Source of the DNA: an uncultured Pelagibacteraceae bacterium | GTDB lineage: Bacteria; Pseudomonadota; Alphaproteobacteria; Pelagibacterales; Pelagibacteraceae | Assembly (NCBI GenBank): GCA_902611405.1 | Contig: CACLZL010000009.1 | Span: 1-47,430, forward strand | Length of the DNA stretch: 47,430 nt | Reading direction: 5' to 3' | Shown here: piece by piece, positions 1 through 47,430 of the stretch | Layout of the letters: each line of letters begins with the position of its first letter | Position numbering within the stretch: the stretch's first letter is position 1 | Translations under genes and position numbers: made by a program | The notes under the pieces: generated by a model | Told to the model about the DNA's origin: nothing | The model's input: only the letters and a program-made list of their open reading frames with translations | Database searches by the model: none

Positions 1-10
1 AATACAGATT

Positions 11-1117
11 TTAATTAGTTAAAAATTTTTTCATAAATAGACCTAACTTTTTTTTGGAGTATTGTTTGTTAAAAATTGGCTTACCAATTTTTTTTAACAA
101 AACTAAATTAATTTTTTCAGAATTATTTTTTTTATCTTTGGTCATAAAAGATAAAATCTTATTTAAATCTTTCAAAGAAAAATATTTTTTTATAGAAGAA
201 GGTAAACCCGAATTATCGATATGATTTAAAATTAAATTATATTCACTTTTACTGAGCATATTTTCCTTTAAACTAAAATTAAGTGCTGTCTTCATTCCAA
301 GTATTACAGCCTCACCATGATTTAGTTTGTTACTGTAACCTAAGCTTGCCTCATAAGCATGAGCAAATGTATGACCAAAATTTAATACTTTTCTTAATGC
401 TGTTTCTTTTTCATCTTTTTCGACTACTTTTTTTTTAATTTTACAACTTTCATAGATGGCTTTTTCAATAAATGGAGATGAAAGAGTTAAAATTTTTTCT
501 AGATTTTTATTCAAGAAATTAAATAATTTTTTATTATGAATTAATGAATGCTTTAATATTTCTCCATATCCACAAATTATATCTCTCTTAGATAAAGAAT
601 TAAGAAATTGAATATCTGATAGAACTAATGATGGTTGATAAAAACTTCCTATGAGGTTTTTACCATACTTAGAATTAACTCCAGTTTTACCGCCTATAGA
701 TGAGTCAACTTGCGCTAAAAGAGTTGTTGGAATATTTATAAACTTTAGACCTCTTTTCAGGAGACTTGCTGCAAAACCACTTACATCGCCTGTAATTCCA
801 CCTCCTAAAGAAATTAAAACATCATTTCTTGAGAAGTTTTTATTCAATAAAATTTCTAAAATTTTATTAACGTTATTAATGTTTTTATTTTTTTCACTAG
901 CATTAAAAAATAACACATAAATTTTTTTATTTTTTAAAGATCTTTTAATATTTGAGACAAATTTTTTTGGGACACTTCTATCAACAACAATTAAACATTT
1001 TTTAAAATCAATTGAATTTAATTTAAAAATTTTTGATATACTCGAGGTTAAATTCGATCCAATAATTATTGGATATTTTTCGGTTTTAGTTACTATGTTT
1101 AATCTAGTTTGTTTCAT
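11..1117 (-). CDS. aroB: 3-dehydroquinate synthase
   Basis: Second step of the shikimate pathway: NAD-dependent cyclisation of DAHP to 3-dehydroquinate in the cytoplasm. The 368-residue product has the family signature in order: the NAD-binding GGGITGDVSGF segment (about residues 105-115), PTTLLAQVDSSIGGKTGVN (about 130-148), the metal-binding region around GYGEILKHSLIH, and NFGHTFAHA near residue 247. The length is typical for AroB. The start codon lies inside the end of aroK (14-nt overlap), so the pair is one operon with aroK first, as in many proteobacteria. The stop is 10 bases from the left edge of the window, so the gene is complete. Confidence 0.97.
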   Translation of the reverse strand: MKQTRLNIVTKTEKYPIIIGSNLTSSISKIFKLNSIDFKKCLIVVDRSVPKKFVSNIKRSLKNKKIYVLFFNASEKNKNINNVNKILEILLNKNFSRNDVLISLGGGITGDVSGFAASLLKRGLKFINIPTTLLAQVDSSIGGKTGVNSKYGKNLIGSFYQPSLVLSDIQFLNSLSKRDIICGYGEILKHSLIHNKKLFNFLNKNLEKILTLSSPFIEKAIYESCKIKKKVVEKDEKETALRKVLNFGHTFAHAYEASLGYSNKLNHGEAVILGMKTALNFSLKENMLSKSEYNLILNHIDNSGLPSSIKKYFSLKDLNKILSFMTKDKKNNSEKINLVLLKKIGKPIFNKQYSKKKLGLFMKKFLTN

Positions 1118-1616
1118 AAATTTCTACAATTTTATTTACTATTTCACTTTTAGTAAGATTATCACACTTTATCTCATATAATGCTTTAGAATAAATGTAG
1201 GACCGTTTCTTAATTAAATCAATTAACTCAGTATCTGTTGCATTGATAGCTAATGGTCTTTTTCCACTATTTTTAATTCTATTTAACAAGGTTTTATCAT
1301 CCCAATTTAGCCAAAAAGATAAATGATTTTTTAAAATTACTTTCCTAATATTATTATTTGTAAAAGCTCCTCCACCAAGTGAAATCACAGTAGAGTTTAA
1401 TTTAAGTTTTTTTAAAGTAGTTTGTTCCTCAATTTTTCTAAAATAATCCTCACCTTTTACTTCAAAGATTTTTTTTATTGTAATGTTTAAATTTTTTTCA
1501 ATTTCTTCATCTATATCTACAAAATTTAATTTTAATTTATTAGCTACTAAGGCCCCAATAGAACTCTTACCCGAACCCATCATCCCCAAAAAAACTAGAT
1601 TTTCTTTTGATTTCAT
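1104..1616 (-). CDS. aroK: Shikimate kinase
   Basis: Phosphorylates shikimate with ATP. From the chosen ATG at 1616 the product is 170 residues, the usual family length. It shows a Walker A GMMGSGKSS near the N-terminus, the shikimate-binding DIDEEIE, the arginine in YFRKIEE, and the GGGAF glycine loop. The frame is open further upstream to an ATG at 1679, but that adds 21 residues not expected in the family and would run into the divergent gene at 1674. I therefore prefer 1616. It overlaps aroB downstream by 14 nt, so the two are translationally coupled. About 57 bp separate it from the divergent gene at 1674, and promoters for both must lie there. Confidence 0.95.
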   Translation of the reverse strand: MKSKENLVFLGMMGSGKSSIGALVANKLKLNFVDIDEEIEKNLNITIKKIFEVKGEDYFRKIEEQTTLKKLKLNSTVISLGGGAFTNNNIRKVILKNHLSFWLNWDDKTLLNRIKNSGKRPLAINATDTELIDLIKKRSYIYSKALYEIKCDNLTKSEIVNKIVEIYETN

Positions 1617-1673
1617 AAGTTTCTTTATTGAAAAAACATAAATATGTCTTAATTTGAAATTATCTAAAAGTAT

Positions 1674-1856
1674 ATGCAATTCATTAAAAACACAAGTTCA
1701 GGCAAAGCAAGTATCATAGGGCTTGTGATTAAATCTATAATCGGATTAGGGGTTATTTTAGGTATTATTTTTTTTCTAAGTACAATTGACTTTCCTGCAC
1801 CTAAAAAAGAAATTGAAAAAATTATTCCAAATGAAAATTTTAAAATCGTTAAATAA
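1674..1856 (+). CDS. Small single-pass membrane protein, unknown function
   Basis: A 60-residue product I cannot assign to a family. About residues 14-36 form one hydrophobic helix (IIGLVIKSIIGLGVILGIIFF), preceded by a short polar N-terminus with lysine. It is followed by FPAPKKEIEKIIP, a short charged tail. The last 26 nt overlap, in another frame, the start of the next gene, which has its own ATG and signal peptide at 1831. Overlap and common orientation suggest translational coupling and a shared envelope role. It is divergent from aroK. The ORF is short and I rely on its hydrophobic pattern and overlap arrangement, so certainty is moderate. Confidence 0.6.
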   Translation: MQFIKNTSSGKASIIGLVIKSIIGLGVILGIIFFLSTIDFPAPKKEIEKIIPNENFKIVK

Positions 1857-3594
1857 GAAAATTCTTTCAATTAAATTAGTTTCTCTTATTTTTTTTACAC
1901 CTATAATTGCTGAAGAAAAACCAATTGATATTTGGAATATAGAAAAAAAAGATAATCAAGTTATATCAGAAACAAATATTTCAACTGAAAATAATGTAGG
2001 TAATACCCAGAATAGTGTCTACAAATTACAAACAAATAAACAAACGGACACAGTTAAATTAGATAAAGAATTTTCATCAAAAGAAATTAAAATTGTTGGG
2101 TTATACGATCCAAGTGAATACGGCTTAAGTATGGATATGTGGTCAAACTCGGACGGAAATAAATTAAAAAATTTATTTCAGAATATTAATAAGTTTAATC
2201 TTTCAGAAGATGCATCTGACATAATGCACATTTCTTTATTAACCAATGCTTATTCCCCAACTCAAAATATTACTCAGCAAGAATTTATGAGCTTTAAATC
2301 TGATTGGTTAATAAAAGATTCAAACTTAGAATTAATAGAGGAATATTTAATTAAAAATCAAATAATAAATTTACATCCAAAATTAGCTAGATATTTAGTA
2401 GATAGTTATTTATCAGAGTCAAACGTTAAAAAATCATGTGAGATTTTTTCTAAAAATTCTGAACCCATTCAAGATGAATATCTATCTAAATTTAATTTAT
2501 ATTGTCTAATTAATTATGGAAAAAATGAAGAGGCGCAACTAATCTTAGATTTAAAAAAAGAATTAGGTTTCGAAGATAATTATTACGAAAACAAAATAAA
2601 TTATTTATTTGGATATTTAGATGAAGCAGATAAAGAAATATCAATAAATTCAATTTTAGATTTTCATTTAGCACATAGAACTATCCCTGAGTTTTCTTAT
2701 GAACCAAGTCAAGATACACCTAAAATAATTTGGAAATATCTTTCAGCTGCTAATTTACTCTACAAAATTCAAGATGTAGAAATTACCGATGTAGAAAAAA
2801 TTTCTACAATAGAAAAAGCTGTGAATGATAAGAATTATTCCGAGGAGGAGTTGTTCGAATTTTATAAAAAATTTCAATTTAATATAAACCAACTTTTAAA
2901 CGCAAAAGAAACATATAAATCTCTATCTTCAATCGAGGGAAGAGCTCTTTTGTACCAACGTACTCTTTTAACAGAAGATCCAAGACTTAAACTAGAATTT
3001 ATTAAGCTATTAAAGGATCTATTTATATCTGATGATATTAGAGATGCCTTTGATTTAGAATTAAAAAAATTTTTAACTGAAATTAATATTGAGGATGTGC
3101 CCTCAAACTTTACAACATTTTATAATAGCAATTTAAGCAAGAAAGAGACAGCTGATAAAAGGATTAAATATAATAGTAAAATTTTACATCAATCAAAACT
3201 TGTAAATTATTTTAATGGAGATTATGCAAAATCTAAAATTGAAGAAGATTTAGAGAAATTTTTAAAGAAAATTAAAAAAGATAAAAAATATTTCTTATCA
3301 AAAAAAGATATAATTTTTTTAGAGGCTCTTAAATCCGATGGAGTTAAAATTTCCAAAAAATATGATGGCCTTTATGAGATAAAGCAAACAGAAATGCCTG
3401 CTGATATTCAAACAATGATAGATAATAATGAGATTGGTGCTGCATTACTGAGAATAATTGAGGTAATTGGACCTGACAAAATTGAAAATATTGATGAAGA
3501 TACAGTTTATTTTATTATCAATACTTTAAATCAATTAAATGTTGATTTAATTAGAAATAAACTCTTGCTAAAAGTTCTTCCTTTAAAAGTATAA
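1831..3594 (+). CDS. Exported helical protein, unknown function
   Basis: A 587-residue protein that I do not recognise. The start at 1831 is chosen because it gives a classic signal peptide: basic MKILKSLNKKILSIK, then a hydrophobic LVSLIFFTPIIA, with likely cleavage before EEK. The open frame reaches 15 codons further upstream, but those codons would mask the signal. The mature part is rich in Lys, Glu, Asn and Leu, and looks mostly alpha-helical, with stretches resembling tetratricopeptide-like helical pairs (for example around residues 190-240), though no clear repeat can be read by eye. It is probably periplasmic or outer-envelope associated. It overlaps the preceding small membrane protein by 26 nt and precedes def by 26 nt. 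Confidence 0.8.
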   Translation: MKILKSLNKKILSIKLVSLIFFTPIIAEEKPIDIWNIEKKDNQVISETNISTENNVGNTQNSVYKLQTNKQTDTVKLDKEFSSKEIKIVGLYDPSEYGLSMDMWSNSDGNKLKNLFQNINKFNLSEDASDIMHISLLTNAYSPTQNITQQEFMSFKSDWLIKDSNLELIEEYLIKNQIINLHPKLARYLVDSYLSESNVKKSCEIFSKNSEPIQDEYLSKFNLYCLINYGKNEEAQLILDLKKELGFEDNYYENKINYLFGYLDEADKEISINSILDFHLAHRTIPEFSYEPSQDTPKIIWKYLSAANLLYKIQDVEITDVEKISTIEKAVNDKNYSEEELFEFYKKFQFNINQLLNAKETYKSLSSIEGRALLYQRTLLTEDPRLKLEFIKLLKDLFISDDIRDAFDLELKKFLTEINIEDVPSNFTTFYNSNLSKKETADKRIKYNSKILHQSKLVNYFNGDYAKSKIEEDLEKFLKKIKKDKKYFLSKKDIIFLEALKSDGVKISKKYDGLYEIKQTEMPADIQTMIDNNEIGAALLRIIEVIGPDKIENIDEDTVYFIINTLNQLNVDLIRNKLLLKVLPLKV

Positions 3595-3620
3595 AAATTA
3601 TAATAAAATAAAAACAAGTT

Positions 3621-4139
3621 ATGGCTATCAGAACTATAATAACAGAACCTAATAAATTACTTAGGCAGATTTCTAAACCAATAAATAGTGTTGGTAAAGA
3701 AGAACAAAAATTGATGGATGATATGCTTGAGACAATGTATGACGCTAAAGGAATTGGTCTTGCGGCCATCCAAGTAGGTGTACCAAAGAGAATTATTGTA
3801 ATGGATATAAGTAAAGACGAGAATAAAAAAGAGCCAAGATATTTCGTAAATCCAATTATTAAAAATAAAGATCTAGAAAAAGCAACTTATGAAGAAGGAT
3901 GTCTTTCTGTTCCAAATCAGTTTGCAGAAATTGATAGACCTAGTAAGTGTGAAGTAGAATATCTTGATTATTATGGAGAAAAGAAATTGTTAAAGGCAGA
4001 TGGTCTTCTCGCAACATGCATTCAGCATGAAATGGATCATTTAGAGGGGATACTATTTATTGATTATCTTTCTAAATTAAAAAGATCAATGATAATTAAA
4101 AAATTATCAAAATTAAAATCTACTTCCGCTGAAGCTTAA
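3621..4139 (+). CDS. def: Peptide deformylase
   Basis: Removes the formyl group from the N-terminal methionine of nascent proteins. The 172-residue product carries all three deformylase motifs: GIGLAAIQVG (motif 1, about residue 44), EEGCLSVP with the metal-ligand cysteine (motif 2, about residue 91), and QHEMDHLEG with the two metal-ligand histidines and catalytic glutamate (motif 3, about residue 134). It is followed after 3 nt by fmt, which adds the formyl group to initiator tRNA, and then truA. The def-fmt pairing is a widely conserved arrangement. Confidence 0.97.
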   Translation: MAIRTIITEPNKLLRQISKPINSVGKEEQKLMDDMLETMYDAKGIGLAAIQVGVPKRIIVMDISKDENKKEPRYFVNPIIKNKDLEKATYEEGCLSVPNQFAEIDRPSKCEVEYLDYYGEKKLLKADGLLATCIQHEMDHLEGILFIDYLSKLKRSMIIKKLSKLKSTSAEA

Positions 4140-4142
4140 TCA

Positions 4143-5066
4143 ATGCTAAAAAAAATAGTTTTTATGGGTACACCCATGTTTGCTGTTCCAATTTTAAAAT
4201 CACTTTATCAAAATGGATATCCTATTTCTTGTGTTTATACCCAACCACCTCAAAAATCTAAAAGAGGTCAAAAAATTAATAAATCACCTATTCAATTAAT
4301 TTCAGAAACTTTAAATATAGAATTTAGAACACCAAATTCATTAAAAGAAAATTTAGAGGAATTAGAATATTTTAAATCATTAGAGGCAGATTTAGCAATA
4401 GTTGTTGCTTATGGTCAAATTATACCAAGGTCATATTTAAATTTAACTAAAAAAGGATTTATAAATATACATGCATCTATTCTTCCAAAATGGAGAGGTG
4501 CTGCTCCGATTCAAAGATCAATTATGAATTTAGATAAAGAGACAGGAATAAGTATTATGAAAATAGGAGAGGAACTAGATACTGGACCAGTATGTAATAT
4601 TTATAAAATTAATATAGAAAATAATTTAAATGCTGAAGATATTAATGAAAAGCTATCAAGTTTGGCTGCAGAGAAAATTTTAGATAATATAGATGATATA
4701 TATGAGGATAAAGCAAACTTTGTAGAACAAGATCACTCATCAGCCACATACGCATCAAAAATTCAAAAATTAGAGGGGCAGATTAATTGGAAAGAGGATG
4801 CTAAAACTATAATTGGTAAAATAAATGGACTTTATCCGTTTCCAGGAGCTTATTTTATGTTTAACGGTGAGAGATATAAAATATTAAAAGCAGAAATTGG
4901 ACAAACACAAGGAAAACCAAGTGAGGTTTTATCTGACCATTTAGAAATTTCGTGTGGAGATAAAAAATCAATAAAAATTAAAGAAATACAAAGACAAGGA
5001 AAAAAACCCCAAAGTATTGGAGAATTTGTCTTAGGGACACAAATTAAAAAAGGTTCATTTTTATAA
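4143..5066 (+). CDS. fmt: Methionyl-tRNA formyltransferase
   Basis: Transfers a formyl group from 10-formyl-tetrahydrofolate to methionyl initiator tRNA. The 307-residue product begins with the Rossmann start KIVFMGTPMFAVPIL. It has the catalytic Asn-His signature in NIHASILPKWRGAAPI (about residues 106-121), and the Asp in GEELDTGPV. The C-terminal OB-like domain contains the typical INGLYPFPGAY stretch. Its stop overlaps the truA start by one base. Conserved residues all look intact. Confidence 0.96.
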   Translation: MLKKIVFMGTPMFAVPILKSLYQNGYPISCVYTQPPQKSKRGQKINKSPIQLISETLNIEFRTPNSLKENLEELEYFKSLEADLAIVVAYGQIIPRSYLNLTKKGFINIHASILPKWRGAAPIQRSIMNLDKETGISIMKIGEELDTGPVCNIYKINIENNLNAEDINEKLSSLAAEKILDNIDDIYEDKANFVEQDHSSATYASKIQKLEGQINWKEDAKTIIGKINGLYPFPGAYFMFNGERYKILKAEIGQTQGKPSEVLSDHLEISCGDKKSIKIKEIQRQGKKPQSIGEFVLGTQIKKGSFL

Positions 5067-5806
5067 TGAATAGATATCAAATACTTATTGAGTATATAGG
5101 GATAAATTTTAGAGGATGGCAAATTCAAAAAAAAGGACCAACTATTCAAGGATTAATTCAAGAAAAATTATCAAAGTTATTAAAAGAAAAAATTGTTTTA
5201 CATGGTCAAGGAAGAACGGATGCAGGGGTTCATGCATTTGAGCAATCTGCACATTTTGATTGCAGAAATAAAATAACCGACACAATTAAATTTTTAAAAT
5301 CTATAAATCATTTTTTAAATATAAAAGATATTGCGATTAAAAATATTAAAAAAAGAAATAATAAATTTCATGCTAGATTTTCAGCAAAACAAAGAATTTA
5401 TAAATACTTTATTTTTAATCAAATAAGCCAACCAATAATTGAAAAAAATAGAGCATGGCATGTTCGTAAGCCTTTAAATTTAGAATTAATGAAAAAGGGT
5501 GCAAACAAGTTATTAGGAACCCATGATTATTCAACTTTTAGATCTTCAAGTTGTAATGCAAAAAGTCCAATTAAAACTATAAAATCAATAAATATTAAAT
5601 CATCAAAAAATAAAATTGAATTTAAATTTAGTTCTCAATCTTTTTTACAACACCAGGTTAGATCTATGGTTGGTTGTTTAAAATATTTGGGAGAAAAGAA
5701 ATGGGATTTGAAAACTTTTGAAAAAAGATTTAAGTTAAAAAAAAGAAAACTGTGTGCTCCTCCAGCACCACCAGGTGGTTTATTTTTATTTAGAGTTCTT
5801 TATTAA
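5066..5806 (+). CDS. truA: tRNA pseudouridine(38-40) synthase
   Basis: Isomerises uridines 38-40 in the anticodon arm of tRNAs. The 246-residue product has the catalytic aspartate in GRTDAGVHA (about residue 53), the YKYFI strand and the C-terminal motif SFLQHQVRSMVG characteristic of the family. It is the third gene of def-fmt-truA and its ATG overlaps the fmt stop. Its 3' end overlaps by 21 nt the convergent SET-domain gene, so there is no room for a hairpin terminator between the two. Confidence 0.95.
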   Translation: MNRYQILIEYIGINFRGWQIQKKGPTIQGLIQEKLSKLLKEKIVLHGQGRTDAGVHAFEQSAHFDCRNKITDTIKFLKSINHFLNIKDIAIKNIKKRNNKFHARFSAKQRIYKYFIFNQISQPIIEKNRAWHVRKPLNLELMKKGANKLLGTHDYSTFRSSSCNAKSPIKTIKSINIKSSKNKIEFKFSSQSFLQHQVRSMVGCLKYLGEKKWDLKTFEKRFKLKKRKLCAPPAPPGGLFLFRVLY

Positions 5807-6277
5807 TTTATTTTTATTGCTCATAGCAAACTTTTTATTTATTCGCCATCTAGACTCAGCTCTTATAATATATCCACAACAGTTTTTTGATTTACATCTA
5901 CAAGGAAACTGTTTGTAGTTTTCATCATAACCAAATCCATAATCACAGGTAAACTCCTCACCTTTTTTAATGTCCTTGATTGCTTTGACCCAAATTTTTA
6001 ATCCTTTTCCATCGTAATCACAATTATTATCACAAGAATGGTTTATTAAGCCTGCAGTATTCCATGGAAAATCTCCATCTAAGTCATATCTGTTATTTAT
6101 TGTAAATAAATATATTGGTTTACTATTATCGTACTTATCAGAGACTTGTGTTTGTTTTTTCGTTATAAGTTTTCCAACGTAGTCAATTATTTTGGTTCCC
6201 TCTTTAATGTCACGAGTTGCATAGAGCCCTCTACCCTTATTATCAATTCCAGATTTTTTTATTTTATATAATTTCAT
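5786..6277 (-). CDS. SET-domain protein-lysine methyltransferase
   Basis: A compact 163-residue protein consisting almost wholly of a SET domain, which moves a methyl group from S-adenosylmethionine to protein lysine. Visible motifs in order are GRGLYATRDI with the SAM-binding glycine (about residues 15-24), INHSCDNNC (the knot-forming NHSxxxNC, about residue 77), GEEFTCDYGFGYD (catalytic tyrosine region, about residue 105), and a post-SET cysteine cluster CRCKSKNCCGY. The substrate is unknown; bacterial SET proteins are not confined to histones. The ATG at 6277 is chosen, but a TTG at 6316 would overlap the upstream deacetylase stop by 4 nt and also be plausible. It is paired with an HDAC-family gene, and convergent with truA. 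Confidence 0.85.
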   Translation of the reverse strand: MKLYKIKKSGIDNKGRGLYATRDIKEGTKIIDYVGKLITKKQTQVSDKYDNSKPIYLFTINNRYDLDGDFPWNTAGLINHSCDNNCDYDGKGLKIWVKAIKDIKKGEEFTCDYGFGYDENYKQFPCRCKSKNCCGYIIRAESRWRINKKFAMSNKNKLIKNSK

Positions 6278-6312
6278 GAAGATTTTTTTATTTAGAGTTT
6301 TATTAGGAATTA

Positions 6313-7242
6313 TCAATTAAATTCTAAAAGAGCATCAACATGTCTTTTAGTGCTGTCTCTAAGCGCATTTAGGTCATAACCGCCCTCTAAAATTGAAACA
6401 ACTTTTCCATTACAAAATTTTTTAGAAGCCTCTAATATTCTTTTGGTAATAGTGAAATAATCCTCAGTTTTTAAATTAAATTGAGCAAGAGGGTCATCTT
6501 CATGGGCGTCAAAACCAGCGCTAATTAATATAAACTCTGGTTTAAACTCTTCTAATCTTTTTAATACTCGGTCAAATACATTTAAATATTCTTTTGAACT
6601 TATGCCAGCTGGCAAAGGTATATTAAAGATATTGTTAAATTTACCTCTTTCTTGTTCAGAACCAGTTCCTGGGTAGTAGGGATATTGGTGAGTTGATATA
6701 AAAAGAACATTTTCATTTTCATAAAAAATATCTTGTGTTCCATTACCATGATGAACATCAAAATCCACTATAGCGACTTTTTTATATTTGTATTTCTTTA
6801 ATAAATAATTTGCACCAATACTTACTGAATTTAAAATACAAAAACCAGCTGCCTTATTTTGTGAGCTATGATGTCCAGGAGGTCGAACACCACAAAATGC
6901 ATTTTTAAATTCTTTTTTTTCTACTCCGTCAATAGCAGCAATTATTGATCCCACTGCATCGAAGGTTGCATCTTTGCTTCCGGGTGAAATAATTGTATCT
7001 CCATCAAGTGAAGAAAAACCTTTTTTTGGAAAAGAACTTTTTACTAAATTTAAGTATTTCTTTTCATGTGTGGTTAATAGAACATCATCTGAAACTTTAG
7101 ATGGTTTCTTCCATATAAGATTTTTATTATTAAGTTTTTTAAAATTTTCTACTATGACTGATACTCTTGCTATTTGTTCTGGATGCCCAAGACCTGTATC
7201 ATGATTTTGAGATGTATCTGATGTAATTAAACCGGTTTTCAC
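6313..7242 (-). CDS. Histone deacetylase / AcuC family deacetylase
   Basis: A 309-residue member of the arginase-deacetylase fold, zinc hydrolases that remove acetyl groups from lysine or act on acetylpolyamines. Landmarks are the tandem active-site histidines in RPPGHHSSQN (about residues 120-129), zinc ligands in DFDVHHGNGTQDIFY (about 160-174) and SAGFDAHEDDPLA (about 243-255), and the late EGGYDL glycine-tyrosine motif. It starts with GTG at 7242, overlapping the dapE stop by four bases (GTGA), so it is coupled to dapE. The physiological substrate cannot be told from sequence. It precedes a SET methyltransferase. Confidence 0.9.
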   Translation of the reverse strand: MKTGLITSDTSQNHDTGLGHPEQIARVSVIVENFKKLNNKNLIWKKPSKVSDDVLLTTHEKKYLNLVKSSFPKKGFSSLDGDTIISPGSKDATFDAVGSIIAAIDGVEKKEFKNAFCGVRPPGHHSSQNKAAGFCILNSVSIGANYLLKKYKYKKVAIVDFDVHHGNGTQDIFYENENVLFISTHQYPYYPGTGSEQERGKFNNIFNIPLPAGISSKEYLNVFDRVLKRLEEFKPEFILISAGFDAHEDDPLAQFNLKTEDYFTITKRILEASKKFCNGKVVSILEGGYDLNALRDSTKRHVDALLEFN

Positions 7243-8396
7243 TTAAAGTAGTTATCTAAGATTTTAGTATAAATTAAAGTTAATCTTTTTAAATCAGATA
7301 AGGACACACATTCTCCGACCTTATGCATGGTTTTACCCACTAATCCAAATTCTAAACATGGAGCGATTTTTCTTATGAATCTAGCATCTGACGTGCCACC
7401 AGTTGTAGATAATTTGGGTTTAATTTTAGTAATCTTTTTAATTGTATTTTGTATCATGAATGTAGTTTTGTTAGGCTTAGTTAAAAAAGCCTCACCAGAA
7501 ACAGTATATTCAATTTTATATTTTGATTTATTTTTATTACAAATTTGTTTTATTATTTTATTAATTTTGTTCTTTAATTTGTAAGATGTGTGTTTGTTAT
7601 TAAATCTAATATTAAAGGATGCACTAGCTAATCCTGGAATTACATTATCAGCGGAATTGTCAATGTTAATCTTTGTTACTTCTAAATTTGTAGGTTGAAA
7701 ATCTTTTGTTCCTTTATCAAATTTAATTTCTTTTAACTCTTTTAATATTTGGACTAAAGCTATTGATGGATTGTTAGCTCTATTTGGGTAAGCTACATGA
7801 CCCTGAATACCAATGACAGACAATTTTCCAGTCATACTACCTCTACGACCAATTTTAATCATTTCTCCTAATTTATTTGGATTTGTAGGTTCTCCAACTA
7901 AGCAAAAATCTATTTTTTCTCTTCTTTTTCTCAAATACTCAACAACTTTTTTCGTACCATTAATTGCAATTCCTTCTTCGTCTCCAGTAATTAGAAGGCT
8001 GATAGAGCCATCAAATTGTTTATTTTCCTTAGAAAAATTACTTACCGCTGTAACAAATGCAGCTATTGACGATTTCATATCGTTCGAACCTCTGCCAATT
8101 AAGTATCCTTTTTTGACAGCAGGCTTAAATGGATTAACAGTCCAGTCATTTAAATTACCAGGTGGCACAACATCCAAATGACCTGCATAACAAAAATTTG
8201 GACTTGCGGTACCAAGTCTTGCATAAAGATTTTTTACAGGATAACTATTTTTATCTTTGAACTCGAGTATTTTAGTTTTAAAGCCGATTTTTTTTAATTT
8301 TTTTTCTAAAAATCTAACAACACCGGCATCAGTTTTTGTAACAGATGGAAACCTAATTAGCTCTTTAGCTAATTGAAGTTCATTAATTTTTTGCAT
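7239..8396 (-). CDS. dapE: Succinyl-diaminopimelate desuccinylase
   Basis: Hydrolyses N-succinyl-LL-diaminopimelate in the lysine and peptidoglycan-precursor pathway. This M20-family metallopeptidase of 385 residues has the first metal motif YAGHLDVVPPG (about residues 68-78), the GRGSNDMKSS aspartate, the catalytic GDEEG (about residue 137), the GEPT segment and a C-terminal histidine in GKTMHKVGE. It follows dapD, which makes the succinylated precursor, after 2 nt. The gene order dapD-dapE with argB upstream is usual in alphaproteobacteria. Confidence 0.95.
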   Translation of the reverse strand: MQKINELQLAKELIRFPSVTKTDAGVVRFLEKKLKKIGFKTKILEFKDKNSYPVKNLYARLGTASPNFCYAGHLDVVPPGNLNDWTVNPFKPAVKKGYLIGRGSNDMKSSIAAFVTAVSNFSKENKQFDGSISLLITGDEEGIAINGTKKVVEYLRKRREKIDFCLVGEPTNPNKLGEMIKIGRRGSMTGKLSVIGIQGHVAYPNRANNPSIALVQILKELKEIKFDKGTKDFQPTNLEVTKINIDNSADNVIPGLASASFNIRFNNKHTSYKLKNKINKIIKQICNKNKSKYKIEYTVSGEAFLTKPNKTTFMIQNTIKKITKIKPKLSTTGGTSDARFIRKIAPCLEFGLVGKTMHKVGECVSLSDLKRLTLIYTKILDNYFK

Positions 8397-8398
8397 TT

Positions 8399-9226
8399 TT
8401 ACTCTCTTAAAAGATCGTTAACTGATGTTTTTGATCTTGTCTTTTCATCAACTTGTTTAATTATTACTGCACAATACAAAGATGGCGCTTGTGGATTATT
8501 TTTGTCTGGCAAGGATCCTGGAACTACCACTGAATAAGGAGGAATTTTTCCATAAGTTATTTCACCAGTTTTTCTATTAACAATTTTTGTTGATTGTCCA
8601 ATATACATTCCCATACTCAGAACAGAGCCTTCTCCAACTATTACACCTTCTACTACTTCAGACATTGCGCCAACAAAAACATTATCTTCAATAATTGTTG
8701 GCAATGCTTGAGCAGGTTCCAAAACTCCACCAATTCCTGAGCCTGCAGAGATATGACAATTTTTTCCTATTTGAGAGCATGACCCAGCCCTTGAAAAAGT
8801 GTCTAACATAGTTCCTTCATCCACATATGCACCTATGTTTATATAACAAGGCATTAAAACAGCATTCTTTCCAATAAAAGACCCTGGACGAACGGGACTA
8901 TTAGGTGTCATACGAAAACCAGCTGCTTCATGCTGTTCCTTTGTCCAGCCTGCGGTTTTTCCTTTTAATAAATGAGCTTTGTCATACCAACTACTGTATG
9001 GGCCGTTTAAATTTTCCATTGGATAAATTCTGAAACTTAACATGATAGCTTTTTTAAGATGTTGATGAGTAATCCATTCACCATTAATCTTTTCAGCAAC
9101 CCTTGATTTTCCACTATCCAAATCACTGATTACTTGATTAATGGCGTCCTTTAATGACTGATCTGAATTTTGATTTACTTGGCCTTTATTTTCCCAAGCT
9201 TCATTTATAATTTTTTCAATACTCAT
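8399..9226 (-). CDS. dapD: 2,3,4,5-tetrahydropyridine-2,6-dicarboxylate N-succinyltransferase
   Basis: Adds succinyl from succinyl-CoA to tetrahydrodipicolinate. The 275-residue protein has the family length and a left-handed beta-helix made of hexapeptide repeats between about residues 100 and 220 (for example IGKNAVLMPCYINIGAYV). The tail ends in VNDLLRE. It lies 5 nt downstream of the HAD phosphatase gene and 2 nt upstream of dapE, so all are clearly one transcription unit. Confidence 0.96.
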   Translation of the reverse strand: MSIEKIINEAWENKGQVNQNSDQSLKDAINQVISDLDSGKSRVAEKINGEWITHQHLKKAIMLSFRIYPMENLNGPYSSWYDKAHLLKGKTAGWTKEQHEAAGFRMTPNSPVRPGSFIGKNAVLMPCYINIGAYVDEGTMLDTFSRAGSCSQIGKNCHISAGSGIGGVLEPAQALPTIIEDNVFVGAMSEVVEGVIVGEGSVLSMGMYIGQSTKIVNRKTGEITYGKIPPYSVVVPGSLPDKNNPQAPSLYCAVIIKQVDEKTRSKTSVNDLLRE

Positions 9227-9231
9227 AATTT

Positions 9232-9903
9232 TTATGAGTTTTTTAATAACCTTATTTCTTTTAAAAATAAAGAAAGATTTTCTATTTTGTAATCAATATA
9301 TTCTTTATCAGACTCTTTTTTACCCCAGTATTCATCATTGATTAACCAAACTGTTTTTGCTCCTCTTTCTTTTCCAATTGATAAGTTTTTTGCAATATCT
9401 TCAATGTAAAGTGTCTCAGCTGGATCGATTTGAAATTTTTTGACCATAAGATCAAATGCTTTTGCCTCAGGTTTTGGGCTGTATTCAGCATCAACAATAT
9501 CAAATACTCCATCAAATTGATCTTCAATTCCTAAGTGTGTAGTGATATTTTTAACATGTTCTTTGCTACCATTTGTGAATACAAATTTGTTTAGATTAAT
9601 ATTTTCTAGCTCATTCCTTAAAGCAGTATCTTTTTCTAAAAAATCTAAATTAATATCATGCACGTAGTCTAAAAATTCTCTTGGAGGTATACCGTGATGT
9701 ATCATTAAACCATTAAGACTAGTGTTATATTTATGAAAATAATTTGTTTGTAATTCTTTTGCCTCTTTTAAATCTACATTTAATTTATTTGAAATATATT
9801 GAGTCATTTTTTTACTTACTTGACCAAATACTCCTTCAAGATCACTGTAGAGCACCCCATCACAATCAAATAATAAATTTTTTATATTCTTTAATTCTTT
9901 CAT
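9232..9903 (-). CDS. HAD-family pyrimidine 5'-nucleotidase-like phosphatase
   Basis: A 223-residue haloacid-dehalogenase phosphatase. Motif I is LLFDCDGVLYSD (nucleophile and acid-base aspartates, about residues 12-15), motif II VFTNGS, motif III lysine in SPKPEAKAF, and motif IV IEDIAKN. The arrangement and the helical cap resemble the Sdt1 / pyrimidine 5'-nucleotidase subgroup, which commonly sits beside argB and dapD in alphaproteobacteria. The substrate is inferred from this resemblance only. The start ATG overlaps the argB stop by four bases. Confidence 0.85.
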   Translation of the reverse strand: MKELKNIKNLLFDCDGVLYSDLEGVFGQVSKKMTQYISNKLNVDLKEAKELQTNYFHKYNTSLNGLMIHHGIPPREFLDYVHDINLDFLEKDTALRNELENINLNKFVFTNGSKEHVKNITTHLGIEDQFDGVFDIVDAEYSPKPEAKAFDLMVKKFQIDPAETLYIEDIAKNLSIGKERGAKTVWLINDEYWGKKESDKEYIDYKIENLSLFLKEIRLLKNS

Positions 9904-10748
9904 TGTCTTATTAGGGTACCTGAACCCTTGTCAGAGAATATTTCCCATAAACATGAATGTGGTTTTGTGCCATTGATTATACCAACTGCTGTTACACCAT
10001 TATTTACTGCATCTAAGCACGCATTTATTTTAGGTATCATGCCCTCTGTAATAATTTTATCTTTAATCATTTTCATAATCTCAGATGAAGAAATTTCTTC
10101 TATTAATTTTTTATTTTTATCTAGAACACCATCCACATTCGTCATCAACAAAAGTCTTCTTGATTTTAAAGATTTTGCTATGGCCATTGCGGCAGTATCT
10201 CCATTAATATTATATGTTTGATTTTCTTTACCTAATCCTAATGGTGAAATTATAGGAATTTTATTTTGATTAATTATATTTAATATTAGTTCATTATTTA
10301 TTTCATTTGGCATTCCTACAAATCCTAGCTCCTCTGTTTCTGGTATAATTTTTATAACATTATTTTTTTTTGTATGAACAGAGATTGCTTCTGTTCCTTT
10401 TTCTTTTAAGGAACTAACAATATCATCATTAAAATCAATTAAAACAGTTTCAACAATATTAATTATATTTTTATCAGTAACTCTTAGTCCTCTAATAAAT
10501 TTTGATTGAATATTTGATTTATCTAGTTCTCTTTTAATTCTAGGTCCACCACCATGAATTACAACGGTTGCAAGGCCCAATTTATTTAAAACACTAAGAT
10601 CAGTTATAAAGTTATTAAATACGTTCCTATCAATTAAAACGTTTCCACCATATTTAATTACTATTAAATCATTTTTGTATTTTTCAATATATTTAGTTAC
10701 TTCATTAATTGGTGGCCCATCTTTAGGTAATATCTTTTCAAGGTCCAT
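9900..10748 (-). CDS. argB: Acetylglutamate kinase
   Basis: Phosphorylates N-acetylglutamate, the second step of arginine synthesis. The 282-residue product has the amino-acid-kinase motifs KYGGNVL (phosphate lysine, about residue 34), VIHGGGPRI, the arginine-rich FIRGLRVTD substrate segment, INGDTAAMAIA and TNVDGVLD. It lies 14 nt downstream of yidC and is coupled by ATGA overlap to the HAD gene. argD and argF of the same pathway occur elsewhere in this window. The ribosome-assembly GTPase gene engB, often found between yidC and argB in this group, is not present here. Confidence 0.96.
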   Translation of the reverse strand: MDLEKILPKDGPPINEVTKYIEKYKNDLIVIKYGGNVLIDRNVFNNFITDLSVLNKLGLATVVIHGGGPRIKRELDKSNIQSKFIRGLRVTDKNIINIVETVLIDFNDDIVSSLKEKGTEAISVHTKKNNVIKIIPETEELGFVGMPNEINNELILNIINQNKIPIISPLGLGKENQTYNINGDTAAMAIAKSLKSRRLLLMTNVDGVLDKNKKLIEEISSSEIMKMIKDKIITEGMIPKINACLDAVNNGVTAVGIINGTKPHSCLWEIFSDKGSGTLIRQ

Positions 10749-10762
10749 TTATTATTTTTTAA

Positions 10763-12442
10763 TTAGGTTGCAGTTTTAACTGTTGTACGTTTCATTATCA
10801 CAACCTGCTGAGCCATTGTTAAAATATTATTTACCGTCCAATAAATAACTAATCCACTTGGGAATGGTGCAAGTATTACTGTTAAAAATAGAGGAAAGAA
10901 CTGAAAAATACGCTGCTGCATTTTATCAGTAGGTGCCGGATTTAACTTTTGTTGTAACCACATACTGACCCCCATAGCGACAGGCCACGCTCCTATCACA
11001 AGGAAACCTGGAACTTCAAAAGGTAGCAATCCAAATAAATTGAATATGGAAGTTGGATCCCTGGCGCTGAGGTCTTCAATCCAACCATAGAAAGGCATGT
11101 GACGCATTTCTATTGTTACAAATAATACCTTGTATAAAGCAAAGAATACAGGGATCTGGACGAGGATGGGCAAGCAACCACTCATAGGATTTACTTTTTC
11201 TTTTTTATAAAGAGCCATCATTGCTTGTTGCAATTTCATTTTATCATCCTTATGCACCTCTTTAAGTCTTACCATCTCAGGCTGTAATTGTTTCATCTTA
11301 GCCATACTTCTAAAAGAGAAATTAGCTAAAGGAAAAAATGCTACACGAATACAAACAGTAACTGCAATAATTGCTAATCCGTAATTACCAAATATTTTGA
11401 AGAAATACTCTAAAGCAGTGAACAAGGGACGAGTCAAAAAGTACAGAAAGCCCCAGTCAATTGTTAAATCAAATTTATCAATTTTTAAAGACTCTGCGTA
11501 TCCATCAATCACATCAACTCGTTTTGCAGCTACAATTACTTGCAAGTTTTCCTCTATAGAGGAGTTACCAGTCAACTCTAATGGTTCTGTTGTAACAAAG
11601 TTTATTCTGTACTTGTTCTTATAATCCATTGTAGTTTTGAATTCTTTTTCTCTTGGCGGAATAAGTGTTGATATGTAATATTTATCTCCTATTCCCAACC
11701 ATCCTTTTTGTGCAGTTCTAGAGAACTTTTTCTCTTCAATATCGTCGTAATCTTCCTCAATTAATTCTTCATCTAATGTAGCGATAGGGCCTTCATGAAG
11801 AATGTAAAAATCACTTAAACCTTCTGGGATTTGATTTCTTATAATTTGTCCATATGAATAGAAGTCATAGTTTTTATCTGTAGAATTTATAACTCTTTGT
11901 TTTATCGTAAATAAAAATTTATCGTCTAAAGCAATTTCTTTTTCAAAGGTGATCCCTTGATCATTTGTCCAACTAAGTTTTATAGGAGATTGATCAGTTA
12001 ATTTATTATTTTCAGAAACTGACCAAATTGAATCTGCATTTGGAATATCAATATTTTTATCAGTAGTAATAAAACCACTTTCTATTACATATCCTTCTTT
12101 AGAACTTCGTGGTGCAAGAAATTTTACTTTTTCATCACTTTCTAAACTGACATTGTATTCTTTGAAGGTAAGATCATCAATTGCAGCTCCTTTTAAAGAA
12201 ATAGATCCAACAATACTTTGGTTTTCAAATAAAACTCTATCACTTTCTCTCAAAGCATCTTCTCTTGAAATTTCAGCTAAATTTTCTTTTTGATCTAAAC
12301 TAGGAGCATCTGAGTTTTGTTCAGTTTTATTTTGTTCAGCTAAATTTTCTTTCGTTACCGGTGGTGGTGCGAAGAAAAGTGAATATAATATGATCACTGC
12401 AGCTGATAAACTTATGGCTGCTATAATATTACGAGTTTCCAA
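10763..12442 (-). CDS. yidC: Membrane protein insertase YidC
   Basis: Inserts and folds proteins in the inner membrane, with or without SecYEG. I place the start at a TTG at 12442 because an AGGAG ribosome-binding sequence lies about 8 nt upstream and the protein then begins [13 protein letters not shown], as in other YidC proteins. It is 559 residues. The first transmembrane segment spans about residues 5-22, a large periplasmic domain extends to about residue 340, and the conserved five-helix core follows, with the cytoplasmic [23 protein letters not shown] motif. The start overlaps yidD by 14 nt. Confidence 0.96.
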
Positions 12443-12680
12443 TTTTTTTCTCCTTTGCTTCTTTTTTAACTGGATCAAAACCACCACTTCCCCAAGGATG
12501 GCAAGATAAAATTCTTTTTATACTCATGTATAAGCCTTTAAAAAAACCGTATTCTTTTAAAGCATCAATACTGTATTCAGAACATGTTGGTAAGTATCTA
12601 CAAGAATGACCTAATAATGGACTAATCAAAAACTTATAACCTTTGATTAGTTTAATTAAAATTAAAGTAAAAATATTCAT
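12429..12680 (-). CDS. yidD: Membrane protein insertion efficiency factor YidD
   Basis: A small 83-residue protein that associates with the inner face of the membrane and assists YidC-dependent insertion. It has the full family core: [20 protein letters not shown] with its cysteines (residues 14-33), then [12 protein letters not shown] and the terminal [11 protein letters not shown]. It sits between rnpA, with which it shares a base, and yidC, the standard rpmH-rnpA-yidD-yidC order. Confidence 0.95.
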
Positions 12681-13021
12681 TATCTTATTTTTTCAAAATC
12701 ACGAAAAATAGTTTCTTTTATAATTTTGTATTCATTATTTAACATAGAAGACTTGGCGATAACAAGAAATGAATAGTTAAAGTTTATTGATATATTTTTA
12801 ACAGCATCATTCATAATGTTCCTTAACCTTCTTTTTATTTTATTTCTTTTTACTGCATTACCAATTTTTTTTTTTGTTACAAAACTAATATTTAATCTTT
12901 TTTCATTCTTATTTATTAATTTACCAAAAAATATAGTGACATACTTATTAGTGATTTTCTTTTGTTTTAGTAAATTTTTAAATTCTTCGTTTTTTGAAAG
13001 AGCAAGTATTTTGCTTTTCAT
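12680..13021 (-). CDS. rnpA: Ribonuclease P protein component
   Basis: Protein subunit of RNase P, which matures tRNA 5' ends. From ATG 13021 the product has 113 residues and starts [18 protein letters not shown]. The family core is the basic RNR-type helix [11 protein letters not shown] (about residues 64-74). The open frame extends upstream, but that part lies over rpmH and is rejected. The start is four bases after the rpmH stop. Confidence 0.93.
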
Positions 13022-13025
13022 TAGC

Positions 13026-13166
13026 TTATACTGACACTGTAAGTGATTTTCTGCCTCTTGCTCTTCTTCTAGCCAAAAGTTTTTTACCACCTTTAGTTTT
13101 CATTTTTGATCGAAAACCGTGTTTACGAGCTCTTTTTTTGTTTGAGGGTTGATAAGTTCTTTTCAT
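13026..13166 (-). CDS. rpmH: 50S ribosomal protein bL34
   Basis: Read directly from the complement strand. A 46-residue, very basic protein begins [18 protein letters not shown], contains [20 protein letters not shown] and ends SLTVSV before TAA at 13026-13028. This is unmistakably ribosomal protein L34, with a slightly extended C-terminus. It heads the rpmH-rnpA-yidD-yidC unit. No convincing Shine-Dalgarno sequence precedes its ATG. Confidence 0.97.
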
Positions 13167-13204
13167 ATTTAGATTTGATTAAGTTTTTTAATAATTTTTG
13201 CCTC

Positions 13205-13232
13205 TTTATATTAGTAATAATTAAAATAGCAA
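13205..13232 (-). promoter_or_regulatory. Candidate promoter for rpmH-rnpA-yidD-yidC
   Basis: Read on the minus strand, TTGCTA (13232-13227), a 16-nt spacer and TATAAA (13210-13205) form a sigma70-like promoter. It would place the transcript start about 13198, giving a leader of roughly 30 nt to the rpmH ATG. In such AT-rich DNA, TATAAA-like words are common, so this is tentative. Confidence 0.4.
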
Positions 13233-13264
13233 ATAGAAGATTTAGCATTAAAATAACAAGAATC

Positions 13265-13987
13265 ATGGAAAATACAAAAAAAATTAAATTATTTATTGGG
13301 TTATCTTATTTATTAATTCTTAGTTTGTTTTTGTATTTCTTTTTTTCAAAATTTAGCCTAGCGGAAATAACATCCTATGATTTTTTAAGAAACAATAGAA
13401 CTTATTTTATGGAACTTAAAAATTCTAATATTTTTTTAGTATTAATCACATTCTTGGTATTAACTATATTATGGGTTTTCCCTTTTTTAGGATTTGGATC
13501 TCCAGTAGTTTTATTAGCAGGTTTTATTTTTGGGAAATGGATAGGAACTATCATTGCAGTTTTTGGTTTAACTATTGGTGCAACCTTTTTATATATTTTT
13601 GGAAATTTTTTTTTAAAAAATTTTATTAGAGAAAAATTCTTAAATAAATATAAAAATCTCGAATCTAAATTTAAAAAATCAGAATTTATTTTTTTGTTTA
13701 TTTATCGTTTGGTTGGGGGAATTCCTTGGCAAATTCAATGTTTATTGCCAACTCTTTTTGATGTAAAACTAAGAAATTATTTCTTTTCAACACTTTTAGG
13801 AATTACCCCGGGTGTTTTCTTGATTTCATCCATAGGCAGTGGATTAGAAAAAATTGTCGATTTAAATACAAATGTTCCTAATATTGCAGATATAATTTTT
13901 TCAAAAGATATATATATCCCTGCGTTAGCTTTTTTTGGACTTGTTTGTTCAACAATTATTTTAAGAAAATTTTTTTTTAGAGACTAA
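13265..13987 (+). CDS. TVP38/TMEM64 (VTT/DedA-like) membrane protein
   Basis: A 240-residue inner-membrane protein. From the chosen ATG at 13265 there are about five to six hydrophobic stretches. The VTT-domain core is GSPVVLLAGFIFGKW, a glycine-rich IAVFGLTIGATFLYIFG, then the re-entrant FIYRLVGGIPWQIQCLLP and FSTLLGITPGVFLISSIGSG. The family includes DedA-type lipid flippases or scramblases, and the transported lipid is not predictable here. The open frame runs 53 codons further upstream, over rpmH on the other strand, and those codons are rejected. Its stop codon directly abuts the 3' CCA end of the convergent tRNA-Thr gene. Confidence 0.85.
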   Translation: MENTKKIKLFIGLSYLLILSLFLYFFFSKFSLAEITSYDFLRNNRTYFMELKNSNIFLVLITFLVLTILWVFPFLGFGSPVVLLAGFIFGKWIGTIIAVFGLTIGATFLYIFGNFFLKNFIREKFLNKYKNLESKFKKSEFIFLFIYRLVGGIPWQIQCLLPTLFDVKLRNYFFSTLLGITPGVFLISSIGSGLEKIVDLNTNVPNIADIIFSKDIYIPALAFFGLVCSTIILRKFFFRD

Positions 13988-14061
13988 TGGTGCTCCCACC
14001 CTGTACTGACCAGGGAATTAGTCATTACCAATGACTTGTTATACCATTTAACTACAGGAGC
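13988..14061 (-). tRNA. tRNA-Thr (GGT anticodon)
   Basis: On the minus strand a full cloverleaf can be drawn: acceptor GCTCCTG/TGGGAGC with A73 and encoded CCA, a 4-bp D stem GTTA/TAAC with loop AATGGTA, an anticodon stem AGTCA/TGACT with loop TTGGTAA (anticodon GGT, reading ACC/ACU), a variable region AATT and a T stem CCCTG/CAGGG. The T-loop reads GTCAGTA instead of the usual TTCRANN, so positions 54 and 58 are both G. All stems are intact, so I call a functional gene with an unusual T-loop. The CCA end abuts the stop codon of the opposite-strand membrane gene. Confidence 0.92.
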
Positions 14062-14161
14062 TTAGAAACAATTTGTATTTTACTGATAATAAAGCATTTT
14101 TTTCAAATTATTGCCTTAATTTTTTTGTTATAATGATTTATATCTGTTTGAAGGAAATGTT

Positions 14162-14362
14162 ATGGGAATTCATTACGACTATAAATCAACTAAAGGTAAT
14201 AAGCTTATGGAAAAGCAAGCCAAAAGAGAGAAAAAGCTTGCAGAGAAAAAAGCTAAACGTTTAGCAAAAGAAGGCCAAAAAAAAGAAGAAAATAAAACAC
14301 CCGTATTAGATCCAAATAAACCAATTTCCTTGGATTTTTTGACTAACCCAAATAAGGAATGA
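14162..14362 (+). CDS. Small charged protein, unknown function
   Basis: A 66-residue hydrophilic protein beginning MGIHYDYKSTKGNKLMEKQA, followed by a Lys/Ala/Glu-rich stretch (about residues 16-45) likely to be one long basic helix or coiled coil, and a tail with PVLDPNKPISLDFL. I do not recognise it. A good ribosome-binding sequence (GAAGGAA) lies just ahead of the ATG, and a TATAAT at 14129-14134 could be its -10 box. It overlaps the next small ORF by four bases (ATGA), and it leads into dcd-murA. Confidence 0.75.
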   Translation: MGIHYDYKSTKGNKLMEKQAKREKKLAEKKAKRLAKEGQKKEENKTPVLDPNKPISLDFLTNPNKE

Positions 14363-14469
14363 GTTCAAAAGATAAAAACGAGCGCTTAAGTTTAGCGTTA
14401 AAAAAAAATTTAAGAAAAAGAAAAGTTTTTCAAAAAAAAATAAAAAAAAAAAATGATACTAAACGATAA
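14359..14469 (+). CDS. Very small basic protein, unknown function
   Basis: A 36-residue ORF read from the ATGA overlap with the previous gene to TAA at 14467-14469. The translation starts MSSKDKNERLSLALKKNL and continues with an Arg/Lys-rich end (RKRKVFQKK, then a lysine run). It resembles the tiny Arg-rich proteins with a SxALRANLRRRK-type core found in many alphaproteobacteria, but this is recalled by eye. Its last 17 nt overlap dcd. The overlap at both ends supports real translation. Much of the second half is poly-A, so chance is possible. Confidence 0.5.
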   Translation: MSSKDKNERLSLALKKNLRKRKVFQKKIKKKNDTKR

Positions 14470-15004
14470 GCAAATAATAAAATTAGCTGAGGAGCAAGAA
14501 ATGATTAGTCCTTTTGTCAATAAAAGTATAGCTAATGGTATCAGCCATGGAATCAACCCTTTTGGTTACGACCTTCGATGTGGTTCTGAATTTAAAATTT
14601 TTACTAATATTAAAGGAGCAACTGCTGACCCAAAAAATTTCAGTGAAGATAACTTTATTACTGTGAAAGATGAAGACTCAATTTTAATTCCACCAAACTC
14701 TTTTGCACTTGCCTCAAGTCTTGAATATTTTAAGATGCCAAGAAATGTTACTGGGCTAGTTACTGCAAAATCAACTTATGCAAGATGTGGTTTGGGCGTA
14801 CCCCCAACTGTTCTTGAAGCAGGATGGTCTGGTGTACTGGTGCTCGAATTTTCGAACCATACAAGTAATTCCATAAGGTTATATGCCAATAGTGGAGCGG
14901 CCCAGATACTATTTTTTCAAGGTGAACAACCAGAAGTTTCTTATGCAGACAGAAACGGAAAATATAATTTTCAGACAGGAATCACTTTAGCAAAATCAAA
15001 ATAG
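14453..15004 (+). CDS. dcd: dCTP deaminase
   Basis: Deaminates dCTP to dUTP, feeding dTMP synthesis. The 183-residue product has the family length and motifs: NPFGYDLRCGSEF (about residues 35-47), GLVTAKSTYARCGL with the phosphate-binding serine and arginine (about 100-113), the catalytic glutamate in VLEAGWSGVLVLEFSN, and SGAAQILFF. Trimeric dUTPase-like fold. It is followed 3 nt later by murA. Confidence 0.96.
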   Translation: MILNDKQIIKLAEEQEMISPFVNKSIANGISHGINPFGYDLRCGSEFKIFTNIKGATADPKNFSEDNFITVKDEDSILIPPNSFALASSLEYFKMPRNVTGLVTAKSTYARCGLGVPPTVLEAGWSGVLVLEFSNHTSNSIRLYANSGAAQILFFQGEQPEVSYADRNGKYNFQTGITLAKSK

Positions 15005-15007
15005 TTT

Positions 15008-16267
15008 ATGGATAAATTTTTGATTAATGGTCCTTGCAAAATCAAGGGCAATGTTTCAATTTCAGGTTCTAAGAATGCATCACTGCCGATATTAGCAGCA
15101 ACATTATTATTTGATCAGCCAGTAATTATTAAAAACTTACCAAGAGTAAGAGACATTAATACAATGCTGAATTTATTAAAATCTCTTGGTTCCAAAATAA
15201 TTTTATCAAGAGATAAAAAAACAGCAAAAATTTTTAATAAAAAAAATATGAAAACTTTTGCTAGTTATTCTTTAGTAAAAACAATGAGAGGATCTATTTT
15301 AGTCTTGGGTCCATTAATTTCAAAATACCACAGATCAAAAATTTCTTTACCTGGTGGGTGTTTAATTGGTGCAAGGCCAATTAATTATCATTTAACAGCA
15401 TTAAAAAAACTAGGTATGAAATATAAATTAAAAGATGGTTATATTTTGGCAACATCAAAAGGTAAGCTTAAAGGTACGATTATAAATTTTCCAAAGATAA
15501 GCGTAGGAGCAACAGAAAATTCTATAATTGCAGCATGTTTAGCAAAGGGCAAAACTATTTTAAAAAATTGTGCAATAGAACCTGAGATTAAAGATCTTAC
15601 AAATTTTTTAAATAATGCAGGAGCAAAAATTAAATGGTCAGGAAGAACATGTAAAATTATAGGAGTTAATTTTTTAAATAAGACTGAGTATGCTGTAATG
15701 AGTGATAGAATAGAGGCAGGTACTTTTTGTGTAGCCGCTACACTTGCAAAAGGTAATTTAAAAATAAAAAATTTAAATCCTAAAGTTATTAGAACTGAAA
15801 TAAATTTATTAAAAAAAGTTGGTGCTAAAATTAAAACTTGCCAAAATGAGATTTTAGTTAAGGGACCCGAAAAGATAAAATCAATAAAAAGTATTAAAAC
15901 TAAAGAGTTTCCAGGTATTCCTACAGACCTTCAAGCACAATTAATGGTTCTAATGTGTAAAGCAACAGGAAAAAGTTCAATTACTGAAAGTATTTTTGAA
16001 AATAGATTTATGCATGTCGCGGAACTGCAAAGACTCGGGGCTAAAATAATTGTTAAGAACAACACTGCGATAATTGAGGGAAAAACTAAATTTGTTGGCG
16101 CAGAGTTGATGTCAAGCGATTTAAGAGCTTCAGTAGCACTAGTATTAGCAGCAATAGTTTCTAAAGGTAAATCATATATTAATAGAATTTATCATTTAGA
16201 TAGAGGTTACGAAAAAATTGAAAATAAATTAAAAAAAATTGGTGTTAAAATTAAGAGATTAAAGTAG
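15008..16267 (+). CDS. murA: UDP-N-acetylglucosamine 1-carboxyvinyltransferase
   Basis: First committed step of peptidoglycan synthesis: transfer of enolpyruvate from PEP to UDP-GlcNAc. The 419-residue product has the EPSP-synthase fold with the substrate lysine and asparagine in SGSKNASLPILAA (residues 20-32), the catalytic cysteine in LPGGCLIGARPI (about residue 117, the fosfomycin target), and the aspartate in IPTDLQAQ. The gene overlaps the GTG start of the DUF2948 gene by one base. The murA-DUF2948-hisD order is typical of alphaproteobacteria. Confidence 0.96.
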   Translation: MDKFLINGPCKIKGNVSISGSKNASLPILAATLLFDQPVIIKNLPRVRDINTMLNLLKSLGSKIILSRDKKTAKIFNKKNMKTFASYSLVKTMRGSILVLGPLISKYHRSKISLPGGCLIGARPINYHLTALKKLGMKYKLKDGYILATSKGKLKGTIINFPKISVGATENSIIAACLAKGKTILKNCAIEPEIKDLTNFLNNAGAKIKWSGRTCKIIGVNFLNKTEYAVMSDRIEAGTFCVAATLAKGNLKIKNLNPKVIRTEINLLKKVGAKIKTCQNEILVKGPEKIKSIKSIKTKEFPGIPTDLQAQLMVLMCKATGKSSITESIFENRFMHVAELQRLGAKIIVKNNTAIIEGKTKFVGAELMSSDLRASVALVLAAIVSKGKSYINRIYHLDRGYEKIENKLKKIGVKIKRLK

Positions 16268-16656
16268 TGAAATATTTAGCAAAAATAATAGCAAGCGACC
16301 AAGAGGGATTGCAAATGATTTCAGCCTGCAGTTCTGGAGCCAAAGTTAAAGTTTCTGATATAAAATATCTCTCATCAAATAAGGTCTTTTTATTATCAAT
16401 AGAAAGAACTAAAGTTGAAACCAATCAGAAAGATAAAAAAATTAAGAGTATTTGTAGGTTTGATTTTGTTGACAAAGTAAGATCAAAGAATATTGATCAA
16501 TCAAATCATGAAATAGTATTAGAACTGATAACAATAGATTATTTGAAAAATAATGATGATTATGAAATAAATATTATATTTAATAATAATGCTCATATAG
16601 CTCTGACAACAGAAACCATTGAAGCAATACTAGAAGATCAAAGTGAAATAAAGTGA
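16267..16656 (+). CDS. DUF2948 family protein
   Basis: A 129-residue protein of unknown biochemical role, recognised by its start KYLAKIIASDQEGLQMISAC and by its position between murA and hisD, where DUF2948 proteins sit in alphaproteobacteria. It starts with GTG overlapping the murA stop. The C-terminus has HIALTTETIEAILED, which matches the family's end. No catalytic motif is visible. Confidence 0.85.
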   Translation: MKYLAKIIASDQEGLQMISACSSGAKVKVSDIKYLSSNKVFLLSIERTKVETNQKDKKIKSICRFDFVDKVRSKNIDQSNHEIVLELITIDYLKNNDDYEINIIFNNNAHIALTTETIEAILEDQSEIK

Positions 16657-17942
16657 TGATGAAAATATTAAGTAGTAATAATAAGAAATTCGACAAATCT
16701 TTATATAATTTACTTTTACAGAGAAAAAAAAAAATTCAGTCAGATTTTGTTTCTGTAACAAATATTATTAAAGATGTTAAAAAAAATGGAGACAGGGCAT
16801 TATTAAAATATGAAAGAAAATTTAATCAAAACAACGTTATTATTCCAAGCACAAACCAAATAAATAAATCTATAAAATCTCTTGATAAAAAAGTAAAAAA
16901 AGCAATTGATATAGCATATAAAAGAATTTATAAATTTCACTCATTACAAAAATTTAAAAATATTTCTTATAAAGACAAATTACAAAATAAACTTGAATAT
17001 AAATACTTACCAATAGAATCTGTAGCAATTTATGTTCCTGGTTCATCTGCCTCATACCCATCAAGCGTATTAATGAATGCTATTCCAGCACTTGTTGCAG
17101 GAGTGAAGAGAATAGTCATGATTAATCCAGGTTTTAAAGGAAAACAAAATCCAGCTGTATTGTACGCTGCAAAAAAATGTAAAATAAAAGAAATTTATTC
17201 AATTGGAGGCCCTTCCGCGATTGCAGCAGTTTCTTATGGAACTAAAAAAATTAAAAAGGTTGACAAAATAGTTGGTCCAGGAAATGCTTTTGTTGCTGCA
17301 GCAAAAAAAGAAGTTTTTGGTGATGTTGGAATAGAGGGTATGATTGCTGGACCTTCGGAAGTGACTATAGTTTGTGATAAATACTCAAATCCTGAGTGGG
17401 TTGCAAGTGATTTAATTGGACAAGCTGAGCATGATATTCTTGCACAATGTATTTTGATTTCAAAAGATAAAAACTTGTTACATAAAGTTAAGGTTGAGAT
17501 ATTTAAACAACTAAAAGAAATCCCGAGAGCTTCTGTTGCGAGAAAAAGTTTAATTAATAATGGAATTTTAATGCATATTTCTTCTGATACTAAAATAATT
17601 AGTGTTGTAAATAAAATTGCTCCAGAACATTTAGAGTTAAATATTAAAAATTATAAATCTTTAGTTCCAAAAATAAAAAACTCAGGTTCAATATGTCTTG
17701 GAAAATATGCAGTTATGGCTATGACTGATTATAATGTTGGATCAAACCATGTACTACCAACCAACGGCTCTGCAAAATATTCTAGTGGTATAAGTGTAAA
17801 TGAATTTTATAAAAGAATTTCATACATAAACTTATCAAAAAAGGGTATTGAAAGTCTTGGACCATCAGTTATAACACTTGCAAATTATGAAGGGTTGGTC
17901 GGTCACGCTCAATCTGTAGTAAAACGAATAAGGAGAAAATAA
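16656..17942 (+). CDS. hisD: Histidinol dehydrogenase
   Basis: Final two oxidations of histidine synthesis, histidinol to histidine with two NAD. The product of about 428 residues has the [27 protein letters not shown] stretch, the [16 protein letters not shown] motif, GPSEVTIV with the QAEHD zinc ligands, and the late GSNHVLPT. I use the ATG at 16656 that overlaps the DUF2948 stop; GTG three bases earlier and ATG three bases later are alternatives. An 11-base poly-A run lies near codon 25 (RKKK). hisS-hisZ-hisG lie about 0.9 kb downstream. Confidence 0.96.
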
Positions 17943-17944
17943 AT

Positions 17945-18160
17945 TTGTCAAAACAAGACTTACTGGAGTTTAAAGGTGTAGTGATTGACCTCCTCCCGAA
18001 CGCTATGTTCAGAGTAAAGCTAGAAAATGGTCATACTGTTACGGCACATACTGCTGGTAAGTTGAGAAAAAATAGAATTAGAGTTCTTCAAGGTGACAAT
18101 GTAACTGTTGAAATGACACCTTACGATCTTACTAAAGGAAGAATTATCTTTAGGGGATAA
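17945..18160 (+). CDS. infA: Translation initiation factor IF-1
   Basis: A 71-residue single OB-fold protein that binds the ribosomal A site during initiation. The body ([49 protein letters not shown]) is a full-length IF-1. It starts with TTG, preceded by a strong AAGGAG ribosome-binding sequence that overlaps the end of hisD. A tRNA-Phe gene begins four bases after its stop, so the two probably share a transcript. Confidence 0.97.
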
Positions 18161-18164
18161 ATAA

Positions 18165-18239
18165 GGCTGAGTAGCTCAGGAGTAGAGCAGAGCCCTGAAA
18201 AGGCTTGTGTCGGAGGTGCGAATCCTTCCTCAGCCACCA
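18165..18239 (+). tRNA. tRNA-Phe (GAA anticodon)
   Basis: Cloverleaf: perfect acceptor GGCTGAG/CTCAGCC, A73, encoded CCA; D stem GCTC/GAGC with a 7-nt loop AGGAGTA; anticodon stem GAGCC/GGCTT with loop CTGAAAA (anticodon GAA); variable GTGTC; T stem GGAGG/CCTTC with one G-T pair. The T-loop is TGCGAAT, so position 55, normally the T that becomes pseudouridine, is G, and the D-loop lacks the usual GG pair at 18-19. All stems are paired, so the gene looks functional but with an altered elbow. It lies 4 nt after infA. Confidence 0.95.
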
Positions 18240-18264
18240 CCATAAAGTTTCATCTTGAAATAAT

Positions 18265-18293
18265 CTTAAAAGAAATTACCTTAAAGATATAAT
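18265..18293 (+). promoter_or_regulatory. Candidate promoter for the cold-shock gene
   Basis: A perfect TATAAT (18288-18293) stands 17 nt downstream of CTTAAA (18265-18270), a weak -35. It would start transcription near 18300, leaving a leader of about 20 nt before the ATG at 18320. The -10 is good and the -35 poor. Confidence 0.45.
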
Positions 18294-18319
18294 AAATAAC
18301 AAAAGGAATAAAAAATAAG

Positions 18320-18532
18320 ATGAGTACATTGAAAGGCACCGTTAAGTGGTTTAATGGGAAGAAGGGTTTTGGGTTTATAGAAAGAGAAGACAAAGAAAAG
18401 GATGCATTTGTACATGCTAGCGCTGTGAAGGCTGCAGGTATGAGATATCTTAATGAAGGGGACAAATTAGAATTTACATTAGAAGATGGCCCCAAGGGCC
18501 CATCGGCAGTTAATTTAAAAAAATTAGATTAA
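18320..18532 (+). CDS. Cold-shock domain protein
   Basis: A 70-residue single cold-shock domain that binds single-stranded RNA or DNA and melts secondary structure. It contains RNP1 (KGFGFI, about residues 17-22) and RNP2 (DAFVHAS, about residues 29-35), and ends PSAVNLKKLD. It is a standalone gene with its own candidate promoter and a strong hairpin terminator, which stands out in a window otherwise packed into operons. It is CspA-like, but the exact paralogue name cannot be given. Confidence 0.95.
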   Translation: MSTLKGTVKWFNGKKGFGFIEREDKEKDAFVHASAVKAAGMRYLNEGDKLEFTLEDGPKGPSAVNLKKLD

Positions 18533-18549
18533 TTCACAAATTGTTTTAA

Positions 18550-18588
18550 AGGGCGTTGTGTCTATAAAATAGACTAACGTCCTTTTTT
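18550..18588 (+). terminator. Rho-independent terminator of the cold-shock gene
   Basis: A long stem pairs AGGGCGTT (18550-18557) with AACGTCCT (about 18576-18583, one G-T pair), and continues after a small bulge as GTCTA/TAGAC around a TAAAA loop, followed by TTTTTT. It is the clearest terminator in the window and lies 17 nt after the cold-shock stop codon. Confidence 0.85.
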
Positions 18589-18689
18589 ATTTAGCTCTTG
18601 AATATTAATTTTTATTGTCTAAAAGAACGCTATGAATATAAATATTATATATAAAAAGACTTTTAGAAGTACTCATAGAAACTGTTTCC

Positions 18690-18721
18690 ATAGCCAATAG
18701 GCTATTTATTTATATTATAAT
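18690..18721 (+). promoter_or_regulatory. Hairpin and -10 element ahead of tRNA-His-hisS
   Basis: Between the terminator and tRNA-His the DNA is AT-rich and mostly featureless. A 6-bp inverted repeat ATAGCC-AATA-GGCTAT spans 18690-18705. A TATAAT at 18716-18721 could serve as the -10 box for tRNA-His-hisS-hisZ-hisG, with a start near 18728. No good -35 is visible; the expected position falls on the inverted repeat, which could therefore be an operator, but this is conjecture. Confidence 0.35.
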
Positions 18722-18761
18722 TTTAAATCCACATAAAATAAGATAAAAACAAAGAGGATAA

Positions 18762-18836
18762 GCCCGGGTGGTGTAATGGTTAGCACGGAAGTTTGTGGAA
18801 CTTTAAGTTTGAGTTCGACTCTCAGCCCGGGTACCA
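18762..18836 (+). tRNA. tRNA-His (GTG anticodon)
   Basis: Cloverleaf: acceptor GCCCGGG/CCCGGGT (first pair G-T), A73, encoded CCA; D stem GTGT/GCAC with loop AATGGTTA; anticodon stem GAAGT/ACTTT with loop TTGTGGA (anticodon GTG); variable AAGT; T stem TTGAG/CTCAG with a canonical TTCGACT loop. The base before G1 is A (18761) and the discriminator is A73, so the near-universal G-1:C73 histidine signature is absent. This loss is known from a clade of alphaproteobacteria. The gene ends only 4 nt before the hisS start codon. Confidence 0.96.
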
Positions 18837-18840
18837 AAAA

Positions 18841-20235
18841 ATGAATAAAGAAAAAAAATTAATTCCTGGATTACCTTCAGGATTTGAAGATCGTTGGGAT
18901 AAAAAACTTCTTCTCAAAAAAAAGCTTTTAAAAGCTATTGAGAATAATTTTATTAAATTTGGAGCAGAAGCTCTGGAAACCCCTTCGTTTGAAATAAGTG
19001 AAAATATAGGATCTTTTTTGGCAGAAGATGATGCTAATCCTATGTCTGATGTATTCTCATTTGAAGATGGAGAAAAAAGTATTACTCTTAGGTACGATTT
19101 ATCGAGTCCACTAGCTAGATTTGTTGCACAAAATAATCAAGAGCTTCCATCAATCTTTAAAAGATATGCTATTCAAAATGTATTTAGGAACGAAAAGGCT
19201 GGTAACGGAAGATACAGAGAATTTATGCAAGCAGATTTTGATATCGTGGGAAATGTTAATCCTGCACAAGCGAATGCTGAGCTTTGCAATTTAGTATCAA
19301 GTACTTTGTTAGATTGTGGTCTAAAAAAAGATCAATTTACAATTAACATTAGTAACAGAAAAATAGTTCAAGGATTAATTGATGATTTAAAAATATCAGA
19401 AGAAAAGCAAGTAAAAGTAATTAGGGCAATTGATAAATTAGATAAACCAGGTTTTGGTTTAAAAGGTGTTGAAGATCTGCTTAAAAAAGAGAGAAAAGAT
19501 ATAAGTGGTGCAATCACTAAGGGTGCAGATTTAAACGATGAACAAGCGTCCGAAATAGTTAATTTTCTAAAAATTAAAGATTTAAAAGAGTTAAAAAAAA
19601 CATTAAAAAATCCATTGTCTCAAGAAGGTATAAAGGAATTAGAACAAGTATTTGAAGTATTGAGTTACAGTTCAAATTTAAATCAGGTCAAAACAAATTT
19701 TACAATTGTTAGGGGATTGGCTTATTATTCAGATTTCATTGTTGAAACAAATCTAAATTTTAAAGTTACAAATAATAAAGGTAAAGAGGTCGATATAGGT
19801 AGTGTTTGTTCTGGTGGAGCCTATGCAAAATTAATTTCGAGATTTAAAGGTATGGATATTCCAGGCACTGGAATTAGTTTTGGAGTTGATCGATTGTTAT
19901 TTGCTTTGATGCAATTAGATCAAATAAAAGTAGATAGTCAAAAACCAGTTTTAGTTTGTGTAATGGATGAAAAATATCTTAAAAAGTACTATGAAATTTT
20001 AGATTTATTAAGAAATAATAATATCAATGCTGAAATTTTTTTAGATACAAAGAAAAATTTAGGTAAGCAACTTACCTTAGCAAATAAACGTGAGTTAGAT
20101 GTTGCAATTATATGTGGTGAAAATGAATTAAATGAAAATACAGTCACCATAAAAAGCCTTAAAGGTGTTAAGGGTGAAAATAATAAAACATTTCCAAAAG
20201 AAAATTTAATTGATGAAGTCAAAAAACTTATCTGA
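18841..20235 (+). CDS. hisS: Histidyl-tRNA synthetase
   Basis: Class II synthetase that charges tRNA-His. From ATG 18841 it has 464 residues. Visible features are RYDLSSPLARFVA (about residue 83), motif 2 FRNEKAGNGRYREFMQADFD (about 117-136), the histidine-binding IVRGLAYYSDFIVE, SGGAYAKLISRF in place of the usual AGGRYDGL, motif 3 GTGISFGVDRLLFAL, and a C-terminal anticodon-binding domain from about residue 375. The sequence resembles the alphaproteobacterial HisRS type that accepts tRNA-His lacking G-1. The frame stays open upstream into tRNA-His, but those codons are rejected. No Shine-Dalgarno sequence fits, because tRNA-His ends four bases ahead. Confidence 0.95.
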   Translation: MNKEKKLIPGLPSGFEDRWDKKLLLKKKLLKAIENNFIKFGAEALETPSFEISENIGSFLAEDDANPMSDVFSFEDGEKSITLRYDLSSPLARFVAQNNQELPSIFKRYAIQNVFRNEKAGNGRYREFMQADFDIVGNVNPAQANAELCNLVSSTLLDCGLKKDQFTINISNRKIVQGLIDDLKISEEKQVKVIRAIDKLDKPGFGLKGVEDLLKKERKDISGAITKGADLNDEQASEIVNFLKIKDLKELKKTLKNPLSQEGIKELEQVFEVLSYSSNLNQVKTNFTIVRGLAYYSDFIVETNLNFKVTNNKGKEVDIGSVCSGGAYAKLISRFKGMDIPGTGISFGVDRLLFALMQLDQIKVDSQKPVLVCVMDEKYLKKYYEILDLLRNNNINAEIFLDTKKNLGKQLTLANKRELDVAIICGENELNENTVTIKSLKGVKGENNKTFPKENLIDEVKKLI

Positions 20236-21262
20236 AAATATCCTTAGATCAGTAAAATCAAAGGGTTTTAAATACATTGATTTACCCTCAGTAATTGAGG
20301 CTAATCACATTGTTCAAAGATCTGGAGAAAATTTTAGAAAGTTTATCTTCTCTTTTACTGATCAGAATGGAAGTGAATTATGTTTAAGACCAGATTTGAC
20401 AATCGCATCTTGTTTAAGATATTTGGAAAATAATATAAAGGGTAAGGAAAAAATTTTTTATAGTGGTCAAGCTTATCGAAAATCACAAAACAAAAAAGAC
20501 TCAATCATTAGAAATCAAATAGGATTTGAAATTTTAGGATCTAAGAATGAGAAAAATGATGATAAAGAAATTATAAATACATCTCTTAAATCACTTCAAA
20601 ATATCAAATATTCTTCAGGAACACTTACTATTGGAAATATTGAAATATTTAATTTGTTAATTTCAAAATTAGATATTCCAAAGAGATGGAAGCTAAGATT
20701 GTCTAGGCACTTCTGGAGAGAAGAATATTTTAATGATTTATTAAGAAGATTAGAAACTAATTCAGATGTTGATCCAACAATTGTAGAAATAGATAAAAAG
20801 CGTTACATGAAAATGCTTAAAGAAGATTTATCAAATATTGTAGCAGGAAGAACAATTAATGAAATATTAAAAAGATTTGATCAAAAAATAAAAGATCCTA
20901 GAAGAGCTAGTAAAGGAAAAAATGTTTCAAAAATAATAAAAGATTTCTTAAAAATAAAATGTCCAATAAATAAAGCAGCCATAGAGTTAAATAAATTTTT
21001 TAAAAAAAACAGAATAAATTTAGCTGTAGATCAAAAATATTTTCCAATCTCTAATAACAAGGTTTCAAAATTAAATGTAGTCTTTTCAGCATCTTTTGGA
21101 AGGCAATTAGAATATTACACCGGTATGGTTTTTAAAATTGATATTAAATTTAAAAACTCATTAAAAAATATTATTAATGGTGGTCGTTATGATGGTCTGA
21201 TTTCAGATTTAGGATCAAAAAAACAAACCCCAGCAGTAGGTGCTGCTTTAAATTTATATTAG
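20213..21262 (+). CDS. hisZ: ATP phosphoribosyltransferase regulatory subunit
   Basis: HisZ is a catalytically dead HisRS paralogue that activates short-form HisG. The product (349 residues from ATG 20213) has class II synthetase-like segments such as LRPDLTIASCLRYL (about residue 62), YSGQAYRKSQNKK, LEYYTGMVFKI and INGGRYDGLISDLG, but no anticodon-binding domain. The start overlaps hisS by 23 nt; a TTG three bases earlier is an alternative. It is followed after 2 nt by hisG, its partner. hisS-hisZ-hisG is a conserved alphaproteobacterial trio. Confidence 0.93.
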   Translation: MKSKNLSENILRSVKSKGFKYIDLPSVIEANHIVQRSGENFRKFIFSFTDQNGSELCLRPDLTIASCLRYLENNIKGKEKIFYSGQAYRKSQNKKDSIIRNQIGFEILGSKNEKNDDKEIINTSLKSLQNIKYSSGTLTIGNIEIFNLLISKLDIPKRWKLRLSRHFWREEYFNDLLRRLETNSDVDPTIVEIDKKRYMKMLKEDLSNIVAGRTINEILKRFDQKIKDPRRASKGKNVSKIIKDFLKIKCPINKAAIELNKFFKKNRINLAVDQKYFPISNNKVSKLNVVFSASFGRQLEYYTGMVFKIDIKFKNSLKNIINGGRYDGLISDLGSKKQTPAVGAALNLY

Positions 21263-21264
21263 TA

Positions 21265-21957
21265 ATGAAAAAAAATTTTTTAAATATTGGAATCCCAAGC
21301 AAAGGTAGACTTAGAAAAGATGTTTTAAATATTTTTAAAAAAAATAAATTAAATCTTATTTCTGAAAGAGGAGAGAGAGATCTATTAGGATCAATAAAAC
21401 AATTTAAAAATATTAAGATTTTATATCTTCATGCAAGAGAGATTATCGAAAGACTTGGAGACGGATCTTTAGATATAGGTTTTTCTGGTTTTGATTTATT
21501 GAAAGAGAGTGAAATAAACACTCAAAAAAAAATTAATGTTTTAAAAAGATATAATTTTGGTAAGGCTACATTGGTGGTTGCAATTCCTGATCCATGGATA
21601 GATGTTCAAACAGTTGCAGATTTAGAGGAAATTGCATTTGAATTTAAAGATAAGAAAAAAAAAAGATTAAGAGTAGCAACAAAATATCCAAACCTAACAA
21701 GGGAATTTTTGTTTTCAAAGGGTGTTACTCAATTCAAATTAATTGATAGTTTGGGTGCAACTGAAGCTTATCCATTTACAGGTTCTGCGGAAATAATTAC
21801 AGATATCTCTTCTACTGGAGAAACATTAAAAGCAAATAACCTACGTATTTTAAAGGATGGAGAAATACTTAGATCAGAGGCTTGTATGATGATTTCTAAG
21901 TCATCAAGTAATAAAATGGGCCTTCAAAAAATAGTAAAGTTACTTTCTAAAAATTAA
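21265..21957 (+). CDS. hisG: ATP phosphoribosyltransferase, short form
   Basis: First enzyme of histidine synthesis, joining ATP and PRPP. At 230 residues it lacks the C-terminal regulatory domain of long HisG, which fits the need for HisZ encoded directly upstream. Motifs are IGIPSKGRLRKD at the N-terminus, the DIGFSGFDLL segment, and the PRPP loop EIITDISSTGETL (about residues 176-188). The 3' end overlaps by 18 nt a small convergent membrane-peptide ORF. Confidence 0.95.
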   Translation: MKKNFLNIGIPSKGRLRKDVLNIFKKNKLNLISERGERDLLGSIKQFKNIKILYLHAREIIERLGDGSLDIGFSGFDLLKESEINTQKKINVLKRYNFGKATLVVAIPDPWIDVQTVADLEEIAFEFKDKKKKRLRVATKYPNLTREFLFSKGVTQFKLIDSLGATEAYPFTGSAEIITDISSTGETLKANNLRILKDGEILRSEACMMISKSSSNKMGLQKIVKLLSKN

Positions 21958-22071
21958 GTCTTTCCAATAAATTAGTATAATTTTTATAATATTAAGGTTT
22001 CTACCTATTGCGTATAAAGTTACAATACCTACAATAACAAAGAATATTTTAATTATGAAAGATAATTCCAT
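21940..22071 (-). CDS. Small membrane peptide downstream of rmuC
   Basis: An ORF of 43 residues read directly from the minus strand, ATG 22071 to TAA 21940. Its translation starts MELSFIIKIFFVIVGIVTLY, followed by AIGRNLNIIKIILIYWKDLIFRK. This gives one strongly hydrophobic N-terminal helix and a second amphipathic hydrophobic segment with a basic end. I do not recognise it. It begins 4 nt after the rmuC stop, in the same direction, as expected for an operon partner, and it fills an otherwise empty gap. It overlaps hisG by 18 nt. With AT-rich DNA a hydrophobic ORF can arise by chance, so confidence is moderate. Confidence 0.5.
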   Translation of the reverse strand: MELSFIIKIFFVIVGIVTLYAIGRNLNIIKIILIYWKDLIFRK

Positions 22072-22075
22072 TTGA

Positions 22076-23245
22076 TTAGTTTAACTTATCTTTGTCTTCC
22101 TCTGGATCTGTAACTTCAGTAATATTTGCTTGCTCAGGTGGTATTTCAGGAATTTGTTTTCCAGGTATTACGCCATGCTCATCTTCAAGTTTTTTTATTT
22201 GCTTCTCTAATCCTTGTGAACCCCAAGATTTTGTAACTAGGCTTTGTAGTTGATTTGCATGAGTTTTATATGATTGAAGTGCTCCTTTAATTGCAGTTTT
22301 AACATCTGAATATTTATCAAATATCTTACTAGCAGAGGTTATGATTTTACTTATATTTTCAATTTGCTTCTTTTCACTTTTGATTTGTTCAAAAACCTTA
22401 ATCATATTTAACAGCTCAGTAGGGGACGATAAAATAAAGTTAGCTTTAAGAGCCTCTGTTTGAAGAGTTTTGTCTGCATCAAGTGTTACAGAATATAAGC
22501 TTGATGCTGGGAAAAAAACAATAACCGACTGTAAAGATTTTATTCCATATAGTTTGTTATAATTCTTCTTATTTAAACCTTTTGGTCCAAACAAGTGATT
22601 TCTAACTGATGCTATATGGTCTTTAAGATATTGTTTTTTTCGACTTTCATCTTTCTCATTAATATATTTTGTCCAATGAGTTAAAGACATTTTGGCATCA
22701 ATGATATAATTTCTCTCTGGAAATTTTACAAGCATATCAGGAATTACATCTTTCTCTTCATTACCTTCAATGTCATAAGTTGTCTGTTTTTTTTGTGGAA
22801 AAAAATCTCTATCTTTTACAAGATTTGCACTTTCTAAAAGATTTTCTAAAATTTCTTGATTAAATTTTCCTTGATATGTGATGTTAGTTGTAAGTTTTTC
22901 CCACCAATTCGTGTGTCGTGCTATTGCTTCATCATGTTTATTAATTGCTTTTTCAGAAATTGACTTGTATTCACCTACTCCTTCAACGATACCGTCAACT
23001 TTCTTATAAAGATTTGAAACCTCTAATTTTTTATCGTCAAGTTGTTTTTTTAAGTCTTTTTTTGCATCTTCTGCAGCTTTTATCTCTGCCTCTTTTGTAG
23101 CTAAATCTATTTGAGATTTTTTTAATTCTTCTTCTTTTAATTTCATTTCATCAATAGATGCTTGATTGCTTTTTGGTTTAAGTAAAAAAAACCAAACAAC
23201 ACCAAATGCTACAAAACCTACTATTACTCCTAAAATTGCTTCCAT
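22076..23245 (-). CDS. rmuC: RmuC family DNA recombination protein
   Basis: RmuC proteins limit recombination-driven rearrangements at inverted repeats and carry a nuclease-like fold. This 389-residue copy has one N-terminal membrane anchor (residues 2-21), a charged coiled-coil (about 30-85), and the RmuC domain with a PD-(D/E)XK-like core: IPDMLVKFPERNYIIDAKMSL (split by positions, about 166-186), GPKGLNKKNY and VIVFFPASSLYSVTL. The anchored coiled-coil layout is the family norm. It is divergent from the exonuclease gene at 23321 across 75 bp, so regulation may be shared. It forms part of a nuclease cluster (see findings). Confidence 0.93.
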   Translation of the reverse strand: MEAILGVIVGFVAFGVVWFFLLKPKSNQASIDEMKLKEEELKKSQIDLATKEAEIKAAEDAKKDLKKQLDDKKLEVSNLYKKVDGIVEGVGEYKSISEKAINKHDEAIARHTNWWEKLTTNITYQGKFNQEILENLLESANLVKDRDFFPQKKQTTYDIEGNEEKDVIPDMLVKFPERNYIIDAKMSLTHWTKYINEKDESRKKQYLKDHIASVRNHLFGPKGLNKKNYNKLYGIKSLQSVIVFFPASSLYSVTLDADKTLQTEALKANFILSSPTELLNMIKVFEQIKSEKKQIENISKIITSASKIFDKYSDVKTAIKGALQSYKTHANQLQSLVTKSWGSQGLEKQIKKLEDEHGVIPGKQIPEIPPEQANITEVTDPEEDKDKLN

Positions 23246-23320
23246 AATTTAATTTAAACTATTATCATATCTAGTAGATAATTATTAAACTTAATAGTAC
23301 AAGTTATCACCCGATTCATC

Positions 23321-24019
23321 ATGAAATGGAATAAAAAATATGACTACCCTACATCCTCAAGAGCAACTGTGGATGGAATTAGAAGATATCTTTTAGGTGA
23401 GAAAAAACTACCAAGTGTTACCTCAATACTAGATGCAACAAAATCAGAGGAAGATAAGGCTGCTCTTGCTAATTGGCGTGAAAGAACAGGTCAAAAAGAA
23501 GCTGAAGCGATAACAAAAGCAGCAAGTAGTAGAGGGTCTCAAATGCACAATTATTTAGAGTCTTACCTTTTGGGAAGAGAGAATTTAAGTTTTTTTGAGG
23601 AAAATGAACAATACAAAAAAATGGCTAAAGAGATAATTGATAAAGGATTAACAAATAGATTAGAGGAAATATGGGGAACTGAATGTACTCTTTATTATCC
23701 TGAAAAATATGCTGGCACTGCAGATTGTGTAGGAGTTTATGAGGGAAAAGAGACAATAATTGATTTTAAACAAAGTAATAAACCAAAAAAAATTGAGTAT
23801 ATAGATACTTGGTTGTTACAGACTGCAGCATATTCTCTTGCTCATAATATTGTGTATAATTCACAAATCGTTTCTTGTGTAATTTTAGTTTGCACTGTAG
23901 ATAATTTATTTCAAGAATTTAAAATTAAAGGCCCTGAATTAATAACCTATCAAAATTTATTTTTAGGAAGATTAAAAAAATTTCATGAGCTTTCAAATTT
24001 AAATCAAACACTTATATAG
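23321..24019 (+). CDS. PD-(D/E)XK exonuclease, MGME1-like
   Basis: A 232-residue predicted nuclease. LPSVTSILDATKSEED (residues 30-45), followed by LANWRERTG and SRGSQMHNYLESYL (about 69-82), matches the layout of mitochondrial genome maintenance exonuclease 1 and related phage and bacterial PD-(D/E)XK nucleases that trim single-stranded DNA ends. The catalytic core is GTADCVG followed by IIDFKQS (about residues 126-147), and a QTAAYSLAH helix completes the RecB-nuclease-like motif. The next gene, 6 nt downstream, is a 3'-5' exonuclease. The family assignment is from motif reading; the polarity of the activity is inferred. Confidence 0.8.
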   Translation: MKWNKKYDYPTSSRATVDGIRRYLLGEKKLPSVTSILDATKSEEDKAALANWRERTGQKEAEAITKAASSRGSQMHNYLESYLLGRENLSFFEENEQYKKMAKEIIDKGLTNRLEEIWGTECTLYYPEKYAGTADCVGVYEGKETIIDFKQSNKPKKIEYIDTWLLQTAAYSLAHNIVYNSQIVSCVILVCTVDNLFQEFKIKGPELITYQNLFLGRLKKFHELSNLNQTLI

Positions 24020-24025
24020 AAAATA

Positions 24026-25483
24026 ATGGATAAAATAGTAATTTATGATTATGAAACAACAAATAGCACTAATTGGGGATCTATAATTGAAGTTGGGGCA
24101 GTTGTAGTTGATAAAAATCTAAAAGAAATTGGAAAATTGAATATCAGAGGCAGAATGCCAGAGGGAGAAGTCCCAAGTGCGAAAGCATTACTTGTTAACT
24201 CAACCAGCATTGATCTATTAACAAAAGGTAATTATTCTCATTATGATTTTTTAGGTGCTCTTGAAAACTTCTTTTTAAAAGCAGGACCTTGTATGTTTAT
24301 AGGTTGGAACAATACAAACTTTGACAGATTTATGACTCAGCATAATTTTTTCAAAGGAAACCGCTATCCTTATATCACTCACTCTTCGCCCAATAGTGAA
24401 CATGACGGTATACACATAGCAAGAGCTGCTCAACTTTTAAATCCTGAAACTTTAAAAACAGGATTAACAGAAAAGGGTAATCCTTCATTTGCTTTAGAGT
24501 CTCTTGCAACAGCTCAAGGATTTGACACCACAAAACAACATACAGGATTTCATGATGCTTATACAAGTTGTAAAATTCTTAGAATCGTAAAAAGTAAACA
24601 TAAAAAAAATTGGGAAAAATTTTTAATAACTGCAACAAAAGCAGGATGTGAAACTCATTTGAAAAAAGAAGAAATATTCACAATAAATGAAATTATACAA
24701 GGAAAAGATTTTCCTTATCTTGTTAGCAATATGCATCCAAATCATAATTCTCACCTATTTCATAAAAAATCAAATGATAGATTTGTTTATGACTTAAGAA
24801 ATGATCCAGAGCCTTTATTAAATTTGAATATTAATGAGTTAAGATCTGTTTTAAGCAAAACTTCTCCAAAAATAATTAGAGTTTTAAAAATTAATAAAGC
24901 CCCGGTATTTTTAGATAAACAATGTGCGTTGGAATATAAATATCCTAAGGGAAATCCTTACACTAAACTTGGGCTTGAAGTAATTCAAAAAAGAGCAAAA
25001 ATTGTTAGAGAAAGTGAAAAGTTTTGTCAAAATATTCAGCTAATCTATAAAGAAATAGAAGAGGAGAAAGAACAAACCAAATCCCAAGAAGATTTATTAC
25101 CTGAAGAAACTTTATATGAAAAATTTATTCCAAATAAAGATACAGCTTTGTTTAAAACTTGGCACAGTTCTTCTTGGGAAGATAAGTTAAGAATGTTGGA
25201 TAAGTTTCAAGATAAAAGATGTAGTTGGTTTGGCCAAAAAATTATCTACCAGGAAGCACCACATATTTTGCCACCAGATTTATATAAGAATATTAAAAGT
25301 GAAATTGCTAGACGAATATTAAGCAAAAATAAAGAGAAATGGCAGACAATAGGCATGGCCTATAATGAAATTGATACTCTTAGAAATCAAGCAGACAATA
25401 GGGATGATGAAGAAGAACTAAAAAAATTAGATGAAATAAATGAATTTATTATGTCTATAGAAAAAAAATATGAAATTGCCTAG
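24026..25483 (+). CDS. Exodeoxyribonuclease I-like DEDDh exonuclease
   Basis: A 485-residue homologue of exonuclease I (SbcB), a 3'-5' single-stranded DNA exonuclease. It contains Exo I IVIYDYETTN (residues 4-13), Exo II IGWNNTNFDRFMT (about 92-104), and Exo III TGFHDAYTSCKI (about 177-188), with the DEDDh His-Asp pair. The remaining half matches the SH3-like and helical C-terminal region in length. E. coli ExoI is about 475 residues. It follows the MGME1-like nuclease by 6 nt, and precedes thioredoxin by 34 nt. Confidence 0.82.
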   Translation: MDKIVIYDYETTNSTNWGSIIEVGAVVVDKNLKEIGKLNIRGRMPEGEVPSAKALLVNSTSIDLLTKGNYSHYDFLGALENFFLKAGPCMFIGWNNTNFDRFMTQHNFFKGNRYPYITHSSPNSEHDGIHIARAAQLLNPETLKTGLTEKGNPSFALESLATAQGFDTTKQHTGFHDAYTSCKILRIVKSKHKKNWEKFLITATKAGCETHLKKEEIFTINEIIQGKDFPYLVSNMHPNHNSHLFHKKSNDRFVYDLRNDPEPLLNLNINELRSVLSKTSPKIIRVLKINKAPVFLDKQCALEYKYPKGNPYTKLGLEVIQKRAKIVRESEKFCQNIQLIYKEIEEEKEQTKSQEDLLPEETLYEKFIPNKDTALFKTWHSSSWEDKLRMLDKFQDKRCSWFGQKIIYQEAPHILPPDLYKNIKSEIARRILSKNKEKWQTIGMAYNEIDTLRNQADNRDDEEELKKLDEINEFIMSIEKKYEIA

Positions 25484-25517
25484 TTGACTTTAGAGCCGTA
25501 ATTTATAGAAGAGTAAC

Positions 25518-25832
25518 ATGATTAATGAGTTTTTAGACGAGAATTTAGAAAAAATAAAAGAGGAACCCGTAACTGTAAATATTATGAGTGCCTCTTGGTG
25601 TGCGCCCTGCAAGAGTCTCAAAATTGTTATGGACAAACTTTCTGAGGAATACAAAGATAGAGCAACTTTCTACAGAGGTGATGTTGAAGAAGGCGCTATA
25701 AATTTTGCATCCAGTATTGGAGTCCGGGGAGTGCCAACCACTACGATTATGAAGAAGGGTGTAGAAATTGATAGAATGGTAGGTAATCCAGGGGAAGCGA
25801 AGGTTAAAGAATTTTTAGACAAAAACCTTTAA
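25518..25832 (+). CDS. trxA: Thioredoxin
   Basis: A 104-residue thioredoxin fold with redox site SASWCAPCKSL (WCAPC rather than the commoner WCGPC, about residues 27-31) and the cis-proline loop RGVPTTTIMKKG. No signal peptide, so it is cytoplasmic. In alphaproteobacteria trxA usually lies beside folC-accD, as here. The symbol is given from that context; a more specialised thioredoxin-like role remains possible. Its end overlaps folC by 4 nt in convergent orientation. Confidence 0.88.
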   Translation: MINEFLDENLEKIKEEPVTVNIMSASWCAPCKSLKIVMDKLSEEYKDRATFYRGDVEEGAINFASSIGVRGVPTTTIMKKGVEIDRMVGNPGEAKVKEFLDKNL

Positions 25833-27094
25833 TTTAAATTTAACACTTCAGCAGCTCCGTACAAAGACCCTGTTATAAGCAAAAGATCTCCTTCTTTTAA
25901 ATCAATTGATTTAATTGCTTGCTTGATATCTGGTTGATATTTAACATTGGGTATACTCTTAAATTTCTCTTTCAAATCTTTTCCACTAATTGAATTTGGT
26001 TGAGTTTTTAAATCTATAGTAGTTATGGAAGAAATATCTTTGAAGTAACTTATATATTTTTCATGTTCCTTATTTGCCATCATTCCAATAATAATATGTT
26101 TGTTGCAATCCAAGCTTTGAAGATATTCATTTAATGCTTTAGCACCACCTTCGTTATGGCTTCCGTCTACTATAAATCTATTATTTTTAACTAATTCTTT
26201 TAATTTACCAGATTTAATTTCCTGAAGTCTAGCTAAGCTAGATATATTTTTAATACCTTTTTTTATGTGTTCATCCCTAATCTCAAGATCTAAAGTTCTA
26301 AGAGTTGCTATTGCAGTAGATATATTTTCTAATTGATATTGACCAAGCACATTAGGCATAGGAAGTTTTAATCCACCAAATTTATCTTCATAGTAGAGGA
26401 AATCATTTTCATTAACTGAGTAACTAAAATCATCATTAAAAAAAACTTTATTAGATTTATTTTGAGAGATAGTTTTTTTTATACAATCCATCGTCTCATT
26501 AGTGCTTTGTTTAGCTACAATAATATTTGAATTTAAAAGTGTAGATGTTTTTTCAAATACAATTTGTTCGATTGTTTGTTTATCCTTTGGAAGCCAATCT
26601 AGATGATCTTTGCTTATGGATGTAACAATGCTTGCGAGATTAGTTTCTAGAATATTCACAGCATCAAAACGATGAAACAAGCCGCTTTCTATTAAGTTAA
26701 TGTTACCTGGATATTTTGCTGCTTTATAAAAAAAGCAAGCCGATAACATCTCAAACACTGTGATTGGTTGATTATTATTAATTTTTTCAACATCTTCCAA
26801 TAAATCAGCTAACTCATCATCTTTTAATTCCTTGTTGCTGAAAATAAACCTTTCATTAATTTTTTGAATATGTGGACTTGTGTAAACATTACATTCGAAA
26901 TTTGCTTCTTTAAGAATTGAATAAGCAGCTTGAATTGTAGAATTTTTACCATTAGTTCCTACAATCGATATTGCTTTAATTTTGTTTTGTGGATTTCCTA
27001 GTTTTTCACAAAGATTTTTAATTCTATCAGTTGATAGGTCTATTTCTTTAGGATGCAACTTTTGAAAGTTGCTGAGAATCTTCTGAAGTTTCAT
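25829..27094 (-). CDS. folC: Bifunctional dihydrofolate/folylpolyglutamate synthase
   Basis: Joins glutamate to dihydropteroate and elongates folate tails. The roughly 421-residue product starts MKLQKILSNFQKLHPKEIDL, as FolC proteins do, then the ATP loop GTNGKNST (canonical GTNGKGST), the YTSPHIQKINERF segment, the VTSISKDHLDW motif, and DGSHNEGGA near the C-terminal domain. It has a long 47-nt out-of-frame overlap with accD; the N-terminal HPKxIDLS motif makes a much later start unlikely. It is the last gene of the long minus-strand run. Confidence 0.93.
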   Translation of the reverse strand: MKLQKILSNFQKLHPKEIDLSTDRIKNLCEKLGNPQNKIKAISIVGTNGKNSTIQAAYSILKEANFECNVYTSPHIQKINERFIFSNKELKDDELADLLEDVEKINNNQPITVFEMLSACFFYKAAKYPGNINLIESGLFHRFDAVNILETNLASIVTSISKDHLDWLPKDKQTIEQIVFEKTSTLLNSNIIVAKQSTNETMDCIKKTISQNKSNKVFFNDDFSYSVNENDFLYYEDKFGGLKLPMPNVLGQYQLENISTAIATLRTLDLEIRDEHIKKGIKNISSLARLQEIKSGKLKELVKNNRFIVDGSHNEGGAKALNEYLQSLDCNKHIIIGMMANKEHEKYISYFKDISSITTIDLKTQPNSISGKDLKEKFKSIPNVKYQPDIKQAIKSIDLKEGDLLLITGSLYGAAEVLNLN

Positions 27095-27977
27095 TTTGTT
27101 CAGCACTTATATCAGAATTCTTCTTTAACAATATTGATAATAAAGTTCCAATTTTAGATGCAAGATCTTTACGCTCAACAATTAAATCGACAAAACCAGT
27201 TTTTTCAACATATTCACTTTTTTGAAATCCTTCAGGAAGTTCTTCTTTAACAGTTCCTTGAATTACTCTTGCACCTGCAAATGCAATTAAAGCTCCTGGT
27301 TCAGCAATATGAATATCACCTAACATAGCGTATGATGCAGTGATACCCCCTGCTGTTGGATCAGTGATGCAAACTAAATACGGAAGTCCACTTTTTTTTA
27401 ATTCATTAATTGCAAGTGTTGTTCTTGTCATTTGAGATAATGATATTAAACTTTCCATCATTCTCATACCCCCACCAGCGCTAATGCATAAAAAAGGTGT
27501 TCGATTTTCTATTGCATGTTGTATTCCATATAAAAAAGCTTCACCTTCTGCAGCTGCCATAGAAGCTCCTAAAAAATCAAAATCAGAAGCTACAGCGGTA
27601 ATTTTAATGTTATTTATAGTTCCAGAAGCAACCATCATTCCACATTCTAATCCTGTTTTTTTCCGAGCACTTTTTAATCTTTCTTTGTAGGGTTTAGAAT
27701 CTGTCCAATTCAATGGATCGTCCTTTGGTATCGGAGTTTTGAAAATCTCGTAATTGTTTTTTCCAAACAATATATCAAATCTTTGATGTGGCTTAATTCT
27801 ATGATGACGCTTACAATCTGGACAAACCCACAAGTTTTCCTCTAAATCTTTTTTTAAAATTGGACCCTTACAACATGATGTCCAGTCACTTTTTGCAATA
27901 TCTTCTTTTGTAGCTCTTTCACGTATTGCAGTTTTAATTTTTTCACCTGCTCTAATTAACTTTGTTAACCAATTCAT
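27048..27977 (-). CDS. accD: Acetyl-CoA carboxylase carboxyltransferase subunit beta
   Basis: With AccA it transfers carboxyl from biotin carrier protein to acetyl-CoA, the first step of fatty acid synthesis. The 309-residue product has an N-terminal cysteine region (SCCKGPILKKDL then VCPDCKRHH) that would be the zinc finger; its first pair is adjacent CC rather than CxxC. The crotonase-like core contains ISAGGGMRMMES and CITDPTAGGITASYAMLGDI and GARVIQ. It sits 3 nt after trpA and overlaps folC, the common trpFBA-accD-folC order. Confidence 0.96.
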   Translation of the reverse strand: MNWLTKLIRAGEKIKTAIRERATKEDIAKSDWTSCCKGPILKKDLEENLWVCPDCKRHHRIKPHQRFDILFGKNNYEIFKTPIPKDDPLNWTDSKPYKERLKSARKKTGLECGMMVASGTINNIKITAVASDFDFLGASMAAAEGEAFLYGIQHAIENRTPFLCISAGGGMRMMESLISLSQMTRTTLAINELKKSGLPYLVCITDPTAGGITASYAMLGDIHIAEPGALIAFAGARVIQGTVKEELPEGFQKSEYVEKTGFVDLIVERKDLASKIGTLLSILLKKNSDISAEQNETSEDSQQLSKVAS

Positions 27978-27980
27978 ATG

Positions 27981-28784
27981 TTATTTTAATACCTCTGAAA
28001 AACTTTTAACTTGTTTCCCAAAACTTTGTGTTAAATCTGGGGCACTTAAATTATCTTGAATATATTTGACAAACGTTGATCCAACAATAACTCCATTACA
28101 ACCGCTATTAGCTACTTTTTTTGCATCTTCTGGGCTTTTAATTCCAAATCCAGAACATACAGGAATATTTGTTAGTTTTTTGATTCTTTTAACAAAATTC
28201 GCAACATCAGTTTCATTAGCAGATTTTACTCCAGTAACACCACTGACGTTTACTTGATAAATAAAACCAGAGGATATTTTAATAATATCTTCAAGTCTTT
28301 TTTGATCTGTGGTGGGTGCTGCTAATTTAATAAGTGATAATCCATTGTCATTTAAAGCATCTCTTAATTCATTTTCCTCTTTTAATTCATGAGGTGCATC
28401 AACTACTAGTACAGCATCTGCGCCAGCTTTTTTAATATCATCTACAAATTTTTTTATTGGGTATTTATATAGATTAGCAATGTAGCCCATCAAAAGGATC
28501 CCTACATCTTTGTTGTAAGACCTTATTTTATCAATAAGTTTAATTGTATCGTTTAAAGAATATCCACTTTTTAAAACATGATCATGAGCAGCTTTGATTA
28601 CAGGTCCTTCAGCCGAAGCCTCTGAAGTACAATACCCAATTTCTAAAATGGAGACTCCATTTTCAATTGCTTCCTTGATTAGTTTAAAACTTTCATGTGG
28701 AGTAGGGTAGCATCCAACAAAATAGGAAACTAGTTTTGTTTTTGGATTTTTATTTTCAAATATTTTTTTAAATCGTTCACTCAA
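27981..28784 (-). CDS. trpA: Tryptophan synthase alpha chain
   Basis: Cleaves indole-3-glycerol phosphate to indole and glyceraldehyde 3-phosphate. I start at TTG 28784, overlapping the trpB stop by 8 nt, which gives 267 residues beginning MSERFKKIFE, the usual TrpA length. The catalytic glutamate is kept (ILEIG, residue 48), but the classic PFSDPxADGP loop reads YCTSEASAEGP, so the Asp60 equivalent is Glu59. YQVNVSGVTGV and CSGFGIKSPED are TrpA-like phosphate-site segments. The rest of the barrel looks intact. Confidence 0.93.
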   Translation of the reverse strand: MSERFKKIFENKNPKTKLVSYFVGCYPTPHESFKLIKEAIENGVSILEIGYCTSEASAEGPVIKAAHDHVLKSGYSLNDTIKLIDKIRSYNKDVGILLMGYIANLYKYPIKKFVDDIKKAGADAVLVVDAPHELKEENELRDALNDNGLSLIKLAAPTTDQKRLEDIIKISSGFIYQVNVSGVTGVKSANETDVANFVKRIKKLTNIPVCSGFGIKSPEDAKKVANSGCNGVIVGSTFVKYIQDNLSAPDLTQSFGKQVKSFSEVLK

Positions 28785-29970
28785 AATCTTTACCAATATT
28801 TTCTTGTATAGTATCCAAATCTTTTTCGCCACGTCCACACAGAGACAAGCAAATAGTATAATCTTTAGGTTTATTTTTTGCTTGTCTGAAGATTACTTCT
28901 GCAGCTGCTGCCATAGGTTCTAATGCAGAGCAAATTCCCTCAGTTCTTGCTATAATTTTATATGCTTCAAGCATTTCTTTATCAGTAGCTGATGAATAAG
29001 TAACTGCTTTTTGATCTTTTAAATAAGAGTGAAGTGGACCTACTGAAAAGTAAGTTATACCTGCGCCCAAACTCATGCCTCCTAAAGATTTTGCACCATC
29101 GTCGGTTTGCAGCATGTAAGTTTTCATTCCCTGCATAATTCCAGGTGTTCCATTTGAGAGTGCTGCAGTTTCATGAGCCTCAACCCCAATTTTAGAAACA
29201 CTAGGTTCATCAAGAAAATCATATATTGCTCCCGCAAAATTACTTCCTCCACCAACACAGCCAACAATCATATCTGGTAATTTTCCTTCTTGCTCAAGTG
29301 ATTGCTCTCTTATTTCTCTTCCAATGATGCTTTGTGCAAATGCAACAATTTTTGGAAATGGATGAGAGGAAACAACTGATCCACATATATAAGCAAAGTC
29401 TGGATTTGTGGTCCAAGTTTTAATTGCATCTGTGATTGCTTCCTTTAAAGTTCCTGGTACTGCTTTTAATTTTGCACCATAGTGTTTTGCTTTAATTATA
29501 TTTTGATTTACTCTTGCTATATCTACTTCTCCCATTACTCCAATTAAAGGCATACCAAATTTAGCAGCAACTGCAGCAGTAGCACTATAGTGTTGGCCAG
29601 CACCACTTTCGCAAATTAAACTTTTTTTTCCCATTCTTTTTGCAAGCAATACTTGAAACAAAGAGTTTGTTATCTTGTGTGAGCCTGTGTGGTTTAGGTG
29701 TTCTTGCTTAAAAAAGATACGAGCTCCTCCTAATTCTTTAGTGAGATTTTCTGCGAAATATAAAGGGGACGGTCTTCCTATGTAGTGTTTACAATAATAA
29801 GCAAATTCATCTAAAAATTTTTTATCTTTTATTGCTTCTTCAAATCCTTGATTTAACTCGTGTAAAGCAGGCATCAAAGTTTCACCAACTGCCATACCGC
29901 CCATAGCAGCATCACCTTCGCCATAGTAACCTAGCTCATCTGGACCTGTTTTATAAGAATTTTTTGTCAT
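28777..29970 (-). CDS. trpB: Tryptophan synthase beta chain
   Basis: PLP enzyme condensing indole with serine. The 397-residue product keeps the PLP lysine in LNHTGSHK (Lys99), the catalytic glutamate in ESGAGQH, the phosphate-binding CVGGGSN, and the EGICSALE glutamate. It departs at two family-signature sites: AGLDxP is GITYF (Thr306 where Salmonella has Asp305), and LSGRGDKD is LCGRGEKD (Cys378 where Salmonella has Ser377). It is coupled to trpA by overlap and follows trpF by 7 nt, so it is the in-place trpB. Confidence 0.94.
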   Translation of the reverse strand: MTKNSYKTGPDELGYYGEGDAAMGGMAVGETLMPALHELNQGFEEAIKDKKFLDEFAYYCKHYIGRPSPLYFAENLTKELGGARIFFKQEHLNHTGSHKITNSLFQVLLAKRMGKKSLICESGAGQHYSATAAVAAKFGMPLIGVMGEVDIARVNQNIIKAKHYGAKLKAVPGTLKEAITDAIKTWTTNPDFAYICGSVVSSHPFPKIVAFAQSIIGREIREQSLEQEGKLPDMIVGCVGGGSNFAGAIYDFLDEPSVSKIGVEAHETAALSNGTPGIMQGMKTYMLQTDDGAKSLGGMSLGAGITYFSVGPLHSYLKDQKAVTYSSATDKEMLEAYKIIARTEGICSALEPMAAAAEVIFRQAKNKPKDYTICLSLCGRGEKDLDTIQENIGKDFE

Positions 29971-29977
29971 ATTTATT

Positions 29978-30601
29978 TCAAGAATTAATATTATGGACTG
30001 TATTTAGAAACTTATCAATTTTATTAATATCTTTTACTCCTTTTGAGCTTTCCAAACTTCCACTTACGTCCAATATGTAGTGTTTATTTTTAAAGTTGGT
30101 AACATCTTCTATTTTTATATTTCCTGCAATCATTTTTTCTATGTGATCTTCTACCTCATCAAGCAAATTATGATTAAAACTCATTGATTTCTCATAACCT
30201 TTACTATCAAATAAAATTATCTCAGATATATCTTTATAATCTTTATATTTTTTTACATCTTCTTTATTTTCAATAGTAAGAGCAGCAATTATTTTTTTAT
30301 TATATTTTTTTTTAATTTTAATTATTTCTTCTGGAGAACAGTCATACATTTGATAATAATCAAAAGGTAAATCCTTTATTTTTTTGAGAGTAGACTCATC
30401 ATTTTTTACAATAACAGCTACGTATGTACTTTTTTTTTTATCTATATTTAAAAGTTCTTTTAATCGATCAAAATCAACATAACGCGAACTTGCTTTCCAA
30501 TTTACAATAAAACCTACAAATTTAGGTGGGTAAGGGTGATCAACAATATAAGTTAAAGTTTTAGGATCTTTTATACCACAAATCTTACAATCTTTGATCA
30601 T
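29978..30601 (-). CDS. trpF: Phosphoribosylanthranilate isomerase (divergent)
   Basis: Amadori isomerase of tryptophan synthesis. The 207-residue barrel keeps the catalytic cysteine in KICGI (residues 6-10), a candidate general-acid aspartate in ILFDSKG, and the C-terminal DVSGSLESSKGVKD, which corresponds to DVSSGVE..G.KD. It lacks the usual QLHG (here QMYD) and the GGTG phosphate loop after the aspartate. Position between pyrF (ATGA overlap) and trpB supports trpF. The divergence leaves the catalytic detail uncertain. Confidence 0.85.
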   Translation of the reverse strand: MIKDCKICGIKDPKTLTYIVDHPYPPKFVGFIVNWKASSRYVDFDRLKELLNIDKKKSTYVAVIVKNDESTLKKIKDLPFDYYQMYDCSPEEIIKIKKKYNKKIIAALTIENKEDVKKYKDYKDISEIILFDSKGYEKSMSFNHNLLDEVEDHIEKMIAGNIKIEDVTNFKNKHYILDVSGSLESSKGVKDINKIDKFLNTVHNINS

Positions 30602-31290
30602 TTGTTAAGATGATCAGTAAGTTTTTTAATGTTATTTTTTATGTTACCTTTTGTAAGAGATCTTCCTATAACAATACCAGAAACCCTATTTTTAAAAGCT
30701 TGTTTAGGTGTCATAATTCTTAGTTGATCATTTGAACTATCATCGGGCAATCTTATTCCAGGAGTTATGATTAATAAATTTTTGTATCTTTTACGAACCA
30801 TCAAAGCTTCTTGAGCAGAACAAACTATACCATCGCATCCTGATTTTTTAATTAAAGCAGCTTGTTTTAAAACCAATTGTTTTACGTTTTTTGTATGACC
30901 TATCTCTTTGAGAGATTTATTATTAAGACTTGTTAAGATTGTAACTCCTAAAACTTTTAAATTTTTATTTATTTTTTTTGCTTTTTTCTTAACGGACCTT
31001 AGCATTTGCAATCCACCACTAGTGTGAACTGTAATATATTTACATCTCTTTAAATCTTTTAAGCTATCAACTGCTGATAGAGCTGTTTGTGGAATATCAT
31101 TTATTTTTAAATCTAACCAAAAATCATTTTTGATTTTTTCTAGAAATTTTCTACCTTTTTTAGAGTAAAAAAATTGAAGACCAAACTTTGGGATAATTTC
31201 AAGCTTATTTGTTCTAATTTGTAGAAATATTTTTTTGATTTTTTCTAAATTTGATGTATCACACGCAACAAAAATAGTTTTATTCTTCAT
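30598..31290 (-). CDS. pyrF: Orotidine 5'-phosphate decarboxylase
   Basis: Last step of UMP synthesis. The 230-residue product has FVACDTSNLE at the N-terminus, the catalytic Asp-Lys-Asp array in LDLKINDIPQT (about residues 60-70), and the phosphate loop GIRLPDDSSNDQLRIMTP followed by GIVIGRSLT. It overlaps ihfB by 11 nt and trpF by 4 nt. The pyrF-trpFBA adjacency occurs in other alphaproteobacteria. Confidence 0.95.
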   Translation of the reverse strand: MKNKTIFVACDTSNLEKIKKIFLQIRTNKLEIIPKFGLQFFYSKKGRKFLEKIKNDFWLDLKINDIPQTALSAVDSLKDLKRCKYITVHTSGGLQMLRSVKKKAKKINKNLKVLGVTILTSLNNKSLKEIGHTKNVKQLVLKQAALIKKSGCDGIVCSAQEALMVRKRYKNLLIITPGIRLPDDSSNDQLRIMTPKQAFKNRVSGIVIGRSLTKGNIKNNIKKLTDHLNK

Positions 31291-31570
31291 TATTTAGTTT
31301 TTTAAACAAGTCTTTTGACATTTTAAAGTGAATTGTCTTTTTTTCAGGTGTATTTACTTTTTCACCAGTTTTAGGGTTCCTTGAAATTCTTGCTTTTTGT
31401 GTATTTGTTGAAAAAACTCCAAAGCCTCTTAATTCAACCCTGTCGCCTCTCTTAAGAGCTCTTTTGATTTCATTTAATATAATATTCGTAAATTTTTCTA
31501 AATCTTTTTTTAAGAAATTTGGGTAGTTATTTGATAGTTGTTTTAAAAGCTTTGATTTTACAATAGCCAA
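31280..31570 (-). CDS. ihfB: Integration host factor beta / HU-family DNA-bending protein
   Basis: A 96-residue DNA-bending protein of the HU/IHF fold. It begins MAIVKSKLLKQLSNNYPNFL from a TTG codon, has GDRVELRGFGVFS (about residues 42-54) and the DNA-intercalating arm RISRNPKTGEKVNTPEKKTIHFK. Placement directly after rpsA is diagnostic for the beta subunit of IHF. It lies 15 nt downstream of rpsA and overlaps pyrF. Confidence 0.93.
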   Translation of the reverse strand: MAIVKSKLLKQLSNNYPNFLKKDLEKFTNIILNEIKRALKRGDRVELRGFGVFSTNTQKARISRNPKTGEKVNTPEKKTIHFKMSKDLFKKLNNEE

Positions 31571-31585
31571 TTTAAATCTTCTTTA

Positions 31586-33310
31586 TTAATCTTTTTCTTC
31601 TTTTTTCTTCAAATCATCTGACAATGATGAAAAAGGAAGATTTTTACCTGATCCTTCGGATCCATATTTTTCAAGCGCTTCTTTTTTTTCTATTTCTTCT
31701 AATAGTTTTATACTTAGAGAAACTTTTCTTTTATTGAGATCGAGTTCTGCAATTGCGCAGTCTAATTTTTCTCCACCCGTCCATCTACTAGGGCGTGCGT
31801 CTGCTGAGTTTATTGCTATAGCTGATTTTTTAATTTGAAAGTCCATCTCACATCCTTCAGGTCTGACCACCAATCCTTTATTATCTGTTGAAACTACCTT
31901 AACAGTAATTGTTTGATTTTTATTTTTATCTTTAAACCATTCGAAAGGATCCGGCTGAGTTTGTCTTAAACCCACTCTAATCTTTTGTTCTGTAGGTTTA
32001 ACTTCTAAAACTTTAACATTAATTTTTTGACCTTTTTTATATTTAGTCAATTCTTCTTCTCCATTATTTAAATAAGTAAGGTCATTACAATGTAAGAACC
32101 CATCAATATCTAAATCTTCAAATTTTACGAATAAAGAATATTCATTTTTATTTACAATTTCTCCTTCAACTATGCTTCCAACTGGATATTTTTTGCTGAA
32201 AGTTTCAAATGGATTTTCCTCTGTTAATCTATGAGAAATAGCTACACGTCTTTTCTCTTTATCAATTTCAGTTATCACACAAGATATTTCATCTCCAACT
32301 TTAAACATTTTTTTAGCTGACACATTTTTTTTTGTCCAGCTTAGCTCACTGGAATGAAGAAGAGTTGTTAGGCCTGGTTCTAATTCACAGAATGCTCCAA
32401 AATCCATTAATTTAACTACTTTTACTTTATAAATTTTATTTAATTCGTAATTTTCAATATGTTCAAATGGATCTGGTGATAATTGTTTCACTGAGCAACC
32501 AACTTGTAATTTTTCTTTATCTACACTAATTACTTTTAAATCATGTTTTTCACCAATATTAAAAACTTCGTCAGGGTGGTTTACTCTAGAATATGAAATT
32601 TCTTGCAAGTGAACCAGTACATCAAGTTCACCATTTACATTAAAAAAACAACCAAAAGTACTATAACCTTTCACCTCAGCACCTTTTATAATATCTCCAA
32701 CTTTATACTTCTCAATTATTTTAGCTTTATCCTCTTTTTTAAAAGAAGAAATTATTTCTCTTCTTGAGACACAAGCATTACCTCTAATCTTATCTAATTT
32801 AATTAAAGCGAATTTTTGAGGTTCATTCATAAGATGACTAATGTCTTTTAATGGTTTGTCACTTATTTGAGAACCTGGTAAAAACATTAATGAACCTGTG
32901 TCTATATGTTCTACTATACATCCACCTTTGCATTTCGATGTTATTTTTCCCATAATTGGTTCATTTTTTTCATATGCTTCAACTAATTTATCCCACCCTT
33001 TTATTTTTTGTGCTTTGCTTGCAGAAACTAACACTTCACCATGTTTATCCTCAATTTTTTCAAGCAATACCGGTATAGTTTCACCAATTTTAATTTTTTC
33101 AGAAAGACCCATGCTCTTTAATTCATTTACATCAAGAACTGGCTCTGATTTTAAACCTTCTACAAAAAGAAAAACAAATTTTTCCGTGATTTTGTTTATT
33201 TTTCCTTCTATGATTTTTCCTTCTTCAATATTAATTTTTGATAATTGGCTATTTAATAATTTTTCGAATTCTTGAGTTTCAGGTTTTGATAAATCTTTAT
33301 AAATTTCCAT
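31586..33310 (-). CDS. rpsA: 30S ribosomal protein bS1
   Basis: Recruits mRNA to the 30S subunit by binding AU-rich leaders, probably important here because many genes show weak Shine-Dalgarno sequences. The 574-residue product has six S1 (OB-fold) repeats, with clear signatures such as GKITSKCKGGCIVE, GAEVKGYSTFGCFFN, VVKLMDFGAFCELEPGL and GEIVNKNEYSLFVKF. It sits 15 nt upstream of ihfB, and its ATG shares a base with the cmk stop. Confidence 0.97.
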   Translation of the reverse strand: MEIYKDLSKPETQEFEKLLNSQLSKINIEEGKIIEGKINKITEKFVFLFVEGLKSEPVLDVNELKSMGLSEKIKIGETIPVLLEKIEDKHGEVLVSASKAQKIKGWDKLVEAYEKNEPIMGKITSKCKGGCIVEHIDTGSLMFLPGSQISDKPLKDISHLMNEPQKFALIKLDKIRGNACVSRREIISSFKKEDKAKIIEKYKVGDIIKGAEVKGYSTFGCFFNVNGELDVLVHLQEISYSRVNHPDEVFNIGEKHDLKVISVDKEKLQVGCSVKQLSPDPFEHIENYELNKIYKVKVVKLMDFGAFCELEPGLTTLLHSSELSWTKKNVSAKKMFKVGDEISCVITEIDKEKRRVAISHRLTEENPFETFSKKYPVGSIVEGEIVNKNEYSLFVKFEDLDIDGFLHCNDLTYLNNGEEELTKYKKGQKINVKVLEVKPTEQKIRVGLRQTQPDPFEWFKDKNKNQTITVKVVSTDNKGLVVRPEGCEMDFQIKKSAIAINSADARPSRWTGGEKLDCAIAELDLNKRKVSLSIKLLEEIEKKEALEKYGSEGSGKNLPFSSLSDDLKKKEEKD

Positions 33311-33966
33311 TAATTGTTAATTCTATTGTCTATTATTTTTTTTATTTTTAAAAAACATGCCCTTTTATTAAGGTTTGTCGTATTAATCAATAGTGAATCT
33401 TTTGTTTTCTTAAGAGGTGAAATTTTTCTACTTTTATCACTTTTGTCACGTTTTTTAATGCTTTTTAACACCTCAGCATAGGTAATATCTTTCTTAAGCT
33501 TTTTAAGTTCATTATATCTTCTTTTTGCACGAATTTTTATGTTTGCAGTAATATAAAATTTAAAATCTGCATCTGGTACAATTTTATAGGTAATGTCTCT
33601 GCCATCTAGGCAAGAACCCATGAATTTCTTTGGAGGATTATATGCAAAATTAAGTTGAAAATTGTGTACTAATTTTCTTATGTTTTTATTTTTAGAAATA
33701 ATTGATGCCTCTGTTCCAACTTCATCTGATACTAAATTTTGATTTGAAAGATTTTTTTCTCTTAAATTTTTAATTTTTGATTTAATAAATTTATAACTAA
33801 ATTTTTTTGGAAATTTTAATTTTAAATATCCAATATACCTATAAATTTTACCTGTATCTAAATATAAAAGATTATAGTGTTTAGATATAGCTTTAGCCAA
33901 AGTTCCTGCGCCTGCAGCAGCTGGAGAGTCTATAGCTATTTTTATAATATCTTTCCTTTTTATCAT
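33310..33966 (-). CDS. cmk: Cytidylate kinase with altered Walker A motif
   Basis: Phosphorylates CMP and dCMP. The 218-residue product is collinear with Cmk proteins, including LDTGKIYR (CMP-binding, usually LDTGAxYR), SCLDGRDITYKIVPDADFK and the lid region RAKRRYNEL...KRDKSDKSR. The P-loop reads IDSPAAAGAGT, where families have IDGPAxSGKGT, so the Walker A lysine is Ala20 (codon GCA, read on the minus strand near 33908). Length and downstream motifs argue against a pseudogene. Order aroA-cmk-rpsA is conserved in alphaproteobacteria. Confidence 0.92.
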   Translation of the reverse strand: MIKRKDIIKIAIDSPAAAGAGTLAKAISKHYNLLYLDTGKIYRYIGYLKLKFPKKFSYKFIKSKIKNLREKNLSNQNLVSDEVGTEASIISKNKNIRKLVHNFQLNFAYNPPKKFMGSCLDGRDITYKIVPDADFKFYITANIKIRAKRRYNELKKLKKDITYAEVLKSIKKRDKSDKSRKISPLKKTKDSLLINTTNLNKRACFLKIKKIIDNRINN

Positions 33967-35285
33967 TATCTTTTTAAGTCATAAATAATTTTAAAAAAAT
34001 CTGGAAATGAAGTGTTTATCGAATCTTTATCATGAATTTTCCAATGACCACCAAATGATAATGCAGCAACAACACTTGTCATAAATACTCTATGGTCTTT
34101 TAAATAATTTTTGATTATAATTTTTTTATTAATATTTAAATTTGGATTTCCAAATATTCTGATAGAATTTTTGGTTTTGATAGTTTTAACTCCCATCATA
34201 TTTAAAATTTTTTTACCCCATTTTAGTCTGGGACTTTCCTTTTGATCCAACTCTTCTAAATTCTTAAAGTATGAAATACCTCTTGCTTTTGCAGCAACTA
34301 GAAAAATAACTAAAAATTCATCTATAGCCTCACTATTTAAATTAGACGGACAATTTATTGCTTTTAAAGTTTTTGGACTTTTAATTTTTATATCTGCAGT
34401 TTTTTCACCTTTATAAATTTTTTTATTTTTAAAGGAAATTTTAACGCCCATTTTTTTTAAAATTTTAATTATACCTATTCTGGATGGATTAATATTTACA
34501 TTTTTAATTATTAATTCAGAATTATCAGTAAGAACCGTAAGAACAATAAAAAATGCACTAGAACTTATATCTGTAGGAATGTTATAATTAAGAGGTTTGA
34601 TTTTTTTAATTTTATTAATTTTTATTTCATCGTAATTTTTTCTCTTTTTAACATAAACTGGTAGTCCTAAGTGTTTACACAAAAGCTCTGTATGATTTCT
34701 TGACTTTTTTGCTTTAATTATGGTTGTCCCATTTGTTCTCATTCCTGCAAGCATTACAGAACTCTTGCATTGAGCAGATCCTCTATTTTCTATATAATTT
34801 ATGGGCCTAAGGTTTGAAGATCCAATAACTTTAAGAGGTAAATTTTTATCATTTTTTAATTTAAATTTAGCTCCGAATTTACTTAAAGGATCTGCAATTC
34901 TTTTAAAATCTCTTTTTGATAAACTTTTGTCACCAATTAATTTTATTGGATGCGTTGTATTAATTAAAAAGCCCAAAATAAGTCTTCCCAGTGTACCTGA
35001 ATTTCTTGCATCAATTTTAATATTTTTTTTGTAATTATATCCATCAACTCCATTTCCATAGATTATACAATTATTTTTATTTACCTTAACTTTGATACCC
35101 AATTTTTTAATTGCATTTAGTGCAGCCAACACATCCCCAGACATAAGGAGATTTTTAGCTTTTGAAATTCCACTGGAAAGAGATGAAAAAAGAACCCACC
35201 TAATACTAATACTTTTATCTCCACTCACGTTTATAATTCTATTAAATTCTTTGATTTTTTTATTTATTACTATCGCGTTTGACAT
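33966..35285 (-). CDS. aroA: 3-phosphoshikimate 1-carboxyvinyltransferase (EPSP synthase)
   Basis: Sixth step of the shikimate pathway, and target of glyphosate. The 439-residue product has the substrate lysine and serine in SGDKSISIRW (residues 20-29), DARNSGTLGRL in place of NSGTTxRL (PEP site), and GSAQCKSSVMLAG (about residues 170-182). The DQKESPRLKW motif near residue 340 and DHRVFMTS near the C-terminus are typical. It begins 6 nt after lptB and overlaps cmk by one base. aroB and aroK lie at the left edge of the window. Confidence 0.95.
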   Translation of the reverse strand: MSNAIVINKKIKEFNRIINVSGDKSISIRWVLFSSLSSGISKAKNLLMSGDVLAALNAIKKLGIKVKVNKNNCIIYGNGVDGYNYKKNIKIDARNSGTLGRLILGFLINTTHPIKLIGDKSLSKRDFKRIADPLSKFGAKFKLKNDKNLPLKVIGSSNLRPINYIENRGSAQCKSSVMLAGMRTNGTTIIKAKKSRNHTELLCKHLGLPVYVKKRKNYDEIKINKIKKIKPLNYNIPTDISSSAFFIVLTVLTDNSELIIKNVNINPSRIGIIKILKKMGVKISFKNKKIYKGEKTADIKIKSPKTLKAINCPSNLNSEAIDEFLVIFLVAAKARGISYFKNLEELDQKESPRLKWGKKILNMMGVKTIKTKNSIRIFGNPNLNINKKIIIKNYLKDHRVFMTSVVAALSFGGHWKIHDKDSINTSFPDFFKIIYDLKR

Positions 35286-35291
35286 GCTAAA

Positions 35292-36068
35292 TTAATTGAA
35301 CTTAAAATTATCACCAAAATAAGCATTTTTAGCATTAATATTTTTTACTAAATTTGAAGGTGTATCTTCAGCAATTATTTTTCCATTACTTAAAATCATA
35401 GCTACATCTACACATGCAAGCAGATCTCTAGCCTGATGATCACATATACATATTGTAATTTTATTTTCGTTTTGTAGATTAACAATAATTTCTTGTAGCA
35501 TTTTTATTGTTAATACGTCTAAAGCTGCAAAACATTCATCTAGCAGCAAAACTTTTGGCTCACTTAAAAGAGATAAAGCAATAACTAATTTTTTCTTTTG
35601 ACCTCCGGATAAAAACTTCGCTTTAATATTTTTTAAATTATCTAGTTCGAATTTAGAAATTAAGTAATCTATTCTTTCATTTCTATAATTTTTATTTTCA
35701 ATAACAATTTCGCTGATTGCTTTTAAATTATCGTGAAGTGTAAGGTCATTGAAAAAACCACCATATTGTGGAACATAACCAATTTTAAATTTTTTTGTTC
35801 TAAGATAAATTGGATATTGGGTTGCATCTTCACCAGCTATTTTAATTTTTCCGCTTCTAGGATTTATTAAACCAGTAATTAGATTAAAAATAGTTGATTT
35901 CCCCACTCCGTTTGGTCCTAACATGCCAAATATTTGGCCTTCATTAATTTTAAAATTAATATTTTCTAAAATTAATCTATTTCCATATGCGAGAGAAATA
36001 TTTTCGAATTCGATTATAGAGTTAATTGTTTTAAAAGATTTAATTCTAAACTTTTTAATTATTGCCAT
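35292..36068 (-). CDS. lptB: LPS export ABC transporter ATP-binding protein
   Basis: ATPase driving lipopolysaccharide transport from the inner membrane, working with LptF/LptG and handing LPS to LptC. The 258-residue protein has Walker A GPNGVGKST (about residues 52-60), the Q-loop YVPQYGGFFNDLTL, the LSGGQKKKLVIALSL signature (about 157-171), Walker B VLLLDECFAALDVL, and the switch-region histidine CICDHQ. It has an N-terminal extension of about 20 basic residues compared with a minimal LptB. One nucleotide separates it from lptC; lptA and rpoN, usual neighbours, are absent. Confidence 0.93.
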   Translation of the reverse strand: MAIIKKFRIKSFKTINSIIEFENISLAYGNRLILENINFKINEGQIFGMLGPNGVGKSTIFNLITGLINPRSGKIKIAGEDATQYPIYLRTKKFKIGYVPQYGGFFNDLTLHDNLKAISEIVIENKNYRNERIDYLISKFELDNLKNIKAKFLSGGQKKKLVIALSLLSEPKVLLLDECFAALDVLTIKMLQEIIVNLQNENKITICICDHQARDLLACVDVAMILSNGKIIAEDTPSNLVKNINAKNAYFGDNFKFN

Positions 36069-36069
36069 A

Positions 36070-36648
36070 TTAATTTTTACTTTTAATATTTACTTTTTTA
36101 CTGTTTTCATACATAAATATTTTTGTATCTTTTGTTTCCAAATTCATTTCAATCACATCTGCTCTTAAAATATTCTCAAGGTTAGTATAAACTACTTTTT
36201 TTGATATTATCATTTGATTTTTTTCTAACGAAAAGTCTAAATACTCACCTGTTATTTTGTTTTCTAAATAATCAATTATTACATTTTTTGAAAAAATAGT
36301 ATCATAATTTTCTGTATTATATTTTCCAAAATTCGAGTTAATATTAATTATATTTGAGTCTTTTAATTTAATGAGTGCTTCTACATTAGTTAAATAAATA
36401 TAATTTGGATTAGAGTAATCTATTTCCCCTTGGTCAGCTTTAATTATATATTCATTTCCTTTACCATCTTTTGTAGAATAAAAAACATTTTCAATAATGT
36501 TTGAACTATAAATTATTTCCTCAGATTTTTGACTAACATTTTCATTATTAGAAATATTTTTTTCTGTAGTTTTTAAATATATAATTATAAAAAGAATTAA
36601 AATTGAACATAAAATAAAAAAAAAAATACCAAGTTTACTCTTGCTCAT
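36070..36648 (-). CDS. lptC: LPS export protein LptC
   Basis: Single-pass inner-membrane protein of the Lpt bridge. The 192-residue product begins with a transmembrane anchor (about residues 7-26, IFFFILCSILILFIIIYL) and continues as a beta-jellyroll-like periplasmic domain with FYSTKDGKGNEYIIKADQG, comparable to the Y-x-G-x-D segment of LptC. The tail EMNLETKDTKIFMYENSKKV resembles the end of LptA/LptC repeats. It directly abuts kdsD and lptB. Weak family conservation makes this partly a context call. Confidence 0.82.
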   Translation of the reverse strand: MSKSKLGIFFFILCSILILFIIIYLKTTEKNISNNENVSQKSEEIIYSSNIIENVFYSTKDGKGNEYIIKADQGEIDYSNPNYIYLTNVEALIKLKDSNIININSNFGKYNTENYDTIFSKNVIIDYLENKITGEYLDFSLEKNQMIISKKVVYTNLENILRADVIEMNLETKDTKIFMYENSKKVNIKSKN

Positions 36649-37617
36649 CTAAGATATATTTGATTGTAATATTGTATGAATATGAACAACACCTATTGTA
36701 ATTAAAGGTTTCTTTTTATTGTTAACAATCAAAGATGTAATTTTTTTTGAATTCATTTTGTTTAAAGCTTTAGCAGCTAATTCATTTTTATCTATAGATA
36801 CTGGTTTTTTTGTCATAATTTTTTTTACTGGAAGTGATTTGAAGTTAAAATTTTTTTCAGTATAACGTCTTATTTGTCCATCTGTAATAATCCCTGTTGT
36901 ATTTTTATTTTTTCCTCTAATCACTAATATACCTAATTTTTTTTTGGTTAAAATTTTTAAAGCTTTTTTTACTTCCATGTTTTCATTTACAAAAGGAATT
37001 TTGTTCCCCGTTATCATTATGTCTTCAACTGTTTTTAGTTGTGCACCTAAACTTCCAGCAGGATGTAATTTTTTAAAATCCATTTTGCTAAATTTTTTAA
37101 GTTTCATAGCTGAAATTGCCAAAGCATCTCCTAGAGCAAGCTGTGCAGTTGTGCTAGATGTAGGAATAATACCTTCAGCCTCAATAACTTGAGGAATTAA
37201 AAGTTTAATATCTGCAGCCTTATATAAAATTGAGTCTTTTTTACAGACAATTCCTATCAATAATATTTTATTTCTTTTTGAATATTGAATAATATTTTTT
37301 AATTCTTCAGTTTTACCAGAGTAACTAATTAGTATTAAAATATCTTTTTTAGCAATCATTCCAAGGTCACCATGGGATGCTTCACTTGCTGCAAGACTAA
37401 ACGATGGAGTGCCAACTGAAGCAAGAGTGGCTGCAATTTTTGAGGCTATGAGACCACTTTTGCCAACGCCACATAATATTACTTTTGACTGACAACTTGC
37501 AATATGGTGAACAGCTTTATTAAATGAATTATTAATATTTTTTTTTAATTTTTGTAATGCTTTTATCTCTAGGTTAATTACATCTTTAGCTAAAGGTACA
37601 AATTTTTTACTATTCAT
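36649..37617 (-). CDS. kdsD: Arabinose-5-phosphate isomerase
   Basis: Converts ribulose 5-phosphate to arabinose 5-phosphate, the first step to KDO of lipopolysaccharide. The 322-residue product is of the KpsF/GutQ type: an N-terminal SIS domain (VILCGVGKSGLIASKIAATLASVGTPS around residues 45-70; SEASHGDLG; ISYSGKTEEL) and two C-terminal CBS domains. It starts at ATG 37617, which shares a base with the rnd stop; the four codons upstream in the frame are rejected. kdsB, further along the same pathway, is at 42636. Confidence 0.95.
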   Translation of the reverse strand: MNSKKFVPLAKDVINLEIKALQKLKKNINNSFNKAVHHIASCQSKVILCGVGKSGLIASKIAATLASVGTPSFSLAASEASHGDLGMIAKKDILILISYSGKTEELKNIIQYSKRNKILLIGIVCKKDSILYKAADIKLLIPQVIEAEGIIPTSSTTAQLALGDALAISAMKLKKFSKMDFKKLHPAGSLGAQLKTVEDIMITGNKIPFVNENMEVKKALKILTKKKLGILVIRGKNKNTTGIITDGQIRRYTEKNFNFKSLPVKKIMTKKPVSIDKNELAAKALNKMNSKKITSLIVNNKKKPLITIGVVHIHTILQSNIS

Positions 37618-38228
37618 TAGTGAGACCAAATATCATCTTTAAACAAAGCTAAATCAAGATCAACTCTTGTTTTTAAAAATTTTAAACAATCCTGATAAAG
37701 GTTTATTCTATTCTCTCTTTTGAGTATTTTGTTTAGTTCTTCATGAATTCTATGAAGATATATAACATCGTTTGCACAGTATTTTAATTGAGCAGGTGTA
37801 AGATCTCCTCCAAAATCTGAGTTTTGGAATTGTTTACTTATATCAATATTTATGAATTCTTTAATAAGAGTCTTCAATGAGTGATTGTCAGAATATGATC
37901 TAGCAAGTTTTGATGCTATTTTTGTATCCAAAATATTATTGGTATCAGTTTTCAAGTAGTGTTTTATGTGAGCCATGTCAGCTCTACCAAAGTGAAAAAT
38001 CTTTGTTATTGAGCTGTCTTTAAGTAAATTTACAAGATTAGGTGAATTGTAGTTATCTCTATCAAATTGAACTATGTGGGCATCAGAATTTCCTGTTGAA
38101 ATTTGGATTAAACATAAAGGATCGCGTCTAACATTAAGACCCATGAATTCTCCATCTACAGCTATTATATTGCCTAATTTCAAATCATCTGGTAGATCAT
38201 TTTTGTGTAATTGAATATTATTACTCAT
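37617..38228 (-). CDS. rnd: Ribonuclease D
   Basis: 3'-5' exoribonuclease of the DEDDy family, involved in tRNA 3' processing. The 203-residue product consists only of the nuclease domain: VDGEFMGLN (Exo I, about residues 24-32), IFHFGRADMAHIKHYL (Exo II), and YCANDVIYLHRI (Exo III tyrosine and aspartate). It has no HRDC domain, typical for the short alphaproteobacterial form. It heads the 14-gene minus-strand run, and its start lies only 16 bp from that of the divergent next gene. Confidence 0.93.
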   Translation of the reverse strand: MSNNIQLHKNDLPDDLKLGNIIAVDGEFMGLNVRRDPLCLIQISTGNSDAHIVQFDRDNYNSPNLVNLLKDSSITKIFHFGRADMAHIKHYLKTDTNNILDTKIASKLARSYSDNHSLKTLIKEFINIDISKQFQNSDFGGDLTPAQLKYCANDVIYLHRIHEELNKILKRENRINLYQDCLKFLKTRVDLDLALFKDDIWSH

Positions 38229-38244
38229 TTTTAAACATATATAT

Positions 38245-39231
38245 ATGAAAGCAAAAAATTGTCTAATTTTTGGTGGAAGCGGCCAAATTGGTAAAAACCT
38301 AATACGTAAATTAACAAAAAATAACTATAGAGTAACTGTTGTAACAAGAAATATTCATCAAAAAAGTTACATTATTAAGACCCAAGCAAATGCTGGCTAT
38401 ATTGATATAGTGGAAGCAAATATATATGAAGAAAAGAAAATAAGAGAATTGTTTAAAAAATCTGACATTTGTATAAATTTAATTGGTATATTATTTGAAC
38501 AAAAAAAAGGTAATACGTTTAATAATATTCACACTGTCTTTCCAGGACTTTTAGCAAAACTTTGTAAAGAATATAATTTAAAGCATTTTATTCATTTATC
38601 TGCGCTTGGCATTAATGATGCCATTGACTCAGATTATGCAAAAAGTAAACTTGAGGGAGAAAAACAAATCTCAAAAAATTTTCCACTAGCTACAATTTTA
38701 AGACCATCACTTGTTTTTTCCCAAGATGACCAGCTAACTACTACTTTTTTAACTTTATTAAACAGACTTCCATTCTTTCCACTTTATTATAATGGAAGAA
38801 CAAAGTTTGCTCCAATTCATTGCTCTGATTTAACTGATACAATTCATCATATTATTTCAAATAATATTTATTCAAAAATTATTGAGTGTATAGGACCAGA
38901 AATAATTTCTTTTAAGGAATTGTTACAAAGATTGTTACAACTTATAAATAAAAGAAGAATTTTAGTGCCTTTTCCTTTACCTATAGCTGAATTATCTGCA
39001 AAATTTTTTGAGATGTTCCCTAAACCAATAATCACTAGGGATCAGCTAAGACTTTTAAAGTATGACAACATTTCATCTGGAAAATATAAAACTAATTCAG
39101 ATATAGGAATGCCTAGTAAAAGATATTTTAACGATGAAGTTAAAAAATATTGTTACATGTGGAGAGAAGGTGGGCAATTTTCAACAGAAAAATATAATTC
39201 AAATATTGATAAAGAAAAAAAGATTAGCTAA
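38245..39231 (+). CDS. NDUFA9-like NAD(P)-binding protein
   Basis: A 328-residue short-chain-dehydrogenase-fold protein with the Rossmann glycine motif LIFGGSGQIGKNLIRKL at the N-terminus, a FIHLSALGIN segment, and the YAKSKLEGEK that replaces YxxxK (about residue 131). LRPSLVFSQDDQLT and the rest match the complex I 39-kDa subunit (NDUFA9) family, common in alphaproteobacteria as a complex I assembly or accessory protein. A role is inferred from homology. The start is fixed by the nearby glycine motif. The 3' end meets gcrA with one base between. Confidence 0.83.
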   Translation: MKAKNCLIFGGSGQIGKNLIRKLTKNNYRVTVVTRNIHQKSYIIKTQANAGYIDIVEANIYEEKKIRELFKKSDICINLIGILFEQKKGNTFNNIHTVFPGLLAKLCKEYNLKHFIHLSALGINDAIDSDYAKSKLEGEKQISKNFPLATILRPSLVFSQDDQLTTTFLTLLNRLPFFPLYYNGRTKFAPIHCSDLTDTIHHIISNNIYSKIIECIGPEIISFKELLQRLLQLINKRRILVPFPLPIAELSAKFFEMFPKPIITRDQLRLLKYDNISSGKYKTNSDIGMPSKRYFNDEVKKYCYMWREGGQFSTEKYNSNIDKEKKIS

Positions 39232-39232
39232 G

Positions 39233-39730
39233 TTAAGCTGATTGTATTTTTTTTTCTATAAATTCTGGAACCCCATCTTTATCTGCGACTTCTTCTTTTT
39301 TACCCTTAGGTTGATACGCAAACAAAAGGTGTAGTTTACAGTATGAAAAATCTTTTAACGAAGATCTTCCACAGAAATAAAATGATTTTTCATCCGGATG
39401 TCCAATTGGCCACTTACAAGAATTTTCATCAAGTTCCTCTAATTGTTTAGGATTTTCTGGTTCAAAATCTTTATCAATTATTAACGATTTAAATTTACTT
39501 TTACGCCCTCTTTTAACAGTTTGAATATTTTTTTCATTTGTTGAGTTATCAAAATTTTTACTTGAAGTAGCTGTTCTGGTTTTTATTTTTGCAGATAAGT
39601 TCAATCTATGGGCCTTGCCTATAACCGCATTTCGACTTATTCCTCCAATTATTTCAGCAATTTGACTTGCAGTACTACCTTTTCCCCAAAGTTCTTTTAA
39701 TTTAGCAACTTTTTCTTCTGTCCAACTCAT
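39233..39730 (-). CDS. gcrA: Cell cycle regulator GcrA
   Basis: Alphaproteobacterial sigma70-associated regulator of cell-cycle genes, known in Caulobacter to act at promoters with methylated GANTC sites. The 165-residue product has the N-terminal DNA-binding MSWTEEKVAKLKELWGKG then ASQIAEIIGGISRNAVIGKA (residues 1-38), a basic linker, and a C-terminal CKWPIGHP...FCGRS...YCKLH cysteine-rich sigma-binding domain. It has its own upstream region (39731-39899) with a strong inverted repeat. No GANTC site is visible immediately upstream. Confidence 0.95.
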   Translation of the reverse strand: MSWTEEKVAKLKELWGKGSTASQIAEIIGGISRNAVIGKAHRLNLSAKIKTRTATSSKNFDNSTNEKNIQTVKRGRKSKFKSLIIDKDFEPENPKQLEELDENSCKWPIGHPDEKSFYFCGRSSLKDFSYCKLHLLFAYQPKGKKEEVADKDGVPEFIEKKIQSA

Positions 39731-39742
39731 AATCTATATCTT

Positions 39743-39772
39743 GTATATTGTTTATATGAAACAACAATATAC
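39743..39772. promoter_or_regulatory. Perfect inverted repeat upstream of gcrA
   Basis: GTATATTGTT (39743-39752) and its exact reverse complement AACAATATAC (39763-39772) are separated by 10 nt (tatatgaaac). The repeat lies 12 nt upstream of the gcrA ATG and 127 nt upstream of argD. As DNA it has the form of a dimeric repressor operator; as gcrA leader RNA it could form a hairpin next to the start codon. Which, if either, is true cannot be decided from sequence. Confidence 0.6.
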
Positions 39773-39899
39773 TGTTATAAAAATAAATTAAACAATCAAA
39801 AAATAAGAGTTATCAACATTAATTGACAAATTAAATATATATATGTTTTCAATCCTTACTTGTATTAAAAATTAAACTTTATAAAAACAAAATGAAATT

Positions 39900-41069
39900 A
39901 TGAGTTATTTAGCAAAAAATTATAACAGAAAAAAAATTGCCTTTAAGTATGGAAAGGGAAGTTTTTTATATTCTACTGATAATAAAAAATATTTAGATTT
40001 TGTTCAGGGAATAGCCGTTAACTCTTTGGGACATGCTCATCCAAAATTAGTTAAAACCATAAAAGATCAATCAAAAAAACTTTGGCATGTTTCTAATGCT
40101 TTTCAAATTCCAGAAGGAGAAAAATTGGCAAAAAAGTTGTGCCAAAAAACATTTGCTGATTATGTTATGTTTCAAAACTCTGGTGCAGAAGCAACAGAAG
40201 CTAGCATAAAAGTAGCTAGAAGATATTTCTTTTGTAATGGAAAGCCAAATAAAACAAGAATTTTATGTATTAAAAATTCCTTTCATGGAAGAACTTTAGC
40301 TACTATTTTTGCAAGTGGGTCAAAAAAAATGACAGAAGGATTTGGACATGTGAGTGGTTTCGATCATTTTGTTTTTGGAGACCATGAATCTTTAAAAAAA
40401 AAGATCACTAAAAACACAGCTGCAATTATGGTTGAAACTATAATGGGTGAGGGTGGTATTAAAGTAATACCAGATTGGTGTCTTAAAGAATTAAGAAAGC
40501 TATGTGATAAAAAAAAAATATTACTTATTTTAGATGAAGTGCAATGTGGAATTTCTCGGTCTGGAGATTTTTTTGCTTTTGAAAAATCTAGAGTAAAACC
40601 TGACATAGTGCCTATAGCTAAGGGAATAGGCTCAGGATTTCCTATTGGTGCAGTTTTAATGAACAAAAAAGTTGCTGCAGGCATGACACCTGGAACTCAT
40701 GGCTCAACTTTTGGCGGTAACCCTATGGCGTGCTCAGTGGCTAATGCAGTAATGGATATAGTTTCTACTAAAAAATTTCTCAATAATGTTCAAAAATCTT
40801 CAAAATATTTTTTTTCAAATTTAAATAAATTGATGGAAAAATACCCAAGAATCATTAAAGAGATTAGAGGAAAAGGGTTATTGATTGGAATACAGCTCCA
40901 CATAGATCAAACTAAGTTTATTAAAAAATTAATGGATTATAGATTGCTGACTATCCGTGCGGCTGAAAACGTTGTTCGTATTTTGCCACCACTTAATGTT
41001 AAAAAAAAAGAAATAGATATTGCATTAAAAGTTATCAATAAAGTTTGCTCAGAAATAAATAAATCATGA
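39900..41069 (+). CDS. argD: Acetylornithine aminotransferase
   Basis: PLP transaminase of arginine synthesis. The 389-residue class III aminotransferase has VMFQNSGAEATEASIKVARR (about residues 89-108), the NSFHGRT phosphate/PLP region, ILDEVQCGISRSG (about 205-217), and the PLP lysine in VPIAKGIGSGFPIGA. It overlaps argF by 4 nt (ATGA). A consensus TTGACA lies at 39823-39828 in the upstream region, but no well-placed -10 follows it. An A10 run sits near codon 203. Confidence 0.95.
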   Translation: MSYLAKNYNRKKIAFKYGKGSFLYSTDNKKYLDFVQGIAVNSLGHAHPKLVKTIKDQSKKLWHVSNAFQIPEGEKLAKKLCQKTFADYVMFQNSGAEATEASIKVARRYFFCNGKPNKTRILCIKNSFHGRTLATIFASGSKKMTEGFGHVSGFDHFVFGDHESLKKKITKNTAAIMVETIMGEGGIKVIPDWCLKELRKLCDKKKILLILDEVQCGISRSGDFFAFEKSRVKPDIVPIAKGIGSGFPIGAVLMNKKVAAGMTPGTHGSTFGGNPMACSVANAVMDIVSTKKFLNNVQKSSKYFFSNLNKLMEKYPRIIKEIRGKGLLIGIQLHIDQTKFIKKLMDYRLLTIRAAENVVRILPPLNVKKKEIDIALKVINKVCSEINKS

Positions 41070-41995
41070 AACATTTCATAAATTTAAAAGACTTACCAGC
41101 TAAAGATCTGAGAAAGATTATTGTTGATGCTAAGAGAAGAAAGAATTTAAGAAAAAAATTAAGTGCACTGGAGATTGACAAGGGTGCACCTTTAAAAGGA
41201 AAATTATTAATTCAAATGTTTGAAAAATCTAGTCTACGAACAAGATTAAGTTTTTATTTAGCTATCAAACAATTGGGTGGCGGAACTTTGACCTTGAGAT
41301 CTAATGAACTTCATCTGGGTCAAGGAGGAGAAAGTACTGCCGATACAGCTAAAATTCTTTCCACTTATGGTGATGGATTTATGCTCAGAACAGACAGTGA
41401 TAAAAAGGTTAAAAATTTTGAAAAATATTTATCTATACCTTTAATTAATGGTTTAAGTCCCTCGTCTCATCCCACTCAAGTTTTATCAGATGTATTTACA
41501 GTAGAGGAGATAAAGAAGAAACCTATTTCTAATTTAAATATTTGCTGGATAGGTGATTCTAATAATGTTTTAGATAGTTTAATAGCTGCATCAGTAAAAT
41601 TTTCTTTCAAACTAACTATTGGTTGTCCAAAAAAATTTGAGCCAGGAAAAGAAGTTAGAACTTGGGTCAAAAAAAATAATAAAAAAATTTACATTTATAA
41701 TGATGCAAAAAAAGCAGCGTCAGGTGCAGATGTAATTTTTTCTGATAAGGTTATTTCTTTAAATGATAAAGTTAATAAAAAGAAAAAAATACAAGCTTTT
41801 AAAAATTTCAAAATTAATAAAAAATTAATGAGCTATGCAAATAAAAATTGTATTTTTTTACATTGTTTACCTAGAGGTGATGAGGTGAGTGACGATGTTT
41901 TCTTAGGTAAAAAATCTTATGTATGGCAACAAGCGCTCAATAGAGTTCACGTACAAAAAAGTATTTTATTATATTGTTTTGGAAAATTAAGGTAG
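41066..41995 (+). CDS. argF: Ornithine carbamoyltransferase
   Basis: Makes citrulline from ornithine and carbamoyl phosphate. The 309-residue product has the carbamoyl-phosphate site FEKSSLRTRLSF (about residues 53-64; SxRTR), LHLGQGGESTADTA, SSHPTQVLSD (HPTQ where many have HPCQ), and HCLPRGDEVSDDVF then QALNRVHVQKSILL at the C-terminus. The HCLP cysteine is intact. The 3' end overlaps the convergent cytochrome gene by 9 nt. Partner of argD directly upstream. Confidence 0.93.
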   Translation: MKHFINLKDLPAKDLRKIIVDAKRRKNLRKKLSALEIDKGAPLKGKLLIQMFEKSSLRTRLSFYLAIKQLGGGTLTLRSNELHLGQGGESTADTAKILSTYGDGFMLRTDSDKKVKNFEKYLSIPLINGLSPSSHPTQVLSDVFTVEEIKKKPISNLNICWIGDSNNVLDSLIAASVKFSFKLTIGCPKKFEPGKEVRTWVKKNNKKIYIYNDAKKAASGADVIFSDKVISLNDKVNKKKKIQAFKNFKINKKLMSYANKNCIFLHCLPRGDEVSDDVFLGKKSYVWQQALNRVHVQKSILLYCFGKLR

Positions 41996-42526
41996 TGGCA
42001 AAGGGCTGTCTGAATTTTTATTTAGATATTTTATTACAGAAGCTCTATCTTTTTCTTTTCGAAGACCTGCATAAGCCATCTTAGTTCCTTTGATCCATTT
42101 AGCAGGTTTAATTAAAAATCCATTAAGTTCTTCAAAAGTCCAATTCTTATCATATGCCATTAACGCTTTAGAATATTTATAATCTTCAATCGCACCAACT
42201 TTTCTTCCAACAACATTATAAAGAGCTGGGCCTATAGCATTCTTTCCACCTTTAATAATTGAATGACAAGCTGCACATTTTTTAAATACCTTTTCACCAT
42301 GAACAACGTCTCCCATTGCCATTAATGCTGCTAAATCAATTTTGTCTGATGTTGAACTTGAGCTAGATGCGGATACAGTATTTACAGTTTCTACTTCTAC
42401 AGAATAACCTGGTGTCTCTGGTTTTTCCACATGGAATATGACATCAGATAATTTGCCAATACCAATAACGAGCAAGGCAACCATTAAAACTGCAGCAATT
42501 ATTTTGTTAATTTCAAAAGAATCCAT
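41987..42526 (-). CDS. cycM: Membrane-anchored c-type cytochrome (CycM-like)
   Basis: Electron carrier linking the bc1 complex and the terminal oxidase. The 179-residue protein has one N-terminal transmembrane anchor (about residues 8-28), a Ser/Thr-rich linker, and a class I cytochrome c domain with the haem motif CAACHS (about residues 83-88), GPALYNVVGRKVG, and the axial methionine in GTKMAYAGL. This matches the membrane-bound c552 type, and it sits beside kdsB-pheA, as in other alphaproteobacteria. Confidence 0.9.
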   Translation of the reverse strand: MDSFEINKIIAAVLMVALLVIGIGKLSDVIFHVEKPETPGYSVEVETVNTVSASSSSSTSDKIDLAALMAMGDVVHGEKVFKKCAACHSIIKGGKNAIGPALYNVVGRKVGAIEDYKYSKALMAYDKNWTFEELNGFLIKPAKWIKGTKMAYAGLRKEKDRASVIKYLNKNSDSPLPLP

Positions 42527-42594
42527 TTTTTCTAAATTTTGTAGTGAACGTATAACATGATAAATTAAAAAAAGTTAAAATTTAATGTATATAT

Positions 42595-42624
42595 TTGCCT
42601 CTATAGTTGTTTAATGGGTATAAT
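42595..42624 (+). promoter_or_regulatory. Candidate promoter for kdsB-pheA
   Basis: TTGCCT (42595-42600), 18 nt, then TATAAT (42619-42624) make a good sigma70-like promoter. The predicted transcript start (about 42631) is only 5 nt ahead of the first ATG at 42636, so the message would be leaderless or nearly so. Confidence 0.55.
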
Positions 42625-42635
42625 AATTTGAAAAT

Positions 42636-43370
42636 ATGATGAAAACTTTAATAATTATACCTTCTAGAATGTCTGCATTAAGGCTTCCAGGAAAACCTTT
42701 ATTAAAAATAAATGGTTTATCAATTATTTCTCATGTGTCTAAAAAAGCAGAAGAAGCCAATATTGGCGATGTAATTGTGGCTGCTGAAGACCAAGAAATT
42801 ATCGATGATGTTAAAAGCAATGGTTTCAATGCTATTTTAACTAGCAATAAACACAAAACTGGAACAGATAGAATCTATGAGGCACTGAAAAAATCAAATA
42901 TTAGAGATGTTGATTTGATTATGAATTTACAAGGAGATGAGCCAGCAATCGATATAGATGATATAATAAAATTAAAAGATAAAATGGTAAAAAAAAAATC
43001 TAACTTAGGAACTCTTGCTGCAATAATTAAAGATAACAAAAACCTTAAAAATGAAAACATTGTAAAGGTAATAACTGAAAAGAGTTTAGAAGAGAAACAT
43101 TTTCCAAGAGCAATATCATTTGCAAGAAAATATGAGCAAATAGATAATATTTATCATCATATTGGTATTTATTGTTATTCAAAAGATTGTCTTGAAAAAT
43201 TTGTTCAATTAAATCAATCCAAAAATGAAATAGAAAATCGGTTAGAGCAATTAAGAGCGTTAGACAATAATATAGATATTAATGTTTCACTTGCAATGTC
43301 ATGTCCAATAGGAGTAGATACTAAGGAAGATTATCTAGCCTTAAAAAAAATAATGGAATATAAGAATTGA
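42636..43370 (+). CDS. kdsB: 3-deoxy-manno-octulosonate cytidylyltransferase
   Basis: Activates KDO with CTP for lipopolysaccharide. The 244-residue product has the nucleotide-binding start IIPSRMSALRLPGKPLL, VAAEDQEI, GTDRIYEAL and LQGDEPAID (about residues 97-105). The gene starts with tandem ATG codons (42636, 42639). Close promoter spacing suggests a short leader. Its stop overlaps the pheA ATG by one base. Functional link to kdsD at 36649. An A10 run lies near codon 118. Confidence 0.95.
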   Translation: MMKTLIIIPSRMSALRLPGKPLLKINGLSIISHVSKKAEEANIGDVIVAAEDQEIIDDVKSNGFNAILTSNKHKTGTDRIYEALKKSNIRDVDLIMNLQGDEPAIDIDDIIKLKDKMVKKKSNLGTLAAIIKDNKNLKNENIVKVITEKSLEEKHFPRAISFARKYEQIDNIYHHIGIYCYSKDCLEKFVQLNQSKNEIENRLEQLRALDNNIDINVSLAMSCPIGVDTKEDYLALKKIMEYKN

Positions 43371-44203
43371 TGAGTAAAATTTATTTTCAAGGAACCTTTG
43401 GTGCATATTCCCATTTAGCAGCGCTTTCAATTGACAACAAAGCAGAAATTTTACCTTGTAAAACTTTTGATGATTGTTTTAATAAAGCATCTGAGGAACC
43501 AGATAGCAGAATAATAATTCCAGAGTCAAATAGAATTACTGGTAATATTGGTATTGAATATTTAATTTTTAAACACAGGCTTAATATATACAAAGAGCAC
43601 TTTCAAAAAATTGAACACAATTTATTAGGACAACCTGGTACTAAATTAAAAGATATTAAAGAGGTATATTCTCATGCGCAAGGTTTATCTCAATGTTCAA
43701 AATTTATAAAAGAAAATAAATTAGTAGAGCATATTAGAGCAGATACTGCTGGATCTGCTGAAATGATCTCAAAAACAAAAGATGCTAAGCAATCTGCAAT
43801 TGCATCTTCTTTGAGTGCTGAAATTTATGGATTAGAAGTAATTGAAAAAAATATTGAAAATGAAAACGGTAATTTAACAAGGTTTTTAGTTATGGGAAAA
43901 AATATTTCTCAACCAGAATTTAAAGATAAAACTTATATAACTTCTTTTTTATTTAAATTGAAAAGTAAACCAGCTGCTCTTTATCAATCGCTAGGGGGTT
44001 TTGCTATTAACGGTGTAAATTTAACCAAACTACAAAGTTATCCAGAAAAAAATAGTTTCGATTCTTATTTTTTCCTATGTGATTTGGATGGACACATAGA
44101 AGATCTAAAAGTTCAAAAATCTCTTGAAGAGTTAGGCTTACATTGTGAGGATTTTCACGTTCTAGGTGTTTTTGAAGCAGATAGTTTGAGACAAAGAAAA
44201 TAA
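43370..44203 (+). CDS. pheA: Prephenate dehydratase
   Basis: Converts prephenate to phenylpyruvate in phenylalanine synthesis. The 277-residue product is monofunctional (no chorismate mutase domain). It begins MSKIYFQGTFGAYSHLAAL, has the catalytic TRF motif in GNLTRFLVMG (about residues 172-181), and a C-terminal ACT domain (PAALYQSLGGFAINGVNLTKLQSYP) that senses phenylalanine. ATG 43370 overlaps the kdsB stop; an upstream TTG is less likely. Confidence 0.94.
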   Translation: MSKIYFQGTFGAYSHLAALSIDNKAEILPCKTFDDCFNKASEEPDSRIIIPESNRITGNIGIEYLIFKHRLNIYKEHFQKIEHNLLGQPGTKLKDIKEVYSHAQGLSQCSKFIKENKLVEHIRADTAGSAEMISKTKDAKQSAIASSLSAEIYGLEVIEKNIENENGNLTRFLVMGKNISQPEFKDKTYITSFLFKLKSKPAALYQSLGGFAINGVNLTKLQSYPEKNSFDSYFFLCDLDGHIEDLKVQKSLEELGLHCEDFHVLGVFEADSLRQRK

Positions 44204-44213
44204 CAATCTTTTC

Positions 44214-44243
44214 TTGTAGATTAGAAATTTTAACTGCTATAAT
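44214..44243 (+). promoter_or_regulatory. Promoter of the SRP RNA gene
   Basis: TATAAT at 44238-44243, with TTGTAG at 44214-44219 as a weak -35 (18-nt spacer). The start predicted 7 nt after the -10, 44250, coincides with the first paired base of the RNA hairpin, which supports the call. Confidence 0.55.
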
Positions 44244-44249
44244 GGTTCT

Positions 44250-44333
44250 GGAGGCTAGAGGTGAATGCTGCTTGAACCCGACCAGATCTTAACAGAAGCA
44301 GTCGTAGAGACAGTTATTCAGGTTCTAGTCTCC
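44250..44333 (+). ncRNA. ffs: Signal recognition particle RNA (4.5S RNA)
   Basis: An 84-nt hairpin RNA. The terminal stem pairs GGAGGCTAGA (44250-44259) with TCTAGTCTCC (44324-44333), with one G-T pair. The apical domain has the Ffh-binding internal-loop signature: ACCAGA on the 5' side and AGAAGCAGT on the 3' side, around a short TCT/AGA stem with a UAAC tetraloop in place of the usual GGAA. Location directly before dnaX-ybaB-recR is the conserved ffs position. The 5' end matches the promoter prediction. No terminator separates it from dnaX, which starts 14 nt later. Confidence 0.9.
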
Positions 44334-44346
44334 TATATAAATTAAT

Positions 44347-46002
44347 ATGAACAATAATTCAAAAGTATTAGCACTAAAATATAGACCACAAAATTTTGAC
44401 TCACTTATCGGCCAAGAGGTTGTTGCTGAAACAATTACTAATTCTATTAAAGCTAATAAAATACCAAATGCATATTTGTTTACTGGAATAAGAGGAATTG
44501 GAAAAACTACAACTGCAAGAATTGTAGCAAAAGCTCTTAATTGCTCAAATGGTATTGATAGTTTGTGTAAAGAAAATTTTTGTGACAACTGTGAGGGCAT
44601 CATCAATTCAAGTCATATTGATGTAATGGAAATAGATGGTGCCTCTACGAATTCTGTTGAAAATGTAAGGGAGCTTATTGAATTTTCAAGATATGCGCCA
44701 ACATCTTCTAAATATAAAATTTTTATTATTGATGAAGTGCATATGTTGAGTAAACAAGCCTTTAACGCTCTATTAAAAACTTTAGAAGAGCCACCAGAAT
44801 ATCTAAAATTTATTTTTGCAACTACAGAAATTAAAAAAATTCCAATTACAGTAGTATCTAGATGTCAAAGATTTGATCTATCCAGAATTAAATCCTCAGA
44901 ATTATTAGAATTTATTAAAAAAATTAAAGACAAGGAAAAAGGAAAAATAACAGAAGATGCTTTAAAGCTTATAGTAAAAATCTCAGAGGGTTCTGTTAGA
45001 GATGCTTTATCATTATTGGACAGAGCATTATTAAGTTTGGATGATGGAAAGGAATTAGATTTAAATTCAGCTCAGAAAATTTTTGGATATTTCGATAAAT
45101 CTCAATTAATTGATTTATTTGAACTAATTTTAAAAGGTGAAGAAACAAAAGTAATAAGTATTTATAGAAAAATTTATGACCAAGGTGTTGAACCAAAGGT
45201 TTTTATTAATGACTTCTTAGAGTTACTTTACTACTTTAAAAATATTAATTCTTTAACTTTAGAAGGTACAAACTTTTCACTAAATGATGAAGAATTCTCT
45301 AAAATTAAAAATTTATCAAATCAAATAGATTCAGAGATATTAATATTATTTTGGCAATTTGCCATTACTTCTCTCGAAGAGATAGACATAGTTTCTAATC
45401 AACATCTTTCAATTGAGATGTTCTTAATAAGATTAATGCATTTAAGTTCAGTAAAATCTGGAAATAAACTTGAAAAAGTTGAGATTGACTTAAAGAGTGA
45501 AAATTTAGTTAAGAATACAGAAACTGAATTAACCTCTAAAACAATCAATCAAATTAAAAATGTCGCACAGGAAGAAAAAACCAAACCACAAGTTCAAACA
45601 GAAATTAAATCAGAAGATAAAATTAATATAAATGTATTTGAGGATCTAATCGAAACCTGTTTAAAAAAAAAAGCGATTAAACTAAAATATGAGTTAGAAA
45701 AAAATGTCAATCTTGTAAAATTTGAAAAGAATAGAATTGAAATATCTTTTAATGAAAGTTTAGATAAACATTTTGTAAAAGATTTATCATCAAAACTTTT
45801 TGAATGGACAGGCGAAAGATGGATTATTACATTTAGTAAATTAAAAGGGGAAAAGTCAATAAAAGATAAAAAAAAAGATGTTAAAAAACAATTAATCGAT
45901 GAAATGAAAAATTCAGAAATATTTAAAAGTGTGATGGATAAATTTCCCGATGCAGAATTAATAGACGTAAATACAAACGAAGATGGAGATGATAATGACT
46001 GA
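44347..46002 (+). CDS. dnaX: DNA polymerase III subunit tau/gamma
   Basis: Clamp-loader ATPase and organiser of the replisome. The 551-residue product starts with VLALKYRPQNFDSLIGQE, Walker A GIRGIGKTTTA (about residues 46-56), the four-cysteine zinc module LNCSNGIDSLCKENFCDNCEG (split across about 63-83), Walker B FIIDEVHMLS, and SRIC-type VVSRCQRFDL, then GSVRDALSLLD. The C-terminal tau part from about residue 370 is charged. An A10 run at 45663-45672 (codons 439-442) is followed by early stops in both other frames, hinting at a short gamma-like product. Confidence 0.95.
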   Translation: MNNNSKVLALKYRPQNFDSLIGQEVVAETITNSIKANKIPNAYLFTGIRGIGKTTTARIVAKALNCSNGIDSLCKENFCDNCEGIINSSHIDVMEIDGASTNSVENVRELIEFSRYAPTSSKYKIFIIDEVHMLSKQAFNALLKTLEEPPEYLKFIFATTEIKKIPITVVSRCQRFDLSRIKSSELLEFIKKIKDKEKGKITEDALKLIVKISEGSVRDALSLLDRALLSLDDGKELDLNSAQKIFGYFDKSQLIDLFELILKGEETKVISIYRKIYDQGVEPKVFINDFLELLYYFKNINSLTLEGTNFSLNDEEFSKIKNLSNQIDSEILILFWQFAITSLEEIDIVSNQHLSIEMFLIRLMHLSSVKSGNKLEKVEIDLKSENLVKNTETELTSKTINQIKNVAQEEKTKPQVQTEIKSEDKININVFEDLIETCLKKKAIKLKYELEKNVNLVKFEKNRIEISFNESLDKHFVKDLSSKLFEWTGERWIITFSKLKGEKSIKDKKKDVKKQLIDEMKNSEIFKSVMDKFPDAELIDVNTNEDGDDND

Positions 46003-46312
46003 TTTTAGTAAAATTTTAGATAAAGCAAAAGAACTTGAGGCAAAAATGAAAGAAAGCCAAAAAAAGATTAAGGAAATTAGAGTTGAAGGTATTTCGGGTT
46101 CAAATTCTGTAAAGATAACTTTAGATGGAGAGGGAGAGATGCAAACAATAAAGTTATCGGATGAAATTATGAAAGAGGACAAAACCATAATTGAAGATTT
46201 GATTGTTGCAGCACACAATAGTGCTAAATCTCAACTTAAATCAAAAACAACTGAGGAAATTTCAAAAGCAACAGGAGGCTTTGGAATTCCTGGTTTAAAA
46301 TGGCCTTTATAA
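45995..46312 (+). CDS. ybaB: YbaB/EbfC family nucleoid-associated protein
   Basis: Small dimeric DNA-binding protein of the ybaB-recR module. From ATG 45995 it has about 105 residues, starting MTDFSKILDKAKELEAKMKE, an N-terminal helix typical of the family, then VKITLDGEGEMQTIKLS and a tail TGGFGIPGLKWPL rich in glycine. A GGAG sequence lies 9 nt upstream of this ATG, and the start overlaps dnaX by 8 nt. An earlier in-frame ATG at 45983 is less favourable. Confidence 0.93.
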   Translation: MTDFSKILDKAKELEAKMKESQKKIKEIRVEGISGSNSVKITLDGEGEMQTIKLSDEIMKEDKTIIEDLIVAAHNSAKSQLKSKTTEEISKATGGFGIPGLKWPL

Positions 46313-46315
46313 TAC

Positions 46316-46927
46316 ATGCAAAACATCAGTGAGATAGAAGAATTAATTAAATTAATTTCAAAACTTCCTGGTTTAGGTCCCAAATCAGCAAAAAGAATTG
46401 TTTTAAAATTAATAAATAATCGTGACGAACTTGTAAAACCTATGGCAAATACATTAGCTCAGGTTTATAAAAATATAGTTAGATGCAATTCATGTGGTGC
46501 ATTAAAGTCAAATTCAAATGGCTGCCTAAATTGTGAGAATACAAAAGAAAAATATAATAAAATTTGTGTAGTAGAGGATATCGCAGACCAATGGTCGATT
46601 GAAAATTCAAATATCTATCAAGGTTATTTTCATATTTTGGGTGGAACAATTTCTTCAGTTGGTCAAAGAAAAGAAGATTTATTAATTAACTCATTAGTTG
46701 AAAGAGTTAATAGAGATAAAATTGAGGAGGTAATCCTTGCAACTAGTGCAACTGTTGAAGGTCAAACAACTGCATATTATATTCAAGATAGTCTTAAAAA
46801 TTTAGATGTTAAAATTACTAAATTAGCACAAGGTTTACCAGTAGGAGGAGAGATTGAAAGTCTAGATGATGGGACTTTATTTTCTGCTTTTAAAAATCGA
46901 TCTAATTTGATTTCGAACTCAGATTAG
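46316..46927 (+). CDS. recR: Recombination protein RecR
   Basis: Works with RecO (and RecF) to load RecA at single-stranded gaps. The 203-residue product has the helix-hairpin-helix [14 protein letters not shown] (about residues 17-30), a four-cysteine zinc finger [17 protein letters not shown] (about 59-75), and the Toprim domain with [14 protein letters not shown] and [14 protein letters not shown]. Length and order dnaX-ybaB-recR are standard. Its 3' end overlaps the malate synthase gene by 26 nt, in convergent orientation. Confidence 0.96.
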
Positions 46928-47430
46928 ATTTTTTTTTCAACCTATTTAAATGAAGTAATGGCTCTGTATAACCAGAGGGCTGCTCTTTACCTTTAAATAC
47001 TAAATCACATGCAGTTTGAAATGCTAAAGAGTTTTCGTAGTCTTCACTCATCTTAACATATTGAGGATCATTTTTATTTTGCTCGTCTACTATTTTAGCC
47101 ATATCTTTCATTATGTTAATAACTTGAATTTTTGTGGTAATTCCATGATGTATCCAATTTGCTATATGTTGAGATGAAATTCTAAGAGTTGCTCTATCTT
47201 CCATCAAGCCAATATTGTTAATATCTGGAACTTTTGAACAACCTACACCTTGGTCGACCCATCTCACAACATACCCTAATAAAGTTTGTGCAGAATTAGA
47301 AATTTCTTTATTTATATCCTCTACAGACCAATTAGGTCTATCTGCTATTGGGATTGTTAATAGATCATCAAGCTTAGCTGGTTCCCTATCTACCAATTTT
47401 TTTTGTTCATTAAAAATATTTATTTCATGA
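46902..47430 (-). CDS. glcB: Malate synthase G, C-terminal part (runs off the window)
   Basis: The visible 175 or so C-terminal residues are open through the right edge, with no start in the window (the frame continues [19 protein letters not shown] at the edge). [36 protein letters not shown] and the final [11 protein letters not shown] are characteristic of malate synthase G, which condenses glyoxylate and acetyl-CoA to malate in the glyoxylate shunt. Catalytic N-terminal regions lie outside the window. It is convergent with recR. Confidence 0.92.

Follow-up and report, generated by a model that had tools for sequence, protein, structure and literature searches.

A phage-type MGME1-like exonuclease beside exonuclease I in the addAB slot of SAR11: a candidate stand-in for RecJ

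In other alphaproteobacteria, the helicase-nuclease genes addB and addA stand in the order tsaE-amgK-murU-addB-addA-trx, and trx adjoins 28 of the 30 addA genes examined. SAR11 bacteria, which have been called the ocean's most abundant heterotrophs (PMC4285135), have been reported to lack RecBCD and, in some clades, RecF. RecOR has been proposed to load RecA in these bacteria, and the accessible portion of that source names no end-processing nuclease (PMC12374537). In the alphaproteobacterium Caulobacter, RecJ is among the listed essential genes (PMC3973325), so its loss calls for an explanation. In the openly accessible portions of the literature, we found no treatment, for SAR11, of MGME1-like genes, of ExoI or of the loss of RecJ. 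The closest described nucleases are human MGME1, for which His180, Glu223, Asp238, Asp251 and Lys253 have been named (PMC6237815), the phrog_298 exonucleases of phages (for example pelagiphages HTVC023P and HTVC027P), and the Shield system (ShdA), in which an RmuC domain is used against phages (PMC10270631).

The locus described here lies in a 47,430-nucleotide window, by which we mean the whole stretch of DNA analysed, from an uncultured Pelagibacteraceae bacterium. Its source genome is 88% complete, and most of the genomes compared are drafts. The genes and ORF coordinates given in a previous sequence-only reading agree with the ORF list and the profile matches:

21265..21957, plus strand: hisG, which bounds the variable interval on its left (PF01634, E 1.1e-36)
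21940..22071, minus strand: ORF of 43 aa (ORF list)
22076..23245, minus strand: RmuC, 389 aa, of the rarer, inverted type, with a PD...DAK motif (PF02646, 137.5 bits against a cut-off of 26 in the profile search)
23246..23320, no strand: divergent intergenic region of 75 bp (read directly)
23321..24019, plus strand: predicted phage-type MGME1-like PD-(D/E)XK exonuclease, 232 aa (phrog_298; human MGME1; invariant residues)
24026..25483, plus strand: exonuclease I (SbcB) homologue, 485 aa (PF08411; PDB ExoI match)
25518..25832, plus strand: thioredoxin, right border (PF00085)
25829..27106, minus strand: ORF that we take to be folC (Mur ligase domains over cut-off)
27048..27977, minus strand: ORF that we take to be accD (ORF list; conserved in related loci)

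Direct reading of the letters likewise confirmed the 75-bp divergent region, the 4-nt gap between the 43-aa ORF and RmuC (22072-22075) and the 6-nt gap between the MGME1-like gene and ExoI (24020-24025).

The addAB slot in Pelagibacterales

Gene order supports the initial proposal that this cluster occupies the place of addAB. In Pelagibacterales, RmuC and ExoI precede trx-folC-accD, where addBA stands in other alphaproteobacteria, and the neighbourhood is conserved across SAR11. Among 80 named loci, the best of 288 relatives, in which the closest kin are over-represented, hisG is the left neighbour in 66. Although they share a chromosomal slot, the window cassette differs from AddAB in that it has no helicase domains, and no addA or addB gene was found.

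The suggestion that AddAB is missing was also supported. Our profile search returned AddA over the curated cut-off in 0 of 197 Pelagibacterales genomes from ten genera, and the AddB nuclease domain PF12705 had no match in the window's own genome. Weaker AddA-like matches within Pelagibacterales, with E values from 1e-4 to 1e-17, were rejected, as they fall far below the cut-off and mostly lie in open frames of 660-755 residues, presumably the size of UvrD/PcrA. RecQ was likewise found over cut-off in none of the 197 genomes, all matches being weaker and mostly located in frames as long as expected for RecG. XseA (ExoVII) was found in 0 of the 117 genomes of the window's genus and in 52 of the 80 other Pelagibacterales genomes.

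ExoI exceeds the Exonuc_X-T_C PF08411 cut-off (57.6 bits against 27), but reaches neither the NCBIfam exodeoxyribonuclease I equivalog cut-off (121.7 bits against 260) nor the RNase_T gathering score (21.4 against 24), suggesting a divergent homologue. RmuC falls short of its NCBIfam equivalog cut-off (109.3 against 810), and the type and orientation of RmuC in the slot vary between loci. It lies on the plus strand in 59 of the 80 named loci and on the minus strand, as in the window, in 17; we therefore rejected the minus-strand RmuC as a fixed member of a nuclease set.

RmuC and ExoI form an order-wide, mostly overlapping gene pair present in all 10 genera, while the MGME1-like gene occurs in one genus plus a doubtful fragment elsewhere. 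Thus, the three nucleases do not form the single set envisaged by the sequence-only reading, and the two plus-strand genes are separately distributed, an outcome which that reading had itself named as a refutation. Since AddA is found in none of the genera and the MGME1-like gene in one of them, the order-wide occupant of the slot is RmuC-ExoI, which preceded the MGME1-like gene, and the absence of AddAB is most likely older than the arrival of that gene. Our best reading is that RmuC-ExoI took the AddAB slot and that the phage-type exonuclease joined ExoI later.

ExoI itself is present in 113 of the 117 genomes of the genus. It does not always sit in the addAB slot, as one genome carries it elsewhere (G221, L228). 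Within the class, three genomes carry ExoI in addition to AddA, and five scored without AddA also lack ExoI. The ExoI tree does not separate one from two gains of ExoI by family f9 and SAR11.

A phage-type exonuclease with a predicted MGME1 fold

The 232-aa protein matches the phrog_298 exonuclease over residues 7-222 (E 4.9e-47) and human MGME1 by sequence (E 1.3e-11, about 25% identity). It does not reach the gathering score of PDDEXK_1 PF12705 (15.9 bits against 22), and the model of AddA matches it weakly, with its nuclease end (TIGR02784, E 0.013, far below cut-off). Its structure was modelled with a pLDDT of 92.6. In a Foldseek search of this model against the PDB, the nine best matches were all human MGME1 (best E 2.7e-13, TM 0.74/0.86), in line with the MGME1-like fold that had been suspected. 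The invariant residues H76, E121, D135, D148 and K150 align with the five MGME1 residues named above, taking chain positions with a hand-counted offset of 90 (PMC6237815). Hence the protein keeps the catalytic residues and has the predicted fold of human MGME1, which may serve as a functional model for this predicted exonuclease. The two nonetheless differ in more than sequence identity, as the window protein is encoded on a bacterial chromosome beside exonuclease I and its nearest non-host relatives are phage genes.

The window protein is homologous to the phage exonucleases over nearly its whole length; the three top phage records share 43-45% identity with it, and viral contigs up to 53%. 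With 48 host and 91 phage or viral rows, the MGME1 tree places every host row in a single clade (SH-aLRT 100). The host genes are nested as a single clade inside the phage exonucleases, from which they differ by occupying a fixed chromosomal slot. This suggests that the gene was likely captured once from a phage.

Within the genus, the MGME1-like gene is present in 108 of 117 genomes. Among the 80 other Pelagibacterales genomes only one match was seen (G087). This fragment spans 45 residues and comes from a bin that is 64% complete, and the ExoI of the bin shares 75% identity with that of the window; we rejected G087 as a true carrier and consider the match probably contamination. Several apparent losses were also discounted. 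Four genomes without any of the three genes lack accD too (G078, G101, G162, G163), so this stretch is probably unassembled, and in two others the contigs end within the locus (G150, G129). G103 and G184 have neither the MGME1-like gene nor RecJ although the locus is assembled, a point against the stand-in reading proposed below. In both, however, the locus encodes a protein of some 1124 residues, in which Cas4-like, RNase H-like and helicase domains were recognised for G184, and G024 also combines a protein of this size with the absence of the MGME1-like gene. We rejected this protein as a regular alternative, as one locus holds both (L158).

RecJ status follows cassette type

Inside the genus, RecJ (scored as present at E up to 0.001) occurs in 22 of 117 genomes, against 72 of 80 in other Pelagibacterales (Fisher p 1e-24, kinship ignored). 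It was found neither in the window's own genome, a search that the sequence-only reading had called for, nor in 94 others of the genus (95/117), including three single-contig genomes estimated to be 99% complete (G003, G015, G020). Where RecJ is present, in 8 genomes examined within the genus, it lies between two genes, B and P, and these abut in RecJ-less G003, G015, G048 and G066; in G003 this site lies about 460 kb from the cassette.

The presence of the MGME1-like gene alone fails to predict the loss of RecJ, as 20 of the 108 MGME1-positive genomes keep both genes; strict mutual exclusion is false. RecJ status instead follows the type. RecJ is present in 0 of 27 rows of the window-type MGME1 clade and in 17 of 21 rows of the other host clades, and RecJ status agrees with MGME1 type in 35 of the 36 genomes of the rpoB set. 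Across 36 genomes, the fewest RecJ changes required are 2 on the MGME1 tree, 4 on the ExoI tree, 7 on folC, and 8 each on accD and rpoB. RecJ is missing from G028, G040, G082 and G122 although their MGME1 is of other types. Taken together, the MGME1-like cassette tracks RecJ, not AddAB.

We lean towards the view that the MGME1-like exonuclease beside ExoI in the old addAB slot stands in for RecJ's trimming of 5' ends, which would have allowed RecJ to go. AddA was not found in the order, where RmuC and ExoI are in addBA's place; a phage exonuclease would then have been captured, and in most genomes of the genus no RecJ is found. As MGME1-like and ExoI proteins co-diverge (distance correlation 0.85) and RecJ status follows their type, the two genes were probably exchanged as a unit. 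In our model, UvrD, RecG or another helicase would first unwind the DNA, the MGME1-like enzyme would act on flaps and on single strands ending in either 5' or 3', ExoI would trim 3' ends, and the trimmed ends would feed RecA through the RecOR route, with RmuC as a membrane-tethered accessory of variable type. RecJ belongs to another fold family, which we take to be DHH; the claim concerns a functional stand-in, predicted to trim single strands from the 5' end during RecA-dependent repair as RecJ does, and not family membership. A broader version, in which a single domestication of the phage exonuclease created with ExoI an exchangeable cassette that replaced both AddAB and RecJ and whose type decides RecJ retention, is more tentative, and we would not yet favour it; on this version, bacterial recombination would start without RecBCD/AddAB, RecJ, RecQ or ExoVII.

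The locus thus names a candidate RecJ stand-in for the start of SAR11 recombination and shows an addAB slot refilled. If the model is correct, core repair in these bacteria has taken over a phage nuclease, one distantly related to a protein of human mitochondria.

Alternative explanations

The strongest alternative, which we consider unlikely, is ancestry alone. Here, RecJ loss and the MGME1-ExoI type would both be inherited along the true phylogeny, with rpoB, folC and accD scrambled and no functional link. RecJ-negative genomes cluster on every tree, and promiscuous recombination has been argued for SAR11 (PMC12374537); SAR11 recombines heavily, and rpoB may fail to capture the ancestry along which the two traits run. 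The accD+folC tree breaks up the genus (G184, G103, G159, G024, G082 and G040 group with other genera), which indicates a mixed gene or genus history. Moreover, well-supported rpoB branches provide only 3 independent contrasts, of which a mean of 2.8 run as predicted and 0 opposite (sign test p 0.25, low power). Against this, rpoB distances agree with those of the cassette-adjacent folC (correlation 0.80) and accD (0.72), whereas MGME1 (0.46 with rpoB) and ExoI disagree with all three. The cassette therefore looks like the moving part.

A defence locus, whose three nucleases would break down incoming DNA at a hotspot of anti-phage genes, is still less probable. Restriction-modification genes (L027), PbeA (L159) and a pairing of DrmA and an MZB-domain protein (L158) do occur in or next to some loci. 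The window RmuC and ExoI match the PADLOC models of reverse-transcriptase-associated systems, RTasRmuC (E 9.6e-37) and RTasSbcB, and this RmuC shares its domain with Shield. Unlike these systems, however, the RmuC-ExoI pair is order-wide and in a conserved slot, and nearly every genome of the genus carries the MGME1-like gene and ExoI (108 and 113 of 117). In 62 of the 66 named loci with hisG, no further ORF of at least 70 aa separates hisG from the MGME1-like gene, and the common plus-strand RmuC has H in place of the motif lysine that the window RmuC retains.

Joint replacement of AddAB by all three nucleases, the original proposal, is very improbable: the identity of the slot, the failure to find AddA, and a family outside the order with ExoI alone between murU and trx in place of addBA (L227, L229) speak for it, but AddA was found in none of the ten genera and the MGME1-like gene is confined to one, the doubtful fragment aside.

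The 43-aa ORF, which we take to encode a membrane peptide, had been tied to RmuC. This link was not borne out: the ORF is present in 50 of the 66 hisG-holding loci beside either kind of RmuC, and thus it is not a partner of RmuC but stays with hisG.

Gene content and chromosomal slot

The genes, gaps and 75-bp divergent region described by the sequence-only reading were all recovered in place by ORF calling, profile matches and direct reading. The locus is real and unusual, and it lies where many alphaproteobacteria keep addB-addA beside trx. Its three nuclease genes are:

22076-23245, minus strand, RmuC
23321-24019, plus strand, MGME1-like PD-(D/E)XK exonuclease
24026-25483, plus strand, exonuclease I (ExoI)

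As contig C9, the window belongs to a 1.22-Mb assembly in 39 contigs that is estimated to be 88% complete. The named genomes closest to it come from uncultured Pelagibacteraceae, in many cases from single cells, and it therefore derives from a SAR11 bacterium.

AddA was not found at the curated cut-off in any of 197 Pelagibacterales genomes; class-wide, 108 of 144 genomes have it at that cut-off, and several others have clear but lower-scoring matches. Of the 30 AddA loci examined, which were the highest-scoring ones, 28 have a thioredoxin gene adjoining addA. Among 20 wider stretches, in which mechanical ORF picking missed some genes and addB was called by size and position, four (L236, L237, L248 and L251) carry tsaE-amgK-murU-addB-addA-trx; the names tsaE, amgK and murU were assigned from the protein sequences. 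Another stretch (L244) reads murU-addB-addA-trx-folC-accD, and in L235 folC-accD is present with no trx picked. Two genomes of family f9, outside the order, have ExoI alone at the exact addBA position (L227 and L229, tsaE-amgK-murU-ExoI-trx-folC-accD). ExoI (PF08411) is uncommon across the class: 9 of 144 genomes carry a match, 8 of them over the cut-off. It occurs in 5 of 10 AddA-less genomes compared with 4 of the 134 others (Fisher p = 6e-5, kinship ignored); AddA-less here means a best E weaker than 1e-15, and five genomes with AddA at E 1e-35 to 1e-55 were scored positive. The five AddA-less genomes with ExoI include two from SAR11 and two from f9; in G221, ExoI is located elsewhere (L228). 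ExoI is absent from the other five AddA-less genomes of this class-wide set.

Within Pelagibacterales, ExoI (185/197 genomes) and RmuC (182/197) are each present in all 10 genera. In 23 of 26 genomes measured outside the window's genus, they overlap or are separated by no more than 13 bp on one strand; RmuC comes first in family f1 and ExoI first in family f2, with trx-folC-accD next in most. The MGME1-like gene, in contrast, is present in 108 of 117 genomes of the window's genus and in none of the 80 outside it, bar a doubtful fragment in G087. This fragment (contig C25), a piece of the genus's MGME1-ExoI locus inside another family's bin, is probably contamination. The sequence-only reading placed the locus in the right slot, which RmuC-ExoI occupies order-wide; the MGME1-like gene most likely came later, in one genus, and tracks RecJ. 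Two events are the better reading: RmuC-ExoI across the order where AddAB was, then a phage-type exonuclease.

Kinship of the MGME1-like exonuclease

For the 232-aa protein, matches were obtained both to the phage exonuclease family phrog_298 (E 4.9e-47) and to human MGME1 (E 1.3e-11). Its AlphaFold model, built with 45 sequences as input, has a pLDDT of 92.6, and its nine best PDB matches are all human MGME1. Residues H76, E121, D135, D148 and K150 are invariant among 20 host and phage sequences, and again among 45; in the alignment (offset 90, hand-counted) they face His180, Glu223, Asp238, Asp251 and Lys253 of MGME1, residues named in PMC6237815.

A tblastn search found relatives in 881 phage records; seawater phage 023Pt_psg01 and pelagiphages HTVC023P and HTVC027P gave the best matches (43-45% identity), and viral contigs reach 53%. 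A tree built by a quick method covered 91 phage or viral sequences and 48 of the 108 host genes. All host rows form one clade (SH-aLRT 100); with more distant phages as the root, this clade falls among marine viral rows, and the branches just outside it have moderate support (84-86). A single capture from phage is the simplest reading of this tree.

In 40 of 48 loci the gene and ExoI share a strand and are no more than 200 bp apart; in the exceptions, RmuC lies between the two (five) or ExoI is inverted (three). Nine genomes of the genus lack it: the stretch is missing or cut in five, and in G024, G044, G103 and G184 the locus is at hand without the gene. At the same locus, L153 (4128-7502, minus strand) and L158 (3495-6857, minus strand) encode proteins of some 1120 residues that contain RNase_H_2 and AAA_11/12 helicase domains, with an additional Cas4-like domain in L153; one of the genomes concerned lacks the MGME1-like gene.

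RecJ and probable exchange of the cassette

RecJ (TIGR00644, E up to 0.001) is common outside the genus (72 of 80 genomes) but much scarcer inside it (22 of 117); it was not found in the window's own genome or in the single-contig genomes G003, G015 and G020. In eight RecJ-positive genomes of the genus, RecJ sits between genes B and P; these two genes are directly adjacent in G003, G015, G048 and G066, and G144 differs on the far side of the site. The site is remote from the cassette in G003 (near 672 kb and at 209 kb). Exonuclease VII (XseA) was found in 52 of the 80 other genomes and in none of the 117 of the genus; genera g5 and g6 also lack it, so its loss may predate the MGME1-like gene. 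With RecJ mostly and XseA wholly missing, ExoI and the MGME1-like enzyme are the sole remaining single-strand exonucleases, among the families tested, in most genomes of the genus. RecQ was over the cut-off in none of the 197 genomes. PMC12374537 reports that two SAR11 clades are without RecBCD, that Ca. P. ubique and subclade Ic are without RecF, and that MutSL is missing too; these absences are already in print.

RecJ status follows the cassette type. RecJ occurs in 0 of 27 rows of the MGME1 clade holding the window's gene versus 17 of 21 in other host clades and, by identity alone, in none of the 50 genomes whose protein is at least 80% identical to the window's, versus 20 of 58 others. The least numbers of RecJ changes required were as follows.

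Least RecJ changes by gene tree and genome set
44 genomes: MGME1 3, ExoI 3, folC 9, accD 8
38 of the 44: MGME1 2, hisG 6
36 genomes: MGME1 2, ExoI 4, folC 7, accD 8, rpoB 8
77 genomes, both families: accD+folC 13

The 36-genome set leaves out four genomes without an rpoB match and G052, G177, G181 and G185 (rpoB cut or split), and retains G131 with a partial rpoB. A strict independence test was weak: it had three contrasts on well-supported branches, and none of them went the opposite way (p = 0.25). Pairwise distances correlate at 0.85 for MGME1-ExoI and 0.80 for rpoB-folC, whereas those of MGME1 correlate weakly with rpoB (0.46) and its close neighbour folC (0.39). Thus, MGME1-ExoI look to have been exchanged as one unit between conserved flanks. 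The phage-type exonuclease likely made RecJ dispensable in this genus.

Proposed end processing and RmuC variation

Beyond the observed gene content, slot, phage kinship and RecJ pattern, we propose that the MGME1-like enzyme would trim single-stranded 5' and 3' ends like human MGME1, ExoI would trim 3' ends, unwinding would fall to a helicase such as UvrD, and RecA would be loaded via RecOR. ExoI counters recombination in E. coli recBC mutants, which calls for caution: ExoI here may blunt or clear ends instead of making RecA substrate. The window's RmuC and ExoI also match PADLOC models of reverse-transcriptase-associated RmuC and SbcB (22076-23245 and 24026-25483), hinting that the two might act jointly elsewhere too.

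Among 80 named loci (the best 80 of 288 relatives), a plus-strand RmuC precedes the MGME1-like gene in 59 and 17 carry the window's minus-strand type; three end too early and L056 is without RmuC. Further types occupy other positions in L158-L163 and L171. The common plus-strand RmuC (L038 7872-8963 and relatives) carries histidine in place of the motif lysine (VDSH), as do 40 of 87 RmuC rows of all kinds, and the inverted type retains PD...DAK; the swap may alter nuclease activity.

Defence genes occur at some loci: a cytosine methylase and Bsp6I-like endonuclease between hisG and RmuC in L027 (4957-7764) and, beside the cassette, PbeA in L159 (11979-14099) and DISARM-like DrmA with an MZB-domain protein in L158 (11886-17350). 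No additional ORF of at least 70 aa lies between hisG and the MGME1-like gene in 62 of 66 named loci with hisG. The window's trx (25518-25832) is an unusual allele: none of the trx matches in the 80 named loci exceeds 66% identity to it, L025 included, although ExoI (99%) and folC (95%) there are nearly the same. Beside the inverted RmuC, L029 (6757-8006) and L036 (1100-5309) carry small ORFs of 86-91 aa, together with proteins of 203, 337 and 456 aa that have no Pfam or PADLOC match.
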